Assembly: GCA_024695475.1 (NCBI GenBank)
Contig: JAILIC010000075.1
Coordinates: 54,985-118,984, forward strand
DNA length: 64,000 bases
Direction: 5' to 3'
From: Treponema sp.
GTDB taxonomy: Bacteria; Spirochaetota; Spirochaetia; Treponematales; Treponemataceae
Under the pieces are notes generated by a model, which worked only from the letters and a program-made list of their open reading frames with translations, ran no database searches and had not been told where the DNA came from. A program made the translations under genes and the position numbers. Positions within the stretch are counted from its first letter, which is position 1. Every line of letters starts with the position of its first letter. Shown here in pieces: positions 1 to 64,000 of this stretch.

Positions 1-1
1 A

Positions 2-1567
2 CCTTTTATCACTGGCAAACGTATCTTAATCATTACAGGTCCAAATACCGGAGGCAAAACCGTTACTTTAAAAACAATTGCCTTGTTTGCCATGATGAAT
101 CAAAGCGGATTCCCTATTCCGGCGGCAGAGGGTACACGCTTACCTTTATTTAGCTCCATCTTTGCTGATATCGGTGATGAACAATCCCTTGATCAATCAC
201 TGTCTACATTTAGTGGACACATGAAGAATATCGCAACAGCAGTCCGTCATGCCGATAAGAATAGTCTGGTACTTTTAGATGAACTTGGTAGCGGTACAGA
301 TCCACAAGAAGGCAGCGCCATCGCCATGGCTGTATTAGACACCCTTATCAAATACGGCTCCTTTGTTTTAGTCACTACACATCATGGAATTCTTAAAAAC
401 TATGGCTATACACATCCTGCATGTATCAATGCTTCAGTAGAGTTTAATGAAGATACCCTTTCACCTACCTATCGCCTTGTCATGGGCGTTCCTGGCGAAA
501 GCCGTGCACTCGAAATTGCAAATCGAAGCGGTCTTCCACGTGCAATTGTTACCAAAGCACGTTCATATTTGACAAATGAACAGGCCGATATATCAAAATT
601 AATAAACGGGCTTACCGCAAAACATGCAGAACTTGATGTTCTAAAAAAAGAATTTGATCAGCAACAAAAAGAACTACGCAATCAGCAACGTTCGGCAGAT
701 CTAAAAGACCTCAAGCTTAAGCAAAAAGAGCTAGAACTAAAAAAGCATGGTCAAAAACAAGCGGAACGTTTTTTATCAGAAAGTCGAAAGCAGCTTGAAA
801 ACCTTGTCAGATCTCTAAAAGAAGGCGAAGTAACACACGAAAAGGCAGTATCCGTCAAACAATATATTAACGATTTAACTCAAGCTGTTGATGATCATGA
901 CACAGCCATCGAAGCAGAAGAGCAAGAGATCATTCAAACACAACAAGAAATAGAAAAACAACTTACTGCAGAAAAACTGCATAAAAAACCACAACATAAG
1001 ATACCAAAGAAGCGTTTAAAGACAGCAGATGCTCTTGCAGCAGCGACACCTTTTGCACCCGTTGAGACAGAAGCCCAAGTACCTTTAGTCTTTAAGGAAG
1101 GTGCAGAAGTACTCGTCGGAGCATCTCGTAATCATGGTATTCTTCTTTCTAAACAGAAGAATAATTATTGGAATGTACAACTTGGCAGTATGAAAATGAC
1201 GATCAGAGAAAAGGATATGACTCTCATTCCTACTACCGCAATACCATCTACACCACAGATTACCATCGACTTGGTTAAATCAGATGATGTTGATATTATC
1301 GATTCTGACTTTCCAGGCAATAAACCGCTATTTGAGCTGCGTCTTTTAGGACTACGTTGTGAACAAGCTATTAAGGTACTCCAACATCAGTTAGATTTAT
1401 GCACCATGCATAATTTTCATGAGTTTAGTATTATTCATGGAAAGGGTAATGGCATTCTACAACAAGCAGTGCAAGATTACCTTTCCCATTATCCCGGTAT
1501 CGCAGAGTTTAAATTTGCAACTCCTGAAGACGGCGGTACAGGTAAAACTTACGTCAAGATGCTCTAG
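2..1567 (+). CDS. mutS2: Endonuclease MutS2, C-terminal part (5' end outside window)
   Basis: Frame is open upstream of the listed ORF start; encodes Walker A GPNTGGKTVTLKT, LLDELGSGTDPQEG, coiled coil and C-terminal Smr domain (HGKGNGILQQAVQ). Confidence 0.93.
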   Translation, partial: PFITGKRILIITGPNTGGKTVTLKTIALFAMMNQSGFPIPAAEGTRLPLFSSIFADIGDEQSLDQSLSTFSGHMKNIATAVRHADKNSLVLLDELGSGTDPQEGSAIAMAVLDTLIKYGSFVLVTTHHGILKNYGYTHPACINASVEFNEDTLSPTYRLVMGVPGESRALEIANRSGLPRAIVTKARSYLTNEQADISKLINGLTAKHAELDVLKKEFDQQQKELRNQQRSADLKDLKLKQKELELKKHGQKQAERFLSESRKQLENLVRSLKEGEVTHEKAVSVKQYINDLTQAVDDHDTAIEAEEQEIIQTQQEIEKQLTAEKLHKKPQHKIPKKRLKTADALAAATPFAPVETEAQVPLVFKEGAEVLVGASRNHGILLSKQKNNYWNVQLGSMKMTIREKDMTLIPTTAIPSTPQITIDLVKSDDVDIIDSDFPGNKPLFELRLLGLRCEQAIKVLQHQLDLCTMHNFHEFSIIHGKGNGILQQAVQDYLSHYPGIAEFKFATPEDGGTGKTYVKML

Positions 1568-1594
1568 AATACAACACACCAAGGAATGAAAGGC

Positions 1595-1640
1595 TTGACC
1601 AATATGCAGTTTTTATGCAAAATAAATACATAATTATTCA
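1595..1640 (+). promoter_or_regulatory. Candidate argR promoter with ARG-box-like element TACATAATTATTCA (1627-1640)
   Basis: TTGACC at 1595, TGCAGTTTTTATGCA in the spacer region, and TACATAATTATTCA resembling the ARG-box half-site arrangement TGAATnnnnATTCA. Confidence 0.4.
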
Positions 1641-1653
1641 AAGAGGTATATAA

Positions 1654-2124
1654 GTGAAAGAAAGGCTTACTAGGCTTAAAAGCATACGCAAACTCATAAA
1701 AAATTATCGTATCGAAAGCCAGGAAGCATTGCTAGGCTATCTTCAGAAAGAAGGATACGAAGTCACACAAGCAACCCTTTCAAGAGATTTGAAGCTGCTT
1801 AAAGTTGGTAAGGTATCAGATGGTCACAATGGATATGTATACACCCTGCCTGGAGAAGATGAGCGTCATGATTCTGAACAGATTTTTATCCAAGACTTTT
1901 TACGTGGATATGTCAGCATCGAATACAATGGTAACATTGTTGTAATTAAGACTTTTCCTGGACACGCAGACACAGTATCAAATGCCCTTGATAGCTTAAA
2001 TATGGAAGAAGTACTTGGCACCGTTGCTGGTGACAACTGTCTTTTTGCATGCTTAAAAGAAGGTATCACCGGTCAGCAGTTCATTAATGCACTTAAACTA
2101 AAGATCCCAGAATTGGACGAATAG
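1654..2124 (+). CDS. argR: Arginine repressor ArgR
   Basis: GTG start; N-terminal wHTH (ESQEALLGYLQKEGYEVTQATLSRDLKLLKV) and C-terminal hexamerisation/arginine-binding region. Confidence 0.92.
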   Translation: MKERLTRLKSIRKLIKNYRIESQEALLGYLQKEGYEVTQATLSRDLKLLKVGKVSDGHNGYVYTLPGEDERHDSEQIFIQDFLRGYVSIEYNGNIVVIKTFPGHADTVSNALDSLNMEEVLGTVAGDNCLFACLKEGITGQQFINALKLKIPELDE

Positions 2125-2132
2125 TGTTTATT

Positions 2133-3020
2133 CTACAATTCAGTCACAAATAGTTTCTTACTGTTTTCTACAACAATCTTACTTAATTCTTCTATTGTAA
2201 TTCCTCTCACTTGTGCAACAAACTCATACGTATGGCGTATATTGAGGGGAGTATTTGGGGTTCCGCGCATAGGTACTGGTGCAAGATACGGTGCATCAGT
2301 TTCAAGTAACAGCCGATCTTCAGGTATCGATAGTATAAGTTCTTTCATTGCTTCCATCTTACTTTTTTTAGTATAGGTAACCGAGCCACTCAGACTGATG
2401 TACCAGCCTCTCTGCAAAAAACGGACAGCTTCTTCAAGACCATATGAATAACAATGAATGACACCACAATCGTATCCCACTTCACGGATACAATCAAACG
2501 TATCAGTAAAAGCATCACGACTATGAACAATGACAGGCAATTGTAACTTTCGAGCTAAGTCGAGTTGCATACAAAACAGCTCTTTTTCCTGATAAAATAA
2601 CGTTGTATCAAAATCTGATTCGCTTCGACCATCTACCCCCGAAGGGTTCCAATGATGATCAATGCCACACTCACCAAGAGCACTTATTTTACGAAAAAGA
2701 GCCGTATCAGAATAACGACGCGCATGTATATGCTTTTCCAAAACAGCGACTTGCTCAACCCGATTGCGGATAGCATCCGGATCAGGCCATATACCTGCAG
2801 AAAAATACATAAACTTTTCAGCAACACTTTTATCAGCTGGTGCCATATGAGATATAGCTTCATACACTGCTTGTTGTCGTCGCGGTAAATCATCACACTC
2901 AGTACCGATATCTTGTGCAAACTCAACACCAGTACTTGCCATTCTTGTTAATAAATCTGTCGCAGCAAGACTTCCTGCATCACAGGTTTTACAAAAATGA
3001 AAATGTGTATCACTAAACAT
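2133..3020 (-). CDS. TatD family metal-dependent hydrolase
   Basis: FSDTHFHF, GECGIDHHW, PVIVHSRDA, LLLETDAPYLAP motifs. Confidence 0.9.
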   Translation of the reverse strand: MFSDTHFHFCKTCDAGSLAATDLLTRMASTGVEFAQDIGTECDDLPRRQQAVYEAISHMAPADKSVAEKFMYFSAGIWPDPDAIRNRVEQVAVLEKHIHARRYSDTALFRKISALGECGIDHHWNPSGVDGRSESDFDTTLFYQEKELFCMQLDLARKLQLPVIVHSRDAFTDTFDCIREVGYDCGVIHCYSYGLEEAVRFLQRGWYISLSGSVTYTKKSKMEAMKELILSIPEDRLLLETDAPYLAPVPMRGTPNTPLNIRHTYEFVAQVRGITIEELSKIVVENSKKLFVTEL

Positions 3021-3041
3021 ATATTCTCCTCACATTACTAC

Positions 3042-3070
3042 TTGAAACAAAGAGCATTTTAGTATATAGT
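3042..3070 (+). promoter_or_regulatory. Sigma70-type promoter for tRNA-Leu
   Basis: TTGAAA-17 bp-TATAGT, 19 nt before the tRNA 5' end. Confidence 0.6.
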
Positions 3071-3088
3071 AATTAAATAACAATTCAT

Positions 3089-3174
3089 GCCATGGTGGTG
3101 GAATTGGTAGACACAAGGGACTTAAAATCCCTCGACCGCAAAAGGTCGTGCCGGTTCGATTCCGGTCCTTGGCA
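3089..3174 (+). tRNA. tRNA-Leu, anticodon TAA
   Basis: GCCATGG acceptor, TGGTGGAATTGGTAGACAC D-arm, anticodon stem GGGACTTAAAATCCC, variable arm TCGACCGCAAAAGGTCG, T-arm GGTTCGATTCC, acceptor CCTTGGC; CCA not encoded. Confidence 0.95.
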
Positions 3175-3176
3175 TT

Positions 3177-3204
3177 ACCCGTCACTTAGTGACGGGTTTT
3201 TTTT
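3177..3204 (+). terminator. Rho-independent terminator after tRNA-Leu
   Basis: CCCGTCAC-TTA-GTGACGGG followed by an uninterrupted T run. Confidence 0.85.
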
Positions 3205-3248
3205 GCAATAGTGGCATTATAAATAAACTGTTTTTTTGTGTCAAAACA

Positions 3249-3288
3249 AAAAAACCTGACTTTCTAACAGAAAATCAGGCCATATACA
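3249..3288 (-). terminator. Rho-independent terminator for the minus-strand operon ending at 3292
   Basis: Minus strand CCTGATTTTCTGTTAGAAAGTCAGG followed by TTTTTTTG. Confidence 0.8.
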
Positions 3289-3291
3289 AGG

Positions 3292-3786
3292 TTATATTTT
3301 TTTTACTTGGCTAAACAGTCCTGCCATTTCAGAACGCCAGTCAAAGCTTTTGTTTTTATCTTCCCACTCGATAATACGTTCTATCTTAAAATGTCGCAAA
3401 TCACGGAAATTCTCATACGTAACAACAGCAAAACGCCCTTGTCCAATATAGGTAATACGCTGATTGTCCTGCAGTTTTTCATTTTTACCAGCTTCTTTTA
3501 AAGCACAGTCAAAATGTACAGGCTTATCAGTGTTTTTATCAGCCAATGCTGAGGATAAGTCTGTAATGGGTTGACCGCACATCGGACAAATTACTTCACG
3601 AGACTTAAAGTCTTTTATAGCCTGCTCACGTGCAAGCAATTCTTCTCGAGACTCCTGCCGTACAGGCGGCCTTTTTGCAAAATGCTGTTGACTCTGGCTA
3701 TTTTGACGTTGCTCCCCCCGATTACGAGAATCATTGTTCCATGATTTTCCACGTCCCCGGTTATAACGCCTATTATTTCTATCCAT
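3292..3786 (-). CDS. Conserved hypothetical, R/N/Q-rich N-terminus and CxxC zinc-ribbon-like motif
   Basis: Low-complexity N-terminus; CPMCGQPI motif; intact ORF. Confidence 0.6.
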   Translation of the reverse strand: MDRNNRRYNRGRGKSWNNDSRNRGEQRQNSQSQQHFAKRPPVRQESREELLAREQAIKDFKSREVICPMCGQPITDLSSALADKNTDKPVHFDCALKEAGKNEKLQDNQRITYIGQGRFAVVTYENFRDLRHFKIERIIEWEDKNKSFDWRSEMAGLFSQVKKI

Positions 3787-3972
3787 TTATCCCCTCAACC
3801 GAAATACTACACTATTTTCCACCAATCTGTCACTCAACACCTGTGCTATCCTTTGAACAGCACCGTCAAGATAGTCCGCATCATGGATTTTAGTCCGTAA
3901 CTCCAAAATACGCGGTGGTAAAGCAGTTTGTGCATATGATGCATCAGTATGTATAGTCATATCAGAAATCAT
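3787..3972 (-). CDS. Small protein, possibly FlgM-like (anti-sigma-28)
   Basis: 61 aa; RILELRTKIHDADYLDGAVQRIAQVLSDRLV resembles the FlgM helical region; sits with FlhB/FliK-like genes. Confidence 0.35.
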   Translation of the reverse strand: MISDMTIHTDASYAQTALPPRILELRTKIHDADYLDGAVQRIAQVLSDRLVENSVVFRLRG

Positions 3973-4340
3973 AGAGACCCCGAAAAAGCATTTTCAATGT
4001 GATATATCGGATCAAAACCTGGCATATCAACAACAATCACGTCAAAACGAATATAGTTCTTACTATATTTTCGATTGTTTACAAGAAAACATTTAGCCGT
4101 TTCGGAAATTCTTTTTTGTTTCTGTTTTCCTAATTCATGTGCCAATGTCAAGCTATCACCACTAGGAAGGGTTTTTACTTCGACAAACACAAGAATATCC
4201 TCTTTTTCGGCAATAATATCAATTTCGCCTCGTCTTGTACGCCAGTTACGGGCAATTATTATATACCCGTGTTGCAGCAAATACTCAGAAGCCCGAAATT
4301 CACCATCATTGCCTATTTGTTTTCTGGTTGCCTTAATCAA
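3969..4340 (-). CDS. yraN: YraN family (UPF0102) nuclease-like protein
   Basis: GNDGEFRASEYLLQHGYIIIARNWRTRRGEIDIIAEKEDILVFVEVK. Confidence 0.9.
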   Translation of the reverse strand: MIKATRKQIGNDGEFRASEYLLQHGYIIIARNWRTRRGEIDIIAEKEDILVFVEVKTLPSGDSLTLAHELGKQKQKRISETAKCFLVNNRKYSKNYIRFDVIVVDMPGFDPIYHIENAFSGSL

Positions 4341-4632
4341 GAACTTCCAGATCTCCTAACTCTTCAATATCATCTTCATTTGCAGCCAACAGTGATGGTC
4401 TTTGCTTACCTTCACTGCCAGACATACCAGTAGATGCTTCTACACCTGATACCACATGACCATAAGAAAGAAGTGTAGAAATATTCCACTGCTTTATTGC
4501 TGCAATGTGATAATTCTTAATTGATTTACCTTCAGCAAGAAACATATTTTTTCCGTCATCAAAAAAGACTGGTGCCGAATATCTCATTCCCAGCTGAATA
4601 TCAGCAGCATTAATTTTAGTAAAATCACTCAT
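4333..4632 (-). CDS. Hypothetical protein
   Basis: 99 aa ORF overlapping both neighbours in a tight operon. Confidence 0.6.
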   Translation of the reverse strand: MSDFTKINAADIQLGMRYSAPVFFDDGKNMFLAEGKSIKNYHIAAIKQWNISTLLSYGHVVSGVEASTGMSGSEGKQRPSLLAANEDDIEELGDLEVLD

Positions 4633-4915
4633 TTTCGTTCTGCATCTCTATGACAAAAGCAAAAATCTTAGCAACAACCTGCCAGGTTTCTTCTGGAACA
4701 TAAGTTCCAATCCTCTGCAAAGACAATACTTGAGCAAGAGACTGATTCTCCACCACTGGAATATTATGTTCAGCAGCAAAAGTTACAAGTTTCTGAGCAG
4801 CCAGACCTTGCGCACTTGCTGTTATAAACGGAGCATCTGCCCATTCCGGATATCTAAGAGCCACAGCCGTCTTAACTTCCTTAGCTGGCATTTTCTGCTT
4901 ATCACTATCAATCAT
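4625..4915 (-). CDS. FlhB-like C-terminal domain protein
   Basis: AVALRYPEWADAPFITASAQGLAAQKLVTFAAEHNIPVVENQSLAQVLSLQRIGTYVPEETWQVVAKIFAFV, FlhB_C-like; ATG overlaps upstream stop (ATGA). Confidence 0.75.
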   Translation of the reverse strand: MIDSDKQKMPAKEVKTAVALRYPEWADAPFITASAQGLAAQKLVTFAAEHNIPVVENQSLAQVLSLQRIGTYVPEETWQVVAKIFAFVIEMQNENE

Positions 4916-6087
4916 ACTATACCAGAAACCATAGAAAGCGGTGTATTTTCGGTAAAGAACGGTGTACATTCTGATACATCGAGCCATTCTATCGAAATCG
5001 GTTCCTCACCAGATTCCTGCAAACAACGACGTAACGACTCCTCAAATGCTGCTGTAGCAGAAGGTTTGGGCATTACGCATAGTTTAACAGTATGACAATA
5101 AACATTACCTTCGTTTCCGTTCTTTAAATATAACACATAAAACGAATTTTGTCCTCGCAATTCCATTGAGAGTATTATCTTTTTACATTCATTTTTTGCT
5201 CGATCTATAAAAAAACGCAAAGCTCCCCTACCTAACGAAGCGTTGGACACTTGAGAAGATTGAGGAGCAGTAATTTCCATTTCAAAGGGGAGTACAACCC
5301 AATGCAGGGATTCAGAAGATTCATTAAAGCGTGCCAGCTCTGATTGTATATGTCCGTGCTGCTCACATGCCGTTAACAGCGTTTTGATATACTTGCTCAG
5401 TGCATCAGAGACAGCAGTCATCATCGATGAGTCCTCAATTTTACGCTCATTATGTGCTTTACGTTTTTGATCTTTCGCAGATGGCTCCTCGTTATCAGGG
5501 AGATCTCCTTGATTAAAAAAAGAGGTAATCACTGCTATATCTGCATCTACACCTTGTAATTCCAATTGTAAGGCAATTTCTGCCGCAGCGGCTTCCTTTC
5601 CAGGAAAACGAGCAGCAATCCGCCGTATTTTAGTTAATACTGAGAGATCAAAACGAGCACCCATCTGCTGCAATTGCTGCACAAGACGAAGTGACAACAT
5701 ATCAGGAGTAAGATGTAGCGCTTGTAAATACGCAACAAGCTGACTATTTGTAAGTGGGGTAAAAACAGAAAGGCTACCTTGCATAGCGTTTTCTGTCATT
5801 TGCTGTAAAACAGGGAGTGATATAGAATTTACTTCTGGTGAAAGTGGTTTTAGAAAAATACTGCCATTATTACCGTGTACAAGCGCCTTAAAAACCATTC
5901 CCTTTTGTAAGGCACATTCTGATTGTAATGAAACAGTAACACCAGCAACAACAGCTTTATACGTATTACCCGCAGTATTTGCAAGCACACGTACAGAAAC
6001 GACACTGCCCTCACGCAGTGTCTTTGCAGTTACTGGGACACTTGTGAGGGCAGATACATTATGCACATTTGAGGAATGAATTCCCAT
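4912..6087 (-). CDS. Hypothetical, possibly FliK-like (flagellar hook-length control)
   Basis: Position directly upstream of the FlhB-like gene; C-terminal region has a FliK-like architecture. Weak. Confidence 0.4.
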   Translation of the reverse strand: MGIHSSNVHNVSALTSVPVTAKTLREGSVVSVRVLANTAGNTYKAVVAGVTVSLQSECALQKGMVFKALVHGNNGSIFLKPLSPEVNSISLPVLQQMTENAMQGSLSVFTPLTNSQLVAYLQALHLTPDMLSLRLVQQLQQMGARFDLSVLTKIRRIAARFPGKEAAAAEIALQLELQGVDADIAVITSFFNQGDLPDNEEPSAKDQKRKAHNERKIEDSSMMTAVSDALSKYIKTLLTACEQHGHIQSELARFNESSESLHWVVLPFEMEITAPQSSQVSNASLGRGALRFFIDRAKNECKKIILSMELRGQNSFYVLYLKNGNEGNVYCHTVKLCVMPKPSATAAFEESLRRCLQESGEEPISIEWLDVSECTPFFTENTPLSMVSGIV

Positions 6088-6107
6088 GCGTCGTAAAGTG
6101 GAAAGCC

Positions 6108-6575
6108 TTATTTCTTTTCCTTTGCTTCAGCTGCTTTAGCTTCTGCTGCTTCAGCTTTAATTGCTTTTTCAACTTCAGCTGCATTAGCTTCTGCACGAGC
6201 ATTGCGGGCTGCAATTTCAGCGGCAACTTTACCACCGATAAGTTCTTTAACTTTTGCATCCTTACCGATCTTATCACGCAGATAGTACAGCTTTGAACGG
6301 CGTACCTTACCACGATGTACGATATCAACCTTTACAATATGTGGTGAGTGATATGGGAAAACACGCTCTACACCAACACCGTAAGAATCCTTACGTACAG
6401 TGAATGTAAGACCGATACCGCTATTCTTCATGCAGAGTACAACACCTTCATAAACCTGAATACGCTCAGTTTTACCTTCAACAATCTTGAAGTATACCTT
6501 TACTGTATCTCCAACATTGAATCCCTGTGCACCCTTTCTCTTCTGCTGTTCTTCAATTGTCTTTATCAGATCCAT
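6108..6575 (-). CDS. rplS: 50S ribosomal protein L19 with Ala/Lys/Glu-rich C-terminal extension
   Basis: [29 protein letters not shown]...[20 protein letters not shown]. Confidence 0.95.
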
Positions 6576-7386
6576 TATTTTCTCCAATAGACTGCGCATC
6601 CGGTACCGCATTATGCTGCGATTTTCTGCGCTTTTTTCGATTACGTTTCAAAAAAGTTTGTTCCGTAATCTCCTCAATCATCTGTTCGGCTTCTATAGTG
6701 AGCATACCTGAGAGACGAGCCATACCGATCATATCTGGTCTGTTAGCAAGTGTCTTTTCAAGCCGCTTTTTTAGACGCCACTTCCTGATATTTTCATGGT
6801 TACCAGAAGTTAATACTTCAGGTACTGCCAAGCCCTTGTATACTGGTGGACGTGTATACTGAGGATATTCAAGGAGGCCGCCGCAATAACTTTCTTCTTC
6901 AAGAGATTCACTGGAAATAACACCATCAATTAATCGATACACCGTATCAATAATAACCGTTGCTGCTACTTCACCGCTCGACATGACATAATCACCAATA
7001 GAGATTTCGTCATCAACGTATGAATCTATAATCCGCTGGTCGATACCTTCATATCTACCGCAAATCAGTACAAGATCGTCTTTACGACTTAATTCCAACG
7101 CTTTTTTTTGTGTAAAAGGCTTACCGCCCGGCGTTACATAAATAACGTGTTTCTTGTATGCCTGCACACTATCAAGCGCGCGTCCCAGAGGCTCCGCCAT
7201 CATTAACTGGCCAGCGCCTCCTCCATACGGACTGTCGTCACATGTACGGTGCTTATCATAGGCAAAATCCCTGATATTCACCAAATCGTAGGCAATAATT
7301 CCCCGTTCAACCGCTTTCGCCATGATTGAGTTTTCGAAATAAGCGCGTGGAATCTCGGGAAATAAGGTCAGCACTGTAAATTTCAT
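6553..7386 (-). CDS. trmD: tRNA (guanine37-N1)-methyltransferase TrmD with basic C-terminal extension
   Basis: [46 protein letters not shown]. Confidence 0.95.
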
Positions 7387-7390
7387 GGAA

Positions 7391-7954
7391 TTACTCCAGA
7401 ATCCAGAGGTGCATCAGCTCAATGGTTCCGTGTTTTACATCGACTTTACCAATAAATTCCTTATTAAAAGGAACCAGTACCGTACGATTACTACCGGAGT
7501 CATCTACACCCTCGGAGAGAGAAACCTCTAAAAGGTAACCACCTCCGCCTTCCAATACGTCTGTGATTGTTCCTACCTGTTGGGCAGGTGCAGTCTTTGC
7601 TGCCAATCCGTCCTTACTTTTGTCTCCATTAATGAGAGAACAATGTCTAAGATCTTCTATATACCACTCACCTTTTGCAAGAGGGGCAGCATATTTACGT
7701 GGAACAACAATTTCCCATCCGGTGTATTTTCGTACATCTTCGGGGGAATCAATTCCCACAAGTTTCATGTACAAGGTTCCTGATGCAGGCTCCGCATATT
7801 CTACTTTGCAGAGTTTTTCTACGTCATTACGCCTTAAAGTAACTTCTTCCAAAACGGCAATATGCTCGTATTCACCAGAAGCACTTTCAACTTTAAATTC
7901 ACCCGTAACACCATGGGCGCCACGAACGAAACCTACTGTTAGCTTTTCAACCAC
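7391..7954 (-). CDS. rimM: Ribosome maturation factor RimM
   Basis: VGFVRGAHGVTGEFKV; PRC-barrel C-terminal region. Confidence 0.88.
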   Translation of the reverse strand: MVEKLTVGFVRGAHGVTGEFKVESASGEYEHIAVLEEVTLRRNDVEKLCKVEYAEPASGTLYMKLVGIDSPEDVRKYTGWEIVVPRKYAAPLAKGEWYIEDLRHCSLINGDKSKDGLAAKTAPAQQVGTITDVLEGGGGYLLEVSLSEGVDDSGSNRTVLVPFNKEFIGKVDVKHGTIELMHLWILE

Positions 7955-7966
7955 GGGCAGTCACCA

Positions 7967-8200
7967 TTAATCCAGTATTTCCAGACTGTAGCGTTTACCG
8001 TCTTTAGTGGCTGATGCGCTCAAAACCGTGCGCAGTGCTTTCGCAATTCTGCCATACTTACCTATGACTTTACCGATGTCACCATCAGCTACCTTAAGCT
8101 CAAGGATCATACCCTTTTCGCCTTCGGTTTCATTTACAGAAACTGCACTAGGATCATCGACCAATGATTTAGCAATATATTCAATCAGGTCTTTTTCCAT
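7967..8200 (-). CDS. KH-domain RNA-binding protein (YlqC/KhpA type)
   Basis: MEKDLIEYIAKSLVDDPSAVSV...DIGKVIGKYGRIAKALRTVL. Confidence 0.92.
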   Translation of the reverse strand: MEKDLIEYIAKSLVDDPSAVSVNETEGEKGMILELKVADGDIGKVIGKYGRIAKALRTVLSASATKDGKRYSLEILD

Positions 8201-8221
8201 CTCTAATCAGCTCCTGTAAAC

Positions 8222-8458
8222 TTATTTAGCCTTGTTCAGCAGTTTTTTTACGGTTTCAGTTGGCTGAGCACCAACACCGAGCCAGTATTTTACACGTTCG
8301 CTGTTTACAGAAACCTGTTCAGCTTCTGGAGCAACTGGAGCGTATGTACCGACTTCTTCGATAGCTACACCGTCACGAGGCTTACTTGCATCTGTAACTA
8401 CGATACGGTAAGTTGGACGCTTTTTAGCACCGAATCTCTTAAGTCTGATCTTTACCAC
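8222..8458 (-). CDS. rpsP: 30S ribosomal protein S16
   Basis: GTG start; [21 protein letters not shown]. Confidence 0.96.
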
Positions 8459-8558
8459 TTTTGCTTAACCTCCACAGAACTCAACGGAACTGCGTCAAGT
8501 TCTGAAATAGTAACTCCATACCCAGCATAGAATTTACGCTAAAGTATAGTAGTTTGAT

Positions 8559-8587
8559 ACTATATAGTAAAATACCTTCTTAGTCAA
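8559..8587 (-). promoter_or_regulatory. Promoter of rpsP-KH-rimM-trmD-rplS operon
   Basis: Minus strand TTGACT-17 bp-TATAGT. Confidence 0.7.
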
Positions 8588-8639
8588 TGAAAAACAGGAC
8601 GGCACATCATTATTTAATAAGCTCACTTGGTTATTTTTG

Positions 8640-9130
8640 AGTCTAAGGTTGTAAAAATATTACTCGTTTTCAGTTGCGATTCTTTCATTAATAAATTAAC
8701 AAAAAAATGCCGGATAGCTTTTTAAGGATTTTTTCCAGAATAAGCTGATAACTTATTTATCTCTCTTCTTTTTATTATACTCAACTTGCACTCCAAAAAG
8801 GGAAAGTGAGATGCTATCCAAAGACTCTGATGTTTTTATATGGTCTTTGAGGTTTTGTTGTATAACCCCTGTATATCATAGAAGAATATTTTCAGATGAA
8901 GGTATATTCAGAATAATGAAATCTTTTTGCTTTTAATTTATTAGCAAAGAGCTGACATAAAGGTTCTCTTGCCACTTCCCCATTGTCCATAAATCAAGAT
9001 GGTCTGATATGGGCTATCTGTTTTTAGTTCTGATACCAATTCCTTAATCAGTCCGATGCGGTCAATATAAGTCGGGGATACTTTTCCGAAACTTGGATTA
9101 AATGGATTGTTTATAACTTTCCCCTTTATG
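8640..9130 (-). pseudogene. Relic of an AAA/P-loop ATPase
   Basis: Minus-strand translation in pieces: NNPFNPSFGKVSPTYIDRIGLIKELVSELKTDSPYQTILIYGQWGSGKRT (Walker A-like), then in other frames DFIILNIPSSENILL, GVIQQNLKDHIKTSESLDSISLSLFGVQVEYNKK, ILEKILKKLSG. Confidence 0.65.
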
Positions 9131-9175
9131 CAACGTTTTTATAACTTGCGACAAGGCGTATGTGCTGGGACTGAA

Positions 9176-9798
9176 TCAGCCTTGCCCAAAGCGTTTGATT
9201 AATTCTGCCTTGTCATTTATTCCTGTTTTTTCATAAATGCTTGAAATATAGTTTTCGACTGCTCGTTTTTTGATGTTGAGCGTATTTGCAATTTGATCGT
9301 TTGAAGCATGCCGTAAAAGCAAATCCATTACGTCTTTTTCGCGTTGGGTGAGGGCATCGGTAAAAGAGTTAAACTCTTTTAGATTTGTTTGAAGTTCCTT
9401 TTGGATAAAAGTCTCACCGACAAAGACTTTTTCCATACATAAAAGAAGCTCGTCACTGGAGGCGTTTTTAGAAATATAACCGGAGGCACCGTTTGAAATG
9501 GTGTTTTGTACCACTCCTGGCGAAAAGAACATTGAATAGACGATGTTTTTTGTTCAGGATAGAGTTCGTGGAGTTGTTTTACCAAGTCAAAGCCGGTGTC
9601 CTTACCATAAAAATTAAGATCGCTTATGATGATGGATGGGAGCTCTCCTTTGAGAGAAAACTGTGCAAGATCATCAAGGGCTGTCTTTTCATTTCCTGCA
9701 CTTCCACAACCAATCCAGTCGGAATTATGTTGAATGTACGATGTTGTTCCAAGCCGTAAAAGCTCATGATCATCAATTATATAGAAAGTCTTTTTCAT
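9176..9798 (-). pseudogene. LuxR/NarL-type response regulator, frameshifted
   Basis: MKKTFYIIDDHELLRLG...IIISDLNFYGKD...LYPEQK in one frame, then MFFSPGVVQNTISNGASGYISKNAS...LTQREKDVMDLLLRHASNDQIANTLNIKKRAVENYISSIYEKTG in another; break at a 6-nt A tract (9546-9551). Confidence 0.85.
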
Positions 9799-9805
9799 TT
9801 TTACA

Positions 9806-10741
9806 TTAAATCTCCACGGTAAGACGAGTGCCAGAGTCTTCATCGGAAAATACGTCACTGTACCGTCAAGCAGTTTGGTGCGTTCAAAGATATTGCGGAG
9901 CCCAAAGTGAGTGGTTTTTATATTTTCAAATAAGCCGTTGTTAATGGTATGTACCAGTTTTGCATCCATACCAATTCCATCATCAGTGATAATGATTTTT
10001 AGCTTTTTTTTTTGTTTTTCTAAAAAATACGGTTGCTTCAGTTGCTTTTGCATGTTTTTGAATGTTTTGTAAAGCTTCTTGTATGATACGGTAGATGTTC
10101 ATAAGTTCATCATTGTTCCATTTTTCAAAATTTACGAAGTGAGAATCACATACCGCTCGAAACTGAAAATGAGAGTTTTCTGTATCAAAAAGCTTTTGCC
10201 CCAAGAGATTGATGGCAGACAGTATGTTACTTCCTGTAATGACAGGTGGGGTAAGGTTATAGCAGAGCTTTCGGATACTTTCGATATTGTCATTTTGTGT
10301 TGCAATGATTTGCTTTGCAGCCTCTTTGTCCTCAAGATTTTCTGCAAGGAGCGATACATACCGTAGGCTTTGGGCAATGGAGTCATGCAGTTCTTGGCTG
10401 ATACGACGCCGTTCTGCTTCTTAGATTTGGATGGAGTGTTGTAAAAATTGCTCTGAGTTATAGATTATTCTATCCTTTTGCTTGCTTTCGCGGATATTAA
10501 GGATAATAAGAATGATTGCCCCAACAACTATTGTTGCAAAAAGCCATACAAAGTAGGTAAAGAATTTTTTGTGCGTCTCTTCAAGCTTTTGGTTCTCTTG
10601 TTCAAGTTGTGCAATGGTATCGTCCTTTTCCTGAATGATTGATTGCACTACTGATTCATATTCTTTGTTTGGTACAGTATCTGCCTGACAGGGAATGATA
10701 AGGAACAGAGATGCTAATAATATGGAAAGTATTGTTTTCAT
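9806..10741 (-). pseudogene. HisKA_3-type sensor histidine kinase, one nonsense and two frameshift lesions
   Basis: N-terminal ORF ends at TAA (10421-10423) and continues in frame as EAERRRISQELHDSIAQSLRYVSLLAENL...IIQEALQNIQKHAKATEATVFF; then frameshift at A10 (10004-10013) into LKIIITDDGIGMD...HFGLRNIFERTKLLDGTVTYF, and a second near 9847-9850 before SDEDSGTRLTVEI*. Confidence 0.85.
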
Positions 10742-10783
10742 ATGCGAAAATCCTGATATATAGTATTACGCATGCCTACCTCT

Positions 10784-11389
10784 CTATTGATTTAGACAAG
10801 ATTGTGTTTTTTGATATAGCTTAAAGATACCAAATCCTGCAAATGTTGTGATTACTCTGTCTAATGTTGTGACAGGAATGCGTCAAACTATGGCAGAAAC
10901 AAGAAAGGTAAACTGTTCTCCCTTAAAGGCATAGATAATGCAATCGAACGTCCAATTTTTTTCATTGAATGCATAGGTAAAATAACTGATATAGCCTGAT
11001 ACGACAGAACAGGCAAGTCCTGCGAGTATTGCGGCAGTAAGAATATATAAAAAGGTGAGATTTACTCCTTGATGGAGTTTTTCTTTTTTGCGGAGAAAAA
11101 GCCAGGTGACTGCAATAATTGTTATGGCAGAAAAGACATAGAGATATACATAATCTGTTTTTCCATAAAAAAGGATTAGTTTAAGGCAAACGATGCCAAT
11201 AAAAATGATATATTCAATAAATGCCTCTACAGGACCGAATAAAAACAATGCGGCAATCATAAAGATGGTATCAAAAAAGAGCGGAGTACTGAGCACGTCC
11301 TGAAAGAATGTGGTGGTACAAAAATCCAAAATACTAAAAAGGAAAATAGTAAGTGTAAGCACAGTAAAGTGTTTTATTTTTTGATTCAT
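10784..11389 (-). pseudogene. Multi-TM membrane protein with premature in-frame TGA
   Basis: ORF stops at TGA (10883-10885); same frame continues RIPVTTLDRVITTFAGFGIFKLYQKTQSCLNQ* to TAG at 10784-10786. Confidence 0.65.
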
Positions 11390-11519
11390 ACTTTTGTAGT
11401 ATTGTATATTTTTAATGGTGTCTGGTAAATCGAGTAAATAAAAACGTCCGTCTGAATGAGGCTGTAAGGCTAGAATGAAAATCCTCAAACATGCAGACGG
11501 ACGGGTGTAGAAAAAGTGA

Positions 11520-11732
11520 TTAGAGCTTGTATGCTACACCAAGATTGATTCCTGGTGCTGCATAGGATGAATGGGAATCATGATCGCTGTCGGTATAGGT
11601 GTACTGACCAAAGAGACCTGTTTCCAACTTGAATGAAAGACCAGAATCCTTGTGTGCAAATCCTGGCTGCCATCCGAATCTGAAATCACATGGAACAACG
11701 CCCACATGTGTTTGATAATTTGATATGAACAT
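11520..11732 (-). pseudogene. C-terminal remnant of an outer-membrane beta-barrel protein
   Basis: RFGWQPGFAHKDSGLSFKLETGLFGQYTYTDSDHDSHSSYAAPGINLGVAYKL*; alternating hydrophobic pattern, no plausible N-terminus or signal peptide. Confidence 0.45.
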
Positions 11733-12093
11733 AATCTAAACGAAAATGAAAAATAAAAGAAAGTGCGTTTTACGCACCGATTTGTTTTGTTTTTAAGAAA
11801 TTCAAGTAACGCACAAAAGGAAATATGCAATTTTTTACGTAATGAATTGCCACAATATATAAAAGACATTACTGACAAACGCTTCCCAATTCAAGAAAGT
11901 GATAATAATTAACATATAATTATGACAAAAATATAAAAAGTTTCTCCTTTTTACAAAATCACACACATTTCACATCAGAAAGAACCTTTATTATATGACT
12001 CTCGTCGATACGCAATTCTTGACAAAAGATTCCGCACGACAGTCAGAATACAGTTTTACAACAATCATTATGACGAGGGGTACCAGGTAATTC

Positions 12094-12427
12094 TTTGTAT
12101 CTAGATACAAAAGTACTCTCTAACTACAAATACATACTTTCTCTAGTTAGAAAATAAAATACTCTCTAGCTAGAGAGGACTCTCACGACTGGGGGCATCA
12201 CAGATTACGATGCGGAACCATCGTATACAAAACACTGGAAACATCACGAGTTCCGCACTGGGAAGTATTAACAGGCAAGACTAGCCATATTGCAGCAGGT
12301 GGAAGCATGACATCCAATGAGTTGAAACTGCCTCATTACACATTTCCTAAAACTTGTATTTTCTATCATTGCCTCAACGACAGTTAGCGTGAGTGCGACT
12401 ACAACTATCGTAAAGGGGGCTACGATA
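12094..12427. repeat. Cluster of perfect and near-perfect palindromes/inverted repeats
   Basis: TTTGTATCTAGATACAAA (12094-12111), CTAACTA/TAGTTAG (12120-12150), CTCTCTAGCTAGAGAG (12162-12177), TACGATG/CATCGTA (12206-12225), TATCGTA/TACGATA (12406-12427). Confidence 0.8.
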
Positions 12428-12677
12428 ACTAACGTAGAGGGGCTGTGAGACACCGTTAAAGACATTCTAGCGATACTGTCACCAACAGCTGCATTTTTCA
12501 TACAGCACTCACTTCTGGACAAAAATGCTTGATAAATGTTTCTGGTACGATAGCTTTTATGTACGGTATACACTATTCATGTTACCCCTCCCGTACGAAC
12601 AAAAATCATTGCTTTAAAACAAAAATCATATACACTATTAAGTAAAGGTTATTTTTAATACGTATAAGGTGGATAGC

Positions 12678-13661
12678 ATGAAAAAAACGTTTTTTCTTTA
12701 TTTGATAGGAGCGGCAGCAGGACTTTCTCTGCTGATTGGCTGTGCAAGCACTTCATCCAAAACAGCTGATGATTATGCTGCACTGTATAGTGCAATGGTA
12801 CAGGCAAACACGCGCACGCAACTGCTCTCCCGGCACAACAATTATAGCACTAATACGATATCAATACATGATACGCATGGCACCTTGCAGACACAAGCTT
12901 ATGGCTTTGACAGGCTGTACCATTATGTACAAAGCGATGCTGTTTACGAGATACAAGACTATTCCAGTTTTGGCAACGAAACAACCATAGACGAAGTCTT
13001 GTATACAACTACCGACAAGTACTGGAACATTCATAAAGCAGACGGTACCGAAAAGAAAATAGCCTCATGGTATGCCATGACAGACAAAGAAATACCAGAC
13101 TATCAAGAGTCTCTGGATTTTTCTAGTCCCATCGGCGATGGCAAAGATAGTGGGGAGCACATAGTAGCAACCAAGGACAATAAAAACGGTACGATGTCAA
13201 TCGTTACCAACGCTCCAGCAACCTCTGCTACTGATATCGAGAACATACCTGATGCCTGGCGCGATGCAACAGTCGAGTATACCTATCTTGTCGATACACA
13301 GACACTTGAACTGCAAAAGCTCACCGTTGTCATCTGTACAAAAAAGGAACGAATCAATTTTATAGAAGAAACCGTTACCTATGATGCATCTGCTCCACAA
13401 GAATATGAATCCATGCGTACTTTTGCACAAAAAGATATCTTTAAACCTGCCGAGCATACTCGTACCGTGACGGTAGTCTACAACCCAGGCACAAGTGCCG
13501 AAGAGCGTTTTTCTAAAACGGGTAATACTGCCTACGGTATCAGTCCAATACCGAGAAAGGGGTATAAAGGTTACAAGGATCCTGCCGGTACCATCCCCTT
13601 TAATGGCAGTGATGGTAAATCCGATGTTATCATTTATGCACTTCCTGCTACCAGTAAGTAA
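12678..13661 (+). CDS. Hypothetical lipoprotein
   Basis: MKKTFFLYLIGAAAGLSLLIGCAS lipobox; intact ORF. Confidence 0.75.
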   Translation: MKKTFFLYLIGAAAGLSLLIGCASTSSKTADDYAALYSAMVQANTRTQLLSRHNNYSTNTISIHDTHGTLQTQAYGFDRLYHYVQSDAVYEIQDYSSFGNETTIDEVLYTTTDKYWNIHKADGTEKKIASWYAMTDKEIPDYQESLDFSSPIGDGKDSGEHIVATKDNKNGTMSIVTNAPATSATDIENIPDAWRDATVEYTYLVDTQTLELQKLTVVICTKKERINFIEETVTYDASAPQEYESMRTFAQKDIFKPAEHTRTVTVVYNPGTSAEERFSKTGNTAYGISPIPRKGYKGYKDPAGTIPFNGSDGKSDVIIYALPATSK

Positions 13662-13757
13662 ATAGAATAGAACCACTAAAAACCTCTGTTGTGTGCATAA
13701 GTCACAGAACTCAATCTGATAAAAGTATATAGTATATGCAAACAACAGGAGGCTACA

Positions 13758-13964
13758 ATGGCGGGAACAAAACGAACGGCACACATCGATACCAGTTTAT
13801 GTGTTGCCTGTGGAGCTTGTGTACCAGTTTGTCCACGTGAAGCGTTACACATTCATAACGGGATGTATTCGCAAGTTGATGAGACACTCTGCATAGGTTG
13901 CGGACGATGTGCTAAGGAGTGTCCAGCTTCTATTATTACGGTTACTTCAGAGGGGGCAGCATGA
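13758..13964 (+). CDS. 4Fe-4S ferredoxin (2x[4Fe-4S])
   Basis: CVACGACVPVCP and CIGCGRCAKECP. Confidence 0.9.
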   Translation: MAGTKRTAHIDTSLCVACGACVPVCPREALHIHNGMYSQVDETLCIGCGRCAKECPASIITVTSEGAA

Positions 13965-14545
13965 AACAAACAAAAAAATGGTACGATTATCTCTGGATTG
14001 CCAGCTCACTCTATTTAGTATTGGGATTTTTTAACATCATGTTTGGCTGGCTCGGAATGCTTTGCTTTATCATCCCACTGTGCATTGCCATATTTGGCGG
14101 TAACAAATCCTATTGCAACCGATATTGCGGTAGAGGCCAGCTCTTTAATGTACTGGGTAATAAACTAAAACTGTCTCATAAGCATGACATACCGGCATTT
14201 ATTAAAAGTCCATGGTTTAGATATGGATTCCTTACCTTTTTTATGACCATGTTTATTATTATGCTCTACAATACCTATACCGTATTTATTGGCAGCAGTG
14301 ACTTACGACAAGTGGTAAAACTGTTTTGGACATTCAAGGTACCTTGGAAGTGGGCATACCATCATGAAGTTTTTCCATTATGGACGGTACAGTTTGCCTA
14401 CGGCTTTTATTCCATGATGCTTACATCAACACTGTTAGGTATCATAACCATGGTGTTATTTAAGCCTCGCTCATGGTGTGTGTATTGTCCCATGGGTACA
14501 ATGACGCAAAGCATTTGTAAAATTAAAGGCTTGCACAAACAATAA
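13961..14545 (+). CDS. Membrane 4Fe-4S-binding protein (NosR/YccM-like)
   Basis: ATGA overlap with ferredoxin; TM segments; CNRYCGRGQ and CVYCPMG motifs. Confidence 0.7.
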   Translation: MKQTKKWYDYLWIASSLYLVLGFFNIMFGWLGMLCFIIPLCIAIFGGNKSYCNRYCGRGQLFNVLGNKLKLSHKHDIPAFIKSPWFRYGFLTFFMTMFIIMLYNTYTVFIGSSDLRQVVKLFWTFKVPWKWAYHHEVFPLWTVQFAYGFYSMMLTSTLLGIITMVLFKPRSWCVYCPMGTMTQSICKIKGLHKQ

Positions 14546-14561
14546 AGCCTTAAAAACAACA

Positions 14562-14589
14562 GGGCTGTCCAACCAATTGGACAGCCCTT
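14562..14589. terminator. Bidirectional terminator hairpin between convergent genes
   Basis: AGGGCTGTCCAA-CCAA-TTGGACAGCCCT. Confidence 0.7.
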
Positions 14590-14612
14590 ATAGTACAAAA
14601 TGATTCTCTTTT

Positions 14613-15383
14613 TTATCTGTTTACAAATCTACTCAAAAAGGCCTTTGTACGCTCCATCTGCGGATTTGCTATTACTTCTTCAGGCTTACCCTGCTCTACG
14701 ATGACTCCACCATCCATAAAAATGATATAGTCACTTAAGTCACGGGCAAACTGCATCTCATGAGTAACAACAACCATCGTCATTTTTTCGGCAGCAAGGC
14801 TTTTAATGACCGCAAGGATTTCGCCAGTCAATTCTGGATCAAGTGCGCTTGTTGGCTCATCAAAAAGCAATACTTTTGGTTTCATTGCCAAAGCTCGGGC
14901 AATAGAAACACGCTGTTGCTGTCCACCACTTAACTCACAGGGGTAAGCAGCAGCTTTATTTTCCAATCCCATCTTTTTAAGCAAGGCAAAAGCTACTTGC
15001 TCTGCCTCATTTTTTGTTTTATGCAAAACTTGGATCTGAGGATCAGTGATATTTTGTAATACTGACAGATGCGGAAACAAATTAAAGTTTTGGAATACCA
15101 AGCCAAGTTTTAATCCAATGGCTGCCTGAGTTGCCTTATCAGCGTATACCCCGTCAGTAACCAGCTCCATGCCATCAATTGCAATGGTACCACCAGTTAC
15201 ATCAGACAGCTGAGTTATGCAACGGAGCAACGTAGACTTACCAGAGCCCGATGGTCCGATAATACCCAATACCTCACCCTCATATACTGAAAATGAAATA
15301 TCTTTTAATACTTCTACACCATCAGCAAATGTTTTTTTTACATGTTCTACCCTAATTACCTGGGCATTTGTTGTATCACTCAT
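14613..15383 (-). CDS. Amino-acid ABC transporter ATP-binding protein (GlnQ/ArtP type)
   Basis: [42 protein letters not shown]. Confidence 0.93.
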
Positions 15384-15392
15384 AGAATGCAC

Positions 15393-16061
15393 CTATCTAT
15401 AGTAAGAAAGTTTTTTCTCTAACAGGCGGAATCCAACTGAAACAGCCCAGTTCATGACAAAATAAAAAACACCCGCAATAAACAACGGTGTCGTCGAAAA
15501 CAGTCTACTTGATGACGTCTGTGCAACATGGAGCAGCTCGCCAACACCAATAACCTGTATCAATGCGGTATCTTTTACCAAAGTAATAACTTCATTACCC
15601 ATAGCTGGCACAATACGTTTGATTACCTGTGGTAAAATAATGCGAAAAAAAGTCTGAGCTTTTGTATAACCGAGCACTTTACAGGCTTCATACTGTCCCC
15701 GAGGAATCGACTCTATGCCCCCACGATAAATTTCTGCAAAATAGGCAGCATAATTAACTGAAAGGGCAACAATTGCAGCAACAAAACGTGGCCAATTTAA
15801 CCTGATAGAAAGACCAAACCGTTTATTGAGCCAGATAACAAAAATACCCGGACCAAAATAAACAACAATCAGCTGCAACATCAGTGGCGTACCACGAATG
15901 ATCAACATGAACACATTAGCTATCTGGGACAATATCCCATTTTTTGACATACGAGCCATGGCAATAGGCAATGCCAATGGTAAAGAGAATAGTAATGTCA
16001 AAAAAAACACCTCCAGGGAAACAACACTTCCCTGGAGCATGATGAGAATCATTTTACTCAT
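15393..16061 (-). CDS. Amino-acid ABC transporter permease
   Basis: HisM/ArtQ-like; AAYFAEIYRGGIESIPRGQYEACKVLGYT. Confidence 0.92.
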   Translation of the reverse strand: MSKMILIMLQGSVVSLEVFFLTLLFSLPLALPIAMARMSKNGILSQIANVFMLIIRGTPLMLQLIVVYFGPGIFVIWLNKRFGLSIRLNWPRFVAAIVALSVNYAAYFAEIYRGGIESIPRGQYEACKVLGYTKAQTFFRIILPQVIKRIVPAMGNEVITLVKDTALIQVIGVGELLHVAQTSSSRLFSTTPLFIAGVFYFVMNWAVSVGFRLLEKKLSYYR

Positions 16062-16880
16062 TTATTTTCCAATAACAGAAATATCGGCACCAAACCATTT
16101 TGTTGAAATAGCTGTTACCGTTCCGTCCTTTTGCATATCTTCCAAAATCTTCTGAACTGCATCGCGTAATTGTACATCACCCTTACGGAACGCAATACCA
16201 TATTCTTCGTTTGCCAAACCTTCAGAAAGGACAGCAAAAGGTTTTCCGGTAACAGTAATGCTGTAATTTGCAACAACACTGTCCATAACAACACCATCAA
16301 CACCATAGGTTTCAAGATCATTAAGAGCAGTCAAGTTATCTTTGAACATAACTAATTCTTTCAAAGACTCCTTAAAAGCTGGATTAGAGTCAATAGCTTC
16401 CTGTGCACTAGAACCAGCCTGAACAGCTACTTTTTTACCCTTTAAATCTGCAAGAGCAGTAACGCCATCACCTTTACGTACAACAACAACCTGTGCATTG
16501 TTTAAATATGCCTTTGTAAATTCAAGAGCAGCCTGACGCTCCTTGGTAATAGTAAAACCGTTCCAAATACAGTCGATTTTACCAGTTGCAAGCTCCTGCT
16601 CCTTAGCATCCCATTCTATTGGCTGAGCCTTAAAGGTAACACCAAGACGACGTGATACTTCCTGTGCTAAATCAATATCATAGCCAACAATTTTATTTGC
16701 ATCATCTCTAAAACCTAGCGGAGGAAAAGAATCATCCAAACCAAGTACAAATACTCCACGTTTTTGTAAATCAAGCAATGAAGTATCTTCTCCACTAGCC
16801 GCCTTATCTTTTGCTCCACCAGCAAAAACTAAAGCACCAGCCATAACAGCCAAACAGATTCCTAATACAGTCTTTTTCAT
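16062..16880 (-). CDS. Amino-acid ABC transporter periplasmic binding protein
   Basis: Signal peptide; FVLGLDDSFPPLGFRDDANKIVGYDIDLAQEVSRRLG. Confidence 0.93.
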   Translation of the reverse strand: MKKTVLGICLAVMAGALVFAGGAKDKAASGEDTSLLDLQKRGVFVLGLDDSFPPLGFRDDANKIVGYDIDLAQEVSRRLGVTFKAQPIEWDAKEQELATGKIDCIWNGFTITKERQAALEFTKAYLNNAQVVVVRKGDGVTALADLKGKKVAVQAGSSAQEAIDSNPAFKESLKELVMFKDNLTALNDLETYGVDGVVMDSVVANYSITVTGKPFAVLSEGLANEEYGIAFRKGDVQLRDAVQKILEDMQKDGTVTAISTKWFGADISVIGK

Positions 16881-16902
16881 AATAAACTCCTCACATACTA
16901 TA

Positions 16903-18324
16903 TTATTTACAAAACTGCCGCAACGCAGTAATTTGTTCTACAACTTTTTCAGGAGCAGGACCTCCTGTAACACTCCGAGCTTCAACACAAGCCTGAGTTG
17001 TAATGCTTGCATAAATATCGTCATCGATTAATGGCGAACACTCCTTAAACTCTGCAATAGTCAACTTTTCAAGAGGAATATCCTGTTCTATTGCTTTACG
17101 AACCGCTTTTGCAGAAACACCATGAGCAGTTCTAAATGGCATCCCTTTTCGCACCAAGTATTCTGCAATATCGGTTGCATTAAGATATCCACCCTCACAA
17201 CCAGTCTCCATACGCTTTGTATTCCAAGTAGCAGTTTGTATCATGCTGGTAAATACCGTAATGTTTGCAAACACAATATCGTATGCATCAAACAAGCTCT
17301 GTTTATCTTCTTGCATATCCCTGTCATATGCAAGTGGAATACCTTTCATCATGGTAAGGAGAGCCATCAAATCACCATATACGCGACCGGTTCTACCTCT
17401 AATAAGTTCCGCAAAATCTGGATTCTTTTTTTGTGGCATAATAGAACTGCCTGTAGACCATTTTTCGCTCAAGTCAATAAAACCAAACTCAACGGTTGCC
17501 CAGAGCACTACTTCTTCACAAAAACGTGACAGATGGGACTGTGTAATTGCCAAGGCTGAGGCCAATTCTATACAGTAATCCCTGTCACTAACACTATCAA
17601 GGGAGTTTTGCGTTACCCCATCAAAATGAAGTTGCTGTGCTACATACTCCCTATCCAAGGGAAGACTACTGCCTGCCAGTGCACCTGCACCTAGTGGCGA
17701 CACATTAAGTCGTTTTACCGCATCCGAAAAACGATCACAATCGCGAACCAACATCCATGCCCATGCACACACATGCTGCGCCAACGTAACCGGTTGCGCA
17801 TGCTGCATATGAGTAAAGCCAGGCATGTACGTTTTAGTATGCTGCTCAGCAATATCAGTAAGACAAGAGATAAGCGTCTTTATTTTTTTTTGTATATCGC
17901 TTACTGCATGACGCAAATACAAACGCTCATCAAGGGCAACCTGATCATTACGGCTCCGTCCTGTATGTACTTTTTTGCCAGCTTCACCGATACGATCGGT
18001 CAGTGTTGCCTCGATAAAAGAATGAATGTCCTCCGCAGAGTAATCAATTGTAAGCGCACCAGACTCCAAATCCTTTTTTATGTCATCCAATCCTGCAACA
18101 ATGGCATCTGCATCACTCTGAGGAATAATGCCCTGCTTGCCCAGCATAGTAGCATGAGCTTTACTGCCTTCAATATCATCAAAGGCCATACGTTCATCTA
18201 CATATATAGAAGTTTCAAAATCAACAGCAGCAGCATCAGGGCCCTCTTTAAAACGTCCGTGCCACAGTGCTGCATGATTATCATCTGTTATTGTTCCATG
18301 TTCAGTCGTAGTTACTTTTGCCAT
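16903..18324 (-). CDS. argH: Argininosuccinate lyase
   Basis: HTGRSRNDQVALDERLYLR, GSSIMPQKKNPDFAELIRGR. Confidence 0.93.
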   Translation of the reverse strand: MAKVTTTEHGTITDDNHAALWHGRFKEGPDAAAVDFETSIYVDERMAFDDIEGSKAHATMLGKQGIIPQSDADAIVAGLDDIKKDLESGALTIDYSAEDIHSFIEATLTDRIGEAGKKVHTGRSRNDQVALDERLYLRHAVSDIQKKIKTLISCLTDIAEQHTKTYMPGFTHMQHAQPVTLAQHVCAWAWMLVRDCDRFSDAVKRLNVSPLGAGALAGSSLPLDREYVAQQLHFDGVTQNSLDSVSDRDYCIELASALAITQSHLSRFCEEVVLWATVEFGFIDLSEKWSTGSSIMPQKKNPDFAELIRGRTGRVYGDLMALLTMMKGIPLAYDRDMQEDKQSLFDAYDIVFANITVFTSMIQTATWNTKRMETGCEGGYLNATDIAEYLVRKGMPFRTAHGVSAKAVRKAIEQDIPLEKLTIAEFKECSPLIDDDIYASITTQACVEARSVTGGPAPEKVVEQITALRQFCK

Positions 18325-18359
18325 ATTAGGAGTATACACGAAAGGCACTTCTTGGTAAA

Positions 18360-18373
18360 TGCATAAATATACA
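18360..18373. promoter_or_regulatory. Candidate ARG box upstream of argH-ABC operon
   Basis: TGCATAAATATACA, palindromic and close to the ARG-box consensus. Confidence 0.4.
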
Positions 18374-18408
18374 ACAAACCGGAATAAAAGGTATGGATAT
18401 TATGTCTA

Positions 18409-19299
18409 TTATGTTCTCTCAAATAAGACAGTTACGGCTCCACCACAAACCATGCCTAATGTAGCAGCAGCGGAATTGGATAAATCATAGGTTTTGATAA
18501 AGGGAGCATCACCTTCATGCATTGCCTTTGCCTGTTCTATAACGGCAGCTTCTACAGAGCCACCACCAACAGTACCATATATAGTTGACTTTTCGTCAAC
18601 AACAGCAAGGCAACTACCTACACCACGAGGGGCAGAACCTTTTTTTTCTATAATAGTAGCAACGGTCATACCACCTTGTTCATGCAGTAAAGCCTCATAT
18701 ACCTGATTATCAAGGTATGAACAACCAAGAGCAGCTCGTTCCTGTACCAGCTGCGCACAAATACTGATTGCAATTTCTTCAGGAGTCTGTGCGCCAATCG
18801 ATAATCCAATTGGAGCATGCAGTGAGTCAAGCTGTTCTTGGGTACATCCAGCTTTTGCCAATAAATCCTTTGCATAAGCAACTTTTGACTTACTGCCAAT
18901 CATACCGCAATACATATACTTACCCTTAAGCGCAGCCTCTGCACATAACTCATCATCTTTATGACCTCGAGTCATGACCGCATACCATATATACTCATTT
19001 TTAAACTGAGCCAGTGCCGGTCCAAAATCATCACAGATAACGTGGACGTCTTTACCAAAACGCTCTTGATTAGCAAACTCTGCACGAGGATCAATTACAG
19101 TTACCTTAAATCCGATTCCTACAGCAACTTTACTCAATGCCAAAGCAACATGCCCTGCACCACAGACAACCAAGTGGGGATAGCAGCTTAACTTACGCTC
19201 ATAGACACCGCCATCATACATAACTTTTTGACAAATAATACCCTGCGTTGCCAGACGTGCAGCAGCGTAACGATACGTATCAGTACTGGACATAGACAC
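18409..19299 (-). CDS. XdhC/CoxI-family maturation protein with Rossmann part first and XdhC_CoxI part second
   Basis: N-terminal VVCGAGHVALALSKVAVGIGFKVTVIDPR...GMIGSKSK...PIGLSIGAQTPEEIAISI; C-terminal ATIIEKKGSAPRGVGSCLAVV...GTVGGGSVEAAVI. Confidence 0.85.
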   Translation of the reverse strand: MSMSSTDTYRYAAARLATQGIICQKVMYDGGVYERKLSCYPHLVVCGAGHVALALSKVAVGIGFKVTVIDPRAEFANQERFGKDVHVICDDFGPALAQFKNEYIWYAVMTRGHKDDELCAEAALKGKYMYCGMIGSKSKVAYAKDLLAKAGCTQEQLDSLHAPIGLSIGAQTPEEIAISICAQLVQERAALGCSYLDNQVYEALLHEQGGMTVATIIEKKGSAPRGVGSCLAVVDEKSTIYGTVGGGSVEAAVIEQAKAMHEGDAPFIKTYDLSNSAAATLGMVCGGAVTVLFERT

Positions 19300-20107
19300 T
19301 CTCTCCTTTTTGTAATGATGTTATATAACTACCACCAAAGGAACCAGCAGCATGTTTTGCCACCAATCGGTGTAATGCATCAACACACTGCTGTCCTTGT
19401 TCCTTTAGTATATAAGAATCAGCTTTATTACATAATGCAACAATACGAGTATGTTCCCTATTTTTTTGTTTTTGCAATACAGCAATATATCCATAATAAA
19501 GCAACTGTGCGACAGTTTCAGGTACGACACAACGATTTGCGTCCTCTGTATGCCATCCTGCATATTGCTGCAGCAGTGACAAAGCATATTCCGATCTAAA
19601 ACACACTGACGACAAAGGCTTACCTATACTATCCAAGCCGGCACATACGACTACCGTCGTCGTTCCCGATGGAATAACAGGTTCATGTGATGCGGGCACT
19701 TTAAGCGGTAACATCCGAGCTCCATCAGCTTCTACCAAAAGCACATCACACAATGAATACAGCTGTACAAATTGTTCTTGGGGCAAGCCTGTCATTTTAT
19801 GGATGGACAGCAGTGTTCCATCGCTCTTAGTAACGTTCTGCTCACCACAGTCCAATCCACACACACATATATGTTTATTATTTGTAAAAGTAACCTGCGA
19901 GCTATCTGTATACAACGGACCAAACTCAGCAGCAGGATACTGCATGTGGGTAGTGGTAGTTATAATACATCGCTTGCCGTTACTTGCATGGTGCATTGCA
20001 AGCGTATATAGTGCTGTTGTTTTACCTCCGGCACCTACAAAAGCAATCACACTAGACAAGAGCAATTCCTTTTTGGTGGGCAAGGAGTAGCAATGCATGT
20101 AACACAC
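19280..20107 (-). CDS. yqeC: YqeC-type selenium-dependent hydroxylase accessory protein
   Basis: AFVGAGGKTTALYTLA...RCIITTTTHM...LVEADGARMLPLKVPASHEPVIP. Confidence 0.85.
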   Translation of the reverse strand: MCYMHCYSLPTKKELLLSSVIAFVGAGGKTTALYTLAMHHASNGKRCIITTTTHMQYPAAEFGPLYTDSSQVTFTNNKHICVCGLDCGEQNVTKSDGTLLSIHKMTGLPQEQFVQLYSLCDVLLVEADGARMLPLKVPASHEPVIPSGTTTVVVCAGLDSIGKPLSSVCFRSEYALSLLQQYAGWHTEDANRCVVPETVAQLLYYGYIAVLQKQKNREHTRIVALCNKADSYILKEQGQQCVDALHRLVAKHAAGSFGGSYITSLQKGESVYVQY

Positions 20108-20909
20108 TATTACCTAACGCCCGTGATTTATCTGAAATAGTAAAGCAATTTTTTTGTTCTTCTTTACGAGGATCTATATCTGCAATCTTTAATCCATCGG
20201 TAACTTCATACCCATCATGAATAATGCCCCGTAAAACACCATCTAATGTGGCAGTTACCGGTACAGAGCCAGATGGACAATCAATAGTTGCAATCGTCTC
20301 GCCTTGTGATACTAAAGAGCCAATATCACGTACGATATGCAATACGCCTGTGGCAGGAGCATGAATAACACGCTCTTTACCAAATCCGGCTATAATACCA
20401 GGAATACCGGTATTTTGAGATGCCTCTCCCTGTGTAATAATACGTCCTAAATTATGTCCGCGCATTGTCTCAACAACGGCATGACAATCTCTTGGAGCAG
20501 TAAACCCCGGTCCCATAGCTACAACGATAGGTGCCATAGTACTGGTAGTACCACAATTACATTTTGCGATAATTGCATCAACCAAGGCAACAACTTCTAT
20601 TCCAAAACTGGGGGCCGTTTGTAAAAAACTACAGTCACCGTCAACAAGAACTGGTACTGATACGGTATGAGAAACTTCCATTGCAGATATCATTGAAACA
20701 GCATGTTGGGCATCTGGAACTAGACAGGCAGTTACTCCCTCTACCGTCGTCTGCTTATCATAAACTGCATCGCAAAACGCAACTTTACGCCTGATGGCAG
20801 ATGGACGCTCGCATTCTAATACGATTGTTGCAAAACCACACTCACACAAAGCATGTACAACACCAGTAGCAAGATCTCCTCCACCGCGAACAACAATACA
20901 TTTTTTCAC
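20052..20909 (-). CDS. yqeB: YqeB-type (EF2563 family) selenium-dependent molybdenum hydroxylase system protein
   Basis: CIVVRGGGDLATGVVHALCECGFATIVLECERPSAIRRKVAFCDAV...VAMGPGFTAPRDCHAVVETMRGHNLGRII. Confidence 0.88.
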   Translation of the reverse strand: MKKCIVVRGGGDLATGVVHALCECGFATIVLECERPSAIRRKVAFCDAVYDKQTTVEGVTACLVPDAQHAVSMISAMEVSHTVSVPVLVDGDCSFLQTAPSFGIEVVALVDAIIAKCNCGTTSTMAPIVVAMGPGFTAPRDCHAVVETMRGHNLGRIITQGEASQNTGIPGIIAGFGKERVIHAPATGVLHIVRDIGSLVSQGETIATIDCPSGSVPVTATLDGVLRGIIHDGYEVTDGLKIADIDPRKEEQKNCFTISDKSRALGNSVLHALLLLAHQKGIALV

Positions 20910-21006
20910 AATACAAGCTCTCCTTAAAAAAAAGACCGTATCCATTGCAAAAGTCATTTTAGCAACAGATACGATCCATCCTCTCGTATACGTACTTTAA
21001 GATATG

Positions 21007-22296
21007 TTATTTAAATATGTATCTCAAAAGGAATATAACTGCAAGAATCCATGTTACTATAGGAACATTCTTTGTTTTTCCGGTAACAATCTTGAGTAAT
21101 GCATACGAAATGATACCCCAAACAATACCTTCTGCAATTGAGTATGCAAAAACCATAGTAGCAATTACAACAAAGGCTGGGATACCTTCTGTCGGGTCTT
21201 CAAAGTCAATGGTAACAACAGAGCGCATCATAAAGAATCCTACCATAATCAATGCAGGAGCTGTTGCTGCTGATGGAACCAAGAGGAATAATGGTGCAAT
21301 AAACAGTGACAAAAGGAACATAACACCGGTTGCAACAGATGTCAAACCAGTGCGTCCACCAGCTGCAACACCAGAAGTACTTTCGACAAAGCTGGTAACA
21401 GTTGATGTACCCAACATAGCACCAGCTACTGTTCCGATAGCATCAGATGTAAGAGCTGCCTTTACACGAGGAATCTTGCCATCTTTACCGACAAGCCCAG
21501 CCTGTGTAGTTACACCGACCAATGTACCAATCGTATCAAAGAAGTCAACAAACAAGAATGTAAAGAAGATAGTAAAGAACTTAAATGTCAGCACTTGAGA
21601 AAAATCAAACTGGAACCAGATTGGAGCCGCTGGAGTCGCAAAAGGACTAAAACCTTCTGGTACAATGGTAACTCCCATTGGAATACCAACTACTGTTGTA
21701 ATAACGATACCAAGCAAGATAGCACCTGGTACTTTTAAACAATACAATATAGCCGTTACTGCCAGACCAATAACTGCGAGCAATGGAGCTCCACCTTTGA
21801 TGGTAACAAAACCAATAATGGTACCTGTATCAGAAGAAACAATTCCTGCATTGGCAAAGCCGATCAAAGCAATGAACAAGCCGATACCAACAGAAATAGC
21901 TTTTTTCAAGTTGATAGGAATAGCATTAACTATTGCCTCACGGACATTACACAATGACAGTATTATGAATAGAATACCTTCAAAGAAGACTGCCGTTAAT
22001 GCCAACTGCCAACTGCATCCCATACCCAAAACAACACTGTACGTAAAGAATGCGTTTAACCCCATACCTGGAGCCAATGCAACAGGGAGATTTGCTGCAA
22101 ATGCCATAACAAGTGTAGCGATACCAGCTGAGAGTGCTGTTGCGGTAAATACGCCGGCTGCAGGCATACCAGCCTGAGACAACATACCAGGATTAACAGC
22201 AAGAATATAGGTCATTGCCAAGAATGTCGTGATTCCGGCTACAATTTCTCGCTGCACTGTTGTTCCGTTTTCTTTTAACTTAAACAACTTTTCCAT
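21007..22296 (-). CDS. NCS2/AzgA-type purine permease
   Basis: REIVAGITTFLAMTYILAVNPGMLSQAGMP...APGMGLNAFFTYSVV; many TM segments. Confidence 0.92.
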   Translation of the reverse strand: MEKLFKLKENGTTVQREIVAGITTFLAMTYILAVNPGMLSQAGMPAAGVFTATALSAGIATLVMAFAANLPVALAPGMGLNAFFTYSVVLGMGCSWQLALTAVFFEGILFIILSLCNVREAIVNAIPINLKKAISVGIGLFIALIGFANAGIVSSDTGTIIGFVTIKGGAPLLAVIGLAVTAILYCLKVPGAILLGIVITTVVGIPMGVTIVPEGFSPFATPAAPIWFQFDFSQVLTFKFFTIFFTFLFVDFFDTIGTLVGVTTQAGLVGKDGKIPRVKAALTSDAIGTVAGAMLGTSTVTSFVESTSGVAAGGRTGLTSVATGVMFLLSLFIAPLFLLVPSAATAPALIMVGFFMMRSVVTIDFEDPTEGIPAFVVIATMVFAYSIAEGIVWGIISYALLKIVTGKTKNVPIVTWILAVIFLLRYIFK

Positions 22297-22336
22297 ACTA
22301 TCCTCCTTATTTTGTATACTTTAACTGTCATCTATG

Positions 22337-22813
22337 CTATTTTTCAGCAAGTAGATTAACAGCCTTTTCAACAGCATTAGTGATATTCTGATACCCAGTA
22401 CAACGACACAAGTGTCCAGAAATCAGTTTACGGATTTCTGCTCTGGTATATTTTTTACCAGTACCAGCTATCTCAACGGCACTCATAATAATACCAGGAA
22501 TACAAAATCCACACTGTACGGCAGCTTCGTCAATAAAAGCCTGCTGGATCGGATTAAGCTCTCCATTTGGTCCTTGCAATCCCTCAACGGTGAGGATATG
22601 CTTGCCGTCTGCCCATAGTGCCAGATAAATACAACTATCTATTGCCTTACCATCCACCAGAACAGTACATGCCCCGCACTCACCTACCTCGCAGCCTTTT
22701 TTTACGCTGGTCAGCTGCAAGCGATTATGCAACATATCACACAAGGACTCTCTTACATCTATAGCAATTTCTTCTTCTTTTCCATTAATAGTACAATGAA
22801 TTATCTGTAACAT
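22337..22813 (-). CDS. xdhC: Xanthine dehydrogenase-type 2Fe-2S subunit
   Basis: GCEVGECGACTVLVDGKAIDSC, QCGFCIPGIIMSA, HLCRCTGYQNI. Confidence 0.93.
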   Translation of the reverse strand: MLQIIHCTINGKEEEIAIDVRESLCDMLHNRLQLTSVKKGCEVGECGACTVLVDGKAIDSCIYLALWADGKHILTVEGLQGPNGELNPIQQAFIDEAAVQCGFCIPGIIMSAVEIAGTGKKYTRAEIRKLISGHLCRCTGYQNITNAVEKAVNLLAEK

Positions 22814-23742
22814 TATAGCACTCCTACAACAGCGTTAGAACCACCTTTTATTCCTTTTGTAGCGTTTTCTACAATTGCACGTAATGCTCTTACCGGCATT
22901 ACCTTTGCCAATTGTAGACGGAACCCTTTTGAAGCTCGCCAAGAGTCACGAGGATGTATTTCCTTTACAATTTCCTGATCAAGCTTTTTATAAAAGTCTT
23001 CATCAATGGTCAAACCGCACAGAGCTTTTTCTGCACCATGACATCTCATAGGAACAGGACCTGCGACACCATAGGCAAGACGAATATCCTGTATTTTTTT
23101 TCCATCAAGCTTTACTACTACAGAACAACCCAAGGTAGCAATTTCCATAGCATTGCGCTTTCCATACTTAAAATAGTATCCAAAATAACCTTCATAATCA
23201 GCTTTATGGATACGAATAGCAGTACACAGTTCACCTTTTTCCAAGCATACTTTGCCAGCTTTTACATAGTATTCCAGTATCGGTACCCGTCTCACTGCAA
23301 GTTTGTCTGGATTACCATCAGCAGGGCCTGTAATTTCGATTTCTGCATTTAAAGCACACAATGTCGAAGCACTATCTGCACTGGTAACACCATTAGAAAT
23401 ATTACCACCGATTGTACCAATATTACGTATCTGAGGACTACCCACCTGATCAACAGCATATGCTAATACAGGAATATGTTCACGCACAATAGGATTTTCC
23501 GTAACTTCAGTAAATGTGGTAAGTGGACGGATACAGATAGTACCATCTGCTTCCATAGTCACACCTTTTAATTCCTTTATTTCGCGGATACTGACCAAAT
23601 GGCAACCAGCCATCTTACCAGCGCGTGTTTTTATCAAAACATCACTGCCACCAGCAATTATTTCAGCTTCAGGATCTGCATATAACGCTTTTACAGCATC
23701 TTGTATCGATGTAACCACCGTTATTTTTTCTATATCGTACAT
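22813..23742 (-). CDS. xdhB: Xanthine dehydrogenase-type FAD-binding subunit
   Basis: IIAGGSDVLIKTRAGKM, QIRNIGTIGGNISNGVTSADSAS. Confidence 0.93.
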   Translation of the reverse strand: MYDIEKITVVTSIQDAVKALYADPEAEIIAGGSDVLIKTRAGKMAGCHLVSIREIKELKGVTMEADGTICIRPLTTFTEVTENPIVREHIPVLAYAVDQVGSPQIRNIGTIGGNISNGVTSADSASTLCALNAEIEITGPADGNPDKLAVRRVPILEYYVKAGKVCLEKGELCTAIRIHKADYEGYFGYYFKYGKRNAMEIATLGCSVVVKLDGKKIQDIRLAYGVAGPVPMRCHGAEKALCGLTIDEDFYKKLDQEIVKEIHPRDSWRASKGFRLQLAKVMPVRALRAIVENATKGIKGGSNAVVGVL

Positions 23743-23744
23743 TT

Positions 23745-26114
23745 TTAGGCCTCCTCACTTTCTGCAGCAATCAAGCCTGCCTTTACAAACTCATCATATA
23801 ACTTCTGTGGAGACAGCGGCATATCATTCACACCGACTCCCGTCGCCTGCAAAACAGCATTGCGAATAGCAGGAGCACAAGGAATTGCAGGAGGTTCTCC
23901 CAACGCTTTGTTGCCAAATGGTCCTGTAGGATCCTCATTTTCTACAAAAGCGGTTTCGAGTTCCGGCATATCAAGTGTAGTAGGCAGCTTATAATCGAGT
24001 AAGTTATCATTAAGCAGACGTCCTGTTTTTGGATCATACTGCATTTCTTCTGAGACGCCATATCCAATACCCATACTCATACCACCGTGTACTTGCGCAG
24101 CTGCAAGCTTAGGATTGATAAGCTTGCCACTGTCATGGACATTTATGATACGATCAATCTTTATCTTGCATAACGGGATATCAACCGTTACTTCTGCAAA
24201 ACAAGCACCAAAGGCAAATGAATTGTCTGTACAGTGAATTGTTTCTTCTGCCACAATATGATTTGTATTTCTCAAGCTGTAGGTACTTTCCATACCAACT
24301 TGAGCAAGGGTTAAAACAACATTACCAGAAACTTTTTCGATGATATTTCCATCAACCAAATCAAGCTTATCCGCAAACAGATCAACACGAGTTGCCTTAT
24401 TACCAGCATGGCCATGCTGTAACATATCAGAGGCATACTCAAGAATTTTCTGACGGAACACCTTTGCAGTCTTTTTTAATGCCATACCGCTGACATAGGT
24501 TTGGCGAGATGCGTATGCACCAGTATCAAAAGGAGATACATCGGTATCCTGCTGAGAAATAATGTGTACTTTTTCAAGTGGAACTGATACAGCATCAGCT
24601 GCCATCTGTGAAAATACGGTATCTGCCCCCTGTCCAATTTCAGTAGCACCCATTGCAAGTAATACACCACCATCCTCGGTCAATGTCATCTTACACGCTG
24701 CTGTTTCCAATGAAATAGGATATACACCCGTCTTATAGGCAAAAATGGCCATACCAACACCATGACGGATATCTCCTGTCTGTGGCTTGTTATACTCTTT
24801 CCATTTTTTATCCCAGTCAAAAAGGATACGTCCTTTTTCCATACAATCGTATAACCCATCGGAATATGCTCTGATGCCAGTACCTGGATCAACATAGCCT
24901 TTACGCATGCAGTTCTTTTTACGGAACTCTAATGGATCAAGATTTAGTTTATGGCAAATATCATCAGCATGAGACTCAAGTGCACTTACAGCTTGCGGAA
25001 TACCATATCCACGCATTGCACCACCAGGAGCACAGTTGGTATATACAGTCTTTATGACTGCAGTATCACATTTTTCGCTCTGATACAGCTGTTTAAACTC
25101 ATTACCACCATTAGCAGCAATAGCATGACCATGGGATGCATATGCTCCCTGATTAGCTACCAGCTCGAGTTTACGCAACACAAGGCGACCATCTTTGCGC
25201 ACCCATGTCTTAAAATGATAACTTTCAGGATGACGACAGCGAGTACTAAAGAATACTTCTTCACGTGTCAACTCAAGCTTTACACAGCGTCCGCCAACAC
25301 ACTCACACAAAAATGCATTTAAAGGCTCATACAAAACATCCTGTTTATTACCAAAACCACCACCAATATATGGCTTTACAATCTTTACAAGACTCCAATC
25401 AATATCCATTGCTTGAGCAACAACACGACGGACAATAAAAGGTATTTGTGTTGATGAAACAACAACAAATCGATTGCCGTCTTTGTAGGCATAACTGACA
25501 GCTGGTTCTATATGAGAGTGCTGTACTCCTTGCAATGTATAGGTATCTTCAAAATAGACTATATCTTTATCTTGAGAGACCTCTTTTTCTGCCTGTTCAA
25601 CAGATTCTGGACCCACAGTATAAGAATGCTGTTTTAAGACATTACCGGGAGCAGCTTCGTGCAACTGTGTCGCACCATCAGCCATTGCCTGATCAGTGGT
25701 AACAAAAACTGGATACTCTTCGTACTCAACTTTTATTTTACGCAATGCCCGCTCAGCAGCAACATTATCTTCAGCAACAACAGCAGCAACATCGTCACCA
25801 TAATAGCGCACACGCTTATTTAACAGTTTACGATTAGCAATATCTTGATGGGCAGCTTCTGTCGACCATGGATGACCAGCAGTCGAAAAACAAATATCAG
25901 GAACATCAAAACAGGTAACAATTTTGACAACACCAGGTATCTGCTCAGCTTCTGAAATATCAATTTTTTTAACAACTCCATTTGCTATCGTACTATGCAG
26001 CACTTTAGCACACAGCATCTTGCCATGAAAAATATCACCGGTGTATTTTGCGCGACCAGTTACCTTATCATAGGCATCAACCCTTTTCTCCTCTTTTCCA
26101 ACTACACCCATCAA
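23745..26114 (-). CDS. xdhA: Xanthine dehydrogenase-type molybdenum-binding subunit
   Basis: YIGGGFGNKQDV, GGAMRGYGIPQ, FGNKALGEPPAIPCAPAIRNAV. Confidence 0.94.
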   Translation of the reverse strand: MMGVVGKEEKRVDAYDKVTGRAKYTGDIFHGKMLCAKVLHSTIANGVVKKIDISEAEQIPGVVKIVTCFDVPDICFSTAGHPWSTEAAHQDIANRKLLNKRVRYYGDDVAAVVAEDNVAAERALRKIKVEYEEYPVFVTTDQAMADGATQLHEAAPGNVLKQHSYTVGPESVEQAEKEVSQDKDIVYFEDTYTLQGVQHSHIEPAVSYAYKDGNRFVVVSSTQIPFIVRRVVAQAMDIDWSLVKIVKPYIGGGFGNKQDVLYEPLNAFLCECVGGRCVKLELTREEVFFSTRCRHPESYHFKTWVRKDGRLVLRKLELVANQGAYASHGHAIAANGGNEFKQLYQSEKCDTAVIKTVYTNCAPGGAMRGYGIPQAVSALESHADDICHKLNLDPLEFRKKNCMRKGYVDPGTGIRAYSDGLYDCMEKGRILFDWDKKWKEYNKPQTGDIRHGVGMAIFAYKTGVYPISLETAACKMTLTEDGGVLLAMGATEIGQGADTVFSQMAADAVSVPLEKVHIISQQDTDVSPFDTGAYASRQTYVSGMALKKTAKVFRQKILEYASDMLQHGHAGNKATRVDLFADKLDLVDGNIIEKVSGNVVLTLAQVGMESTYSLRNTNHIVAEETIHCTDNSFAFGACFAEVTVDIPLCKIKIDRIINVHDSGKLINPKLAAAQVHGGMSMGIGYGVSEEMQYDPKTGRLLNDNLLDYKLPTTLDMPELETAFVENEDPTGPFGNKALGEPPAIPCAPAIRNAVLQATGVGVNDMPLSPQKLYDEFVKAGLIAAESEEA

Positions 26115-26171
26115 CGTTCTCCTTAAGTATAGAAGTTATCTAAAAGTAATACATGCCTTCCTCTAACAGTA

Positions 26172-27929
26172 TTACTTTACAAATTTCCAATTTCCAACAT
26201 CAAATAAGCCCTGATCTGTTAATCGAAGTTCCGGAATAACAGGCAGTGCCAAAAACGATAGTGTTACAAATGGTTCCACCTGTTCTGGAATGCCAAGACT
26301 GCGAGCTGCAGGCAACAGTGCATCATGGGCAGCTTTTACATCTTCTGCCACTCGGTTACTCATAAGGCCAGCTACCGGTAAAGGTAACTCTGCAAGGATC
26401 TTAGCATCAGCAACTATGACGATGCCGCCACCAATTGTACAAAGCCGTTTGACTGCAGCACTCATATCTGAAGGTGCAATACCGGCACAAATTACATTAT
26501 GCGAGTCATGCCCAATACTTGAAGCAATAGCACCCTTCTGCAATCCGTACCCTTTTAAGAGTGCTGTAGCATGGCAACCCGTTTTTTGATGACGCTCAAG
26601 CACAGTCAGGCGACAATAGGTACCAGCTTTAATAGCACTTTCTATATCAGGTTCGGTAACCTCAGCTTTTTTTGTATTTAATGAGCCAGGCTGTAATGCT
26701 ATAGCATACTTTGTTGCCTTTTGATCAAAGGAATCTGCAAATAACTCAGGTGTAATCTGATCTGCTTCAAGATGCATGGAATGTGCAGCTCGATATAATA
26801 ATTCCTCTGCTTCTGTTGCTCCACAATCATTTGGCAAATCTACAGCCAATGGTGTATCTACTTTTGCTGGGCGACCAGCTTTTATGATTTGCTGTATCTT
26901 TACTTCTTCTTTATCATCCAAGATAACAAAGTCAGCCTTATATCCAGCACATAATGCACCAGTATCAGGCAGATGATAACACTCTGCAGTGTGCAGGCTT
27001 GCCATCGCGTATGCAATATGAGAGGGAAGTCCCAGTTTAATTGCATTACGAATATTAGAATCAATATGTCCTTCAGAAATGATATCTGCAATATTTTTGT
27101 CATCTGTACAAAAGCAAAAGCGATTCATCGGCAGGTTACTGCGAGCAAGACCAGGTATAATGGTATTTAAATCTCTCGCACTTGACCCTTGGCGTACTAA
27201 AATATACATGCCATTTTTTACTTTTTCTTTTGCTTCCTCAAACGTGTGGCACTCATGATCAGTACGGATACCTACACTGCGATACCCCTGTAACGCATTG
27301 CCTAATACAAGTGGAGCATGTCCATCAATAACAGCATCGTCTCCAAGTACACTAAAAACAGCAGACAACTTATCAAGTGTGCCTCTATCCCCGCCAATAA
27401 CGCCAGGATAGTTCATCATCTCACCCAGCCCTAAAACACGTGGCATCTGTAACAAAGAGGTAATATCTGCAACAGAAATAACACCACCGGTATGCTCAAA
27501 GTCAGTAGCAGGGACACAGGAAGGTATCATAAAATAAATATCAGCAGGGACACCTTCTGACTGGCGTACCATAAATCGAACAGCATCAGGTCCTAACACA
27601 TTGGCAATTTCGTGGGAATCTGCAATAACGGTGGTTGTACCGTGCTTAACAATAGTACGGGCAAATTCTCCCGGCAAAACCATAGATGACTCTATATGAA
27701 CATGCGCATCAATAAAACCTGGTACGATCCATTTACCGGTCACATCTACTTGTTTTTGCGCTGTATATGCACCAGGCTCTGCAACGGCAGCAATATAATG
27801 GTCATATACATAGATATCTTTTTGTTCCCATTCCGATGTAAAAACATTCAAAATGGTTGCACCATGATACACAGTCTCGGCAGGCACTCTGCCAGAAGCA
27901 ACAGATACAAGCCTTTCAAGATTTTTCAT
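26172..27929 (-). CDS. ade: Adenine deaminase
   Basis: GFIDAHVHIESSMVLPGEFA, GTTTVIADSHEIANVLG, SIGHDSHNVICAG. Confidence 0.94.
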   Translation of the reverse strand: MKNLERLVSVASGRVPAETVYHGATILNVFTSEWEQKDIYVYDHYIAAVAEPGAYTAQKQVDVTGKWIVPGFIDAHVHIESSMVLPGEFARTIVKHGTTTVIADSHEIANVLGPDAVRFMVRQSEGVPADIYFMIPSCVPATDFEHTGGVISVADITSLLQMPRVLGLGEMMNYPGVIGGDRGTLDKLSAVFSVLGDDAVIDGHAPLVLGNALQGYRSVGIRTDHECHTFEEAKEKVKNGMYILVRQGSSARDLNTIIPGLARSNLPMNRFCFCTDDKNIADIISEGHIDSNIRNAIKLGLPSHIAYAMASLHTAECYHLPDTGALCAGYKADFVILDDKEEVKIQQIIKAGRPAKVDTPLAVDLPNDCGATEAEELLYRAAHSMHLEADQITPELFADSFDQKATKYAIALQPGSLNTKKAEVTEPDIESAIKAGTYCRLTVLERHQKTGCHATALLKGYGLQKGAIASSIGHDSHNVICAGIAPSDMSAAVKRLCTIGGGIVIVADAKILAELPLPVAGLMSNRVAEDVKAAHDALLPAARSLGIPEQVEPFVTLSFLALPVIPELRLTDQGLFDVGNWKFVK

Positions 27930-29181
27930 ACACCCTCCTGCCATTTACAAATTTAGCACGTATACTCGAATACTCTGACACATACAAAACACGTTCCGCA
28001 CGACGCTCTAAAGATACATTCGGCAATGGACTAAATCCGGTATCATCGATTATGAGTGCATCCAATGCATAACCGTCTTCAAAACTGCCAACCTTACCAA
28101 AATAAACGCCACCGCCTTTTGTAGCCAAATAAAAAGCCTCACTTACTTTAAGCGGACGATCTTCCTTTGTAAAATAATACCGAAGTTTTGATGCCTGTAT
28201 CGCATCAGAGGCTGCTCGGAACATATTGAGCGATGAGCCACCAGCAACGTCGCTTCCAAGTCCAACATGCTGATGTGTTTCAAGATAATGAACGACAGGA
28301 GCTACACCACTACATAAATTTACGTTTGATTGCGGACAATGTGCTATAAAGGTACCAGATTGACGTAGCTGTTCTTGCTCGGTTTTATCTGGATGTACGC
28401 AATGAGCCATGACTGTTTTTTCGTTCAAGAGATTATATCTGTGATACACATCGGTATATGAAGAACACTCGGGATGTAATTCTTTTACCCATGCAATTTC
28501 TGATACATTCTCATCAAGATGCGATTGCACAGGTAAATTATAGTTTTTGGCAATACTGCCAAGTTCTTTTAATAAATCAGCTGTACAAGAAGGCACAAAA
28601 CGAGGGGTAATAATCGCTTTAACATTTTGGAAACAGTGCATTCCTTCAATATAGCGCAAGGTTTCCGTTATGGACTGCTCGGTTGTCTCACACAAATATT
28701 CTGGAGAATTGCGATCCATATTTACTTTACCCAGCAATATCTGAAGACCTGTCTTTTCCAATAAGTCAGCAAGCAGTAAGTCCGCATCGGTATGAATCGT
28801 GCCAAACAAGACGGCCCGAGTTGTAGGTCCTCTCAGCAATTCTGCGGTAAATGAACCATACATTTTGGCTGCATAAGCACTATCTGCATATTTTGATTCT
28901 TCCGGAAAGGTATACGTATTGAGCCATTCTAAGAGCTGCAAATCCATACCCATTCCTCTATATCCATATTGAGGAGCATGAGCATGTAAATCTACAAATC
29001 CTGGTATAACAAGCAATCCAGAATAGTCATATAATTGAGCCGTTTTCCAAGCATCAGGTAAGTGGTGACAAACTCCCTTACATTGCCCATTCTCACACAA
29101 TACATATGAGTCAGGCTCTTGTACAAATGAATCACAACTTTTTGTATATACCACGTCACCTTTTATGACGTATCTTTCCAT
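27916..29181 (-). CDS. Guanine deaminase / amidohydrolase
   Basis: VIPGFVDLHAHAPQYGYRGMGMDLQLLEWLNTYTFPEE; HCPQSNVNLCSG; GLGSDVAGGSS. Confidence 0.88.
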   Translation of the reverse strand: MERYVIKGDVVYTKSCDSFVQEPDSYVLCENGQCKGVCHHLPDAWKTAQLYDYSGLLVIPGFVDLHAHAPQYGYRGMGMDLQLLEWLNTYTFPEESKYADSAYAAKMYGSFTAELLRGPTTRAVLFGTIHTDADLLLADLLEKTGLQILLGKVNMDRNSPEYLCETTEQSITETLRYIEGMHCFQNVKAIITPRFVPSCTADLLKELGSIAKNYNLPVQSHLDENVSEIAWVKELHPECSSYTDVYHRYNLLNEKTVMAHCVHPDKTEQEQLRQSGTFIAHCPQSNVNLCSGVAPVVHYLETHQHVGLGSDVAGGSSLNMFRAASDAIQASKLRYYFTKEDRPLKVSEAFYLATKGGGVYFGKVGSFEDGYALDALIIDDTGFSPLPNVSLERRAERVLYVSEYSSIRAKFVNGRRVYEKS

Positions 29182-29202
29182 GTTTTACTTCCTGTTATTA
29201 CA

Positions 29203-31887
29203 CTATCGCTTTTTGCTATAAGGGGTTTGCTCCAGAGGTAATGAAGTCCTAAATACCCCATCACGTTGATAATATGCAGCAGCAACAGCCGGTGCAGTTG
29301 GAATAGAAGCTATTTCACCAACACCTTTTGCACCATATGCTAATGCAGTTGTATCTGCAGCAGTTAAAGCTGATCCATTTTTACCTTTTCCACATAATAA
29401 AGGTTTAATTTCAGGTACCTGAGTTGAACGGAATAAGCCTAATGTTGCAAATCGAGCTTTAGGTACACCATGATCAAGTGGATATGACTCAGTAAGCGCA
29501 TACCCAAGACTCATCGTAACTCCTCCTTCTATCTGGCCTTCAATACTAACTGGATTTACAATGACACCAGAGTCATGTGCAGCAAGTACGCAAGACAGTT
29601 TTCCTTGTTCATCGAGATCAACAACATGTGTTGCATAACTGTATGCAATGTGACTTACAGGATTTGGTTTATCAGAGCCCATTTTATCAGTAACGCCCAA
29701 ATACTCTGCATAATACTCTTTTTTATCCAATGTACCTAGAATTTTCTGTATTGCTTCTCCATCGCTGTCTACTGTAAAGCCGTGTTTTTTCATATCCTCC
29801 AGCAATTGAAGCGCAGCTTTATGGGTAGCCTCACCAGTAAACAATGTCTGGCGAGAAGCAGTTGTATTTCCAGAATCAGGAGCAATAGACGTATCAGGCT
29901 CTTCATAGACAACAAAACGTCCTGATAGTCCTAATGTTTGGCAAACCATCTGAACTGTTACCGTACCCATACCTTGTCCGATACAAGCAGCACTCGTATG
30001 AATATGTACTGCCCCATCTCGTACAATTAGTCGACAACGGCCAGTATCAGGTACACCAACACCTAGACCTGCATTTTTCATAGCACAAGCTATACCTGCC
30101 AGAGGATGAGCATCACAATACGATTTTACCGCATCCAATGTCTCAACCAATGCGGTAGAGTCATCCGCTATCTGACCATTTGGCAATACCTGTCCAGGAC
30201 GGATAGCATTTATATATCTAAACCGCCATGGAGAGAGTCCACACTCTTTTGCCAAAAGATTAAGATTTTGTTCAATAGCAAAGCAACTCTGGGTAACACC
30301 AAAACCACGGAATGCACCTCCCGGAGGATTATTGGTATACCAAGCTTCACCGATAATATCGATATCCTGATAGTTATAAGGACCTGCAGCATGAGTACAG
30401 GCTCGTTGCAATACAGGACCTCCCAAAGATGCATAGGCACCTGTGTCTGATATAATTTTGGCTTTCATAGCCAGCAATTTACCATCTTTATCACAAGCCG
30501 TAGTCATATCAATTTCCATTGCATGACGTTTTGGATGGACGACTATACTTTCTTGTCTCGTAAGCGAAACTTTTACCGGTCGTTTAGTAAGCATAGCAAG
30601 AACTGCAGCATGATGCTGTACGCTCATATCTTCCTTACCTCCAAAACCACCACCGACAAACTTCGCTATAACTTTTACCTTATCATCAGGGAGTCCTGCA
30701 ATTTTGGTACACTCTTTTTTTGTTTGATAAATTCCCTGATCTCCTGAATAAATAGTGAGTGCATCAACGGTATCATCTGCTGTAAGTGTAGGAACAGCAA
30801 CAGCTGTTTCAGGTTCCAAAAAGGCATGCTCTGTAAAAGGCAGACTATAATGTTTTGTAACCACATGTGCTGCATGTGCTATTTTTTCATCAGCATTGCC
30901 TCGTACCAAATGTTCCCGAGATAAAAGATTGCCTTCAGGATGGATTAGTGGAGCATCCTTTTGCATTGCCTGCTCCGGACTACAAATAGGCTCAAGCTCC
31001 TCATACGTTACTTTAACCAGTTTTTTTGCAGCTTCCAGCGTTTCCCGGTCAACGGCAGCAATCAATGCTACTGAGTCTCCCACATAATGTGTCTCGCTAC
31101 CAGGAGCTATCAATACATCCCAATCCTGTCGCAGGTGTCCAGTTATCTTTGCACCAGGAAGATCATTCCAAGTATATACACCAACCACACCTTTCAATTG
31201 TAATGCTTCGGAAGCATCGACTGACAGTAATTTTGCACGTGGATAGGCAGAACGTACTGCTCCACCATACAACATGCCGTCTACATATACATCATCACTA
31301 TACTCACCTGCACCAAGTGTCTTTGCAGCTGCATCAACACGCGGAATACTCTCACCAATTGCACAATTATCAGACTGTATTGCTGAGGTAAATCCAGGTA
31401 CAGAAAATGACACTTGAGGTACCTGTTTTTTAGAGGAAAGAGCATCATACGCAAGATGTATAGCTTTTTCTATTTTCTTGTATCCGGTACAGCGACAAAT
31501 ATTATTTCTGATTGCATTTGTTATTTGCTCTTTAGTTGGAGCTTCCCCAGTACAGGAATCAATAAGAGCCTTTGCAGAAATAACCATACCAGGTGTACAA
31601 AATCCACACTGTACTGCACCAGCCGTAGAAAAAGCCCAGGCATAGACAGATTTTTCATAATCGGTAAACCCTTCAACGGTCAAAACATTTTTTCCTTCCA
31701 GTAACGAAAGCTTTTGACAACATGATTTTACGGGTTTACCATCGACCAAGACCATGCAAGCGCCACAGGAGCCTTCGGCACAACCATTTTTTACAGATGT
31801 CAAATGCAACGTATCGCGTAAAAAAAACAAAAGCTTACCATCTTTTTCAACCGAGATTTGCTTTCCATTCACTGTAAAACTAATCAT
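29203..31887 (-). CDS. xdhD: Fused 2Fe-2S + molybdenum-binding hydroxylase (XdhD-like), no FAD domain
   Basis: N-terminal GCAEGSCGACMVLVDGKPVKSC/CGFCTPGM/CRCTGYKKI fused to FVGGGFGGKEDM, GGAFRGFGVTQ, AYGAKGVGEIASIPTAPAVAAA. Confidence 0.85.
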   Translation of the reverse strand: MISFTVNGKQISVEKDGKLLFFLRDTLHLTSVKNGCAEGSCGACMVLVDGKPVKSCCQKLSLLEGKNVLTVEGFTDYEKSVYAWAFSTAGAVQCGFCTPGMVISAKALIDSCTGEAPTKEQITNAIRNNICRCTGYKKIEKAIHLAYDALSSKKQVPQVSFSVPGFTSAIQSDNCAIGESIPRVDAAAKTLGAGEYSDDVYVDGMLYGGAVRSAYPRAKLLSVDASEALQLKGVVGVYTWNDLPGAKITGHLRQDWDVLIAPGSETHYVGDSVALIAAVDRETLEAAKKLVKVTYEELEPICSPEQAMQKDAPLIHPEGNLLSREHLVRGNADEKIAHAAHVVTKHYSLPFTEHAFLEPETAVAVPTLTADDTVDALTIYSGDQGIYQTKKECTKIAGLPDDKVKVIAKFVGGGFGGKEDMSVQHHAAVLAMLTKRPVKVSLTRQESIVVHPKRHAMEIDMTTACDKDGKLLAMKAKIISDTGAYASLGGPVLQRACTHAAGPYNYQDIDIIGEAWYTNNPPGGAFRGFGVTQSCFAIEQNLNLLAKECGLSPWRFRYINAIRPGQVLPNGQIADDSTALVETLDAVKSYCDAHPLAGIACAMKNAGLGVGVPDTGRCRLIVRDGAVHIHTSAACIGQGMGTVTVQMVCQTLGLSGRFVVYEEPDTSIAPDSGNTTASRQTLFTGEATHKAALQLLEDMKKHGFTVDSDGEAIQKILGTLDKKEYYAEYLGVTDKMGSDKPNPVSHIAYSYATHVVDLDEQGKLSCVLAAHDSGVIVNPVSIEGQIEGGVTMSLGYALTESYPLDHGVPKARFATLGLFRSTQVPEIKPLLCGKGKNGSALTAADTTALAYGAKGVGEIASIPTAPAVAAAYYQRDGVFRTSLPLEQTPYSKKR

Positions 31888-31907
31888 TGTACCGTCTCCT
31901 TTTTTAC

Positions 31908-32558
31908 TCACTCACTTTTTTCTGCATCAATATAGCTGTACATTGTGTACTTACTTATACCAAACTCCTTACTGATCTTATCTCCACTCTTAGTAACCAA
32001 GAATGCTCCAGACTCCTCAAGAAACTGAATTGCCTTTATTTTTTCATCTTTTGTCATCAAAGCTGGTGGTTTTCCAATCAGCTTTATTGACTGTTGAATA
32101 AGTGTATCGAGCAGCTCCTTAACACTCAGAGGAATCTGAACAGGATCAGATCCGGCAGTTTCAGCAGCATCAACGGCAATAAAAGAATTAAGCGTTCCCT
32201 GCATAGCCAATAAATTAGTAATATCATAATTTATAGCCAATATAGCAGTTATTTCTTTTTCTTCATTTCGAATATATACCGTGCTGCTTTTTAATATATG
32301 CCCATCATGGGTTTTTGTAAGATATGCCAGTTTATCTGTCAGTTTTGCAGGATCTTTAGATAAGGCCTTCAAAACTATAGAACTAGGACCAGCACCCTCT
32401 TTTCTTTGACTAATATGGCCATTTTGGATAAAAACTATGTGACTGCTATTTTTTTCGCGTTCAAGTTCATGTATTGCAACCTCACAATTTGAACCGAACT
32501 GTTTAGCTAGACACACTGCAACTTGCTCAAGTACTTCTAATACTACAGGTGATGTCAT
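31908..32558 (-). CDS. YheO-type PAS-like + HTH transcriptional regulator
   Basis: YheO-like ligand domain and C-terminal HTH (KIKAIQFLEESGAFLVTKSGDKISKEFGISKYTMYSYI). Confidence 0.85.
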   Translation of the reverse strand: MTSPVVLEVLEQVAVCLAKQFGSNCEVAIHELEREKNSSHIVFIQNGHISQRKEGAGPSSIVLKALSKDPAKLTDKLAYLTKTHDGHILKSSTVYIRNEEKEITAILAINYDITNLLAMQGTLNSFIAVDAAETAGSDPVQIPLSVKELLDTLIQQSIKLIGKPPALMTKDEKIKAIQFLEESGAFLVTKSGDKISKEFGISKYTMYSYIDAEKSE

Positions 32559-32621
32559 GTGTTCCCCCTAAAAAAATGATAGCAGAAGATTTTTAATCCC
32601 ACAAGTTTTTTTTTTAGGCTT

Positions 32622-33560
32622 TTATCCCAAAATAACTGTTCCTGTCTTTCCTTCTATACCCTCCTTTGCTTTTTCAAGCAAAGTAATAAGAGCCGTACGA
32701 CCTTTTTTTGACGAAGCAAACTTCATGCCTGCCTTTACTTTTGGCAACATGCTGCCAGGTGCAAAATGGCCTTCGTCACAGTAACGCTGTGCCTCAGCTA
32801 CAGTCATACTATCAAGCCACTTTTGATTTGGCTTGTTAAAATTGACTGCTACTTTTTCGACGGCAGTTAAAATAATAAGACAATCAGCATCGAGTTTTTC
32901 AGCAATAAGCTCACTACCTAAATCTTTATCAATAACGGCACTAGCACCATGCAAATGGTTATGTTCTTCAGGAAAAACGGGTATACCACCACCGCCACCA
33001 CAAATAACAACCTTGCCTGCATCGACCAGTGCACGAATAATTCCTATCTCTACAATACCTTTTGGTTCAGGACTAGCCACAACACGACGCCATCCCCGAC
33101 CAGCATCTTCAACCATGGTATATCCTTTTGCAGCAACCAGCGCATCGGCCTCTTCCTTTGTCATAAAACGACCAATAGGTTTTGAAGGCTTTTTAAACGC
33201 AGGATCATTGGGATCTACAATAGTTTGCGTTATAATAGAAGCAACATCTTTTGGATAATTACGATTAATCAATTCCTCTCGTAATGCATTCTGCAAATCA
33301 TAGCCAATATAACTCTGACTCATAGCAACACAGACAGACAATGGTATAATCGGATACTTGCTATCAGATTTTACTAACTCAGTCATTGCATTTTGAATCA
33401 TACCAACCTGTGGTCCATTACCGTGGCTAATAATAACCTCATTACCAGCGATAATTAAATCGGCAATAGCACGTGCCGTATTTTTAGAAGCGGCCATCTG
33501 CTCTACAAGGTTATTACCAAGTGCATTACCGCCCAATGCTATAACAATTCTTTTACCCAT
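32622..33560 (-). CDS. arcC: Carbamate kinase
   Basis: KRIVIALGGNALGNNL, ISHGNGPQVGMI, VICGGGGGIPV, FAPGSMLPKVKAG. Confidence 0.94.
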   Translation of the reverse strand: MGKRIVIALGGNALGNNLVEQMAASKNTARAIADLIIAGNEVIISHGNGPQVGMIQNAMTELVKSDSKYPIIPLSVCVAMSQSYIGYDLQNALREELINRNYPKDVASIITQTIVDPNDPAFKKPSKPIGRFMTKEEADALVAAKGYTMVEDAGRGWRRVVASPEPKGIVEIGIIRALVDAGKVVICGGGGGIPVFPEEHNHLHGASAVIDKDLGSELIAEKLDADCLIILTAVEKVAVNFNKPNQKWLDSMTVAEAQRYCDEGHFAPGSMLPKVKAGMKFASSKKGRTALITLLEKAKEGIEGKTGTVILG

Positions 33561-33578
33561 ATAGTGCCTCCCTGGAAA

Positions 33579-33602
33579 CGGGGGTACTTTTATGTACCCC
33601 CG
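33579..33602. promoter_or_regulatory. Strong stem-loop in ygeW-arcC intergenic region
   Basis: CGGGGGTAC-TTTTAT-GTACCCCCG, 9-bp perfect stem beside the arcC Shine-Dalgarno, no T-tract. Confidence 0.65.
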
Positions 33603-33705
33603 AATACAAGAATACGTCTCGCCAAGGCACGCTTTGCTCAAGACCTTGACTCAGTCGTTTTTTCCAACCAAAGACAAACTTTACCTGGAAATTATTACCT
33701 GTACA

Positions 33706-34902
33706 TTATGCAAATGCACGAGCAATACCGCGTTTTTCTAATTCTGCAAGTGTCTTACAAGGATCTTGAATCTTTGCAAGGAAAATCATAGCAGCAATAA
33801 CATATGGTTTGTAGCTGGCTTCTTTGTACAAAGAATCACGATAGCGATCAAATACAGAAGCTGCAACTTCACCTTCTTTACATGATACATCGTTAATATC
33901 TGCAGGTAGACAGTGCAAATAAATGGCTTTACCATTCTTTGTTGTCTTCATTAATTCCTCTGTACAACACCAGTCTTTATGCTGTGCATTCTGTGCAAGC
34001 AATTCTTTTTCCAGCTTGTCGATACCGTCAAAATCACCGTCTCCATACAGTTTTGTACGTTTTTCCATAGCTGCAAATGGTGCCCAGCTCTTTGGATATA
34101 CTATATCTGCATCTTTGAATGCTTCAGCCATGCTGTCAGTCTTCTTGAAAGAACCACCGCTTGCAGCTGCATTTTTACGAGCGACTTCTTCAACTTCAGG
34201 CATTACGTCATAGCCTTCTGGGTGAGCAAGAACAACATCCATACCAAAGCGTGTCATCAAGCCAATAACCCCCTGAGGTACTGACAGAGGCTTACCATAG
34301 CTTGGGCTGTATGCCCATGACATAGCAACTTTTTTGCCTTTCAGGTTTTCAATACCACCAAACTCATGAATCAGATGTGCAACATCAGCCATAACCTGTG
34401 TTGGGTGATCAATATCGCACTGCAAGTTTACCAATGTAGGACGCTGTTCCAAAACACCATCACGATAACCTTCCTGTACGGCATCGCTGACACTGTGCAT
34501 ATACGCATTACCCTTACCGATATACATATCATCGCGAATACCAATAACATCTGCCATAAATGACACCATGTTTGCAGTTTCACGGACAGTCTCGCCATGT
34601 GCAATCTGGCTCTTCTTTTCATCAAGATCCTGAACAGCTAAACCAAGCAAGTTACAAGCAGATGCAAAAGAAAAACGAGTACGTGTTGAGTTGTCACGGA
34701 AAACACTGATACCCAAGCCTGATTCAAAAATACGTACACTGATATTCTTTTCACGCATATAGCGCAATGCATCAGCTAAAGTAAATACAGCCTTCAATTC
34801 ATCTGCTGTTTTTTCCCATGTAAGGAAAAAATCATTCTTATACATATTCTTGAAATTTAATTTTTTCAGTGTGTCGATATAGCCTTGTAATGTCTTATCC
34901 AT
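33706..34902 (-). CDS. ygeW: Knotted carbamoyltransferase YgeW
   Basis: Carbamoyltransferase fold motifs FRDNSTRTRFSFASACNLLGL, QVMADVAHLIHEFGG, HCLPADINDVSCKEGEV. Confidence 0.92.
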   Translation of the reverse strand: MDKTLQGYIDTLKKLNFKNMYKNDFFLTWEKTADELKAVFTLADALRYMREKNISVRIFESGLGISVFRDNSTRTRFSFASACNLLGLAVQDLDEKKSQIAHGETVRETANMVSFMADVIGIRDDMYIGKGNAYMHSVSDAVQEGYRDGVLEQRPTLVNLQCDIDHPTQVMADVAHLIHEFGGIENLKGKKVAMSWAYSPSYGKPLSVPQGVIGLMTRFGMDVVLAHPEGYDVMPEVEEVARKNAAASGGSFKKTDSMAEAFKDADIVYPKSWAPFAAMEKRTKLYGDGDFDGIDKLEKELLAQNAQHKDWCCTEELMKTTKNGKAIYLHCLPADINDVSCKEGEVAASVFDRYRDSLYKEASYKPYVIAAMIFLAKIQDPCKTLAELEKRGIARAFA

Positions 34903-34916
34903 TTTTCTCTCCTATC

Positions 34917-36224
34917 CTATTCGTTTGTATATATTGTTGGCAATGCAGCATACACTGCAGCACAATGAACTAAATCTATCTTCCATGTTTTTTCATTAGG
35001 TGCATGAGCCTGAGCCTCAGCTCCTGGTCCAAAACCGATACAAGGAATTCCGTTACGTCCCATAATAGATACACCGTTTGTACTGAATGTCCACTTATCT
35101 ACCAGAGGACGAGCTTTGCGAGCAGCCTCAGTTTCGCTGTTACCCAAACGTTCTTCTCCATAGAGATTTGTGTATGCAGCTTTAAGGGCCTTTGTTACTT
35201 TGTGATCTTCTGGAATAACCCAAGTCGGGAAGTAACATTCGATTGGATACTTTAATCCAGTATAGCTTGGACGCTCATACTGATACATCGTTACTTTTGC
35301 ACCATATTTCTTAACAGCAGGAAGATCCTCAATTTCCTTAATACAGCTCTGCCATGTCTCACCAGCAGTCATACGGCGGTCAAGAGAAATAGAGCAGGAA
35401 TCAGCAACAGCACAGCGGCTTGGAGAGGTAAAGAAAATCTCAGAAGTGGTAACAGTACCACGTCCCAAGAAGCGAGCTTCCTTCCACTCTTTGTTATATT
35501 TTGGATCAAGCATTTTTACCAGACCACGGATATTAGTAGACTCATCAGCACTGTTAGCATTCAGTTCACGTATGTTCTGCAAGATATCTGCCATCTTATA
35601 AATTGCATTGTCACCACGCTCTGGAGCAGAACCATGACAAGAAACACCTTGTACATCAACTCTAATTTCCATACGACCACGCTGTCCGCGATAAATACCG
35701 CCATCAGTAGGCTCTGTTGATACAACAAACTCTGGGCGTACCTTATCTTCATTAATGATGTACTGCCAGCACAATCCATCACAATCTTCTTCCTGGACGG
35801 TTCCAGTAACCAATACGGTATATTTATCACTCAACATACCAAGATCTTTCATGATCTTTGCACCATATACTGCTGATACGATACCACCAAGCTGATCACT
35901 TGTACCGCGGCCACCGATCTCATCATCGGTCTCATATCCTTTATAAGGATCAAATTTCCAGTTGTCGCGATTACCAATACCAACAGTATCAATGTGACCA
36001 TCAAATGCAATCAATGTTTTGCCAGTACCCATATAGCCAAGCACGTTGCCCATTGGATCAACTTCAACTTTATTAAAGCCAAGTTTTTCCATTTCTTTCT
36101 TTATTACAGCCACGTGATCTTTTTCGCCGGCACTTTCACCTTGATATGAAACAATCTCACGTAAAAAACGAGTCATATCAGCCTTGTACGCTTCTGCAGC
36201 CTTTTTAATTGCATCAAAATCCAT
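34917..36224 (-). CDS. ygeY: YgeY family selenium metabolism-linked M20-type hydrolase
   Basis: [54 protein letters not shown]. Confidence 0.92.
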
Positions 36225-36272
36225 ACTTTTCTCCTTTATATTTTCTATCTCTTATATATGTTCGCTCGTAAT

Positions 36273-37496
36273 TTAATCTACTTGCTTACCATTCCAAATA
36301 ACGTTACGCCAGTTTTCAGGATCAGTATCACCTTCAGTTGAGAACATCAAAACACGGCTATTCTCATCAAGTTTTAGCTGTTCCTTTAGTTCCTTGTAAT
36401 CAGGATTTGTCATCAATGTAGTCACTACACCCATACCTACAGCACCACTTTCACCGCTGACAACTGGAGTGTCTCCTTTAACAGGAGCTGCCAGACGACG
36501 CATACCAAGGGCAGATACCCAATCAGGACATGACAGGAAGGCACTACTATGATTACGTAAAATATCCCAACCAATGGTATTTGGTTCACCACAAGCAAGA
36601 CCGGCCATCATAGTCTGTAAATCACCTGTTGCAAACTCAATATGGCCATCTGCAGTTGATGCACTGCGGTACAAACAATCAGCAATCTGCGCTTCCATAA
36701 TTACAGTAATAGGACAGCTATCATCAGGACCGGTACCATTAAAGAGATTAGCAAAGTAGCCTTGCACAGCGCTTGCCAAAGAACCAACACCCGCCTGAAC
36801 AAAAATATGTGTAGGACGTTTTACACCATACGCCTTTAACTGTTCCGCAGCTTCGCTTGCCATAGTTCCGTATCCCTGCATAATCCAAGAAGGAATTTTT
36901 TCATATCCATCCCATGCAGTATCCTGAACCATAACACCATTAGGAGTTTTTTGAGCAAGTGCATTTGCCATACGTACACATTCGTCGTAGTTAACTTCCT
37001 CAATCGTAACTTGAGCGCCCTCTTTTGCAATATTATCAAAACGAGGTTTTGTTGATCCCTTAGGCATCAAGACAACAGCTTTTTGTCCCAAGCGGTTTGC
37101 AGCCCAAGCAACACCACGTCCGTGATTACCATCGGTTGCCGTAAAAAATGTTGCCTGTCCAAATTCCTGTTTTAACTTAGGACTAGTCAGATATTGATAC
37201 GTCATTTCACTGACATCACGTCCCAGTTTTTCAGCGATAAAGTTTGCCATTGCAAAACTACCGCCCAAAACCTTAAAGGCATTTAAATCAAAACGATAGC
37301 TTTCATCTTTTACAAAAAAGTCCGCAATTCCTAACTCCTTTGCCATACCCGACAAACGAACAAGTGGAGTTTCTTTGTATTGAGGAAAACTCTTATGAAA
37401 AGCCCGTGCCTTTGCAACATTTTCCAAAGACATAATTGGCAAGTTTTTATCTGCCGTCTTAGGCAGATTATTCATAACCCATTTAATCTTTTTCAT
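36273..37496 (-). CDS. ygeX: Diaminopropionate ammonia-lyase (PLP)
   Basis: KDESYRFDLNAFKVLGGSFA PLP-lysine region; TATDGNHGRGVAWAA; SGESGAVGMG. Confidence 0.94.
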   Translation of the reverse strand: MKKIKWVMNNLPKTADKNLPIMSLENVAKARAFHKSFPQYKETPLVRLSGMAKELGIADFFVKDESYRFDLNAFKVLGGSFAMANFIAEKLGRDVSEMTYQYLTSPKLKQEFGQATFFTATDGNHGRGVAWAANRLGQKAVVLMPKGSTKPRFDNIAKEGAQVTIEEVNYDECVRMANALAQKTPNGVMVQDTAWDGYEKIPSWIMQGYGTMASEAAEQLKAYGVKRPTHIFVQAGVGSLASAVQGYFANLFNGTGPDDSCPITVIMEAQIADCLYRSASTADGHIEFATGDLQTMMAGLACGEPNTIGWDILRNHSSAFLSCPDWVSALGMRRLAAPVKGDTPVVSGESGAVGMGVVTTLMTNPDYKELKEQLKLDENSRVLMFSTEGDTDPENWRNVIWNGKQVD

Positions 37497-37514
37497 ATTA
37501 CTACGCTCCTGCTA

Positions 37515-40500
37515 TTAATAACATAAATAACGATAGTCACTGATAACTGTTTTCATTAAAGCAACAATATCATCTGGAATATCAGCTACAGCGGCATGCA
37601 AGTTTACATGCTCATACACTTTTCCGTTAAAGCGGATACGAACAGCTGGCATATCACTCTTATCCTGTGTATCCAAAGCAAATCCTGGATTTTCGCTTGC
37701 ATCCATATCAGCATAGGAATTAAACAGGGTAAACTTATCCTTGTATGGTCTTCCACTATATGGACAGAACTGTGCACAGTTACCACATTCATTACACATA
37801 CCATCTACGTGTAAAATCTGTATCTTTTTACCCACTTTTATGGCAACATTTGCTCTATTTGGACAGACATCAACACAGTTTTCACAAATGGTACGACACT
37901 CAAGACAGCGCTCACCTTCAGACTTACGCACTCCAACAAGGCCATGCTTTGCCAAAGGAACACCGACACAATCATTTGTATCAAGCGCCTCAAAGTGATC
38001 TATATGCAACGCTGTAATAGCCTGGGCAGCAGCAGTAGCCCCGGCGATACCCTTTACTACCGTTGCAGGTCCACTAGCAGCATCACCAACTACAAACACA
38101 TGAGGCACTTTGGTCTGCATCATCGCATCTACAACAGGCTTTCCTCTCTCATCCACTGTTATGTTATTTGCAGCAAAGAATGTATCATCAAGATTTTCAC
38201 CAGTAGCAGCAACAATGCAGGTACATGGTACAGATTCCGTTTGTCCTGTCTTTTCAGGGCTACGTCTGCCAGATGCATCAGGCTCCCCAAGCCGCATAAC
38301 ATCACATACAAGAGCACCTTGTGCATAAGACACAGGGGCTCTCAGCTCCTTAAAATCTACACCATCTTCAAGAGCAAGCTGCAGTTCTTCTTCATCAGCA
38401 GGCATATACCGCTTAGTACGGCGATACACCAAATGCACTTCTTTAATAGAAGAAATTCGCTTAGCAGCACGAGCCGTATCCATAGCAGTATTTCCGCCAC
38501 CGATAACAACTATATTTTCGCCGTATTTTTTGGCAACAGATTCAGGATGTTTTTTACAATCCTCAAGGAATTCCAAAGCATCAACAACAGTAGCACCAGC
38601 AACAGTCAGATGAGCAGGCTTCCAAGCACCCACTGCAACAATGACATCGGTAAAACCTTTTGCAAACAAATCCTTAACACTCGTAATCTCGGTACCTGTC
38701 ACAAATGTAGCACCGACAGCTTTTGCCAAAGAAATATCTTTTTCTATTGCTTCATCACTAATACGGAATGCAGGAATAACATGACGGACAATACCACCAC
38801 AAGTATCACGTTTTTCAAATACGGTGACCGGAATTCCCTCTCTGCCCAACAAATAAGCAGCACTAATACCAGCTGGACCACCACCAATAACAGCAACTTT
38901 TTTCTGTGTTGTTTGTGCTCCAGGACGTAATTCCTTTATGATAGTATCATAGGCTTTTTCAGCAGCAACAAGTTTTTCCTTACGGATAGCAACACTGCTA
39001 TCATAAAAATTACGAGTACATCGTCCCATACAAGTATGTGCACAAATAGTACCAGTAATAAATGGCAGCGGATTTTTATCCGTGATAACACGTAAAGCCT
39101 GTACATAGTCACCTGCAGCATTTAAGCGCAGATATGCAGGAATATCCTGATGGATCGGGCATGTATCCTTACATGGTGCCATAAAACAATCAGTAAGTGG
39201 CAATTTTTCATGTGACTTATATGGAGCAGCTGGCTTCAATGCCTTACGATTTCCAATAGCACCACTACATATTTTTTCAGTAAGATCATTTAGTCCATCA
39301 ACACTGATACCGGTAAAAGGTTTATAATCCATAGCAGCACATTTTTGTGCTATCTGAGTCATCCGCTCGTATCCACCCGGTTTGAGCATTGTAGTAGCCA
39401 TAGTAACAGGCCAAATACCAGTATCAATAATAGAAGTAATGTTTGAAACATCAGCACCACCTGAATAGCTGATACGCAACGTTCCTTTAAAATCACCACT
39501 TAATTTACGAGCGACAGACAAAGACAGCGGTGCCAAACTGCGACCACTCATATACATTTCTTCTGATGGTAATTCATTAGCAGTCACATCAACTGGGAAT
39601 GTATTGGTGATCTTAACTCCAAACTGCAACTGCAAATCATTGGCAGTTTTCTGTAAGCGCTGCAACATTGGAACAGCATCGCTGTACTGTAAATCAGTAA
39701 CAAAATGATGATCATCAAAAGCTATATAATCAAAACCAAGTCCATCCAAGGTCTTACGTGCATACTCATATCCCAACAAGGTTGGATTACACTTTATAAA
39801 TGTATGCAGTTTTTTTTCTGTCAGCAGATACATAGCCATACTCTCAATCTCTGACGGAGGACAACCATGCAAAGTTGAAATTGTAATACTGTGACTAATG
39901 CGAGGCGTGATAGCATCAATATCAGCCTGCGTTACCTGTTTAAAACATCCCTGAGAGACAGCTTCAGCACAAACCTTTTTACACTCTGCAAAAATTGCCT
40001 CTGAAGATGCATCACACATTCCTTCTATATATTTGTTTATTTTTGGCAGCTTTATACCAGCGAGGTCATATCCTACGCTCATGTTAAAGACAAAACCATC
40101 TACAGAGCCAAGTCCTAATTCCTTTGAAAGAATTTTGAGGCAGAACCAGCCTTTTACATATTCTTCATAAGCCTGAGGGACAGTAAGTTCTGTACTCCAC
40201 TCACAATTGTATCCTTCATCGCCAGAAAGAATACATGGTTTTGAAACCGGTAAATCCTCACCATCAATTTTCTGTACCGTTTTCAATTCAAAAAAACGAG
40301 AACCACACAAATAGGCACTAACGATGTTCTGTGCCAATTGGGTATGAGGGCCAGCTGCTGGTCCAAAAGGTGTTTCAAGCTTTTCGCCAAAAATAGTATA
40401 CGTCTTGTTCTTATCAGCCTTATAGAACTTTGTTATACCAAAAATACTTTTTTCTTTTTTATACTCTTCCAAAATGTGATGTAACAAATCAGCAAATGGA

Positions 40501-40523
40501 ATAGGTAACATTCTATCACTCAT
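37515..40523 (-). CDS. ygfK: YgfK, putative selenate reductase-type flavoprotein/Fe-S oxidoreductase
   Basis: MSDRMLPIPFADLLHHILEEYKKEKSIFGI; GltD-like VAVIGGGPAGISAAYLLGREG, VIGGGNTAMDTARAAKR; C-terminal ferredoxin cysteines. Confidence 0.93.
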   Translation of the reverse strand: MSDRMLPIPFADLLHHILEEYKKEKSIFGITKFYKADKNKTYTIFGEKLETPFGPAAGPHTQLAQNIVSAYLCGSRFFELKTVQKIDGEDLPVSKPCILSGDEGYNCEWSTELTVPQAYEEYVKGWFCLKILSKELGLGSVDGFVFNMSVGYDLAGIKLPKINKYIEGMCDASSEAIFAECKKVCAEAVSQGCFKQVTQADIDAITPRISHSITISTLHGCPPSEIESMAMYLLTEKKLHTFIKCNPTLLGYEYARKTLDGLGFDYIAFDDHHFVTDLQYSDAVPMLQRLQKTANDLQLQFGVKITNTFPVDVTANELPSEEMYMSGRSLAPLSLSVARKLSGDFKGTLRISYSGGADVSNITSIIDTGIWPVTMATTMLKPGGYERMTQIAQKCAAMDYKPFTGISVDGLNDLTEKICSGAIGNRKALKPAAPYKSHEKLPLTDCFMAPCKDTCPIHQDIPAYLRLNAAGDYVQALRVITDKNPLPFITGTICAHTCMGRCTRNFYDSSVAIRKEKLVAAEKAYDTIIKELRPGAQTTQKKVAVIGGGPAGISAAYLLGREGIPVTVFEKRDTCGGIVRHVIPAFRISDEAIEKDISLAKAVGATFVTGTEITSVKDLFAKGFTDVIVAVGAWKPAHLTVAGATVVDALEFLEDCKKHPESVAKKYGENIVVIGGGNTAMDTARAAKRISSIKEVHLVYRRTKRYMPADEEELQLALEDGVDFKELRAPVSYAQGALVCDVMRLGEPDASGRRSPEKTGQTESVPCTCIVAATGENLDDTFFAANNITVDERGKPVVDAMMQTKVPHVFVVGDAASGPATVVKGIAGATAAAQAITALHIDHFEALDTNDCVGVPLAKHGLVGVRKSEGERCLECRTICENCVDVCPNRANVAIKVGKKIQILHVDGMCNECGNCAQFCPYSGRPYKDKFTLFNSYADMDASENPGFALDTQDKSDMPAVRIRFNGKVYEHVNLHAAVADIPDDIVALMKTVISDYRYLCY

Positions 40524-40549
40524 ATATACACTCCCGCTTTTTGTATGTA

Positions 40550-41884
40550 TCAGTCGTTAATACGTTTCCACAAATCTGCTGCCTGCTCACGAGACTTTGC
40601 AAGAATTTCTTCCTCGTCCAATTCTGTACATTTTCTATCCTGCATCAAAATCTTACCAGCACACATCGTTGTCACGACACTTCGTCCACTCATGCCAAAC
40701 TGGACATGGCCACCAATATTATCAGCCGTCATTGGTGTCAGCGGATTATAATCAGTAACAACAATATCTGCCGCATATCCTTCTTTTAATACACCCAAAG
40801 GTTCTTTAAAGTAGCGATTTGCCATCAATGCATTATTCTTAAAAAGCATGGTAGGAATTTCAACCCAGCCGGCATTAGGATTTGCGGTATGATGTTTATG
40901 TATAATGGCAGCAACTTTATAACTTTCAAACATATCATTGGTATATCCGTCAGTTCCCAATCCAAGCAAAAGTCCTTCCTCAAACAAACCTGGAACATCA
41001 CCACAACCAACTGCATTACCCATATTACTTTCGGGATTATGGACAACCATAGTATCAGTCTCTTTTAAGATTTTCATTTCCTGATGATTAACATGGACAC
41101 AATGAACAGCTAATGTCTTTGAACCTAAAATATTCATGTCATAGAGACGCTCAACAATACGTTTGCCATATTTTGACAAACAATCAGTTACATCACTTAA
41201 ACCTTCTGCAACATGAATATGACAGCCCGTATCATATTTTTTTGCCAGTGCAGCACACTGCTCCATAGTATTATTTCCAATAGTAAAAGAAGCATGCATA
41301 CCAACAGCTCCTGCCTGCATTGGATCAGGATTATCTTTACAGTACTTCAAAAAATTCTCGTTTTCCTGTACAGACAAATGAGATTTTTCAGTACCATCTC
41401 TATCACTTACTTCATAACATAAACAAGCACGGATACCAGCCTGTGAAACTCCTCGGCTTAATTCTGACAAACTACCTTCGATAGCACCAAATGATGCATG
41501 ATGATCAAAAATAGTAGTAACACCATTTTTAATACAATCAAGATATGTTGCCATACCAGACCAGTAGGTATCCTGAAGATTCATGGTACGATCCAGTCTC
41601 CACCACAACCCTTCCAAAATATCCATAAAGCCATGAGGATTGTATCCTGAAATAGCCATACCACGAGCAAATGCCGAATAAATATGGTTATGCATATTGA
41701 TAAGTCCTGGCATAATTACCCCACCATGTGCATCCACAAACTGGGCAGCAGGAAATTCTTTTTGTACATCAGCAAGCGTGCCAACACGTTTAATGAAACG
41801 GCCATCAACAGCAATTGCCCCATTTTCAATAAATGGATTATCAGGATCTCTTGTTACTACTCTTCCATTGCCAATAACTATCAT
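40550..41884 (-). CDS. ssnA: SsnA putative aminohydrolase/chlorohydrolase
   Basis: GLINMHNHIYSAFARGMAI, FDHHASFGAIEGSL, AVHCVHVNHQEM, LGTDGYTNDMFES. Confidence 0.92.
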   Translation of the reverse strand: MIVIGNGRVVTRDPDNPFIENGAIAVDGRFIKRVGTLADVQKEFPAAQFVDAHGGVIMPGLINMHNHIYSAFARGMAISGYNPHGFMDILEGLWWRLDRTMNLQDTYWSGMATYLDCIKNGVTTIFDHHASFGAIEGSLSELSRGVSQAGIRACLCYEVSDRDGTEKSHLSVQENENFLKYCKDNPDPMQAGAVGMHASFTIGNNTMEQCAALAKKYDTGCHIHVAEGLSDVTDCLSKYGKRIVERLYDMNILGSKTLAVHCVHVNHQEMKILKETDTMVVHNPESNMGNAVGCGDVPGLFEEGLLLGLGTDGYTNDMFESYKVAAIIHKHHTANPNAGWVEIPTMLFKNNALMANRYFKEPLGVLKEGYAADIVVTDYNPLTPMTADNIGGHVQFGMSGRSVVTTMCAGKILMQDRKCTELDEEEILAKSREQAADLWKRIND

Positions 41885-41911
41885 AAGCTCTCCTTTATAC
41901 AATCTACCACA

Positions 41912-41939
41912 ATTATAGCACAGGAAATAAAAACTGCAA
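41912..41939 (-). promoter_or_regulatory. Promoter for ssnA-led purine operon
   Basis: Minus strand TTGCAG-16 bp-TATAAT. Confidence 0.5.
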
Positions 41940-41996
41940 CAAAAAAACTAAATATTTTTTTGGATATCTAAAAATAATTCTTTAAGTTTATAGATA

Positions 41997-42025
41997 TCGA
42001 CATTTATATCACAAGTCTGTATACT
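41997..42025 (+). promoter_or_regulatory. Promoter for FHA gene placing TSS near the ATG
   Basis: TCGACA-17 bp-TATACT, 6 nt from ATG at 42032. Confidence 0.5.
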
Positions 42026-42031
42026 ACGCGC

Positions 42032-42376
42032 ATGAGCGACACCACGATAATTACCAGCAGCAATATCGGTAAACATCTCGAACAAATCTCAGGCAAACGA
42101 GATATCTCAATATTACAGTTTAATCAAAAAACAATTACACTTGTCGAGCAGCTTACAATTGGTCGAGCATCAGACTGCAACATCATCGTTGACAACAAAT
42201 TGGCAAGTAGACATCATGCAGTCATCCAACGTATACAAGATTCGTACTATATAAAGGATATGGGTAGCACCAACGGAACTTTGGTTAATAATAAAAAAGT
42301 TCCTGCTGATAAATACATCAAGCTTAACAAAGGAGATCAAATAACTATCGGCACTTCAAAAATGTTGGTCTTTTAG
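42032..42376 (+). CDS. FHA-domain protein
   Basis: LTIGRASDCNIIVDNKLASRHHAVIQ...DMGSTNGTLVNNKKV. Confidence 0.92.
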   Translation: MSDTTIITSSNIGKHLEQISGKRDISILQFNQKTITLVEQLTIGRASDCNIIVDNKLASRHHAVIQRIQDSYYIKDMGSTNGTLVNNKKVPADKYIKLNKGDQITIGTSKMLVF

Positions 42377-42409
42377 AGAGGATTTTAGGCAAAACCATCA
42401 ATACCAGGC

Positions 42410-43819
42410 ATGAACACACCATCAAATAAAGACGAAACAATAGTCCTCAGTCCTAAAGAAGCACATCGACGTGAGATGATTCTCTATGGACCGCAAGTAA
42501 AAACGATATGTACACTTGCATTACCACTCGTCTTTTACAGCAGCCTCAGCCAGATATTTCAACTTATTGATACCATAATTGCAGCCAGAATGAGTGCAAA
42601 CGTTGTAAGTACGGTATCATTTATTAGTCAGATAGAGACCATGCTTTTTGCAATCGGATCAGGGCTTTCGGTTGGTGGGTCAATCATTATCAGTAGAACA
42701 TACGGTGCCGGCAACATGCAAAAGGTACGCAGTCAAATTAGTACCCTGTTCTTTTTGGCACTTGCTATTGGTATGCTCCTACTGACCATTACCATTCCTT
42801 TTGCATCCCCTTTTCTTAAACTTTTCCACATGCCAAAAGATTTACTAAAAAAGGGAACAATCTATTTTATATTAACAATTATTGGGCTTATTTTCCAATT
42901 TATCAATACGATGTATCTCGCCATAGAAAAATCACGAGGAAACACCAAAATAATCATGTGGTGTAATATCTTGGTAATGAGCATCAAAACACTGCTCAAT
43001 TTTCTGATCATCGCATTAAAAAACGCTGCAGTTATTTCGATCGATACCGCTATGCTCATGCTACCAGGTTCTACGATAACGGCACATGCAACATTAGCAG
43101 CTATTGCAATCATAAATCTCACCAGTAAACGTAATCCATTTAGACTCAATATCAAGCTCTGTTCTTTTTCAAAAACATTCATGTACCCCCTATCATCATT
43201 GAGTATACCGATATTTTTGGAAAAGTTTGTATTTGCATTTGGTAAAGTCATAGTCAATTCCATGTGCGCCTCAATGGGCAGCAGTGTCGTAGGAGCACTC
43301 GGGGTCAGCAATAGATTGGGAGGACTCTGTACCAATCCACCATCAGGATTTCAAGATGCAGAATCTGGACTTATCAGCCAAAACATAGGGAACAACAATA
43401 TAAAACGAGCACTTGGCATATTTTATCGTACCCTGCTCATTAACTTAGGCATTGCCCTTGTCCTCTTTGTCATAACAGGTATCTTTAAAAAAGACATTGT
43501 TGCCATCTTTGCAAAAGGCGATATTGCGTTTGCTGCAGAGATAGACAAAATCTATACCTATGAGCGACTCGCAACCATATTAATTTCTATAAACGCATCA
43601 GTCATGGGTTTACTCTATGGTTTTGGCAAAACGCGCATTTCGATGATACTGAATGCAGCACGCTTATTTGTATTCCGAATTCCTCCACTCTTTCTTCTTA
43701 TGCGTTTTACGACACTTGGCGTCACAGCAGTTGGGCTAGCCATGCTCATCAGTAACTGCATGGTCGGTATTACATCAGGCATTGTTGCAATCTTCTTTAT
43801 CAAAAAGTATCGCACATAG
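42410..43819 (+). CDS. MATE family efflux transporter
   Basis: Multi-TM; FQLIDTIIAARMSANVVSTVSFISQIETMLFAIGSGLSVGGSIIISR. Confidence 0.88.
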   Translation: MNTPSNKDETIVLSPKEAHRREMILYGPQVKTICTLALPLVFYSSLSQIFQLIDTIIAARMSANVVSTVSFISQIETMLFAIGSGLSVGGSIIISRTYGAGNMQKVRSQISTLFFLALAIGMLLLTITIPFASPFLKLFHMPKDLLKKGTIYFILTIIGLIFQFINTMYLAIEKSRGNTKIIMWCNILVMSIKTLLNFLIIALKNAAVISIDTAMLMLPGSTITAHATLAAIAIINLTSKRNPFRLNIKLCSFSKTFMYPLSSLSIPIFLEKFVFAFGKVIVNSMCASMGSSVVGALGVSNRLGGLCTNPPSGFQDAESGLISQNIGNNNIKRALGIFYRTLLINLGIALVLFVITGIFKKDIVAIFAKGDIAFAAEIDKIYTYERLATILISINASVMGLLYGFGKTRISMILNAARLFVFRIPPLFLLMRFTTLGVTAVGLAMLISNCMVGITSGIVAIFFIKKYRT

Positions 43820-43857
43820 TCGTAACTTCAAAACTGTTACGAGCAACAAAATACGCA

Positions 43858-45072
43858 TCAAATCTCTTCCATAATTTCCTCAATAGTACAATTGGGAGTA
43901 AGTAATTTTTTTATAATGGCAACATAACACCGCAGATACTTTCGAGCACGTTGAAAAGAAAATAAATCCGATCTAAAAAACAAAAGAAGGTGGTTCGTCT
44001 GCTTAAACGGGAAAAAACAAATCGTAAAATCAGTTTTCGAGTAGCGTGAAGGAATCGGAACAAAAGTACAAGGCTTATTATCGAGATATACATTTGCAAT
44101 TTTAGGAGGCTCATAGGTAAACAATGTTCGAGAAAAATCTCTAATATCAGAAACATTACAATCCAAAAAGAGTTTTTTACAGTCAAAATGCTGGTGTTCT
44201 ACGGCAGCACGGACATATTCGTCGACACTTTGTAAAAACGCTTCTATTGTCATGTCAGGAGCAATTTTAAATCGCACAGGAACCGTTTTTGCCAAAAGTC
44301 CAATCGACCGAATTGTTTTTCCGGAACGACAACTTAAATTGGTTGCAGTAACTATATCACTTGACTGGCACTCTTTATAAAGAAAAAGTAAAAAAGCAGA
44401 AAAATAATACACAAACTGCGTTATACAAAGCTGAGCACAGAGCCTCTGTACTTTCCTAGTAAGCAGACTATCAAGATGATGAATCATGGAATTTCCATCA
44501 CCACCATACTCAGTAATTCCGTCTTTATTTCGAGGAAGTATCAAACTTTTATAGGGAGTTACAAATTGCTGAGACCAAAAAGCCGTATTCTGTTTTACAA
44601 GTAGCTCATCAGCCACAACTATAGGGGGTGGTTGATACAAAACATCTATTCCAGAATAAAAATTATTCAATTCCGAAAAGAAAATCGCCATCGAAAAGCC
44701 ATCAGTTACGATGTGACAAATATCAAATAGAATGGTATCTTGAAAAAAAGCGACGCGTATAAGCGGTTCTTCTTCAAGATCAAAGGGCTGGATAAAATCC
44801 TGTAGATTTTTTGACGTAAAAGCATGTACACATATCGAAAGCGTCTTTTTGCAGCATCTGTATATTACCCCGTCTTTTTCAAAAAAATTTGACCGGAGAC
44901 GGTCATGGCGGGCAATTATACAATTTATCGCTGTTGTTAATCGCTCGACATCTAACGACTCAGTTTTTAAACCAAAAGCAAGATTGATAGCAGTATTACG
45001 GGATCCTTTCCAAAGGTTAAAAATATCCTGTTCTTGGGAAGTTGCTTTTTCTATTGTATACATTTTTTTCAT
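43858..45072 (-). CDS. Freestanding NRPS condensation-domain-like protein
   Basis: ARHDRLRSNFFEKDG; ICHIVTDGFSMAIFFSELNNFY (HHxxxDG-like with second His kept); LAKTVPVRFKI. Confidence 0.75.
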   Translation of the reverse strand: MKKMYTIEKATSQEQDIFNLWKGSRNTAINLAFGLKTESLDVERLTTAINCIIARHDRLRSNFFEKDGVIYRCCKKTLSICVHAFTSKNLQDFIQPFDLEEEPLIRVAFFQDTILFDICHIVTDGFSMAIFFSELNNFYSGIDVLYQPPPIVVADELLVKQNTAFWSQQFVTPYKSLILPRNKDGITEYGGDGNSMIHHLDSLLTRKVQRLCAQLCITQFVYYFSAFLLFLYKECQSSDIVTATNLSCRSGKTIRSIGLLAKTVPVRFKIAPDMTIEAFLQSVDEYVRAAVEHQHFDCKKLFLDCNVSDIRDFSRTLFTYEPPKIANVYLDNKPCTFVPIPSRYSKTDFTICFFPFKQTNHLLLFFRSDLFSFQRARKYLRCYVAIIKKLLTPNCTIEEIMEEI

Positions 45073-45190
45073 GCAACCATAGTATATCATAGTTTTTTTA
45101 TTTGGTAGAAAAGAATCGTCTAGCAGTAAATCTTTTTTACATTATTTCTCTAGTGTCCATGATTATAATTATATGTTATACTCCCCCATT

Positions 45191-46561
45191 ATGGAAAACA
45201 GAGAAAACTTTAAATCCCGAATAGGCTTTATCATGACATCCGCAGGATGTGCCATCGGTCTCGGAAACGTATGGCGTTTTCCCTTCATTACTGGAAAATA
45301 CGGTGGAGCTGCATTCGTTCTTTTTTATCTTATCTTTTTAGTACTGCTCGGTGCACCAATCATGGTTATGGAGTTTGCAGTCGGAAGAGCAAGCGCCAAA
45401 AGTGCCGCGCGATCATTTCATGTTCTAGAACCAAAAGGTACCAAATGGCATATATTCGGTTACATTGCATCCATTGGCAATTATCTGCTTATGATGTTCT
45501 ACACATCAGTCGCTGGCTGGATGTTCTCTTATATCGTTAAGAGCGCACGAGGATCATTCCAAGGTCTCTCTACCACAGAGATTGGAGCCATTTTTACTAA
45601 CCTGCTTGCAAATCCGGCAGAACAGCTTTTTTGGATGTTTTTTGTAACAATCGTCGGATTTATCATCTGCTCAGGTGGACTTAAAAACGGAGTAGAAAAA
45701 GCATCTACTCTCATCATGACCAGTCTTTTATTCCTCATGCTCATACTGGCCATACGTGCACTATCACTATCAGGAGCACAAAAAGGATTGGTATTTTACC
45801 TTAAACCTGATTTTTCAAAAATGATCGACTGTGGCATTGGCGAGGTAGTCTTTGCAGCCATGGGACAGGCATTCTTTACCCTTTCAATAGGAATGGGCTC
45901 TCTTGCCATATTTGGAAGTTACATCGGAAAAGAAAAAGCACTTGCAGGCGAAGCCTTAAGCGTTATCGCCATGGATACCTTTGTTGCCCTCATGGCAGGT
46001 TTTATTATCTTCCCCGCATGTTTTGCTTTTGGTGAAAACCCAGGACAAGGACCAGGACTTTTGTTTGTCACATTACCAAACATCTTTAATTTCATGTTCC
46101 TTGGACGCTTTTGGGGTACACTCTTCTTTGTCTTTATGTCATTTGCAGCCCTTACAACCGTAATCGCCGTCTTTGAAAACCTCATCGCATCCACTATGGA
46201 TTTGTTTGGTTGGAGCAGAAAAAAGGCAGTCATCATAAACCTTATTGTTGTAAGCGTTTTTTCTATTCCCTGTGTACTTGGATTTAATATCTGGAGCAGT
46301 TTTGCCATTCCAAAGGTAGGTAACATCCAAGATATCGAAGATTTTATCGTATCAAACAATCTGCTTCCGCTAGGCTCACTTGTCTACTTATTGTTCTGTA
46401 CCACCCGTTATGGCTGGGGTTTTGATAACTTTATGGCTGAAGCAAACACTGGCAGTGGCATACAATTTCCACGATGTCTTTCGTTTTACATACGGTTTAT
46501 TCTTCCCGTGATTGTTATTGTCATCTGGGTTGTAGGATATCTGCAAAAGTTCTTTCTGTAG
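45191..46561 (+). CDS. Sodium-dependent transporter, NSS/SNF family
   Basis: FKSRIGFIMTSAGCAIGLGNVWRFPFITGKYGGAAFVLFYL. Confidence 0.93.
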   Translation: MENRENFKSRIGFIMTSAGCAIGLGNVWRFPFITGKYGGAAFVLFYLIFLVLLGAPIMVMEFAVGRASAKSAARSFHVLEPKGTKWHIFGYIASIGNYLLMMFYTSVAGWMFSYIVKSARGSFQGLSTTEIGAIFTNLLANPAEQLFWMFFVTIVGFIICSGGLKNGVEKASTLIMTSLLFLMLILAIRALSLSGAQKGLVFYLKPDFSKMIDCGIGEVVFAAMGQAFFTLSIGMGSLAIFGSYIGKEKALAGEALSVIAMDTFVALMAGFIIFPACFAFGENPGQGPGLLFVTLPNIFNFMFLGRFWGTLFFVFMSFAALTTVIAVFENLIASTMDLFGWSRKKAVIINLIVVSVFSIPCVLGFNIWSSFAIPKVGNIQDIEDFIVSNNLLPLGSLVYLLFCTTRYGWGFDNFMAEANTGSGIQFPRCLSFYIRFILPVIVIVIWVVGYLQKFFL

Positions 46562-46583
46562 CAATTAACCAGTTTTATGCTAC

Positions 46584-46620
46584 ATGTTGTACACCGCTTT
46601 TAAAGCACGATGTACAACAT
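46584..46620. terminator. Nested inverted repeat between convergent genes
   Basis: ATGTTGTACA...TGTACAACAT enclosing GCTTT-T-AAAGC. Confidence 0.55.
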
Positions 46621-46629
46621 ACGGCGTGA

Positions 46630-49600
46630 TTATTTTCTTTTTTTCGAAAGAATGTAGGCCCTCTCTTGTTTTGAAAAGTCAGCCTCTTTTAGCATTTTTT
46701 CAGTAAGATTATCAGCAGCACCATGCTCCAAGAACAGATCTATAAGCTCTTTACCAATTTCGGTATCATAAATGGAGTAATACGGCGACAACATGCCAAG
46801 TAAAAAATCATCACCAACAACAACCGAGCAGTCTGCACCAGCATCAATTAACAAATGGATCAAGCGCATCAAGTCTTCGCAAGCCCAGTCCTCATCATAA
46901 TAGTGCCTCATAGACGCTACAGCCGCAAAAAGTGCAGGCTCAGCATATTCAGTAGGCAACAAGTTAGGATCAGCCCCCTTGTCCAAAAGCAGTTTACACA
47001 GATCATACATACCAGGCTCAATAACATTGTATAATACCGTATTATCACCGACTACCATATTAGGATCCGCACCCAGGTTTAATAAGGTTGTAACATACTC
47101 AATATCACGCTCATCGTCAGAGTCAAAATGATCAAAAAAGTAATAAAAAGCATCATGTCCACGCTTATCTTTTGCTAGCACATCCACCTTATGCTCAAGG
47201 AACAAATCAAAGAGCGCAAACGTAGCGTCTTTATGTCCAGAATTATCTAAAAGATAGAGTAATGGGGTCTGACCATACTTATTTGTGACATTAAGATCGA
47301 TTCCTAGATTAATTAAATACTGTATCGCAGCAATATCCGAGTCATCAGGAGAACTACAGAAGAAAAAGAGTGCATTTTCACCATCTTTTGAACGTGCATT
47401 AATACTAATACCATGAGACAAAAGGTACTGCATAATCTCGCTTATCAGTTTTTGGCTCGCTCGCCGTTCCTTTTTTTCGTAGTCCTCAAGATAATCTTCT
47501 GCTTCATTAAAATACAGATCTTTCCATTCATAGGCCAAAATCTGTATAGAAGTGGTATCACCACCTTTAAAACCATAATCTATAATCTGTTCTGGCAGTT
47601 GCAATCCCAGTGACAAATACAAATTAAACAATGGAATAGGATTATAATAATCACTAGCCCCTGTTGTGATCATAATAAAAGCAGAATTCATAAGGGTAAT
47701 GTTTGCATTTACGTGATCATCATAGAATGTATCAGAAAGAACCACACCATTATCTTTAAGCAACAGCAACACCGACTGTATATAGTCGATTGTTTTTTGT
47801 GCAGAGGCATTTTTGAAATATACTTGATCTCTATAGAAATCTGCAATTGGTGCAAGCAACTGCGTCCGGTCTTCTTTTTTTACCAATGGCACAAACTCTG
47901 CAAGTTTTGCATAATCCTGTGCAAAAAAAGCCTTTTCTATCATCTGATAAGAATACGAAGCTCCCGCCTCAACAAGTACATCACGGACAGCGTTTGCATT
48001 GTTACCAGCCTGCCAGGCTTCAAGCGGTGTAAAGCGGTACGATTCGGACCGACCATTATTTGTTTTGTATTCATTTTCAACTGAATAACCACTTTCAGAA
48101 AGATAGCGAATCATATCTGGATTATGATTAAATGCTGCCGGATAGCTGAATATCTGAATTGGACTAGTATACTCTTGTGTTTTTTCGTATAAAGGCTTCC
48201 AATCACCGAGAGCAGAGAGACTTTCTCTTGTACCAAAGGCGAGCTCAGTAAGAACCGTCTTTTTATAAGGCACAAAAACACCCTTTTCACCGTCATAGTC
48301 AAAATCCAAAGAAACCGGTAATTCTACCGTACCAGAACCTGGATAAATGCATATACAAACTTGTCCATAATCGTCAATATCAGCACTAAATTTATATCCA
48401 TACTGCTCTTTTACAATAAATGAAAGCGTATTAAATATCTCATCTAAAGAAGCACTATGATGCTCACGAGTCTGTACAATCCATTCACCTTTTTGCCAGG
48501 CATACACATGCAATTTTTGAGGATTTAACTCAAAGATACCGTTATATTCTTCATGCCACGTAAAAAGATAATGCTCGCCATTAGGATTTACAAATATACA
48601 AAACTTGTAATAACTATGACCACCGCCAGTACCAGGGAAAAAGCCATGATACAGGTTTCCGCTAAAGGCACCACTAGGCTTTGTCCAATATGTTGAACCA
48701 TCTTCCCAAGCACGAGTGCGTACCAAAACTATTCCGTCATCGGTAATCCGTACATTATCTGCTCCGACATCCATGGTATATAAACCTTTGAGCATACGCT
48801 GGGTTTCTGGATCATAGTGATAGTCAACTTCTTCCGTAGTGTAGTATGCCCCGTACACTTCACGACGGGCAATACCAGCATTAACAGCAATTTCATCTAT
48901 CGCACAGTCATTAGCACTGTCAGTACCCTGATAGACAGATTGTATTTCCATAGTAATCTTAGAATACAACTTGTCATACTTTTGGATATAGAGATATTGA
49001 GCAAAAGGTGTATCATCTAACGTATAGGTACTGGCGTTTTGTTCATCATCATCAAAAATAAATTTGACGTCTTTTGGACGATTATTTGTCCAGTAGTACG
49101 CAAGATTACCAAAACCATTTTTGATACAGAGATACGAAATTGTCGTCGGCTCTGCAAGCGTAAACGAAAGCTTTTCGCCTGTACCATCACCAGCGCTGCC
49201 TTCAACCCAGCTTGTCCACTTTGCATTAGCGACATTTTTTGCCACATACTTACCAGAAGCTGCATCCAATTCACTGGTAGCAGAGATTTCTTTGACATGA
49301 CCTGTTGCTGGCACCATAGGACGACACCAGTCAACCCATTCATCAAGGGTAAATGTTTTACTTGGAGTAATAACCTTTTCTACAATAGTTTTACCAAAAA
49401 GATACTGATAATACCCCTCACCATAATCACGGATATACACAGGGTGATCAGGCATCTCAACAATACTAACGGTACCACACTCGTTTTCGCCGGCATCAGG
49501 AGCTTTTACACCACACTCGCGGAAAGACTCATCAAGCTCTCCATCATAGTGATACAAATGTATTTCTGAAAGTGATGGATTAGAACAAAAAGAATTATAG

Positions 49601-50121
49601 CCAATACTGTGTACGGTTGTATTTAGAGGAAAATACACCGCAGTCAAATTATCACATGAACAAAAACTTCTGGAGCCAATAGCCGTAAGCCCTTCCGGAA
49701 AGTGAATCTCCAAAAGAGAAACTACATCATAAAACAAGTCGTATGGCAAATACCAAGAGGGATTTTTTTTCTCATTTTGAGTATCAATATCAGCTTCCAT
49801 CTTACACTGAGAAAAATCCAATACAACACGCATATTGGGATTATCATGCAATATGGTAGAAAGCCTTTCCCAGTCATCTCTATGAATTGAAAAAGTTCCC
49901 TTATATACAACCTTTTTTACTTTATGTACCGTCTCTTTAATAACGGCTTTATTGTTATACACGGGAATAGTTTTAATGATATCATCTACGCTTTTTGCAG
50001 TGATAACTTTAGAACCAGAAACGATTGTCTTAACTTCATCAGAAGTGTTCTCTTTACCTTGGCAAGCTATAGAAAAAAAAGAAAACACCAGTACACAGAT
50101 AATACTTAGTCTATGTTTCAA
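46630..50121 (-). CDS. Large lipoprotein: LRR_5/BspA-like, discoidin-like (NADase-type glycan-binding) and C-terminal ankyrin repeats
   Basis: Lipobox FFSIACQ; LEIHFPEGLTAIGSRSFCSCDNLTAVYFP; WTSWVEGSAGDGTGEKLSFTLAEPTTISYLCIKNGFG; repeats such as NVTNKYGQTPLLYLLDNSGH and LLNLGADPNMVVGDNTVLYNVI. Confidence 0.75.
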   Translation of the reverse strand: MKHRLSIICVLVFSFFSIACQGKENTSDEVKTIVSGSKVITAKSVDDIIKTIPVYNNKAVIKETVHKVKKVVYKGTFSIHRDDWERLSTILHDNPNMRVVLDFSQCKMEADIDTQNEKKNPSWYLPYDLFYDVVSLLEIHFPEGLTAIGSRSFCSCDNLTAVYFPLNTTVHSIGYNSFCSNPSLSEIHLYHYDGELDESFRECGVKAPDAGENECGTVSIVEMPDHPVYIRDYGEGYYQYLFGKTIVEKVITPSKTFTLDEWVDWCRPMVPATGHVKEISATSELDAASGKYVAKNVANAKWTSWVEGSAGDGTGEKLSFTLAEPTTISYLCIKNGFGNLAYYWTNNRPKDVKFIFDDDEQNASTYTLDDTPFAQYLYIQKYDKLYSKITMEIQSVYQGTDSANDCAIDEIAVNAGIARREVYGAYYTTEEVDYHYDPETQRMLKGLYTMDVGADNVRITDDGIVLVRTRAWEDGSTYWTKPSGAFSGNLYHGFFPGTGGGHSYYKFCIFVNPNGEHYLFTWHEEYNGIFELNPQKLHVYAWQKGEWIVQTREHHSASLDEIFNTLSFIVKEQYGYKFSADIDDYGQVCICIYPGSGTVELPVSLDFDYDGEKGVFVPYKKTVLTELAFGTRESLSALGDWKPLYEKTQEYTSPIQIFSYPAAFNHNPDMIRYLSESGYSVENEYKTNNGRSESYRFTPLEAWQAGNNANAVRDVLVEAGASYSYQMIEKAFFAQDYAKLAEFVPLVKKEDRTQLLAPIADFYRDQVYFKNASAQKTIDYIQSVLLLLKDNGVVLSDTFYDDHVNANITLMNSAFIMITTGASDYYNPIPLFNLYLSLGLQLPEQIIDYGFKGGDTTSIQILAYEWKDLYFNEAEDYLEDYEKKERRASQKLISEIMQYLLSHGISINARSKDGENALFFFCSSPDDSDIAAIQYLINLGIDLNVTNKYGQTPLLYLLDNSGHKDATFALFDLFLEHKVDVLAKDKRGHDAFYYFFDHFDSDDERDIEYVTTLLNLGADPNMVVGDNTVLYNVIEPGMYDLCKLLLDKGADPNLLPTEYAEPALFAAVASMRHYYDEDWACEDLMRLIHLLIDAGADCSVVVGDDFLLGMLSPYYSIYDTEIGKELIDLFLEHGAADNLTEKMLKEADFSKQERAYILSKKRK

Positions 50122-50215
50122 TGTAATAACTCCATTGCAGATTTTTTACTAACACTTTTTAAATTGACACGATTTAGTATATCAGAAAGGCGTCTATTCC
50201 TGTCAATATCCGTAA

Positions 50216-51148
50216 CTAGTCTATCCACGAAAACTTTTCAAACGCAAAGTCACCGTGATAAATCGACACCACGTTTTTTGCCATAAAAACAATATAATAG
50301 ATAAGCCAGATGATAATAATCAGTTTCGCCAAAAACTCTAAAACAGGTGTTCTTTTTGTAGCATGTCGATACAAGGATGCTTGATTAGAAGGCAATAACA
50401 TAATAACCATGCTGACAATCGGTACACAGGCAAAAAGACAGATGATCCCGACATCATGAGCACGCCGTACTGCAACTGAAAAAGAAGGCAGCATACATAC
50501 GACCACAAATACAATACGTACAATATAAAGATACATTAACGCTGTTTCATGCCAGCTTCGTGCACAAAATATAATCAAAGCCCAAAGTACTACATTAATC
50601 ACCAATCTAAATACATAAAACCACCAATATTCAGAACGCGAAGCTGTACCTGTAAATAGAAAATACTTAGCAAAACTTTGAGTCACAGCTTCTCTCCAAC
50701 TCAGTTTTGCAGGTATATCTAAGTCTGTTCCTTCAGAGTCTTGCCCCTGCTGTGGTTGTTTGCACTCTTCCAAAGTAAAGCCGGCAGTGAGCAACGCCAT
50801 AGCAAACAGACTGCTTTCTGCCAAACTGGCAAGAGTTTTACCTGCAAAAAGCACTCCCACTGATTGAGTCAGCAGTATCTCCGGTAGCCTATACAAAGTC
50901 GAAAATAAATCATTCATTGGAATATAGTCAATAAAGCGCAATATTCGCAGATACACCAACGATGTAACATCAGATGACAAGATAAAGGTTGAGAGTACAA
51001 CCTGTACGGCAAGCCCCATACAAGCAGCATAAAAACAAACTGACAAAATGGCATACACGACATACTGCAACAGCTTTAACGCAGTTGTGTTTATCCAGGC
51101 TTTTTGTATACCTCTTGCTACAAAAAAAAAATCACACCGCAAAAACAC
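50216..51148 (-). CDS. DUF805-like membrane protein
   Basis: TASRSEYWWFYVFRLVINVVL...VAVRRAHDVG. Confidence 0.65.
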   Translation of the reverse strand: MFLRCDFFFVARGIQKAWINTTALKLLQYVVYAILSVCFYAACMGLAVQVVLSTFILSSDVTSLVYLRILRFIDYIPMNDLFSTLYRLPEILLTQSVGVLFAGKTLASLAESSLFAMALLTAGFTLEECKQPQQGQDSEGTDLDIPAKLSWREAVTQSFAKYFLFTGTASRSEYWWFYVFRLVINVVLWALIIFCARSWHETALMYLYIVRIVFVVVCMLPSFSVAVRRAHDVGIICLFACVPIVSMVIMLLPSNQASLYRHATKRTPVLEFLAKLIIIIWLIYYIVFMAKNVVSIYHGDFAFEKFSWID

Positions 51149-51321
51149 CGTATTACAATACCTGGCATTAACCCAATCAAAAAGAAAGGATTCGTAAAGT
51201 ACTCATATTCAGTTGCTTCGATATCAGCAAAAATCAATGATACAAGCAATAACGCACCAGAAGCAAAAAAAAGCAATCCAGCCTTTCGCAGTTTTTTATC
51301 CATAGTAGTATAACTCCACAT
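51118..51321 (-). CDS. Small membrane protein
   Basis: 67 aa, two hydrophobic segments; overlaps the next gene. Confidence 0.45.
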   Translation of the reverse strand: MWSYTTMDKKLRKAGLLFFASGALLLVSLIFADIEATEYEYFTNPFFLIGLMPGIVIRCFCGVIFFL

Positions 51322-51455
51322 GTGACTCTACCATACAACAAAGAGCCAGGTCAAACAGTGTGATTTAACTGTATAACCGTAAAAACAGATTGCCTTTTTT
51401 CATGATTTCTATACACTTAAAAAGTAATTAAGAATACTCTCATTGGAAAAATAAT

Positions 51456-51881
51456 ATGAACTGGATGAACAAAATAATTGCTTATTGTCTCTTATTTGTA
51501 ATAACAGGAATTGTAATCTATAGAACTCATGGAAGAATAAGCCAAAAGCGCTATTGGATAATTGAGACTATGATGATTGTAGGATGTATTCTTGTTTGGG
51601 CATTTGCAATAGTTATGCTATTGGTTTTTCACAATCGTCTCTTTTATATCCTGGCTAGTATTGCTTCACCTTTTTATTTCTATAAACATGCGCAACTGCA
51701 ATTTTTGCGCTATCATGATTTAAATTATTCCGGCTGGTATTGTTTGCTCAACCTTATTCCGTTCGTTGGTCTTTATTTTTGGATTATACGAATAATAAAA
51801 CCACGAACTGATTTAATAAATGAATTTGACGAACCTCTTGATTATTTAAAATTTATGAAAAAGACCAAATTATATCCTTAG
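51456..51881 (+). CDS. DUF805-like small membrane protein
   Basis: GRISQKRYWIIETMMIVG...QFLRYHDLNYSGWYCLLNLIPFVGLYFWI. Confidence 0.6.
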   Translation: MNWMNKIIAYCLLFVITGIVIYRTHGRISQKRYWIIETMMIVGCILVWAFAIVMLLVFHNRLFYILASIASPFYFYKHAQLQFLRYHDLNYSGWYCLLNLIPFVGLYFWIIRIIKPRTDLINEFDEPLDYLKFMKKTKLYP

Positions 51882-52331
51882 ATGAGTTTGATTGAAAAAA
51901 ATGTTTTTGATTTTTATGTAAATGGTATCCAGTTTGAGTATCGAGAATATAAAGGTCACCACCAATACGAAGTCTATGCTATGACACTTGAAGATAATAA
52001 GATATTACACGACTATTGTCTCAACAATCTAAAACAAACCGAAACTGCACCGAGCTATGACTCAAATTATAAAATTTCATTTCTTGATGATGGCAATTTG
52101 TTTGAAAAAATAAGAAAAGACTTAAAAGCACTGGTTGTAAAAAATGGTGCTATTATAGTAAATGACAGTGAATGTATTGTGAGAAACAATTACGGCTTGT
52201 ACGAGCTTGTTTACCATAAAAAGTTTGCTGATACCATTCCACGTTTTTCAGAGCTTGAAGCTATCGGGGATTATTTGTGTCAAACAATAAACAAAGCTCA
52301 ACTGCGCAATTATTTAAAGAGTATCACTTAG
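51882..52331 (+). CDS. Hypothetical protein
   Basis: Directly abuts the upstream CDS. Confidence 0.6.
   Translation: MSLIEKNVFDFYVNGIQFEYREYKGHHQYEVYAMTLEDNKILHDYCLNNLKQTETAPSYDSNYKISFLDDGNLFEKIRKDLKALVVKNGAIIVNDSECIVRNNYGLYELVYHKKFADTIPRFSELEAIGDYLCQTINKAQLRNYLKSIT
52299..52328 (+). repeat. 30-bp direct repeat, copy 1 (3' end of hypothetical CDS)
   Basis: CAACTGCGCAATTATTTAAAGAGTATCACT, identical to 53755-53784. Confidence 0.95.
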
Positions 52332-52362
52332 AATCCCCTACCAGCTGATAAAAGCTTCTACG

Positions 52363-53658
52363 CTACATACTGCTGATTGCCCAAAGCGGTATGTTTGTAA
52401 GCCAGTCCTGCTTTCGGTAATTTGACATTGAAGTTCGTACAGCATATTCAGGACTATATTTTTCACAATATGCTTTAAGACTTTTTGCCTTTACATTTTC
52501 TTCTGCCTTAACCTCAAGCGGAACAACATTTTTTCCTTTCTGAATCAAAAAATCCATCTCATATGTAGATTTTTCACCAGAGTAATAGTACGGCGTATAA
52601 CTTGTTGCCGCCTTGATTTCCTGCAAAACATATTGTTCAGTAAGAGCACCCTTAAATTCAACAAAAATATCATTTCCGCTTATAATGCTCTCTTTATCAA
52701 GCTCGCTCAACGCCCCTAAAAGCCCGATGTCGTTAAGATACACCTTAAAATCTGAAAAACTGATGTACGATTTTAATGGAACAGCCGGCTTTGAAACTTT
52801 ATGTACTTTATAAATAAGTCCTGCATCTTCCAGCCATTGCAATGCAATTTCAAATTCCGACATGCGAGCTCCGCGTTTTATTTGTCCAAAGAAGAATTTC
52901 TTATTTTCCTTTGCAAGCTGCATCGGAAGCGAATTCCACACCATTCGGATTCTTGGAAGTTCCGTTGCGTTTACGTGCTTTCCAAAATCACCTTCGTACT
53001 GACTTATGATCTCATTTTGAACCTGCCGTACTTTATCATAATCACCCGTCTGCACAAAAGTCAGGACAGCTTCTGGCATTCCACCTGTAAAATAATAAGT
53101 ACGCAACAATGGAATAAAACTTTCTCTCAAATCTGATAAAAGCGGATTTTCTGGATTTTTTTCTTCAACAAGAGAGGCAAGTTGTTCTTCGCCTAGTGCT
53201 CGCAAAAATTCTGAAAAACTCATTGGAAAAAGCCGGAGCTCGTTTACTTTGCCAACAGGAAAGGAAAGTCCCTCATGAATGCTTACTCCTAATAAAGAAC
53301 CAGCCGCCACAATGCAATACTCCCTTGCCTCCTCGCAGAAATATTTGAGCGACTCAACAACTTTTGGTGCAGACTGAACTTCATCAAAAATAACAAGCGT
53401 TTTTTGTTTCTCAATTTTTACATGATGGATAATCTCCAACATTGAAATTATACGGTCTGTGTCATAATCTTTTTCAAAAATCTCAGAATCCTTTTTATTA
53501 TTGTAAAACGAAATGTACAAGGTGTTTTCAAAGTAGTTTTTTCCAAACTCTTTTAAAAGCCATGTTTTTCCTACCTGCCTTGCTCCCCACAGAATAAGCG
53601 GCTTTCGGTCAGGATTTTCTTTCCACTCTTGTAATTTTACGATAAAATTCCGATACAT
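52363..53658 (-). CDS. AAA ATPase with C-terminal DUF4143
   Basis: MYRNFIVKLQEWKENPDRKPLILWGARQVGKTWLLKEFG; VIFDEVQSAPKVVESLKYF; YSGEKSTYEMDFLIQKGKNVVPLEVKA. Confidence 0.93.
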   Translation of the reverse strand: MYRNFIVKLQEWKENPDRKPLILWGARQVGKTWLLKEFGKNYFENTLYISFYNNKKDSEIFEKDYDTDRIISMLEIIHHVKIEKQKTLVIFDEVQSAPKVVESLKYFCEEAREYCIVAAGSLLGVSIHEGLSFPVGKVNELRLFPMSFSEFLRALGEEQLASLVEEKNPENPLLSDLRESFIPLLRTYYFTGGMPEAVLTFVQTGDYDKVRQVQNEIISQYEGDFGKHVNATELPRIRMVWNSLPMQLAKENKKFFFGQIKRGARMSEFEIALQWLEDAGLIYKVHKVSKPAVPLKSYISFSDFKVYLNDIGLLGALSELDKESIISGNDIFVEFKGALTEQYVLQEIKAATSYTPYYYSGEKSTYEMDFLIQKGKNVVPLEVKAEENVKAKSLKAYCEKYSPEYAVRTSMSNYRKQDWLTNIPLWAISSM

Positions 53659-53709
53659 ACATCTATTATAGAATACATATATCAAGTTTGCAATTATTCC
53701 GACGAAAAA

Positions 53710-53753
53710 GTGTATAACTTCTACACAAATTCGCCCGAATAAGTGTACTACAC
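53710..53753. promoter_or_regulatory. Two tandem operator-like palindromes upstream of the DUF4143 ATPase
   Basis: GTGTAtaacttcTACAC (53710-53726) and GTGTAcTACAC (53743-53753), 33 bp apart, in an imperfect tandem repeat. Confidence 0.55.
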
Positions 53754-53754
53754 A

Positions 53755-53784
53755 CAACTGCGCAATTATTTAAAGAGTATCACT
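53755..53784 (+). repeat. 30-bp direct repeat, copy 2 (noncoding)
   Basis: Identical to 52299-52328. Confidence 0.95.
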
Positions 53785-53814
53785 GAGATTCCCCGGTCTG
53801 CTCGCAACAGTCCC

Positions 53815-54573
53815 CTATTCTATGATTTTCCCATCCCGCGAGATCACAACCACTCGCCATGGAAGAAATTTTCCGCTTGCTTTTAACGCCTCAGTTGCTG
53901 CACGTTCAAGTCCACCACAGCAAGGAACTTCCATCCGCACAATCGTAATGCTCTTGATACTGTTATTGCTGATTATCTGTGTAAGTTTTTCCGTGTAATC
54001 ACCTTCATCAAGTTTTGGACAACCAATCAGAGTAATATGATTTTTAATAAAGTCTCGATGAAAGGCTGCATAGGCATACGCCGTACAGTCTGCTGCAATC
54101 AAGAGATGTGCATTTTCAAAAAAAGGAGCCTGAGTTGGAAGCAACTTAATCTGTACCGGCCACTGTATCAGTTCGCTGGGAACAACATGACTATCATAAT
54201 TTCCAGATGTTTCTACAGGAGGCATCTGTTTCTCCACTGGGGCATTATTACGATTAAAAGTATGCATCGCACTACCTGGACAGCCTCCCGCATGTGCCAT
54301 ATGTACTGATCCATTGCCTCCTTTTTGTGATGCCAAAATCTGTTTCCGCATTTCTACCGCCTCAGGACTATAAGCAACACTTTCCCTCTCCTCAATGGTA
54401 ATTGCACCCGCAGGACAAGCAGGGAGACAGTCTCCAAATCCGTCGCAAAAATCATCACGCAAAAGATGAGCCTTACCATTTTCCATAACTATCGCATTTT
54501 CATGACAGGCAGAAGCACATAGTCCACAGCCAGTACATTTATCTTCATCAATCTTTACAATCTTTCTAATCAT
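53815..54573 (-). CDS. 4Fe-4S ferredoxin-domain protein
   Basis: CTGCGLCASACHENAI and CDGFGDCLPACPAGAI; C-terminal cysteine-containing domain. Confidence 0.85.
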   Translation of the reverse strand: MIRKIVKIDEDKCTGCGLCASACHENAIVMENGKAHLLRDDFCDGFGDCLPACPAGAITIEERESVAYSPEAVEMRKQILASQKGGNGSVHMAHAGGCPGSAMHTFNRNNAPVEKQMPPVETSGNYDSHVVPSELIQWPVQIKLLPTQAPFFENAHLLIAADCTAYAYAAFHRDFIKNHITLIGCPKLDEGDYTEKLTQIISNNSIKSITIVRMEVPCCGGLERAATEALKASGKFLPWRVVVISRDGKIIE

Positions 54574-54658
54574 TTCTATACCTCACAAATGGAAGCATAA
54601 CACAACACATCCTGAAAGAATGTTGTAAAAACAACAAAATGCAAGTATTATCAAAGAC

Positions 54659-55315
54659 ATGAACCAGAACGCACTTAAAAAAAATCCTCTTTTTGCAGGA
54701 ATTTCCGAAACTGATCTTCCAGATGTTCTGACTTTTTTAAACGGTACCGTACACCAACTAAGCAAAGGGCAAACAGTTTTTTATTCAGACACAGTAATAC
54801 ATCAGATTGGAATTGTTCTTGAAGGACGGATACAAATTGAAAGCACAGACTTTTGGGGCAACAAAACTATTTTAGACAGTCTTGGTTCAGGAACAGTTTT
54901 TGCAGAAACCTATGCTCTTACAAAGGTTCCTCTGATGGTTGATGTCCTGGCAACACAAAATTCAAAAATTCTTCTTCTGCAGACAGATATTCTTGAAAAA
55001 ACAAACAACAAGTTTTCACAAATCATCACAAAAAATCTTCTTACTATTTCAATGAAAAAGAATCTTCACCTTTCACAGCGTATTTTTCATACCAGCGCCA
55101 AAACAATTCGAGGACGCCTTTTATCTTATCTTTCCTCACAGGCTCCACATAATGTAAAAACCGCTGAGTTCGATATTCCTTTTGACCGTCAGCAGCTCGC
55201 TGACTATCTGCAAGTAGACCGTTCGGCACTCTCCGCCGAGCTCAGCAAAATGAAATCCGACGGACTCATTGATTACTGGAAAAATCATTTTAAGCTGCTA
55301 GAAAACTCCAGATAA
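54659..55315 (+). CDS. Crp/Fnr family transcriptional regulator
   Basis: cNMP-binding-like N-terminus; C-terminal HTH DRQQLADYLQVDRSALSAELSKMKSDGLIDY. Confidence 0.92.
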   Translation: MNQNALKKNPLFAGISETDLPDVLTFLNGTVHQLSKGQTVFYSDTVIHQIGIVLEGRIQIESTDFWGNKTILDSLGSGTVFAETYALTKVPLMVDVLATQNSKILLLQTDILEKTNNKFSQIITKNLLTISMKKNLHLSQRIFHTSAKTIRGRLLSYLSSQAPHNVKTAEFDIPFDRQQLADYLQVDRSALSAELSKMKSDGLIDYWKNHFKLLENSR

Positions 55316-55336
55316 ACCTATCTGGCAATGCTTGGT

Positions 55337-55984
55337 TTAGCCTATAATCCTTGCGATTCCTTTTGCCACCCTTTTACGAGGCTCATCAAAATGACCGCCT
55401 TCATTCCATTCAAAATACAGTTTTTCGACATTAGAGTCGTCTTTTAGAAGCTCCACTTGTATTCGTGTCCTATCTCCGACTTTTGCCATAATCTTGTTCT
55501 TTGTTTTTTCTTCACGGTCTCCGAGACTCATATAAATCTTTGACGGGGATTTAATACTATGGGAAGAGACATATTCGTCCCACTTATCAAACCAAAGCGA
55601 TGAAGAACAGCAGACTGCCCCATTGAATGTATCCGACTCATATAATGCCCATAACGAAAACAAGCCTGCAAGGGAATAACCTGTAAGAAAGATGTTACTT
55701 TCAGGGAACCTCGATTTTATTTCAGAAAAACACTCATTTTCCAGAAAATGTAAAGTCTCTCTACCTTTGCCTCCAAAATCATCCTTTCCAAAAACAGCAG
55801 GCGCATACCAGGGTGAAAATTGAGCATTCCAGTCAGTGACATCAAAAACGGCAAGAGAAAAGTCCATATCCGTAAAAGCCTTAACTTCTTTAAAGAGACT
55901 TTCCGCAGTCTCTCCGTGGGGCTTATCTAAACCCCAGATAAAAACAGGCGCATTTGCCGAAGTTTGAGTTGAAAGTATATTCAT
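55337..55984 (-). CDS. Putative esterase, alpha/beta hydrolase fold
   Basis: IFLTGYSLAGLFSLWALYES (GxSxAG nucleophile elbow). Confidence 0.65.
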   Translation of the reverse strand: MNILSTQTSANAPVFIWGLDKPHGETAESLFKEVKAFTDMDFSLAVFDVTDWNAQFSPWYAPAVFGKDDFGGKGRETLHFLENECFSEIKSRFPESNIFLTGYSLAGLFSLWALYESDTFNGAVCCSSSLWFDKWDEYVSSHSIKSPSKIYMSLGDREEKTKNKIMAKVGDRTRIQVELLKDDSNVEKLYFEWNEGGHFDEPRKRVAKGIARIIG

Positions 55985-56131
55985 TTACTCTTCATCTCCA
56001 CGATTTTCAGTACAAACATCATCAAGCCAGGGAGCTTTTGCATTTTCATCAGATGTTTCCTAATTGCTATCTTAAAAAAGACAAAACTGGCTTATAGATT
56101 TAGGAGTAATGCTTCATGTACTGAGACAACA

Positions 56132-56935
56132 TTACACTATCCCAGTACGTGCAACAACCTGTACAGGATCACTAGATACAAGGACACTTTGCTTTAGTTC
56201 CTTGCCACTACCACTCAAACAAGTCTCTACTATAAATACATACCAACCAGGTTTCAGTACTTCCTCTACAAAAAATTGGATAGTAGAAGGCTTGTTGATA
56301 GAAATATGCTCCATAGCTATCCATTGTGTACGCTCAGGGAGTTCTCCAACCCACTCTTGCGACACAGCTGCCGCATACAGTCCAAACGTTTTACCACCAA
56401 GTTTTATAGCCTTACCAGTTACCTGAGCCATTAAACCTACGGTTAGCTCCTTCTTTTGTCTATTTACTTCCAGAATATCAGTGACAGAATAAATCTTGTG
56501 CTGTTCCGAAACCTTACGTACGGTACGTACTGTATAATTATCAAGAGCTGCTCTCACTTCTTTTGAAGGAGTAAATCCTACATCAAAATGCTTCTTCAGT
56601 TCAGTTGCACTATCAAATGCCCCCACGCTCCCTCTCATCGTCGGGAACACAGTACCAAAATCTAAAAGCTCTATAGCATATCCTTGTTTAAACTTTTTTA
56701 ACATACGTTGCCCCAGCTCCTGTGCAACGTAATACATCAGCTCTTTACTTGCAACGATGCTATGATCATCTTCCATTTCTTTAAGTATGGAAGTAACCGT
56801 CACTTTATGATGGGCAATCGTACCATATTGATGTACTTTGCCGTCACCTCCAGACAGGTTACTTTCATGGATAACAACATCAACAGGTGTTTCCTGTTCG
56901 TTATATTCAAATGGTACAGTTTTACGCTTTGGCAT
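56132..56935 (-). CDS. HU-family DNA-binding protein with C-terminal DUF4469-like domain
   Basis: SVTSILKEMEDDHSIVASKELMYYVAQELGQRMLKKFKQGYAIELLDFGTVFPTMRG; C-terminal Ig-like region. Confidence 0.75.
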   Translation of the reverse strand: MPKRKTVPFEYNEQETPVDVVIHESNLSGGDGKVHQYGTIAHHKVTVTSILKEMEDDHSIVASKELMYYVAQELGQRMLKKFKQGYAIELLDFGTVFPTMRGSVGAFDSATELKKHFDVGFTPSKEVRAALDNYTVRTVRKVSEQHKIYSVTDILEVNRQKKELTVGLMAQVTGKAIKLGGKTFGLYAAAVSQEWVGELPERTQWIAMEHISINKPSTIQFFVEEVLKPGWYVFIVETCLSGSGKELKQSVLVSSDPVQVVARTGIV

Positions 56936-56970
56936 TTATACCTCCCGGATACGTTCATTCCGTGATACAC

Positions 56971-57172
56971 ATCATACCGTATGATAGTCAATAATACGGG
57001 CGTATGTGAGACCACCCACTAGCTAGTATGTGGTACATATTCTATCTAGAGTATACCAAATAATCTAATTAGGGAGAATAATCCGTCTAGGTAGGATAGT
57101 GTTTGATGACGGAGTTTAAAACAGATACGGACGAGAGTTCTCTCGCCCGTAATAATAATAGTATATCATACT
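56971..57172. repeat. Array of short palindromes at about 20-25 bp spacing, upstream of HU-DUF4469
   Basis: ATCATACcGTATGAT (56971), ATACGggCGTAT (56994), ACTAGCTAGT (57018), CTAG (57046), CTAATTAG (57065), CTAG (57087), GTTTaAAAC (57114), CGAGAGttCTCTCG (57132), AGTATatcATACT (57160). Confidence 0.7.
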
Positions 57173-57198
57173 ATGACCTATTTGTCAAAAGCCAAACG

Positions 57199-57246
57199 CA
57201 AGTAGATCGCTCAGCCCTCTCTGCTGAGCTCGGCAAAATGAAATCA
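57199..57246 (+). pseudogene. Fragment of a Crp/Fnr C-terminus, partial duplicate of 55210-55257
   Basis: Encodes QVDRSALSAELGKMKS vs QVDRSALSAELSKMKS in the intact gene; roughly 41 of 48 nt identical by eye. Confidence 0.8.
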
Positions 57247-57288
57247 AAGTCCTGCTTACCAGCAAAACTGATTTCAATACAGTTGTGA

Positions 57289-59295
57289 CTATAACTTCAG
57301 TTTCTTTTTATCTTCATACATTTCTTTGTCTGCTCGCTCAAATATATCCGAAACAAGAGTATCCTTCTCCGGATTGTATTCAGCCATACCAGCCGCTAAA
57401 ACGACACCTGTACCAGCCTTTTTATTTTCTATACTTTGACTGCGCAATTTGTCCATAAGTTCATGTCTGGCAAAATAATCGTTGCCTCGAAGAAAAACCA
57501 CAAACTCATCGCCTCCAACTCTAAATACAGGACTATGAATAAAAATGTTACATAAAAGGCGTGCCGATGCCCGAATATATTCATCTCCTGCTGTATGCCC
57601 CTGAGTATCATTTATTAGCTTCAGATTGTTTGTGTCACAGACAACAAGTGCAAAGTTCAGATAATCCAAGCCATTGTCGATATTCCCCTGTGCAGATGCT
57701 TCAAGTTCTTTGTACGCTGTCTTGTTTTTAACGCCAGTGAGCTCATCCCGTCTTGCCAGTTCTTTCTCAGTTTTAAGCTCATTAAGATGCTGCTTTTCCT
57801 TGATAATTTCATCATCTACATTTTCAACACCGATGATAAAATGCATTCCATCACTGCTTTTCCTAATCCTCATTCTGGTATAGTGGGGGACATCGGATAC
57901 CATGATACGGTAGGTTAGACTGTAGTCTTTACGGTTTTCAAGCGATGATAGCATGTTATCTCTATTAAGAAATTCTGTAACCAGCTCCCAATCCTGCCTG
58001 TAAACAACATGAGGAATATTGGAAAGCGCCTCACTATAAAAATCCTCTCCCGATTTATTAATTTCCAGTTGTCCATAGATATTGTTAACCTGATAACAAA
58101 CATAAGACAAATTTTCAATATCCACATAATAAATTTCGTCATAATTGGAAGCAAGACTTTCAGCAATCTGGCCAAAAGTAATAGTCCGTTTCTGGTTTTC
58201 TTTCTGGGCTTTTTCTGCGTTAAGCTCATCTTCTATATCTTTTTCATAAAAAATAAGATACTGACTGTTACTTTCACGCATCACCGTAAACAGGAAAAAA
58301 CGTGGTACGTTGTTTATCAAAACTCTGTATTTAAATGAAAAAGAACGCCTTCCTTCAAGATTCAGTAACATCGTTTCTTTACTGTAAAACTGCTTTGCAT
58401 ATGTCCAGTCATCAGGATATACACACTTATCAATGCTTTCTAAAGCATCTTTATAGAAATTTTTTCCAGTAGCCACTGCATTCATACTCATATATTTTTT
58501 GCTTTTAGAAAAACTCAGATATTCGCCTGACTCTATGTCTATGTAGAATATAGCTTCATAATCTTCAGCCATTGCAGATGCAATATGGTCATGAACTTTT
58601 TTTTCTTTTTTTTCACCAGCCTGCACAAAGGAATGAACCAGACATATTCCAATCATAAGTCCCACAGCATAGAACGGAAAAAAAGCATTAATATTCTGAA
58701 AGGTAAGCGATATTCCCAAAACCATACTTGTCATAGCAACTGCCATGCATCTTCTTTTTTGACGTCCAATACTTTTATGAGCTACGTATATCATATAAGT
58801 GGTGATTCCTGTATAAAACGCAATCTGAAGGAAAAAAGAAATATTCCTGCCAACTTCTCCAATAAATACATGTGCTTCATTATACGAAAACATGAAATGG
58901 TAAGAACGGTTAAGTATCAGACATACTACTCCAATTACTACTAATGCCCATACGACTTAAATCAGTAACTCGCTGGGGCGACCTGTATTGTCAAGATACG
59001 CAACCATATATCTCGTCCACGTCAGCATGGTGAGGAGCATAAACATATAATAAAAGACAGTTAAATAATATATAAAAGGAAAAAAAACCGATACTTCTTT
59101 GTGTTCATACAAAAGTCCCCAAAACATATCCACGATAAAATAGCAACACGCAGCAAGAAGAAACCAGTTGTAGAGAACATGCACTTGATTTTGTTTTTCC
59201 TGCTTTTTGCCAGTAAATCCGTAATTCGTAAATAATTCCCAGTTCAGTATTACATTTAATATCAAAACTGATGCCGGGGTTATTGCATAGAGCAT
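57289..59295 (-). pseudogene. Multi-TM sensor diguanylate cyclase (GGDEF) interrupted by in-frame TAA
   Basis: 58957..59295 and 57289..58893 share a frame; between them TAA (58957-58959) then VVWALVVIGVVCLILNRSYHF. GGDEF motif FRVGGDEFVVFLRG. Confidence 0.85.
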
Positions 59296-59513
59296 TGGGT
59301 TTTATAGCCTCCATATATTTCAATATCGTATTGAATCTTCCATTCCGTTTTGAAATATAGATCTTATAATATTATAGCATACCTTAAGATTTTTTTTAGA
59401 AATTTCAAAAACTTTTCACCAGCAAATGAATGGCAAGTATGACATTCGGCTGAGTCTTGAAGGATGGGATATACCCAAAAGTCTTTGTCTAGGCTAGCAA
59501 AAACAAATAATCC

Positions 59514-59651
59514 TTACACTTTGAATTTTTTGACTTCACTCAACAGAGCAGTAATGCTGGACTTGTTCTCGTTAGAAAGTTCATTTACGCTGTTGACGGC
59601 TTCAGAGAACTGAGAGAATCTCAGTACAGATGAAATCTCGCCCGGCAGTTC
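59514..59651 (-). pseudogene. C-terminal remnant of a methyl-accepting chemotaxis protein
   Basis: Minus-strand ELPGEISSVLRFSQFSEAVNSVNELSNENKSSITALLSEVKKFKV*, MCP tail-like; stop codon immediately upstream. Confidence 0.65.
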
Positions 59652-59692
59652 TCATCGTTTACAACAAGTGACAGCGAAACGACAGATACGAT

Positions 59693-60163
59693 TTAGTCAC
59701 CCTGCGGTACAGCGTCATTCAAACTTTTGTTTCGGTAATTAAGATTTGTGCGCAGAGTATACCCCTGATTTTCCCAGAAAGCATTCGCAGAATCATTGTC
59801 CTTAAAGACAAGACCGAAAATTTTATTTATTCCTTCGGACTTCAAGGCTTCTTCCGCCTTTTGAACAAGCATTCTTGCAATTCCCTGTCTGCGAAAAGAA
59901 GGATGAACACACATGTGATGAATGATTCCCCTTCTTCCATCATGCCCAGTAAGAATTACCCCGACAACCTCAGGAACATCCCCAGACCCGCCTTTTGAAA
60001 GAGCCAGAAAACAGGTATTTGGATTACGCTTCAAATAACGAGCAATACCCTCTCGGCTGTCATCAACTGGATTCAAGGCTCGTTTTGACTGTTCCGTACT
60101 ATTCCAGAGGGAAAAAATAGCATCATAATCGTCGATTGTTACAAGTCTTGTAATTATACTCAT
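59693..60163 (-). CDS. GNAT family N-acetyltransferase
   Basis: HHMCVHPSFRRQGIARMLVQKAEEALKSEG. Confidence 0.92.
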   Translation of the reverse strand: MSIITRLVTIDDYDAIFSLWNSTEQSKRALNPVDDSREGIARYLKRNPNTCFLALSKGGSGDVPEVVGVILTGHDGRRGIIHHMCVHPSFRRQGIARMLVQKAEEALKSEGINKIFGLVFKDNDSANAFWENQGYTLRTNLNYRNKSLNDAVPQGD

Positions 60164-60206
60164 CTTGCTATCCCGCTTTTGTTTAGAAAAACAAAACAAT
60201 TTCTTT

Positions 60207-60842
60207 TCAGCATTTTTCCAATCGCATTTTTAGGAAGTCCTTCATGTCTTTGTAAAAATCCATTGGCGGCGGAGTAATGTTAATTTGTTTAAGGGCTTCC
60301 TGAACCAGCGGATTTTTGTAGCAGCAGACGGCACTTGATGAAGCATAAAACAGTACATCCAGCTGAATTTTATAGGCAGTTTCTGGTGCGGTACTAAGCA
60401 TCTGTGAAAGTCGATCTCGAAAAGCGTAGGCAAGCTCATAATATTTTTTCTTAAAGGCGGCAAGGCGTTCCACCGTAACATTCGTTTCTATTACCGGGTT
60501 AAGGTAAGAAACATAACGCATATAATCCTGACTGGCATTTAAGATTCCTGCCCAGACTTCTGCAATTACATCTGGTGAAAAATTGTTTCCTTCTGGGAAA
60601 GCTGAAAGCAGAGAACTGTAATAAGAAGTCATTTTTTCAGAAGAGATTTCCAGGAAGATTTCTTCTTTAGTTGTAACGTATTTGTAAAGATTTGCCCGTG
60701 ACCAGCCCAGTTTTTCTGCAATTGTGGTAAGGGTAATTTCGGTGTAAGGGGCATTTTCAAAAAGTGCTGCAGTTGCCTCTTTGATTTGTGAAAGTCGCTC
60801 TTCTTTGTGTTCGTCGCTTCTTGCGCGGATATAATCTGCCAT
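60207..60842 (-). CDS. TetR family transcriptional regulator
   Basis: IKEATAALFENAPYTEITLTTIAEKLGWSRANLYKYVTTKEEIFLE. Confidence 0.93.
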   Translation of the reverse strand: MADYIRARSDEHKEERLSQIKEATAALFENAPYTEITLTTIAEKLGWSRANLYKYVTTKEEIFLEISSEKMTSYYSSLLSAFPEGNNFSPDVIAEVWAGILNASQDYMRYVSYLNPVIETNVTVERLAAFKKKYYELAYAFRDRLSQMLSTAPETAYKIQLDVLFYASSSAVCCYKNPLVQEALKQINITPPPMDFYKDMKDFLKMRLEKC

Positions 60843-60995
60843 AACACAAGAATAGCACAGCAATGGGATTTATGCAATAAGCAACTTTTTGTCACTAAAA
60901 ATACATTTTAGCATTGACAAGTCACAAAAGATGGCATATATTTTAGTTAAGCGACATTATGTTACTAAAATGCACACCCGGCAAACGGAGATAAT

Positions 60996-61466
60996 ATGAA
61001 AAAACTTATTTCACTTATCTTGATGTTAGGCTTGTTTTTAATGACAGCTTATGCAAATGGCAATCAAGGAGATAAAAAGCTGATGATACAAATTGACATC
61101 AAAAGCGACAGCGGAAAACACACGCTCACTGCAACGCTTGAAAATAATTCTTCGGCTGTAGCGTTTTACGAGTTTTTGAAAAAAGGGTCTGTAACGGTCT
61201 CAATGAACGATTACGGCAATTTTGAAAAAGTCGGCTCACTCGGCACTACCCTGCCCCGAAACGATAAGCAAATTACTACGAGCGCTGGCGACATCATTCT
61301 GTATCAGGGGAATCAGATTACGATTTACTACGATGTAAACAGCTGGAACTTTACCCGACTGGGAAAAGTGGTTTCGACAGGTTCAACCACCGCTATCAAC
61401 CAAACAGAACTCAAAAAAGTTTTGGGCAAAGGAGATGTAACGGCTGTATTCTCGATAAAGGAATAG
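60996..61466 (+). CDS. Cyclophilin-like domain protein, exported
   Basis: Signal peptide; ATLENNSSAVAFYEFLKKGSVTVSMNDYGNFEKVGSLGTTLPRNDKQITTSAGDIILYQGNQITIYY. Confidence 0.8.
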   Translation: MKKLISLILMLGLFLMTAYANGNQGDKKLMIQIDIKSDSGKHTLTATLENNSSAVAFYEFLKKGSVTVSMNDYGNFEKVGSLGTTLPRNDKQITTSAGDIILYQGNQITIYYDVNSWNFTRLGKVVSTGSTTAINQTELKKVLGKGDVTAVFSIKE

Positions 61467-61471
61467 CGAAA

Positions 61472-62374
61472 ATGCTTTTGAAAAAAACTTTTCTAATTCT
61501 GGCGGCATTGTTTATGACAGATTTTGTTTTGACAAAGGAAAATCCCATGAAAAAGCTTTCAATGAATGTGGAATTGAATTCCGGTTACGAAATGCCTGTG
61601 CTCGGTCTTGGCACCTGGACGCTCACTGGCGGAACTTGTGAAAATGTCGTATATACTGCGCTCAAATCAGGCTACCGGCTCATTGATACAGCCCGCTACT
61701 ATGGTAACGAAAACGAAGTTGGAAATGCAATCCACCGTGCAATAAACGACGGAATCTGCAAACGTGAAGAAATCTTTGTTACCACAAAACTCGTTCCGTG
61801 GAGCAATGCTCCAGACAAGGACATTGACGACTCTTTGCAAAAACTTGGGCTTGAATACATCGACCTTGTTCTTCTTCATCAGCACGGCTCAGATTCTGGC
61901 GACGACGCAGTTTACAAGGCGATGATTCGAGGAGTTAAGGCTGGAAAGATTCGTTCTATAGGAATCTCAAACTTTTACACGGAAAAATCAGTCTTGCATT
62001 TCATTAACGATTTTGAGATTTCTCCAGCAGTCATTCAAAACGAAAACCACTTGAAATATCAGAATAATGCTCTGCGCGACTGGGCAAGCAAAAAAGGGAT
62101 TTATATAGAAAGCTATTACCCGTTTGGTGGTCGGGGTCATACTTCGGAACATCTGAAAAATCCTGAAGTGCTGAAAATTGCTGAGGCCCATAAAAAAACA
62201 GCTGCTCAAATAATCGTCCGCTGGCACTTGCAGTCAGACTACATCGCAATTCCCGGAAGCTCAAATCCTGCTCACATTGCAGAAAACTTTGCTATCTGGG
62301 ATTTTGAGCTTACTGAAAATGAAATGGAAAAACTTGCCGCGCTAGATATAGGGCGACGATACGAAAACTGGTAA
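61472..62374 (+). CDS. Aldo/keto reductase
   Basis: MPVLGLGTWTLTGG, YRLIDTARYYGNENEVG, IRSIGISNFY, QIIVRWHLQ. Confidence 0.92.
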   Translation: MLLKKTFLILAALFMTDFVLTKENPMKKLSMNVELNSGYEMPVLGLGTWTLTGGTCENVVYTALKSGYRLIDTARYYGNENEVGNAIHRAINDGICKREEIFVTTKLVPWSNAPDKDIDDSLQKLGLEYIDLVLLHQHGSDSGDDAVYKAMIRGVKAGKIRSIGISNFYTEKSVLHFINDFEISPAVIQNENHLKYQNNALRDWASKKGIYIESYYPFGGRGHTSEHLKNPEVLKIAEAHKKTAAQIIVRWHLQSDYIAIPGSSNPAHIAENFAIWDFELTENEMEKLAALDIGRRYENW

Positions 62375-62398
62375 TAGATTTAACATAAGGAGACTATT

Positions 62399-64000
62399 AT
62401 GATTTTAGACAAGATAAATTCACCAGCAGATTTGAAAAAGCTTTCAGTTTCCGAGCTTCCAGCTGTGGCCCAGGAAATCCGCGAGGGACTTTTTAACCGT
62501 CTTACAAAAATCGGCGGACATTTTGGTCCTAACTTTGGCTTTGTTGAAGCAACAATCGCCCTGCACTATGTTTTTAATTCTCCAAAGGATAAATTCGTTT
62601 TTGATGTTTCCCATCAGTCTTATGCCCATAAAATGCTCACTGGACGAAAGGCCGGTTACTTTGACGACAGCCGTTTTGCAGAAGATTCAGGCTACACCAA
62701 CCCAGACGAAAGCGAACACGATTTTTTTAACATCGGACACACTTCAACTTCAATTGCACTGGCTTTGGGACTTGCAAAAGGCCGCGACATCTTAGGCGAA
62801 AAAGAAAATATCATTGCTGTTATCGGTGACGGTTCCCTTTCCGGTGGCGAGGCTATGGAAGCCCTTAGTGTTGCAGGCAGTGAACTGAACTCAAATTTTA
62901 TTATCGTAGTAAACGACAACGAGCAGGCAATCGCAGAAACTCACGGAGGAATCTACAAAAATCTTAAGGCTCTCCGCGATTCCAATGGAAAGGCAGAAAA
63001 CAACTGGTTTACAGCATTCGGTCTTGATTATGTTTACGAAGAAAACGGAAATGACATTGCTTCATTGATTGCGGTTTTTGAAAAAGTCCGGGATTTAAAT
63101 CGTCCTGTTGTTGTTCACATTCACACACAAAAAGGAAAGGGCTACGAAGTTGCAGAAAAGGACAAGGAAGGCTGGCACTGGTGCATGCCTTTTGACAGAG
63201 ATACAGGAAAGCCTACAGTAAGTTTTGGAAGCGGTGAATCTTATTTTGGAATGACAAGCCTGTATATAGTTGAAAAGGCTAAAAAAGATAAGGATTTTAT
63301 TGTGGTAACGCCAGCAATGCCAATGTCGGTGGGACTTGGACCTGAGGAAAGAGCAAAGCTTGGCAGACAGTACATCGACACCGGCATTGCGGAAGAAGCA
63401 GCCGTTGCAATCGCTTCCGGAATTGCCCGCCGTGGTGCAAAGCCGCTTGTCGTAACAAACATGACTTTCTTACAGCGTGCCTATGATCAGATTTCCCAGG
63501 ACGTGTGCATCAACAAAACTCCTGTCACCATGCTTATGAATTATTCATCATTTGACGGACTTACAGATGTAACGCATTTGGGTATATTCGGTCTTGCCGC
63601 CTTTACACATATTCCGAATTTGTTGGTGTTATGCCCATCAAGTGCAGAAGAATACATTTCCATGCTGGACTGGAGCATTGACCAGAAAGAAACTCCTGTC
63701 CTCATTTTGATTCCAGGTAATGCCGTGAGCCACCGCTCTGCAGATAAAGACTACAGCGCCTTAAACCGCTATAAGATTGAAAAGCAGGGTGAAAAAGTTG
63801 CAGTCATCGCCTTGGGTGACTTTTTCCAGAAAGGCGAAGAACTTGCATCTGCAATAAAAGAAGGCTGTGGATTTACCCCTACCTTGATAAATCCTCGTTT
63901 TGCCTCAGGCCTCGACGAAGAACTTCTGCATGATCTTGAAAAGAATCATCAGCTTGTCCTTACGCTTGAAGACGGAATCCTTGAAGGTGGGTTCGGACAA
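62399..64000 (+). CDS. 1-deoxy-D-xylulose-5-phosphate synthase-like / transketolase family, 3' end outside window
   Basis: ATG after AAGGAG; VFDVSHQSYAHKMLTGR, AVIGDGSLSGGEAMEAL, YIDTGIAEEAAVAIASGIA. Not in ORF track because it is open at the window edge. Confidence 0.88.
   Translation, partial: MILDKINSPADLKKLSVSELPAVAQEIREGLFNRLTKIGGHFGPNFGFVEATIALHYVFNSPKDKFVFDVSHQSYAHKMLTGRKAGYFDDSRFAEDSGYTNPDESEHDFFNIGHTSTSIALALGLAKGRDILGEKENIIAVIGDGSLSGGEAMEALSVAGSELNSNFIIVVNDNEQAIAETHGGIYKNLKALRDSNGKAENNWFTAFGLDYVYEENGNDIASLIAVFEKVRDLNRPVVVHIHTQKGKGYEVAEKDKEGWHWCMPFDRDTGKPTVSFGSGESYFGMTSLYIVEKAKKDKDFIVVTPAMPMSVGLGPEERAKLGRQYIDTGIAEEAAVAIASGIARRGAKPLVVTNMTFLQRAYDQISQDVCINKTPVTMLMNYSSFDGLTDVTHLGIFGLAAFTHIPNLLVLCPSSAEEYISMLDWSIDQKETPVLILIPGNAVSHRSADKDYSALNRYKIEKQGEKVAVIALGDFFQKGEELASAIKEGCGFTPTLINPRFASGLDEELLHDLEKNHQLVLTLEDGILEGGFGQ

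Follow-up and report, generated by a model that had tools for sequence, protein, structure and literature searches.

PDC-S01 is a PADLOC candidate for single-gene phage defence and ranks among the putative defence genes that are most abundant across bacteria and archaea. The passages of PMC12988326 that treat the family give it fourth place by frequency among prokaryotic 'defence' systems, state that experimental validation is pending for most PDCs and describe the candidacy of PDC-S01 as resting on guilt-by-embedding alone, and the passages of PMC13356809 on the same family place it among the most abundant in the rumen. A 33-bp array, cassette limits and flanking repeats go unmentioned in the passages that a search by family name retrieved from these two papers. 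Our literature search on DUF4143 or its mobility returned one passing mention, a combined-term search gave nothing, and neither a function nor a way of spreading was found described for PDC-S01. Defence is a candidate role of the protein.

The window (the whole 64-kb stretch of Treponema DNA analyzed) carries a PDC-S01 gene on the minus strand (52363-53658; 431 aa). Its product was a full-length match to the PADLOC profile (E 4.4e-181, residues 1-430), and Pfam AAA_14 and DUF4143 were both above cut-off. Among 60 relatives, G25, G30-K31-T32 and D92-E93 (Walker A/B) as well as E382-x-K384 were invariant, and D369 was kept in at least 90%. In the predicted structure (mean pLDDT 88), residues 330-410 adopted an a-b-b-b-a-b arrangement bearing D369 and E382/K384, matching the expectation for a PD-(D/E)XK nuclease; the C-terminal part modelled alone gave low confidence and was left out of the interpretation. 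Pfam, PADLOC, the model and the conserved residues together describe an AAA_14 ATPase with a predicted nuclease-like DUF4143 domain, which we take, from inference and general knowledge, to belong to the PD-(D/E)XK fold. A fold search returned the archaeal Walker ATPase 2qen first, with Orc1/Cdc6 initiators among the next matches.

A perfect 30-bp direct repeat with an imperfect extension had been reported around this gene in a sequence-only reading, with one copy ending a coding sequence, the other in noncoding DNA and exactly the ATPase and its promoter in between; all these points were confirmed. The repeat (CAACTGCGCAATTATTTAAAGAGTATCACT) occupies 52299-52328 and 53755-53784, with a spacing of 1456 bp, and can be lengthened to 40 bp with 2 mismatches (38/40; 52299-52338 and 53755-53794, both on the plus strand). 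The left copy forms the 3' end of the ORF 51882-52331, including its stop codon, whereas the right copy is noncoding and lies 20 bp from the stop codon of a ferredoxin gene. Nothing else than the ATPase gene (52363-53658) and its promoter region of ~90 bp is enclosed. With up to 3 mismatches allowed, a third copy was absent from the 64-kb window and from the 3.17-Mb genome, shuffles yielded none (0/100), and a search of 146 genomes of the genus found the repeat in this genome only. RNA families and tRNAs were searched for close to the locus, and none was detected.

The ORF at the left copy (149 aa) proved to be the 3' part of a longer host gene (51456-52331, plus strand), which encodes a DUF805 domain and an uncharacterised C-terminal domain; its first half (51456-51881) shares the reading frame of the second, a single TAG codon being all that parts them. 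Homologues in ten genomes of the genus were unbroken single ORFs of ~300 aa, and their C-termini align with QLRNYLKSIT, encoded by the left repeat. This indicated that the left copy is native coding sequence and, therefore, that the right one, noncoding and beside the ferredoxin gene, is the extra copy. The in-frame TAG of the host gene (51879-51881) is directly followed by an ATG, and may represent either a nonsense mutation or the border between two reinitiating halves. On the far side of the insertion, the ferredoxin-type 4Fe-4S protein gene (53815-54573, minus strand) and the next, Crp-like gene are conserved in relatives, among them cassette-free sister species, and neither the host gene nor the ATPase gene is adjacent to them there. 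A 48-bp direct repeat, 85% identical, was also seen nearby (55210-55257 and 57198-57245); it corresponds to the helix-turn-helix end of the Crp-like gene, and the copy at 57198 is a degenerate fragment, probably a gene remnant. In another genome, the same DUF805-type host gene has an unrelated insert at its 3' end (L068 compared with L069), so that this gene end takes other insertions too.

Flanking repeats across the family were assessed as the best ungapped direct match between the upstream and downstream flanks of 157 PDC-S01 loci, with a threshold score of at least 17. PDC-S01 loci showed an excess of flanking direct repeats: the threshold was reached at 17 of the 157 loci, compared with 0.03 expected when upstream flanks were paired with the downstream flanks of other loci, with 0 inverted matches within the same 157 loci, and with 5 among 401 other ORFs that were taken from the same sequences as controls (Fisher p about 1e-6 vs. 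PDC-S01). A lack of flanking repeats at other DUF4143 loci, which the sequence-only reading had named as an argument against acquisition, was thus not observed. The same reading had pointed to the other DUF4143 genes of this genome; of these, L064 had no flanking repeat, and contig ends made L005 and L006 impossible to judge. The second close PDC-S01 copy of the genome, at G000:C87:47054 (L005, L062), stops exactly where its contig stops, so that the sequence at this place may be repeated or structurally variable.

The repeats measured 20-166 bp and differed in sequence and length at every locus, most loci had none, and several duplicated the 3' end of a neighbouring gene. Apart from the window, clean cases included a complete Glaesserella parasuis plasmid (L221, 69/75 bp), L141 (64/66 bp, at the 3' end of the neighbouring CDS), L074 (23/25, at a CDS 3' end encoding SSHSSGKF*) and an isolate genome (L095, 24/26); L188, L124, L092, and L086 were further clean and independent cases. 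At least 8 of the 17 were less clean: the repeats of L076, L077, L091 and L225 were dispersed or palindromic, those of L177 and L134 were self-matches of the array or overlapped it in part, L205 had an end borne by the cassette and L168 a fragment of a tRNA; these should not be counted as evidence. Counting the nine clean cases alone weakened the difference from the control ORFs (p 0.005, the controls not having been cleaned likewise). A convincing direct repeat was present at about 10% of PDC-S01 loci only, and many loci come from metagenome assemblies, in which junctions may be wrong.

Insertion at the 3' end of a gene with restoration of that end is typical of integrase elements. Together with a dif-like TGCGCA in the window repeat, this would fit att-like sites at which an integrase or a Xer recombinase excised and integrated the cassette. 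Fixed att sites are disfavoured because each locus has repeats of another sequence and length; moreover, neither the unit nor the neighbouring genes that were examined included a recombinase, and the window repeat was absent elsewhere in the genome, so that we regard this explanation as highly improbable. Excision of the unit by recombination had been the other suggestion made from the sequence; neither an excised allele nor a circular form was found. A Xer/dif-like reading, taken from the TGCGCA motif, was dropped, as repeats at other loci differ.

The limits of the cassette were defined independently by comparison with relatives (~160 compared, with flanks available up to 1.5 kb). In six rumen Treponema-type relatives (77-84% protein identity), shared DNA started at 53747, 8 bp inside the right repeat, or further inside, and ended at 52362-52379, in the stop codon region, with no homology beyond. 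Many pairs of cassettes with 88-98% DNA identity in unrelated contexts had in common only a stretch from about -90 to -206 (counted from the ATG) to +3 to +39 (after the stop codon); a few near-identical pairs corresponded to orthologous loci, where homology reached further. For an Acinetobacter plasmid and an E. coli chromosome, the common left limit was at -111, at the array, and the shared block ran on rightward. Thus, the PDC-S01 gene and its operator array move between contexts and species as one defined unit, the limits of which are the outer edge of the array and a point just past the stop codon. Chance, or a purely local tandem duplication with no relation to the ATPase, could account for a single locus, and such repeats did occur at ~1% of control ORFs; it is nevertheless a very remote explanation, given the lack of matches in shuffles, the enrichment across the family and the coincidence of the window repeat with limits that were obtained from other species.

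Presence and absence of the cassette were also compared at particular sites. In the sister species G020 and G053, whose flanks are 90-95% identical, the cassette of G020:C7 was missing from the orthologous site of G053:C20, where the two flanks enclose ~730 bp of other DNA, and a 96% identical cassette was located at G053:C13 in another context. The G053:C20 site (L260, about 7166-7897) contains a different single ORF where G020 has the PDC-S01 cassette, and looks as if it were exchanging small one-gene units. In a Bacteroides plasmid (L223 3867-5286, compared with L269 3176-4600), the cassette replaced a stretch of nearly its own length (1.42 kb), spanning from mid-hipB to the end of hipA in a hipBA operon, with no duplication; the Bacteroides plasmids are mosaic. 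Of 5426 E. coli genomes, 4 had a PDC-S01 relative, and these seem to represent a single chicken clone; the E. coli gene (L251, NZ_CP121149.1:70280-71593) was 95% identical to the Acinetobacter plasmid copies and sits in a MADS/HipA defence island near dinD-yicG-ligB that has no counterpart elsewhere. A clean empty allele with a single repeat copy, proposed earlier as a check, was searched for at the window locus, at L074, in E. coli and in the Bacteroides plasmids, and was not found; the sister-species site held other DNA, as described above. At the window locus such an allele could not be read because the left-flank gene does not adjoin the ferredoxin gene in relatives, and for L074 the relatives gave the right-flank gene only. 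Carriers are few in the collections that offer strain-level depth (E. coli, plasmids).

We consider it probable that a self-contained mobile cassette of ~1.4 kb, made up of the PDC-S01 gene and its own operator array, was inserted in the window with duplication of the target. Cassette acquisition with target duplication had already been suggested from the sequence, and it is now well supported by the finding that the right copy is the extra one, by the end of homology 8 bp inside the right repeat, by unrelated flanking repeats above chance at other PDC-S01 genes and by near-identical cassettes in differing contexts. The cassette would have entered at the 3' end of the host gene and ~40 bp of target would have been duplicated, so that the end of the host gene stayed intact and a second copy was left beyond the cassette.

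The main rival to this insertion is recombination with a donor bearing a related gene end. In this case, a fragment or circle consisting of the end of a gene and the cassette would have recombined with the same gene of the recipient, by single crossover or one-sided homology, and the two repeats would be the donor and recipient alleles. Such an origin is compatible with the differences of 3-13% often seen between repeat copies and found at several loci, with the location of several targets at gene 3' ends and with L086, whose copies run into different C-termini (EETWSSNE* vs. EEAFQ*), as if a foreign end had been received. However, cassettes with 88-98% identity were found in unrelated contexts that have no gene end in common, and the window repeat occurred nowhere else in those genomes of the genus that were searched. 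Donor recombination is therefore possible, but we hold it to be somewhat doubtful.

Upstream of the gene, a promoter-like TTGCAA-17 bp-TATAAT was read from the sequence (53665-53693, minus strand), with the -10 box ending 6 bp before the ATG. Two operator palindromes accompany it on the same strand: the inner one (TACACTTTTTCGTCGGAATAATTGCA, 53689-53714) overlaps the -35 box and lies exactly 33 bp from the outer one (TACACTTATTCGGGCGAATTTGTGTA, 53722-53747), of which 53747 is the outermost base common to the cassettes of other species. At the 157 loci, the array core AAAA[AG]TGT occurred on average 2.27 times per 200-bp upstream region vs. 0.11 downstream. Core copies on the same strand were spaced by 33 bp in 151 pairs and by 32 bp in 19, and those on opposite strands mostly by 16 or 17 bp; together these spacings give a palindromic full unit, ACACTTTTT-N6-AAAAAGTGT, that recurs every 33 bp. 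The centres of the units were locus-specific (2.4/8 mismatches within a locus vs. 5.0/8 between loci). The array accompanies the PDC-S01 gene across phyla, and was seen in spirochaetes, Lachnospiraceae, Bacteroidota, Fibrobacteraceae, Collinsella, Pasteurellaceae, Acinetobacter, Vibrio, and E. coli. As the inner palindrome overlaps the -35 box, the array may be a putative autorepressor site bound by the PDC-S01 protein.

Adjoining the outer edge of the array, an IS-like conserved end of ~110 bp at best (TGTCCACTT...AGTGGACA-type repeats...TTGACTGGTACA) was observed in about ten PDC-S01 cassettes, mostly from Treponema (L171, L173, L184, L188, L200, L202, L205, L210, L005), and the DNA beyond it varied. 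This end, delimited by TGTCCACTT and TTGACTGGTACA just outside the array, could suggest that PDC-S01 is passive cargo of IS elements, plasmids and defence islands, the repeats being mainly dispersed intergenic repeats or terminators. The dispersed or palindromic nature of some repeats (L076, L077, L091, L226) and the presence of some copies on plasmids or in the MADS/HipA island point in the same direction. In contrast, the window repeat is confined to one locus and one of its copies is mostly coding, the limits of movement fit the array and the stop codon and not an island, and neither mispaired flanks nor control ORFs yield such repeats. Passive carriage is, in our opinion, unlikely.

With respect to the mechanism of the favoured insertion, the duplication could have formed at the moment of entry, from offset nicks or breaks that were filled by repair. 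Duplications of variable length, their absence at most sites and the 1.4-kb replacement in hipBA point to the repair of offset breaks more than to a classical transposase. It is speculation that the predicted nuclease of the cassette itself makes these breaks, for which it is a candidate. A more far-reaching and rather improbable version would have PDC-S01 as an autonomous single-gene element, whose protein recognises its own 33-bp array and catalyses insertion by offset cuts, giving long, variable duplications or replacements. If this were true, the abundance of the 'fourth most common defence system' would owe at least partly to selfish mobility, and the locus-specific centre of the array would be an identity tag. 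The mobility of a bare gene with its array provides exact boundaries to clone and a DNA ligand to test, and raises the question of whether the AAA-nuclease serves as an effector in defence, as the enzyme of its own mobilisation, or in both ways.

Several known systems share part of these features. Iteron/ORB arrays are bound by Orc1/Cdc6-type AAA+ proteins, which appeared among the fold matches, and the DNA repeats of PDC-S01 are likewise helically phased; nevertheless, the PDC-S01 array lies at a promoter and not at an origin, and is a putative protein-binding site. Integron gene cassettes resemble the PDC-S01 cassette as single genes that move compactly with a structured repeat at one edge, whereas the PDC-S01 array is upstream and overlaps the promoter, and no attC-like element, integrase or cassette array was seen. 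Integrase elements that duplicate the 3' end of their target keep the host end and leave the displaced copy on the far side, as occurs in the window, at L074 and at L141. In contrast, the PDC-S01 cassette has a different target each time; a search for a tyrosine or serine integrase with a constant att core found no integrase in the unit, and the repeats were locus-specific. No transposase (DDE, HUH or serine) was present in the window unit, where the AAA_14-DUF4143 gene is the sole gene, and no terminal inverted repeats occurred at the window ends or at the aligned cassette ends, palindromes being found on the promoter side only. Like insertion sequences with target-site duplication, the PDC-S01 cassette has sharp ends, varied sites and direct repeats private to each site; unlike them, its repeats are not of fixed length (20-166 bp, none at most loci), are often much longer, and one insertion replaces 1.4 kb.
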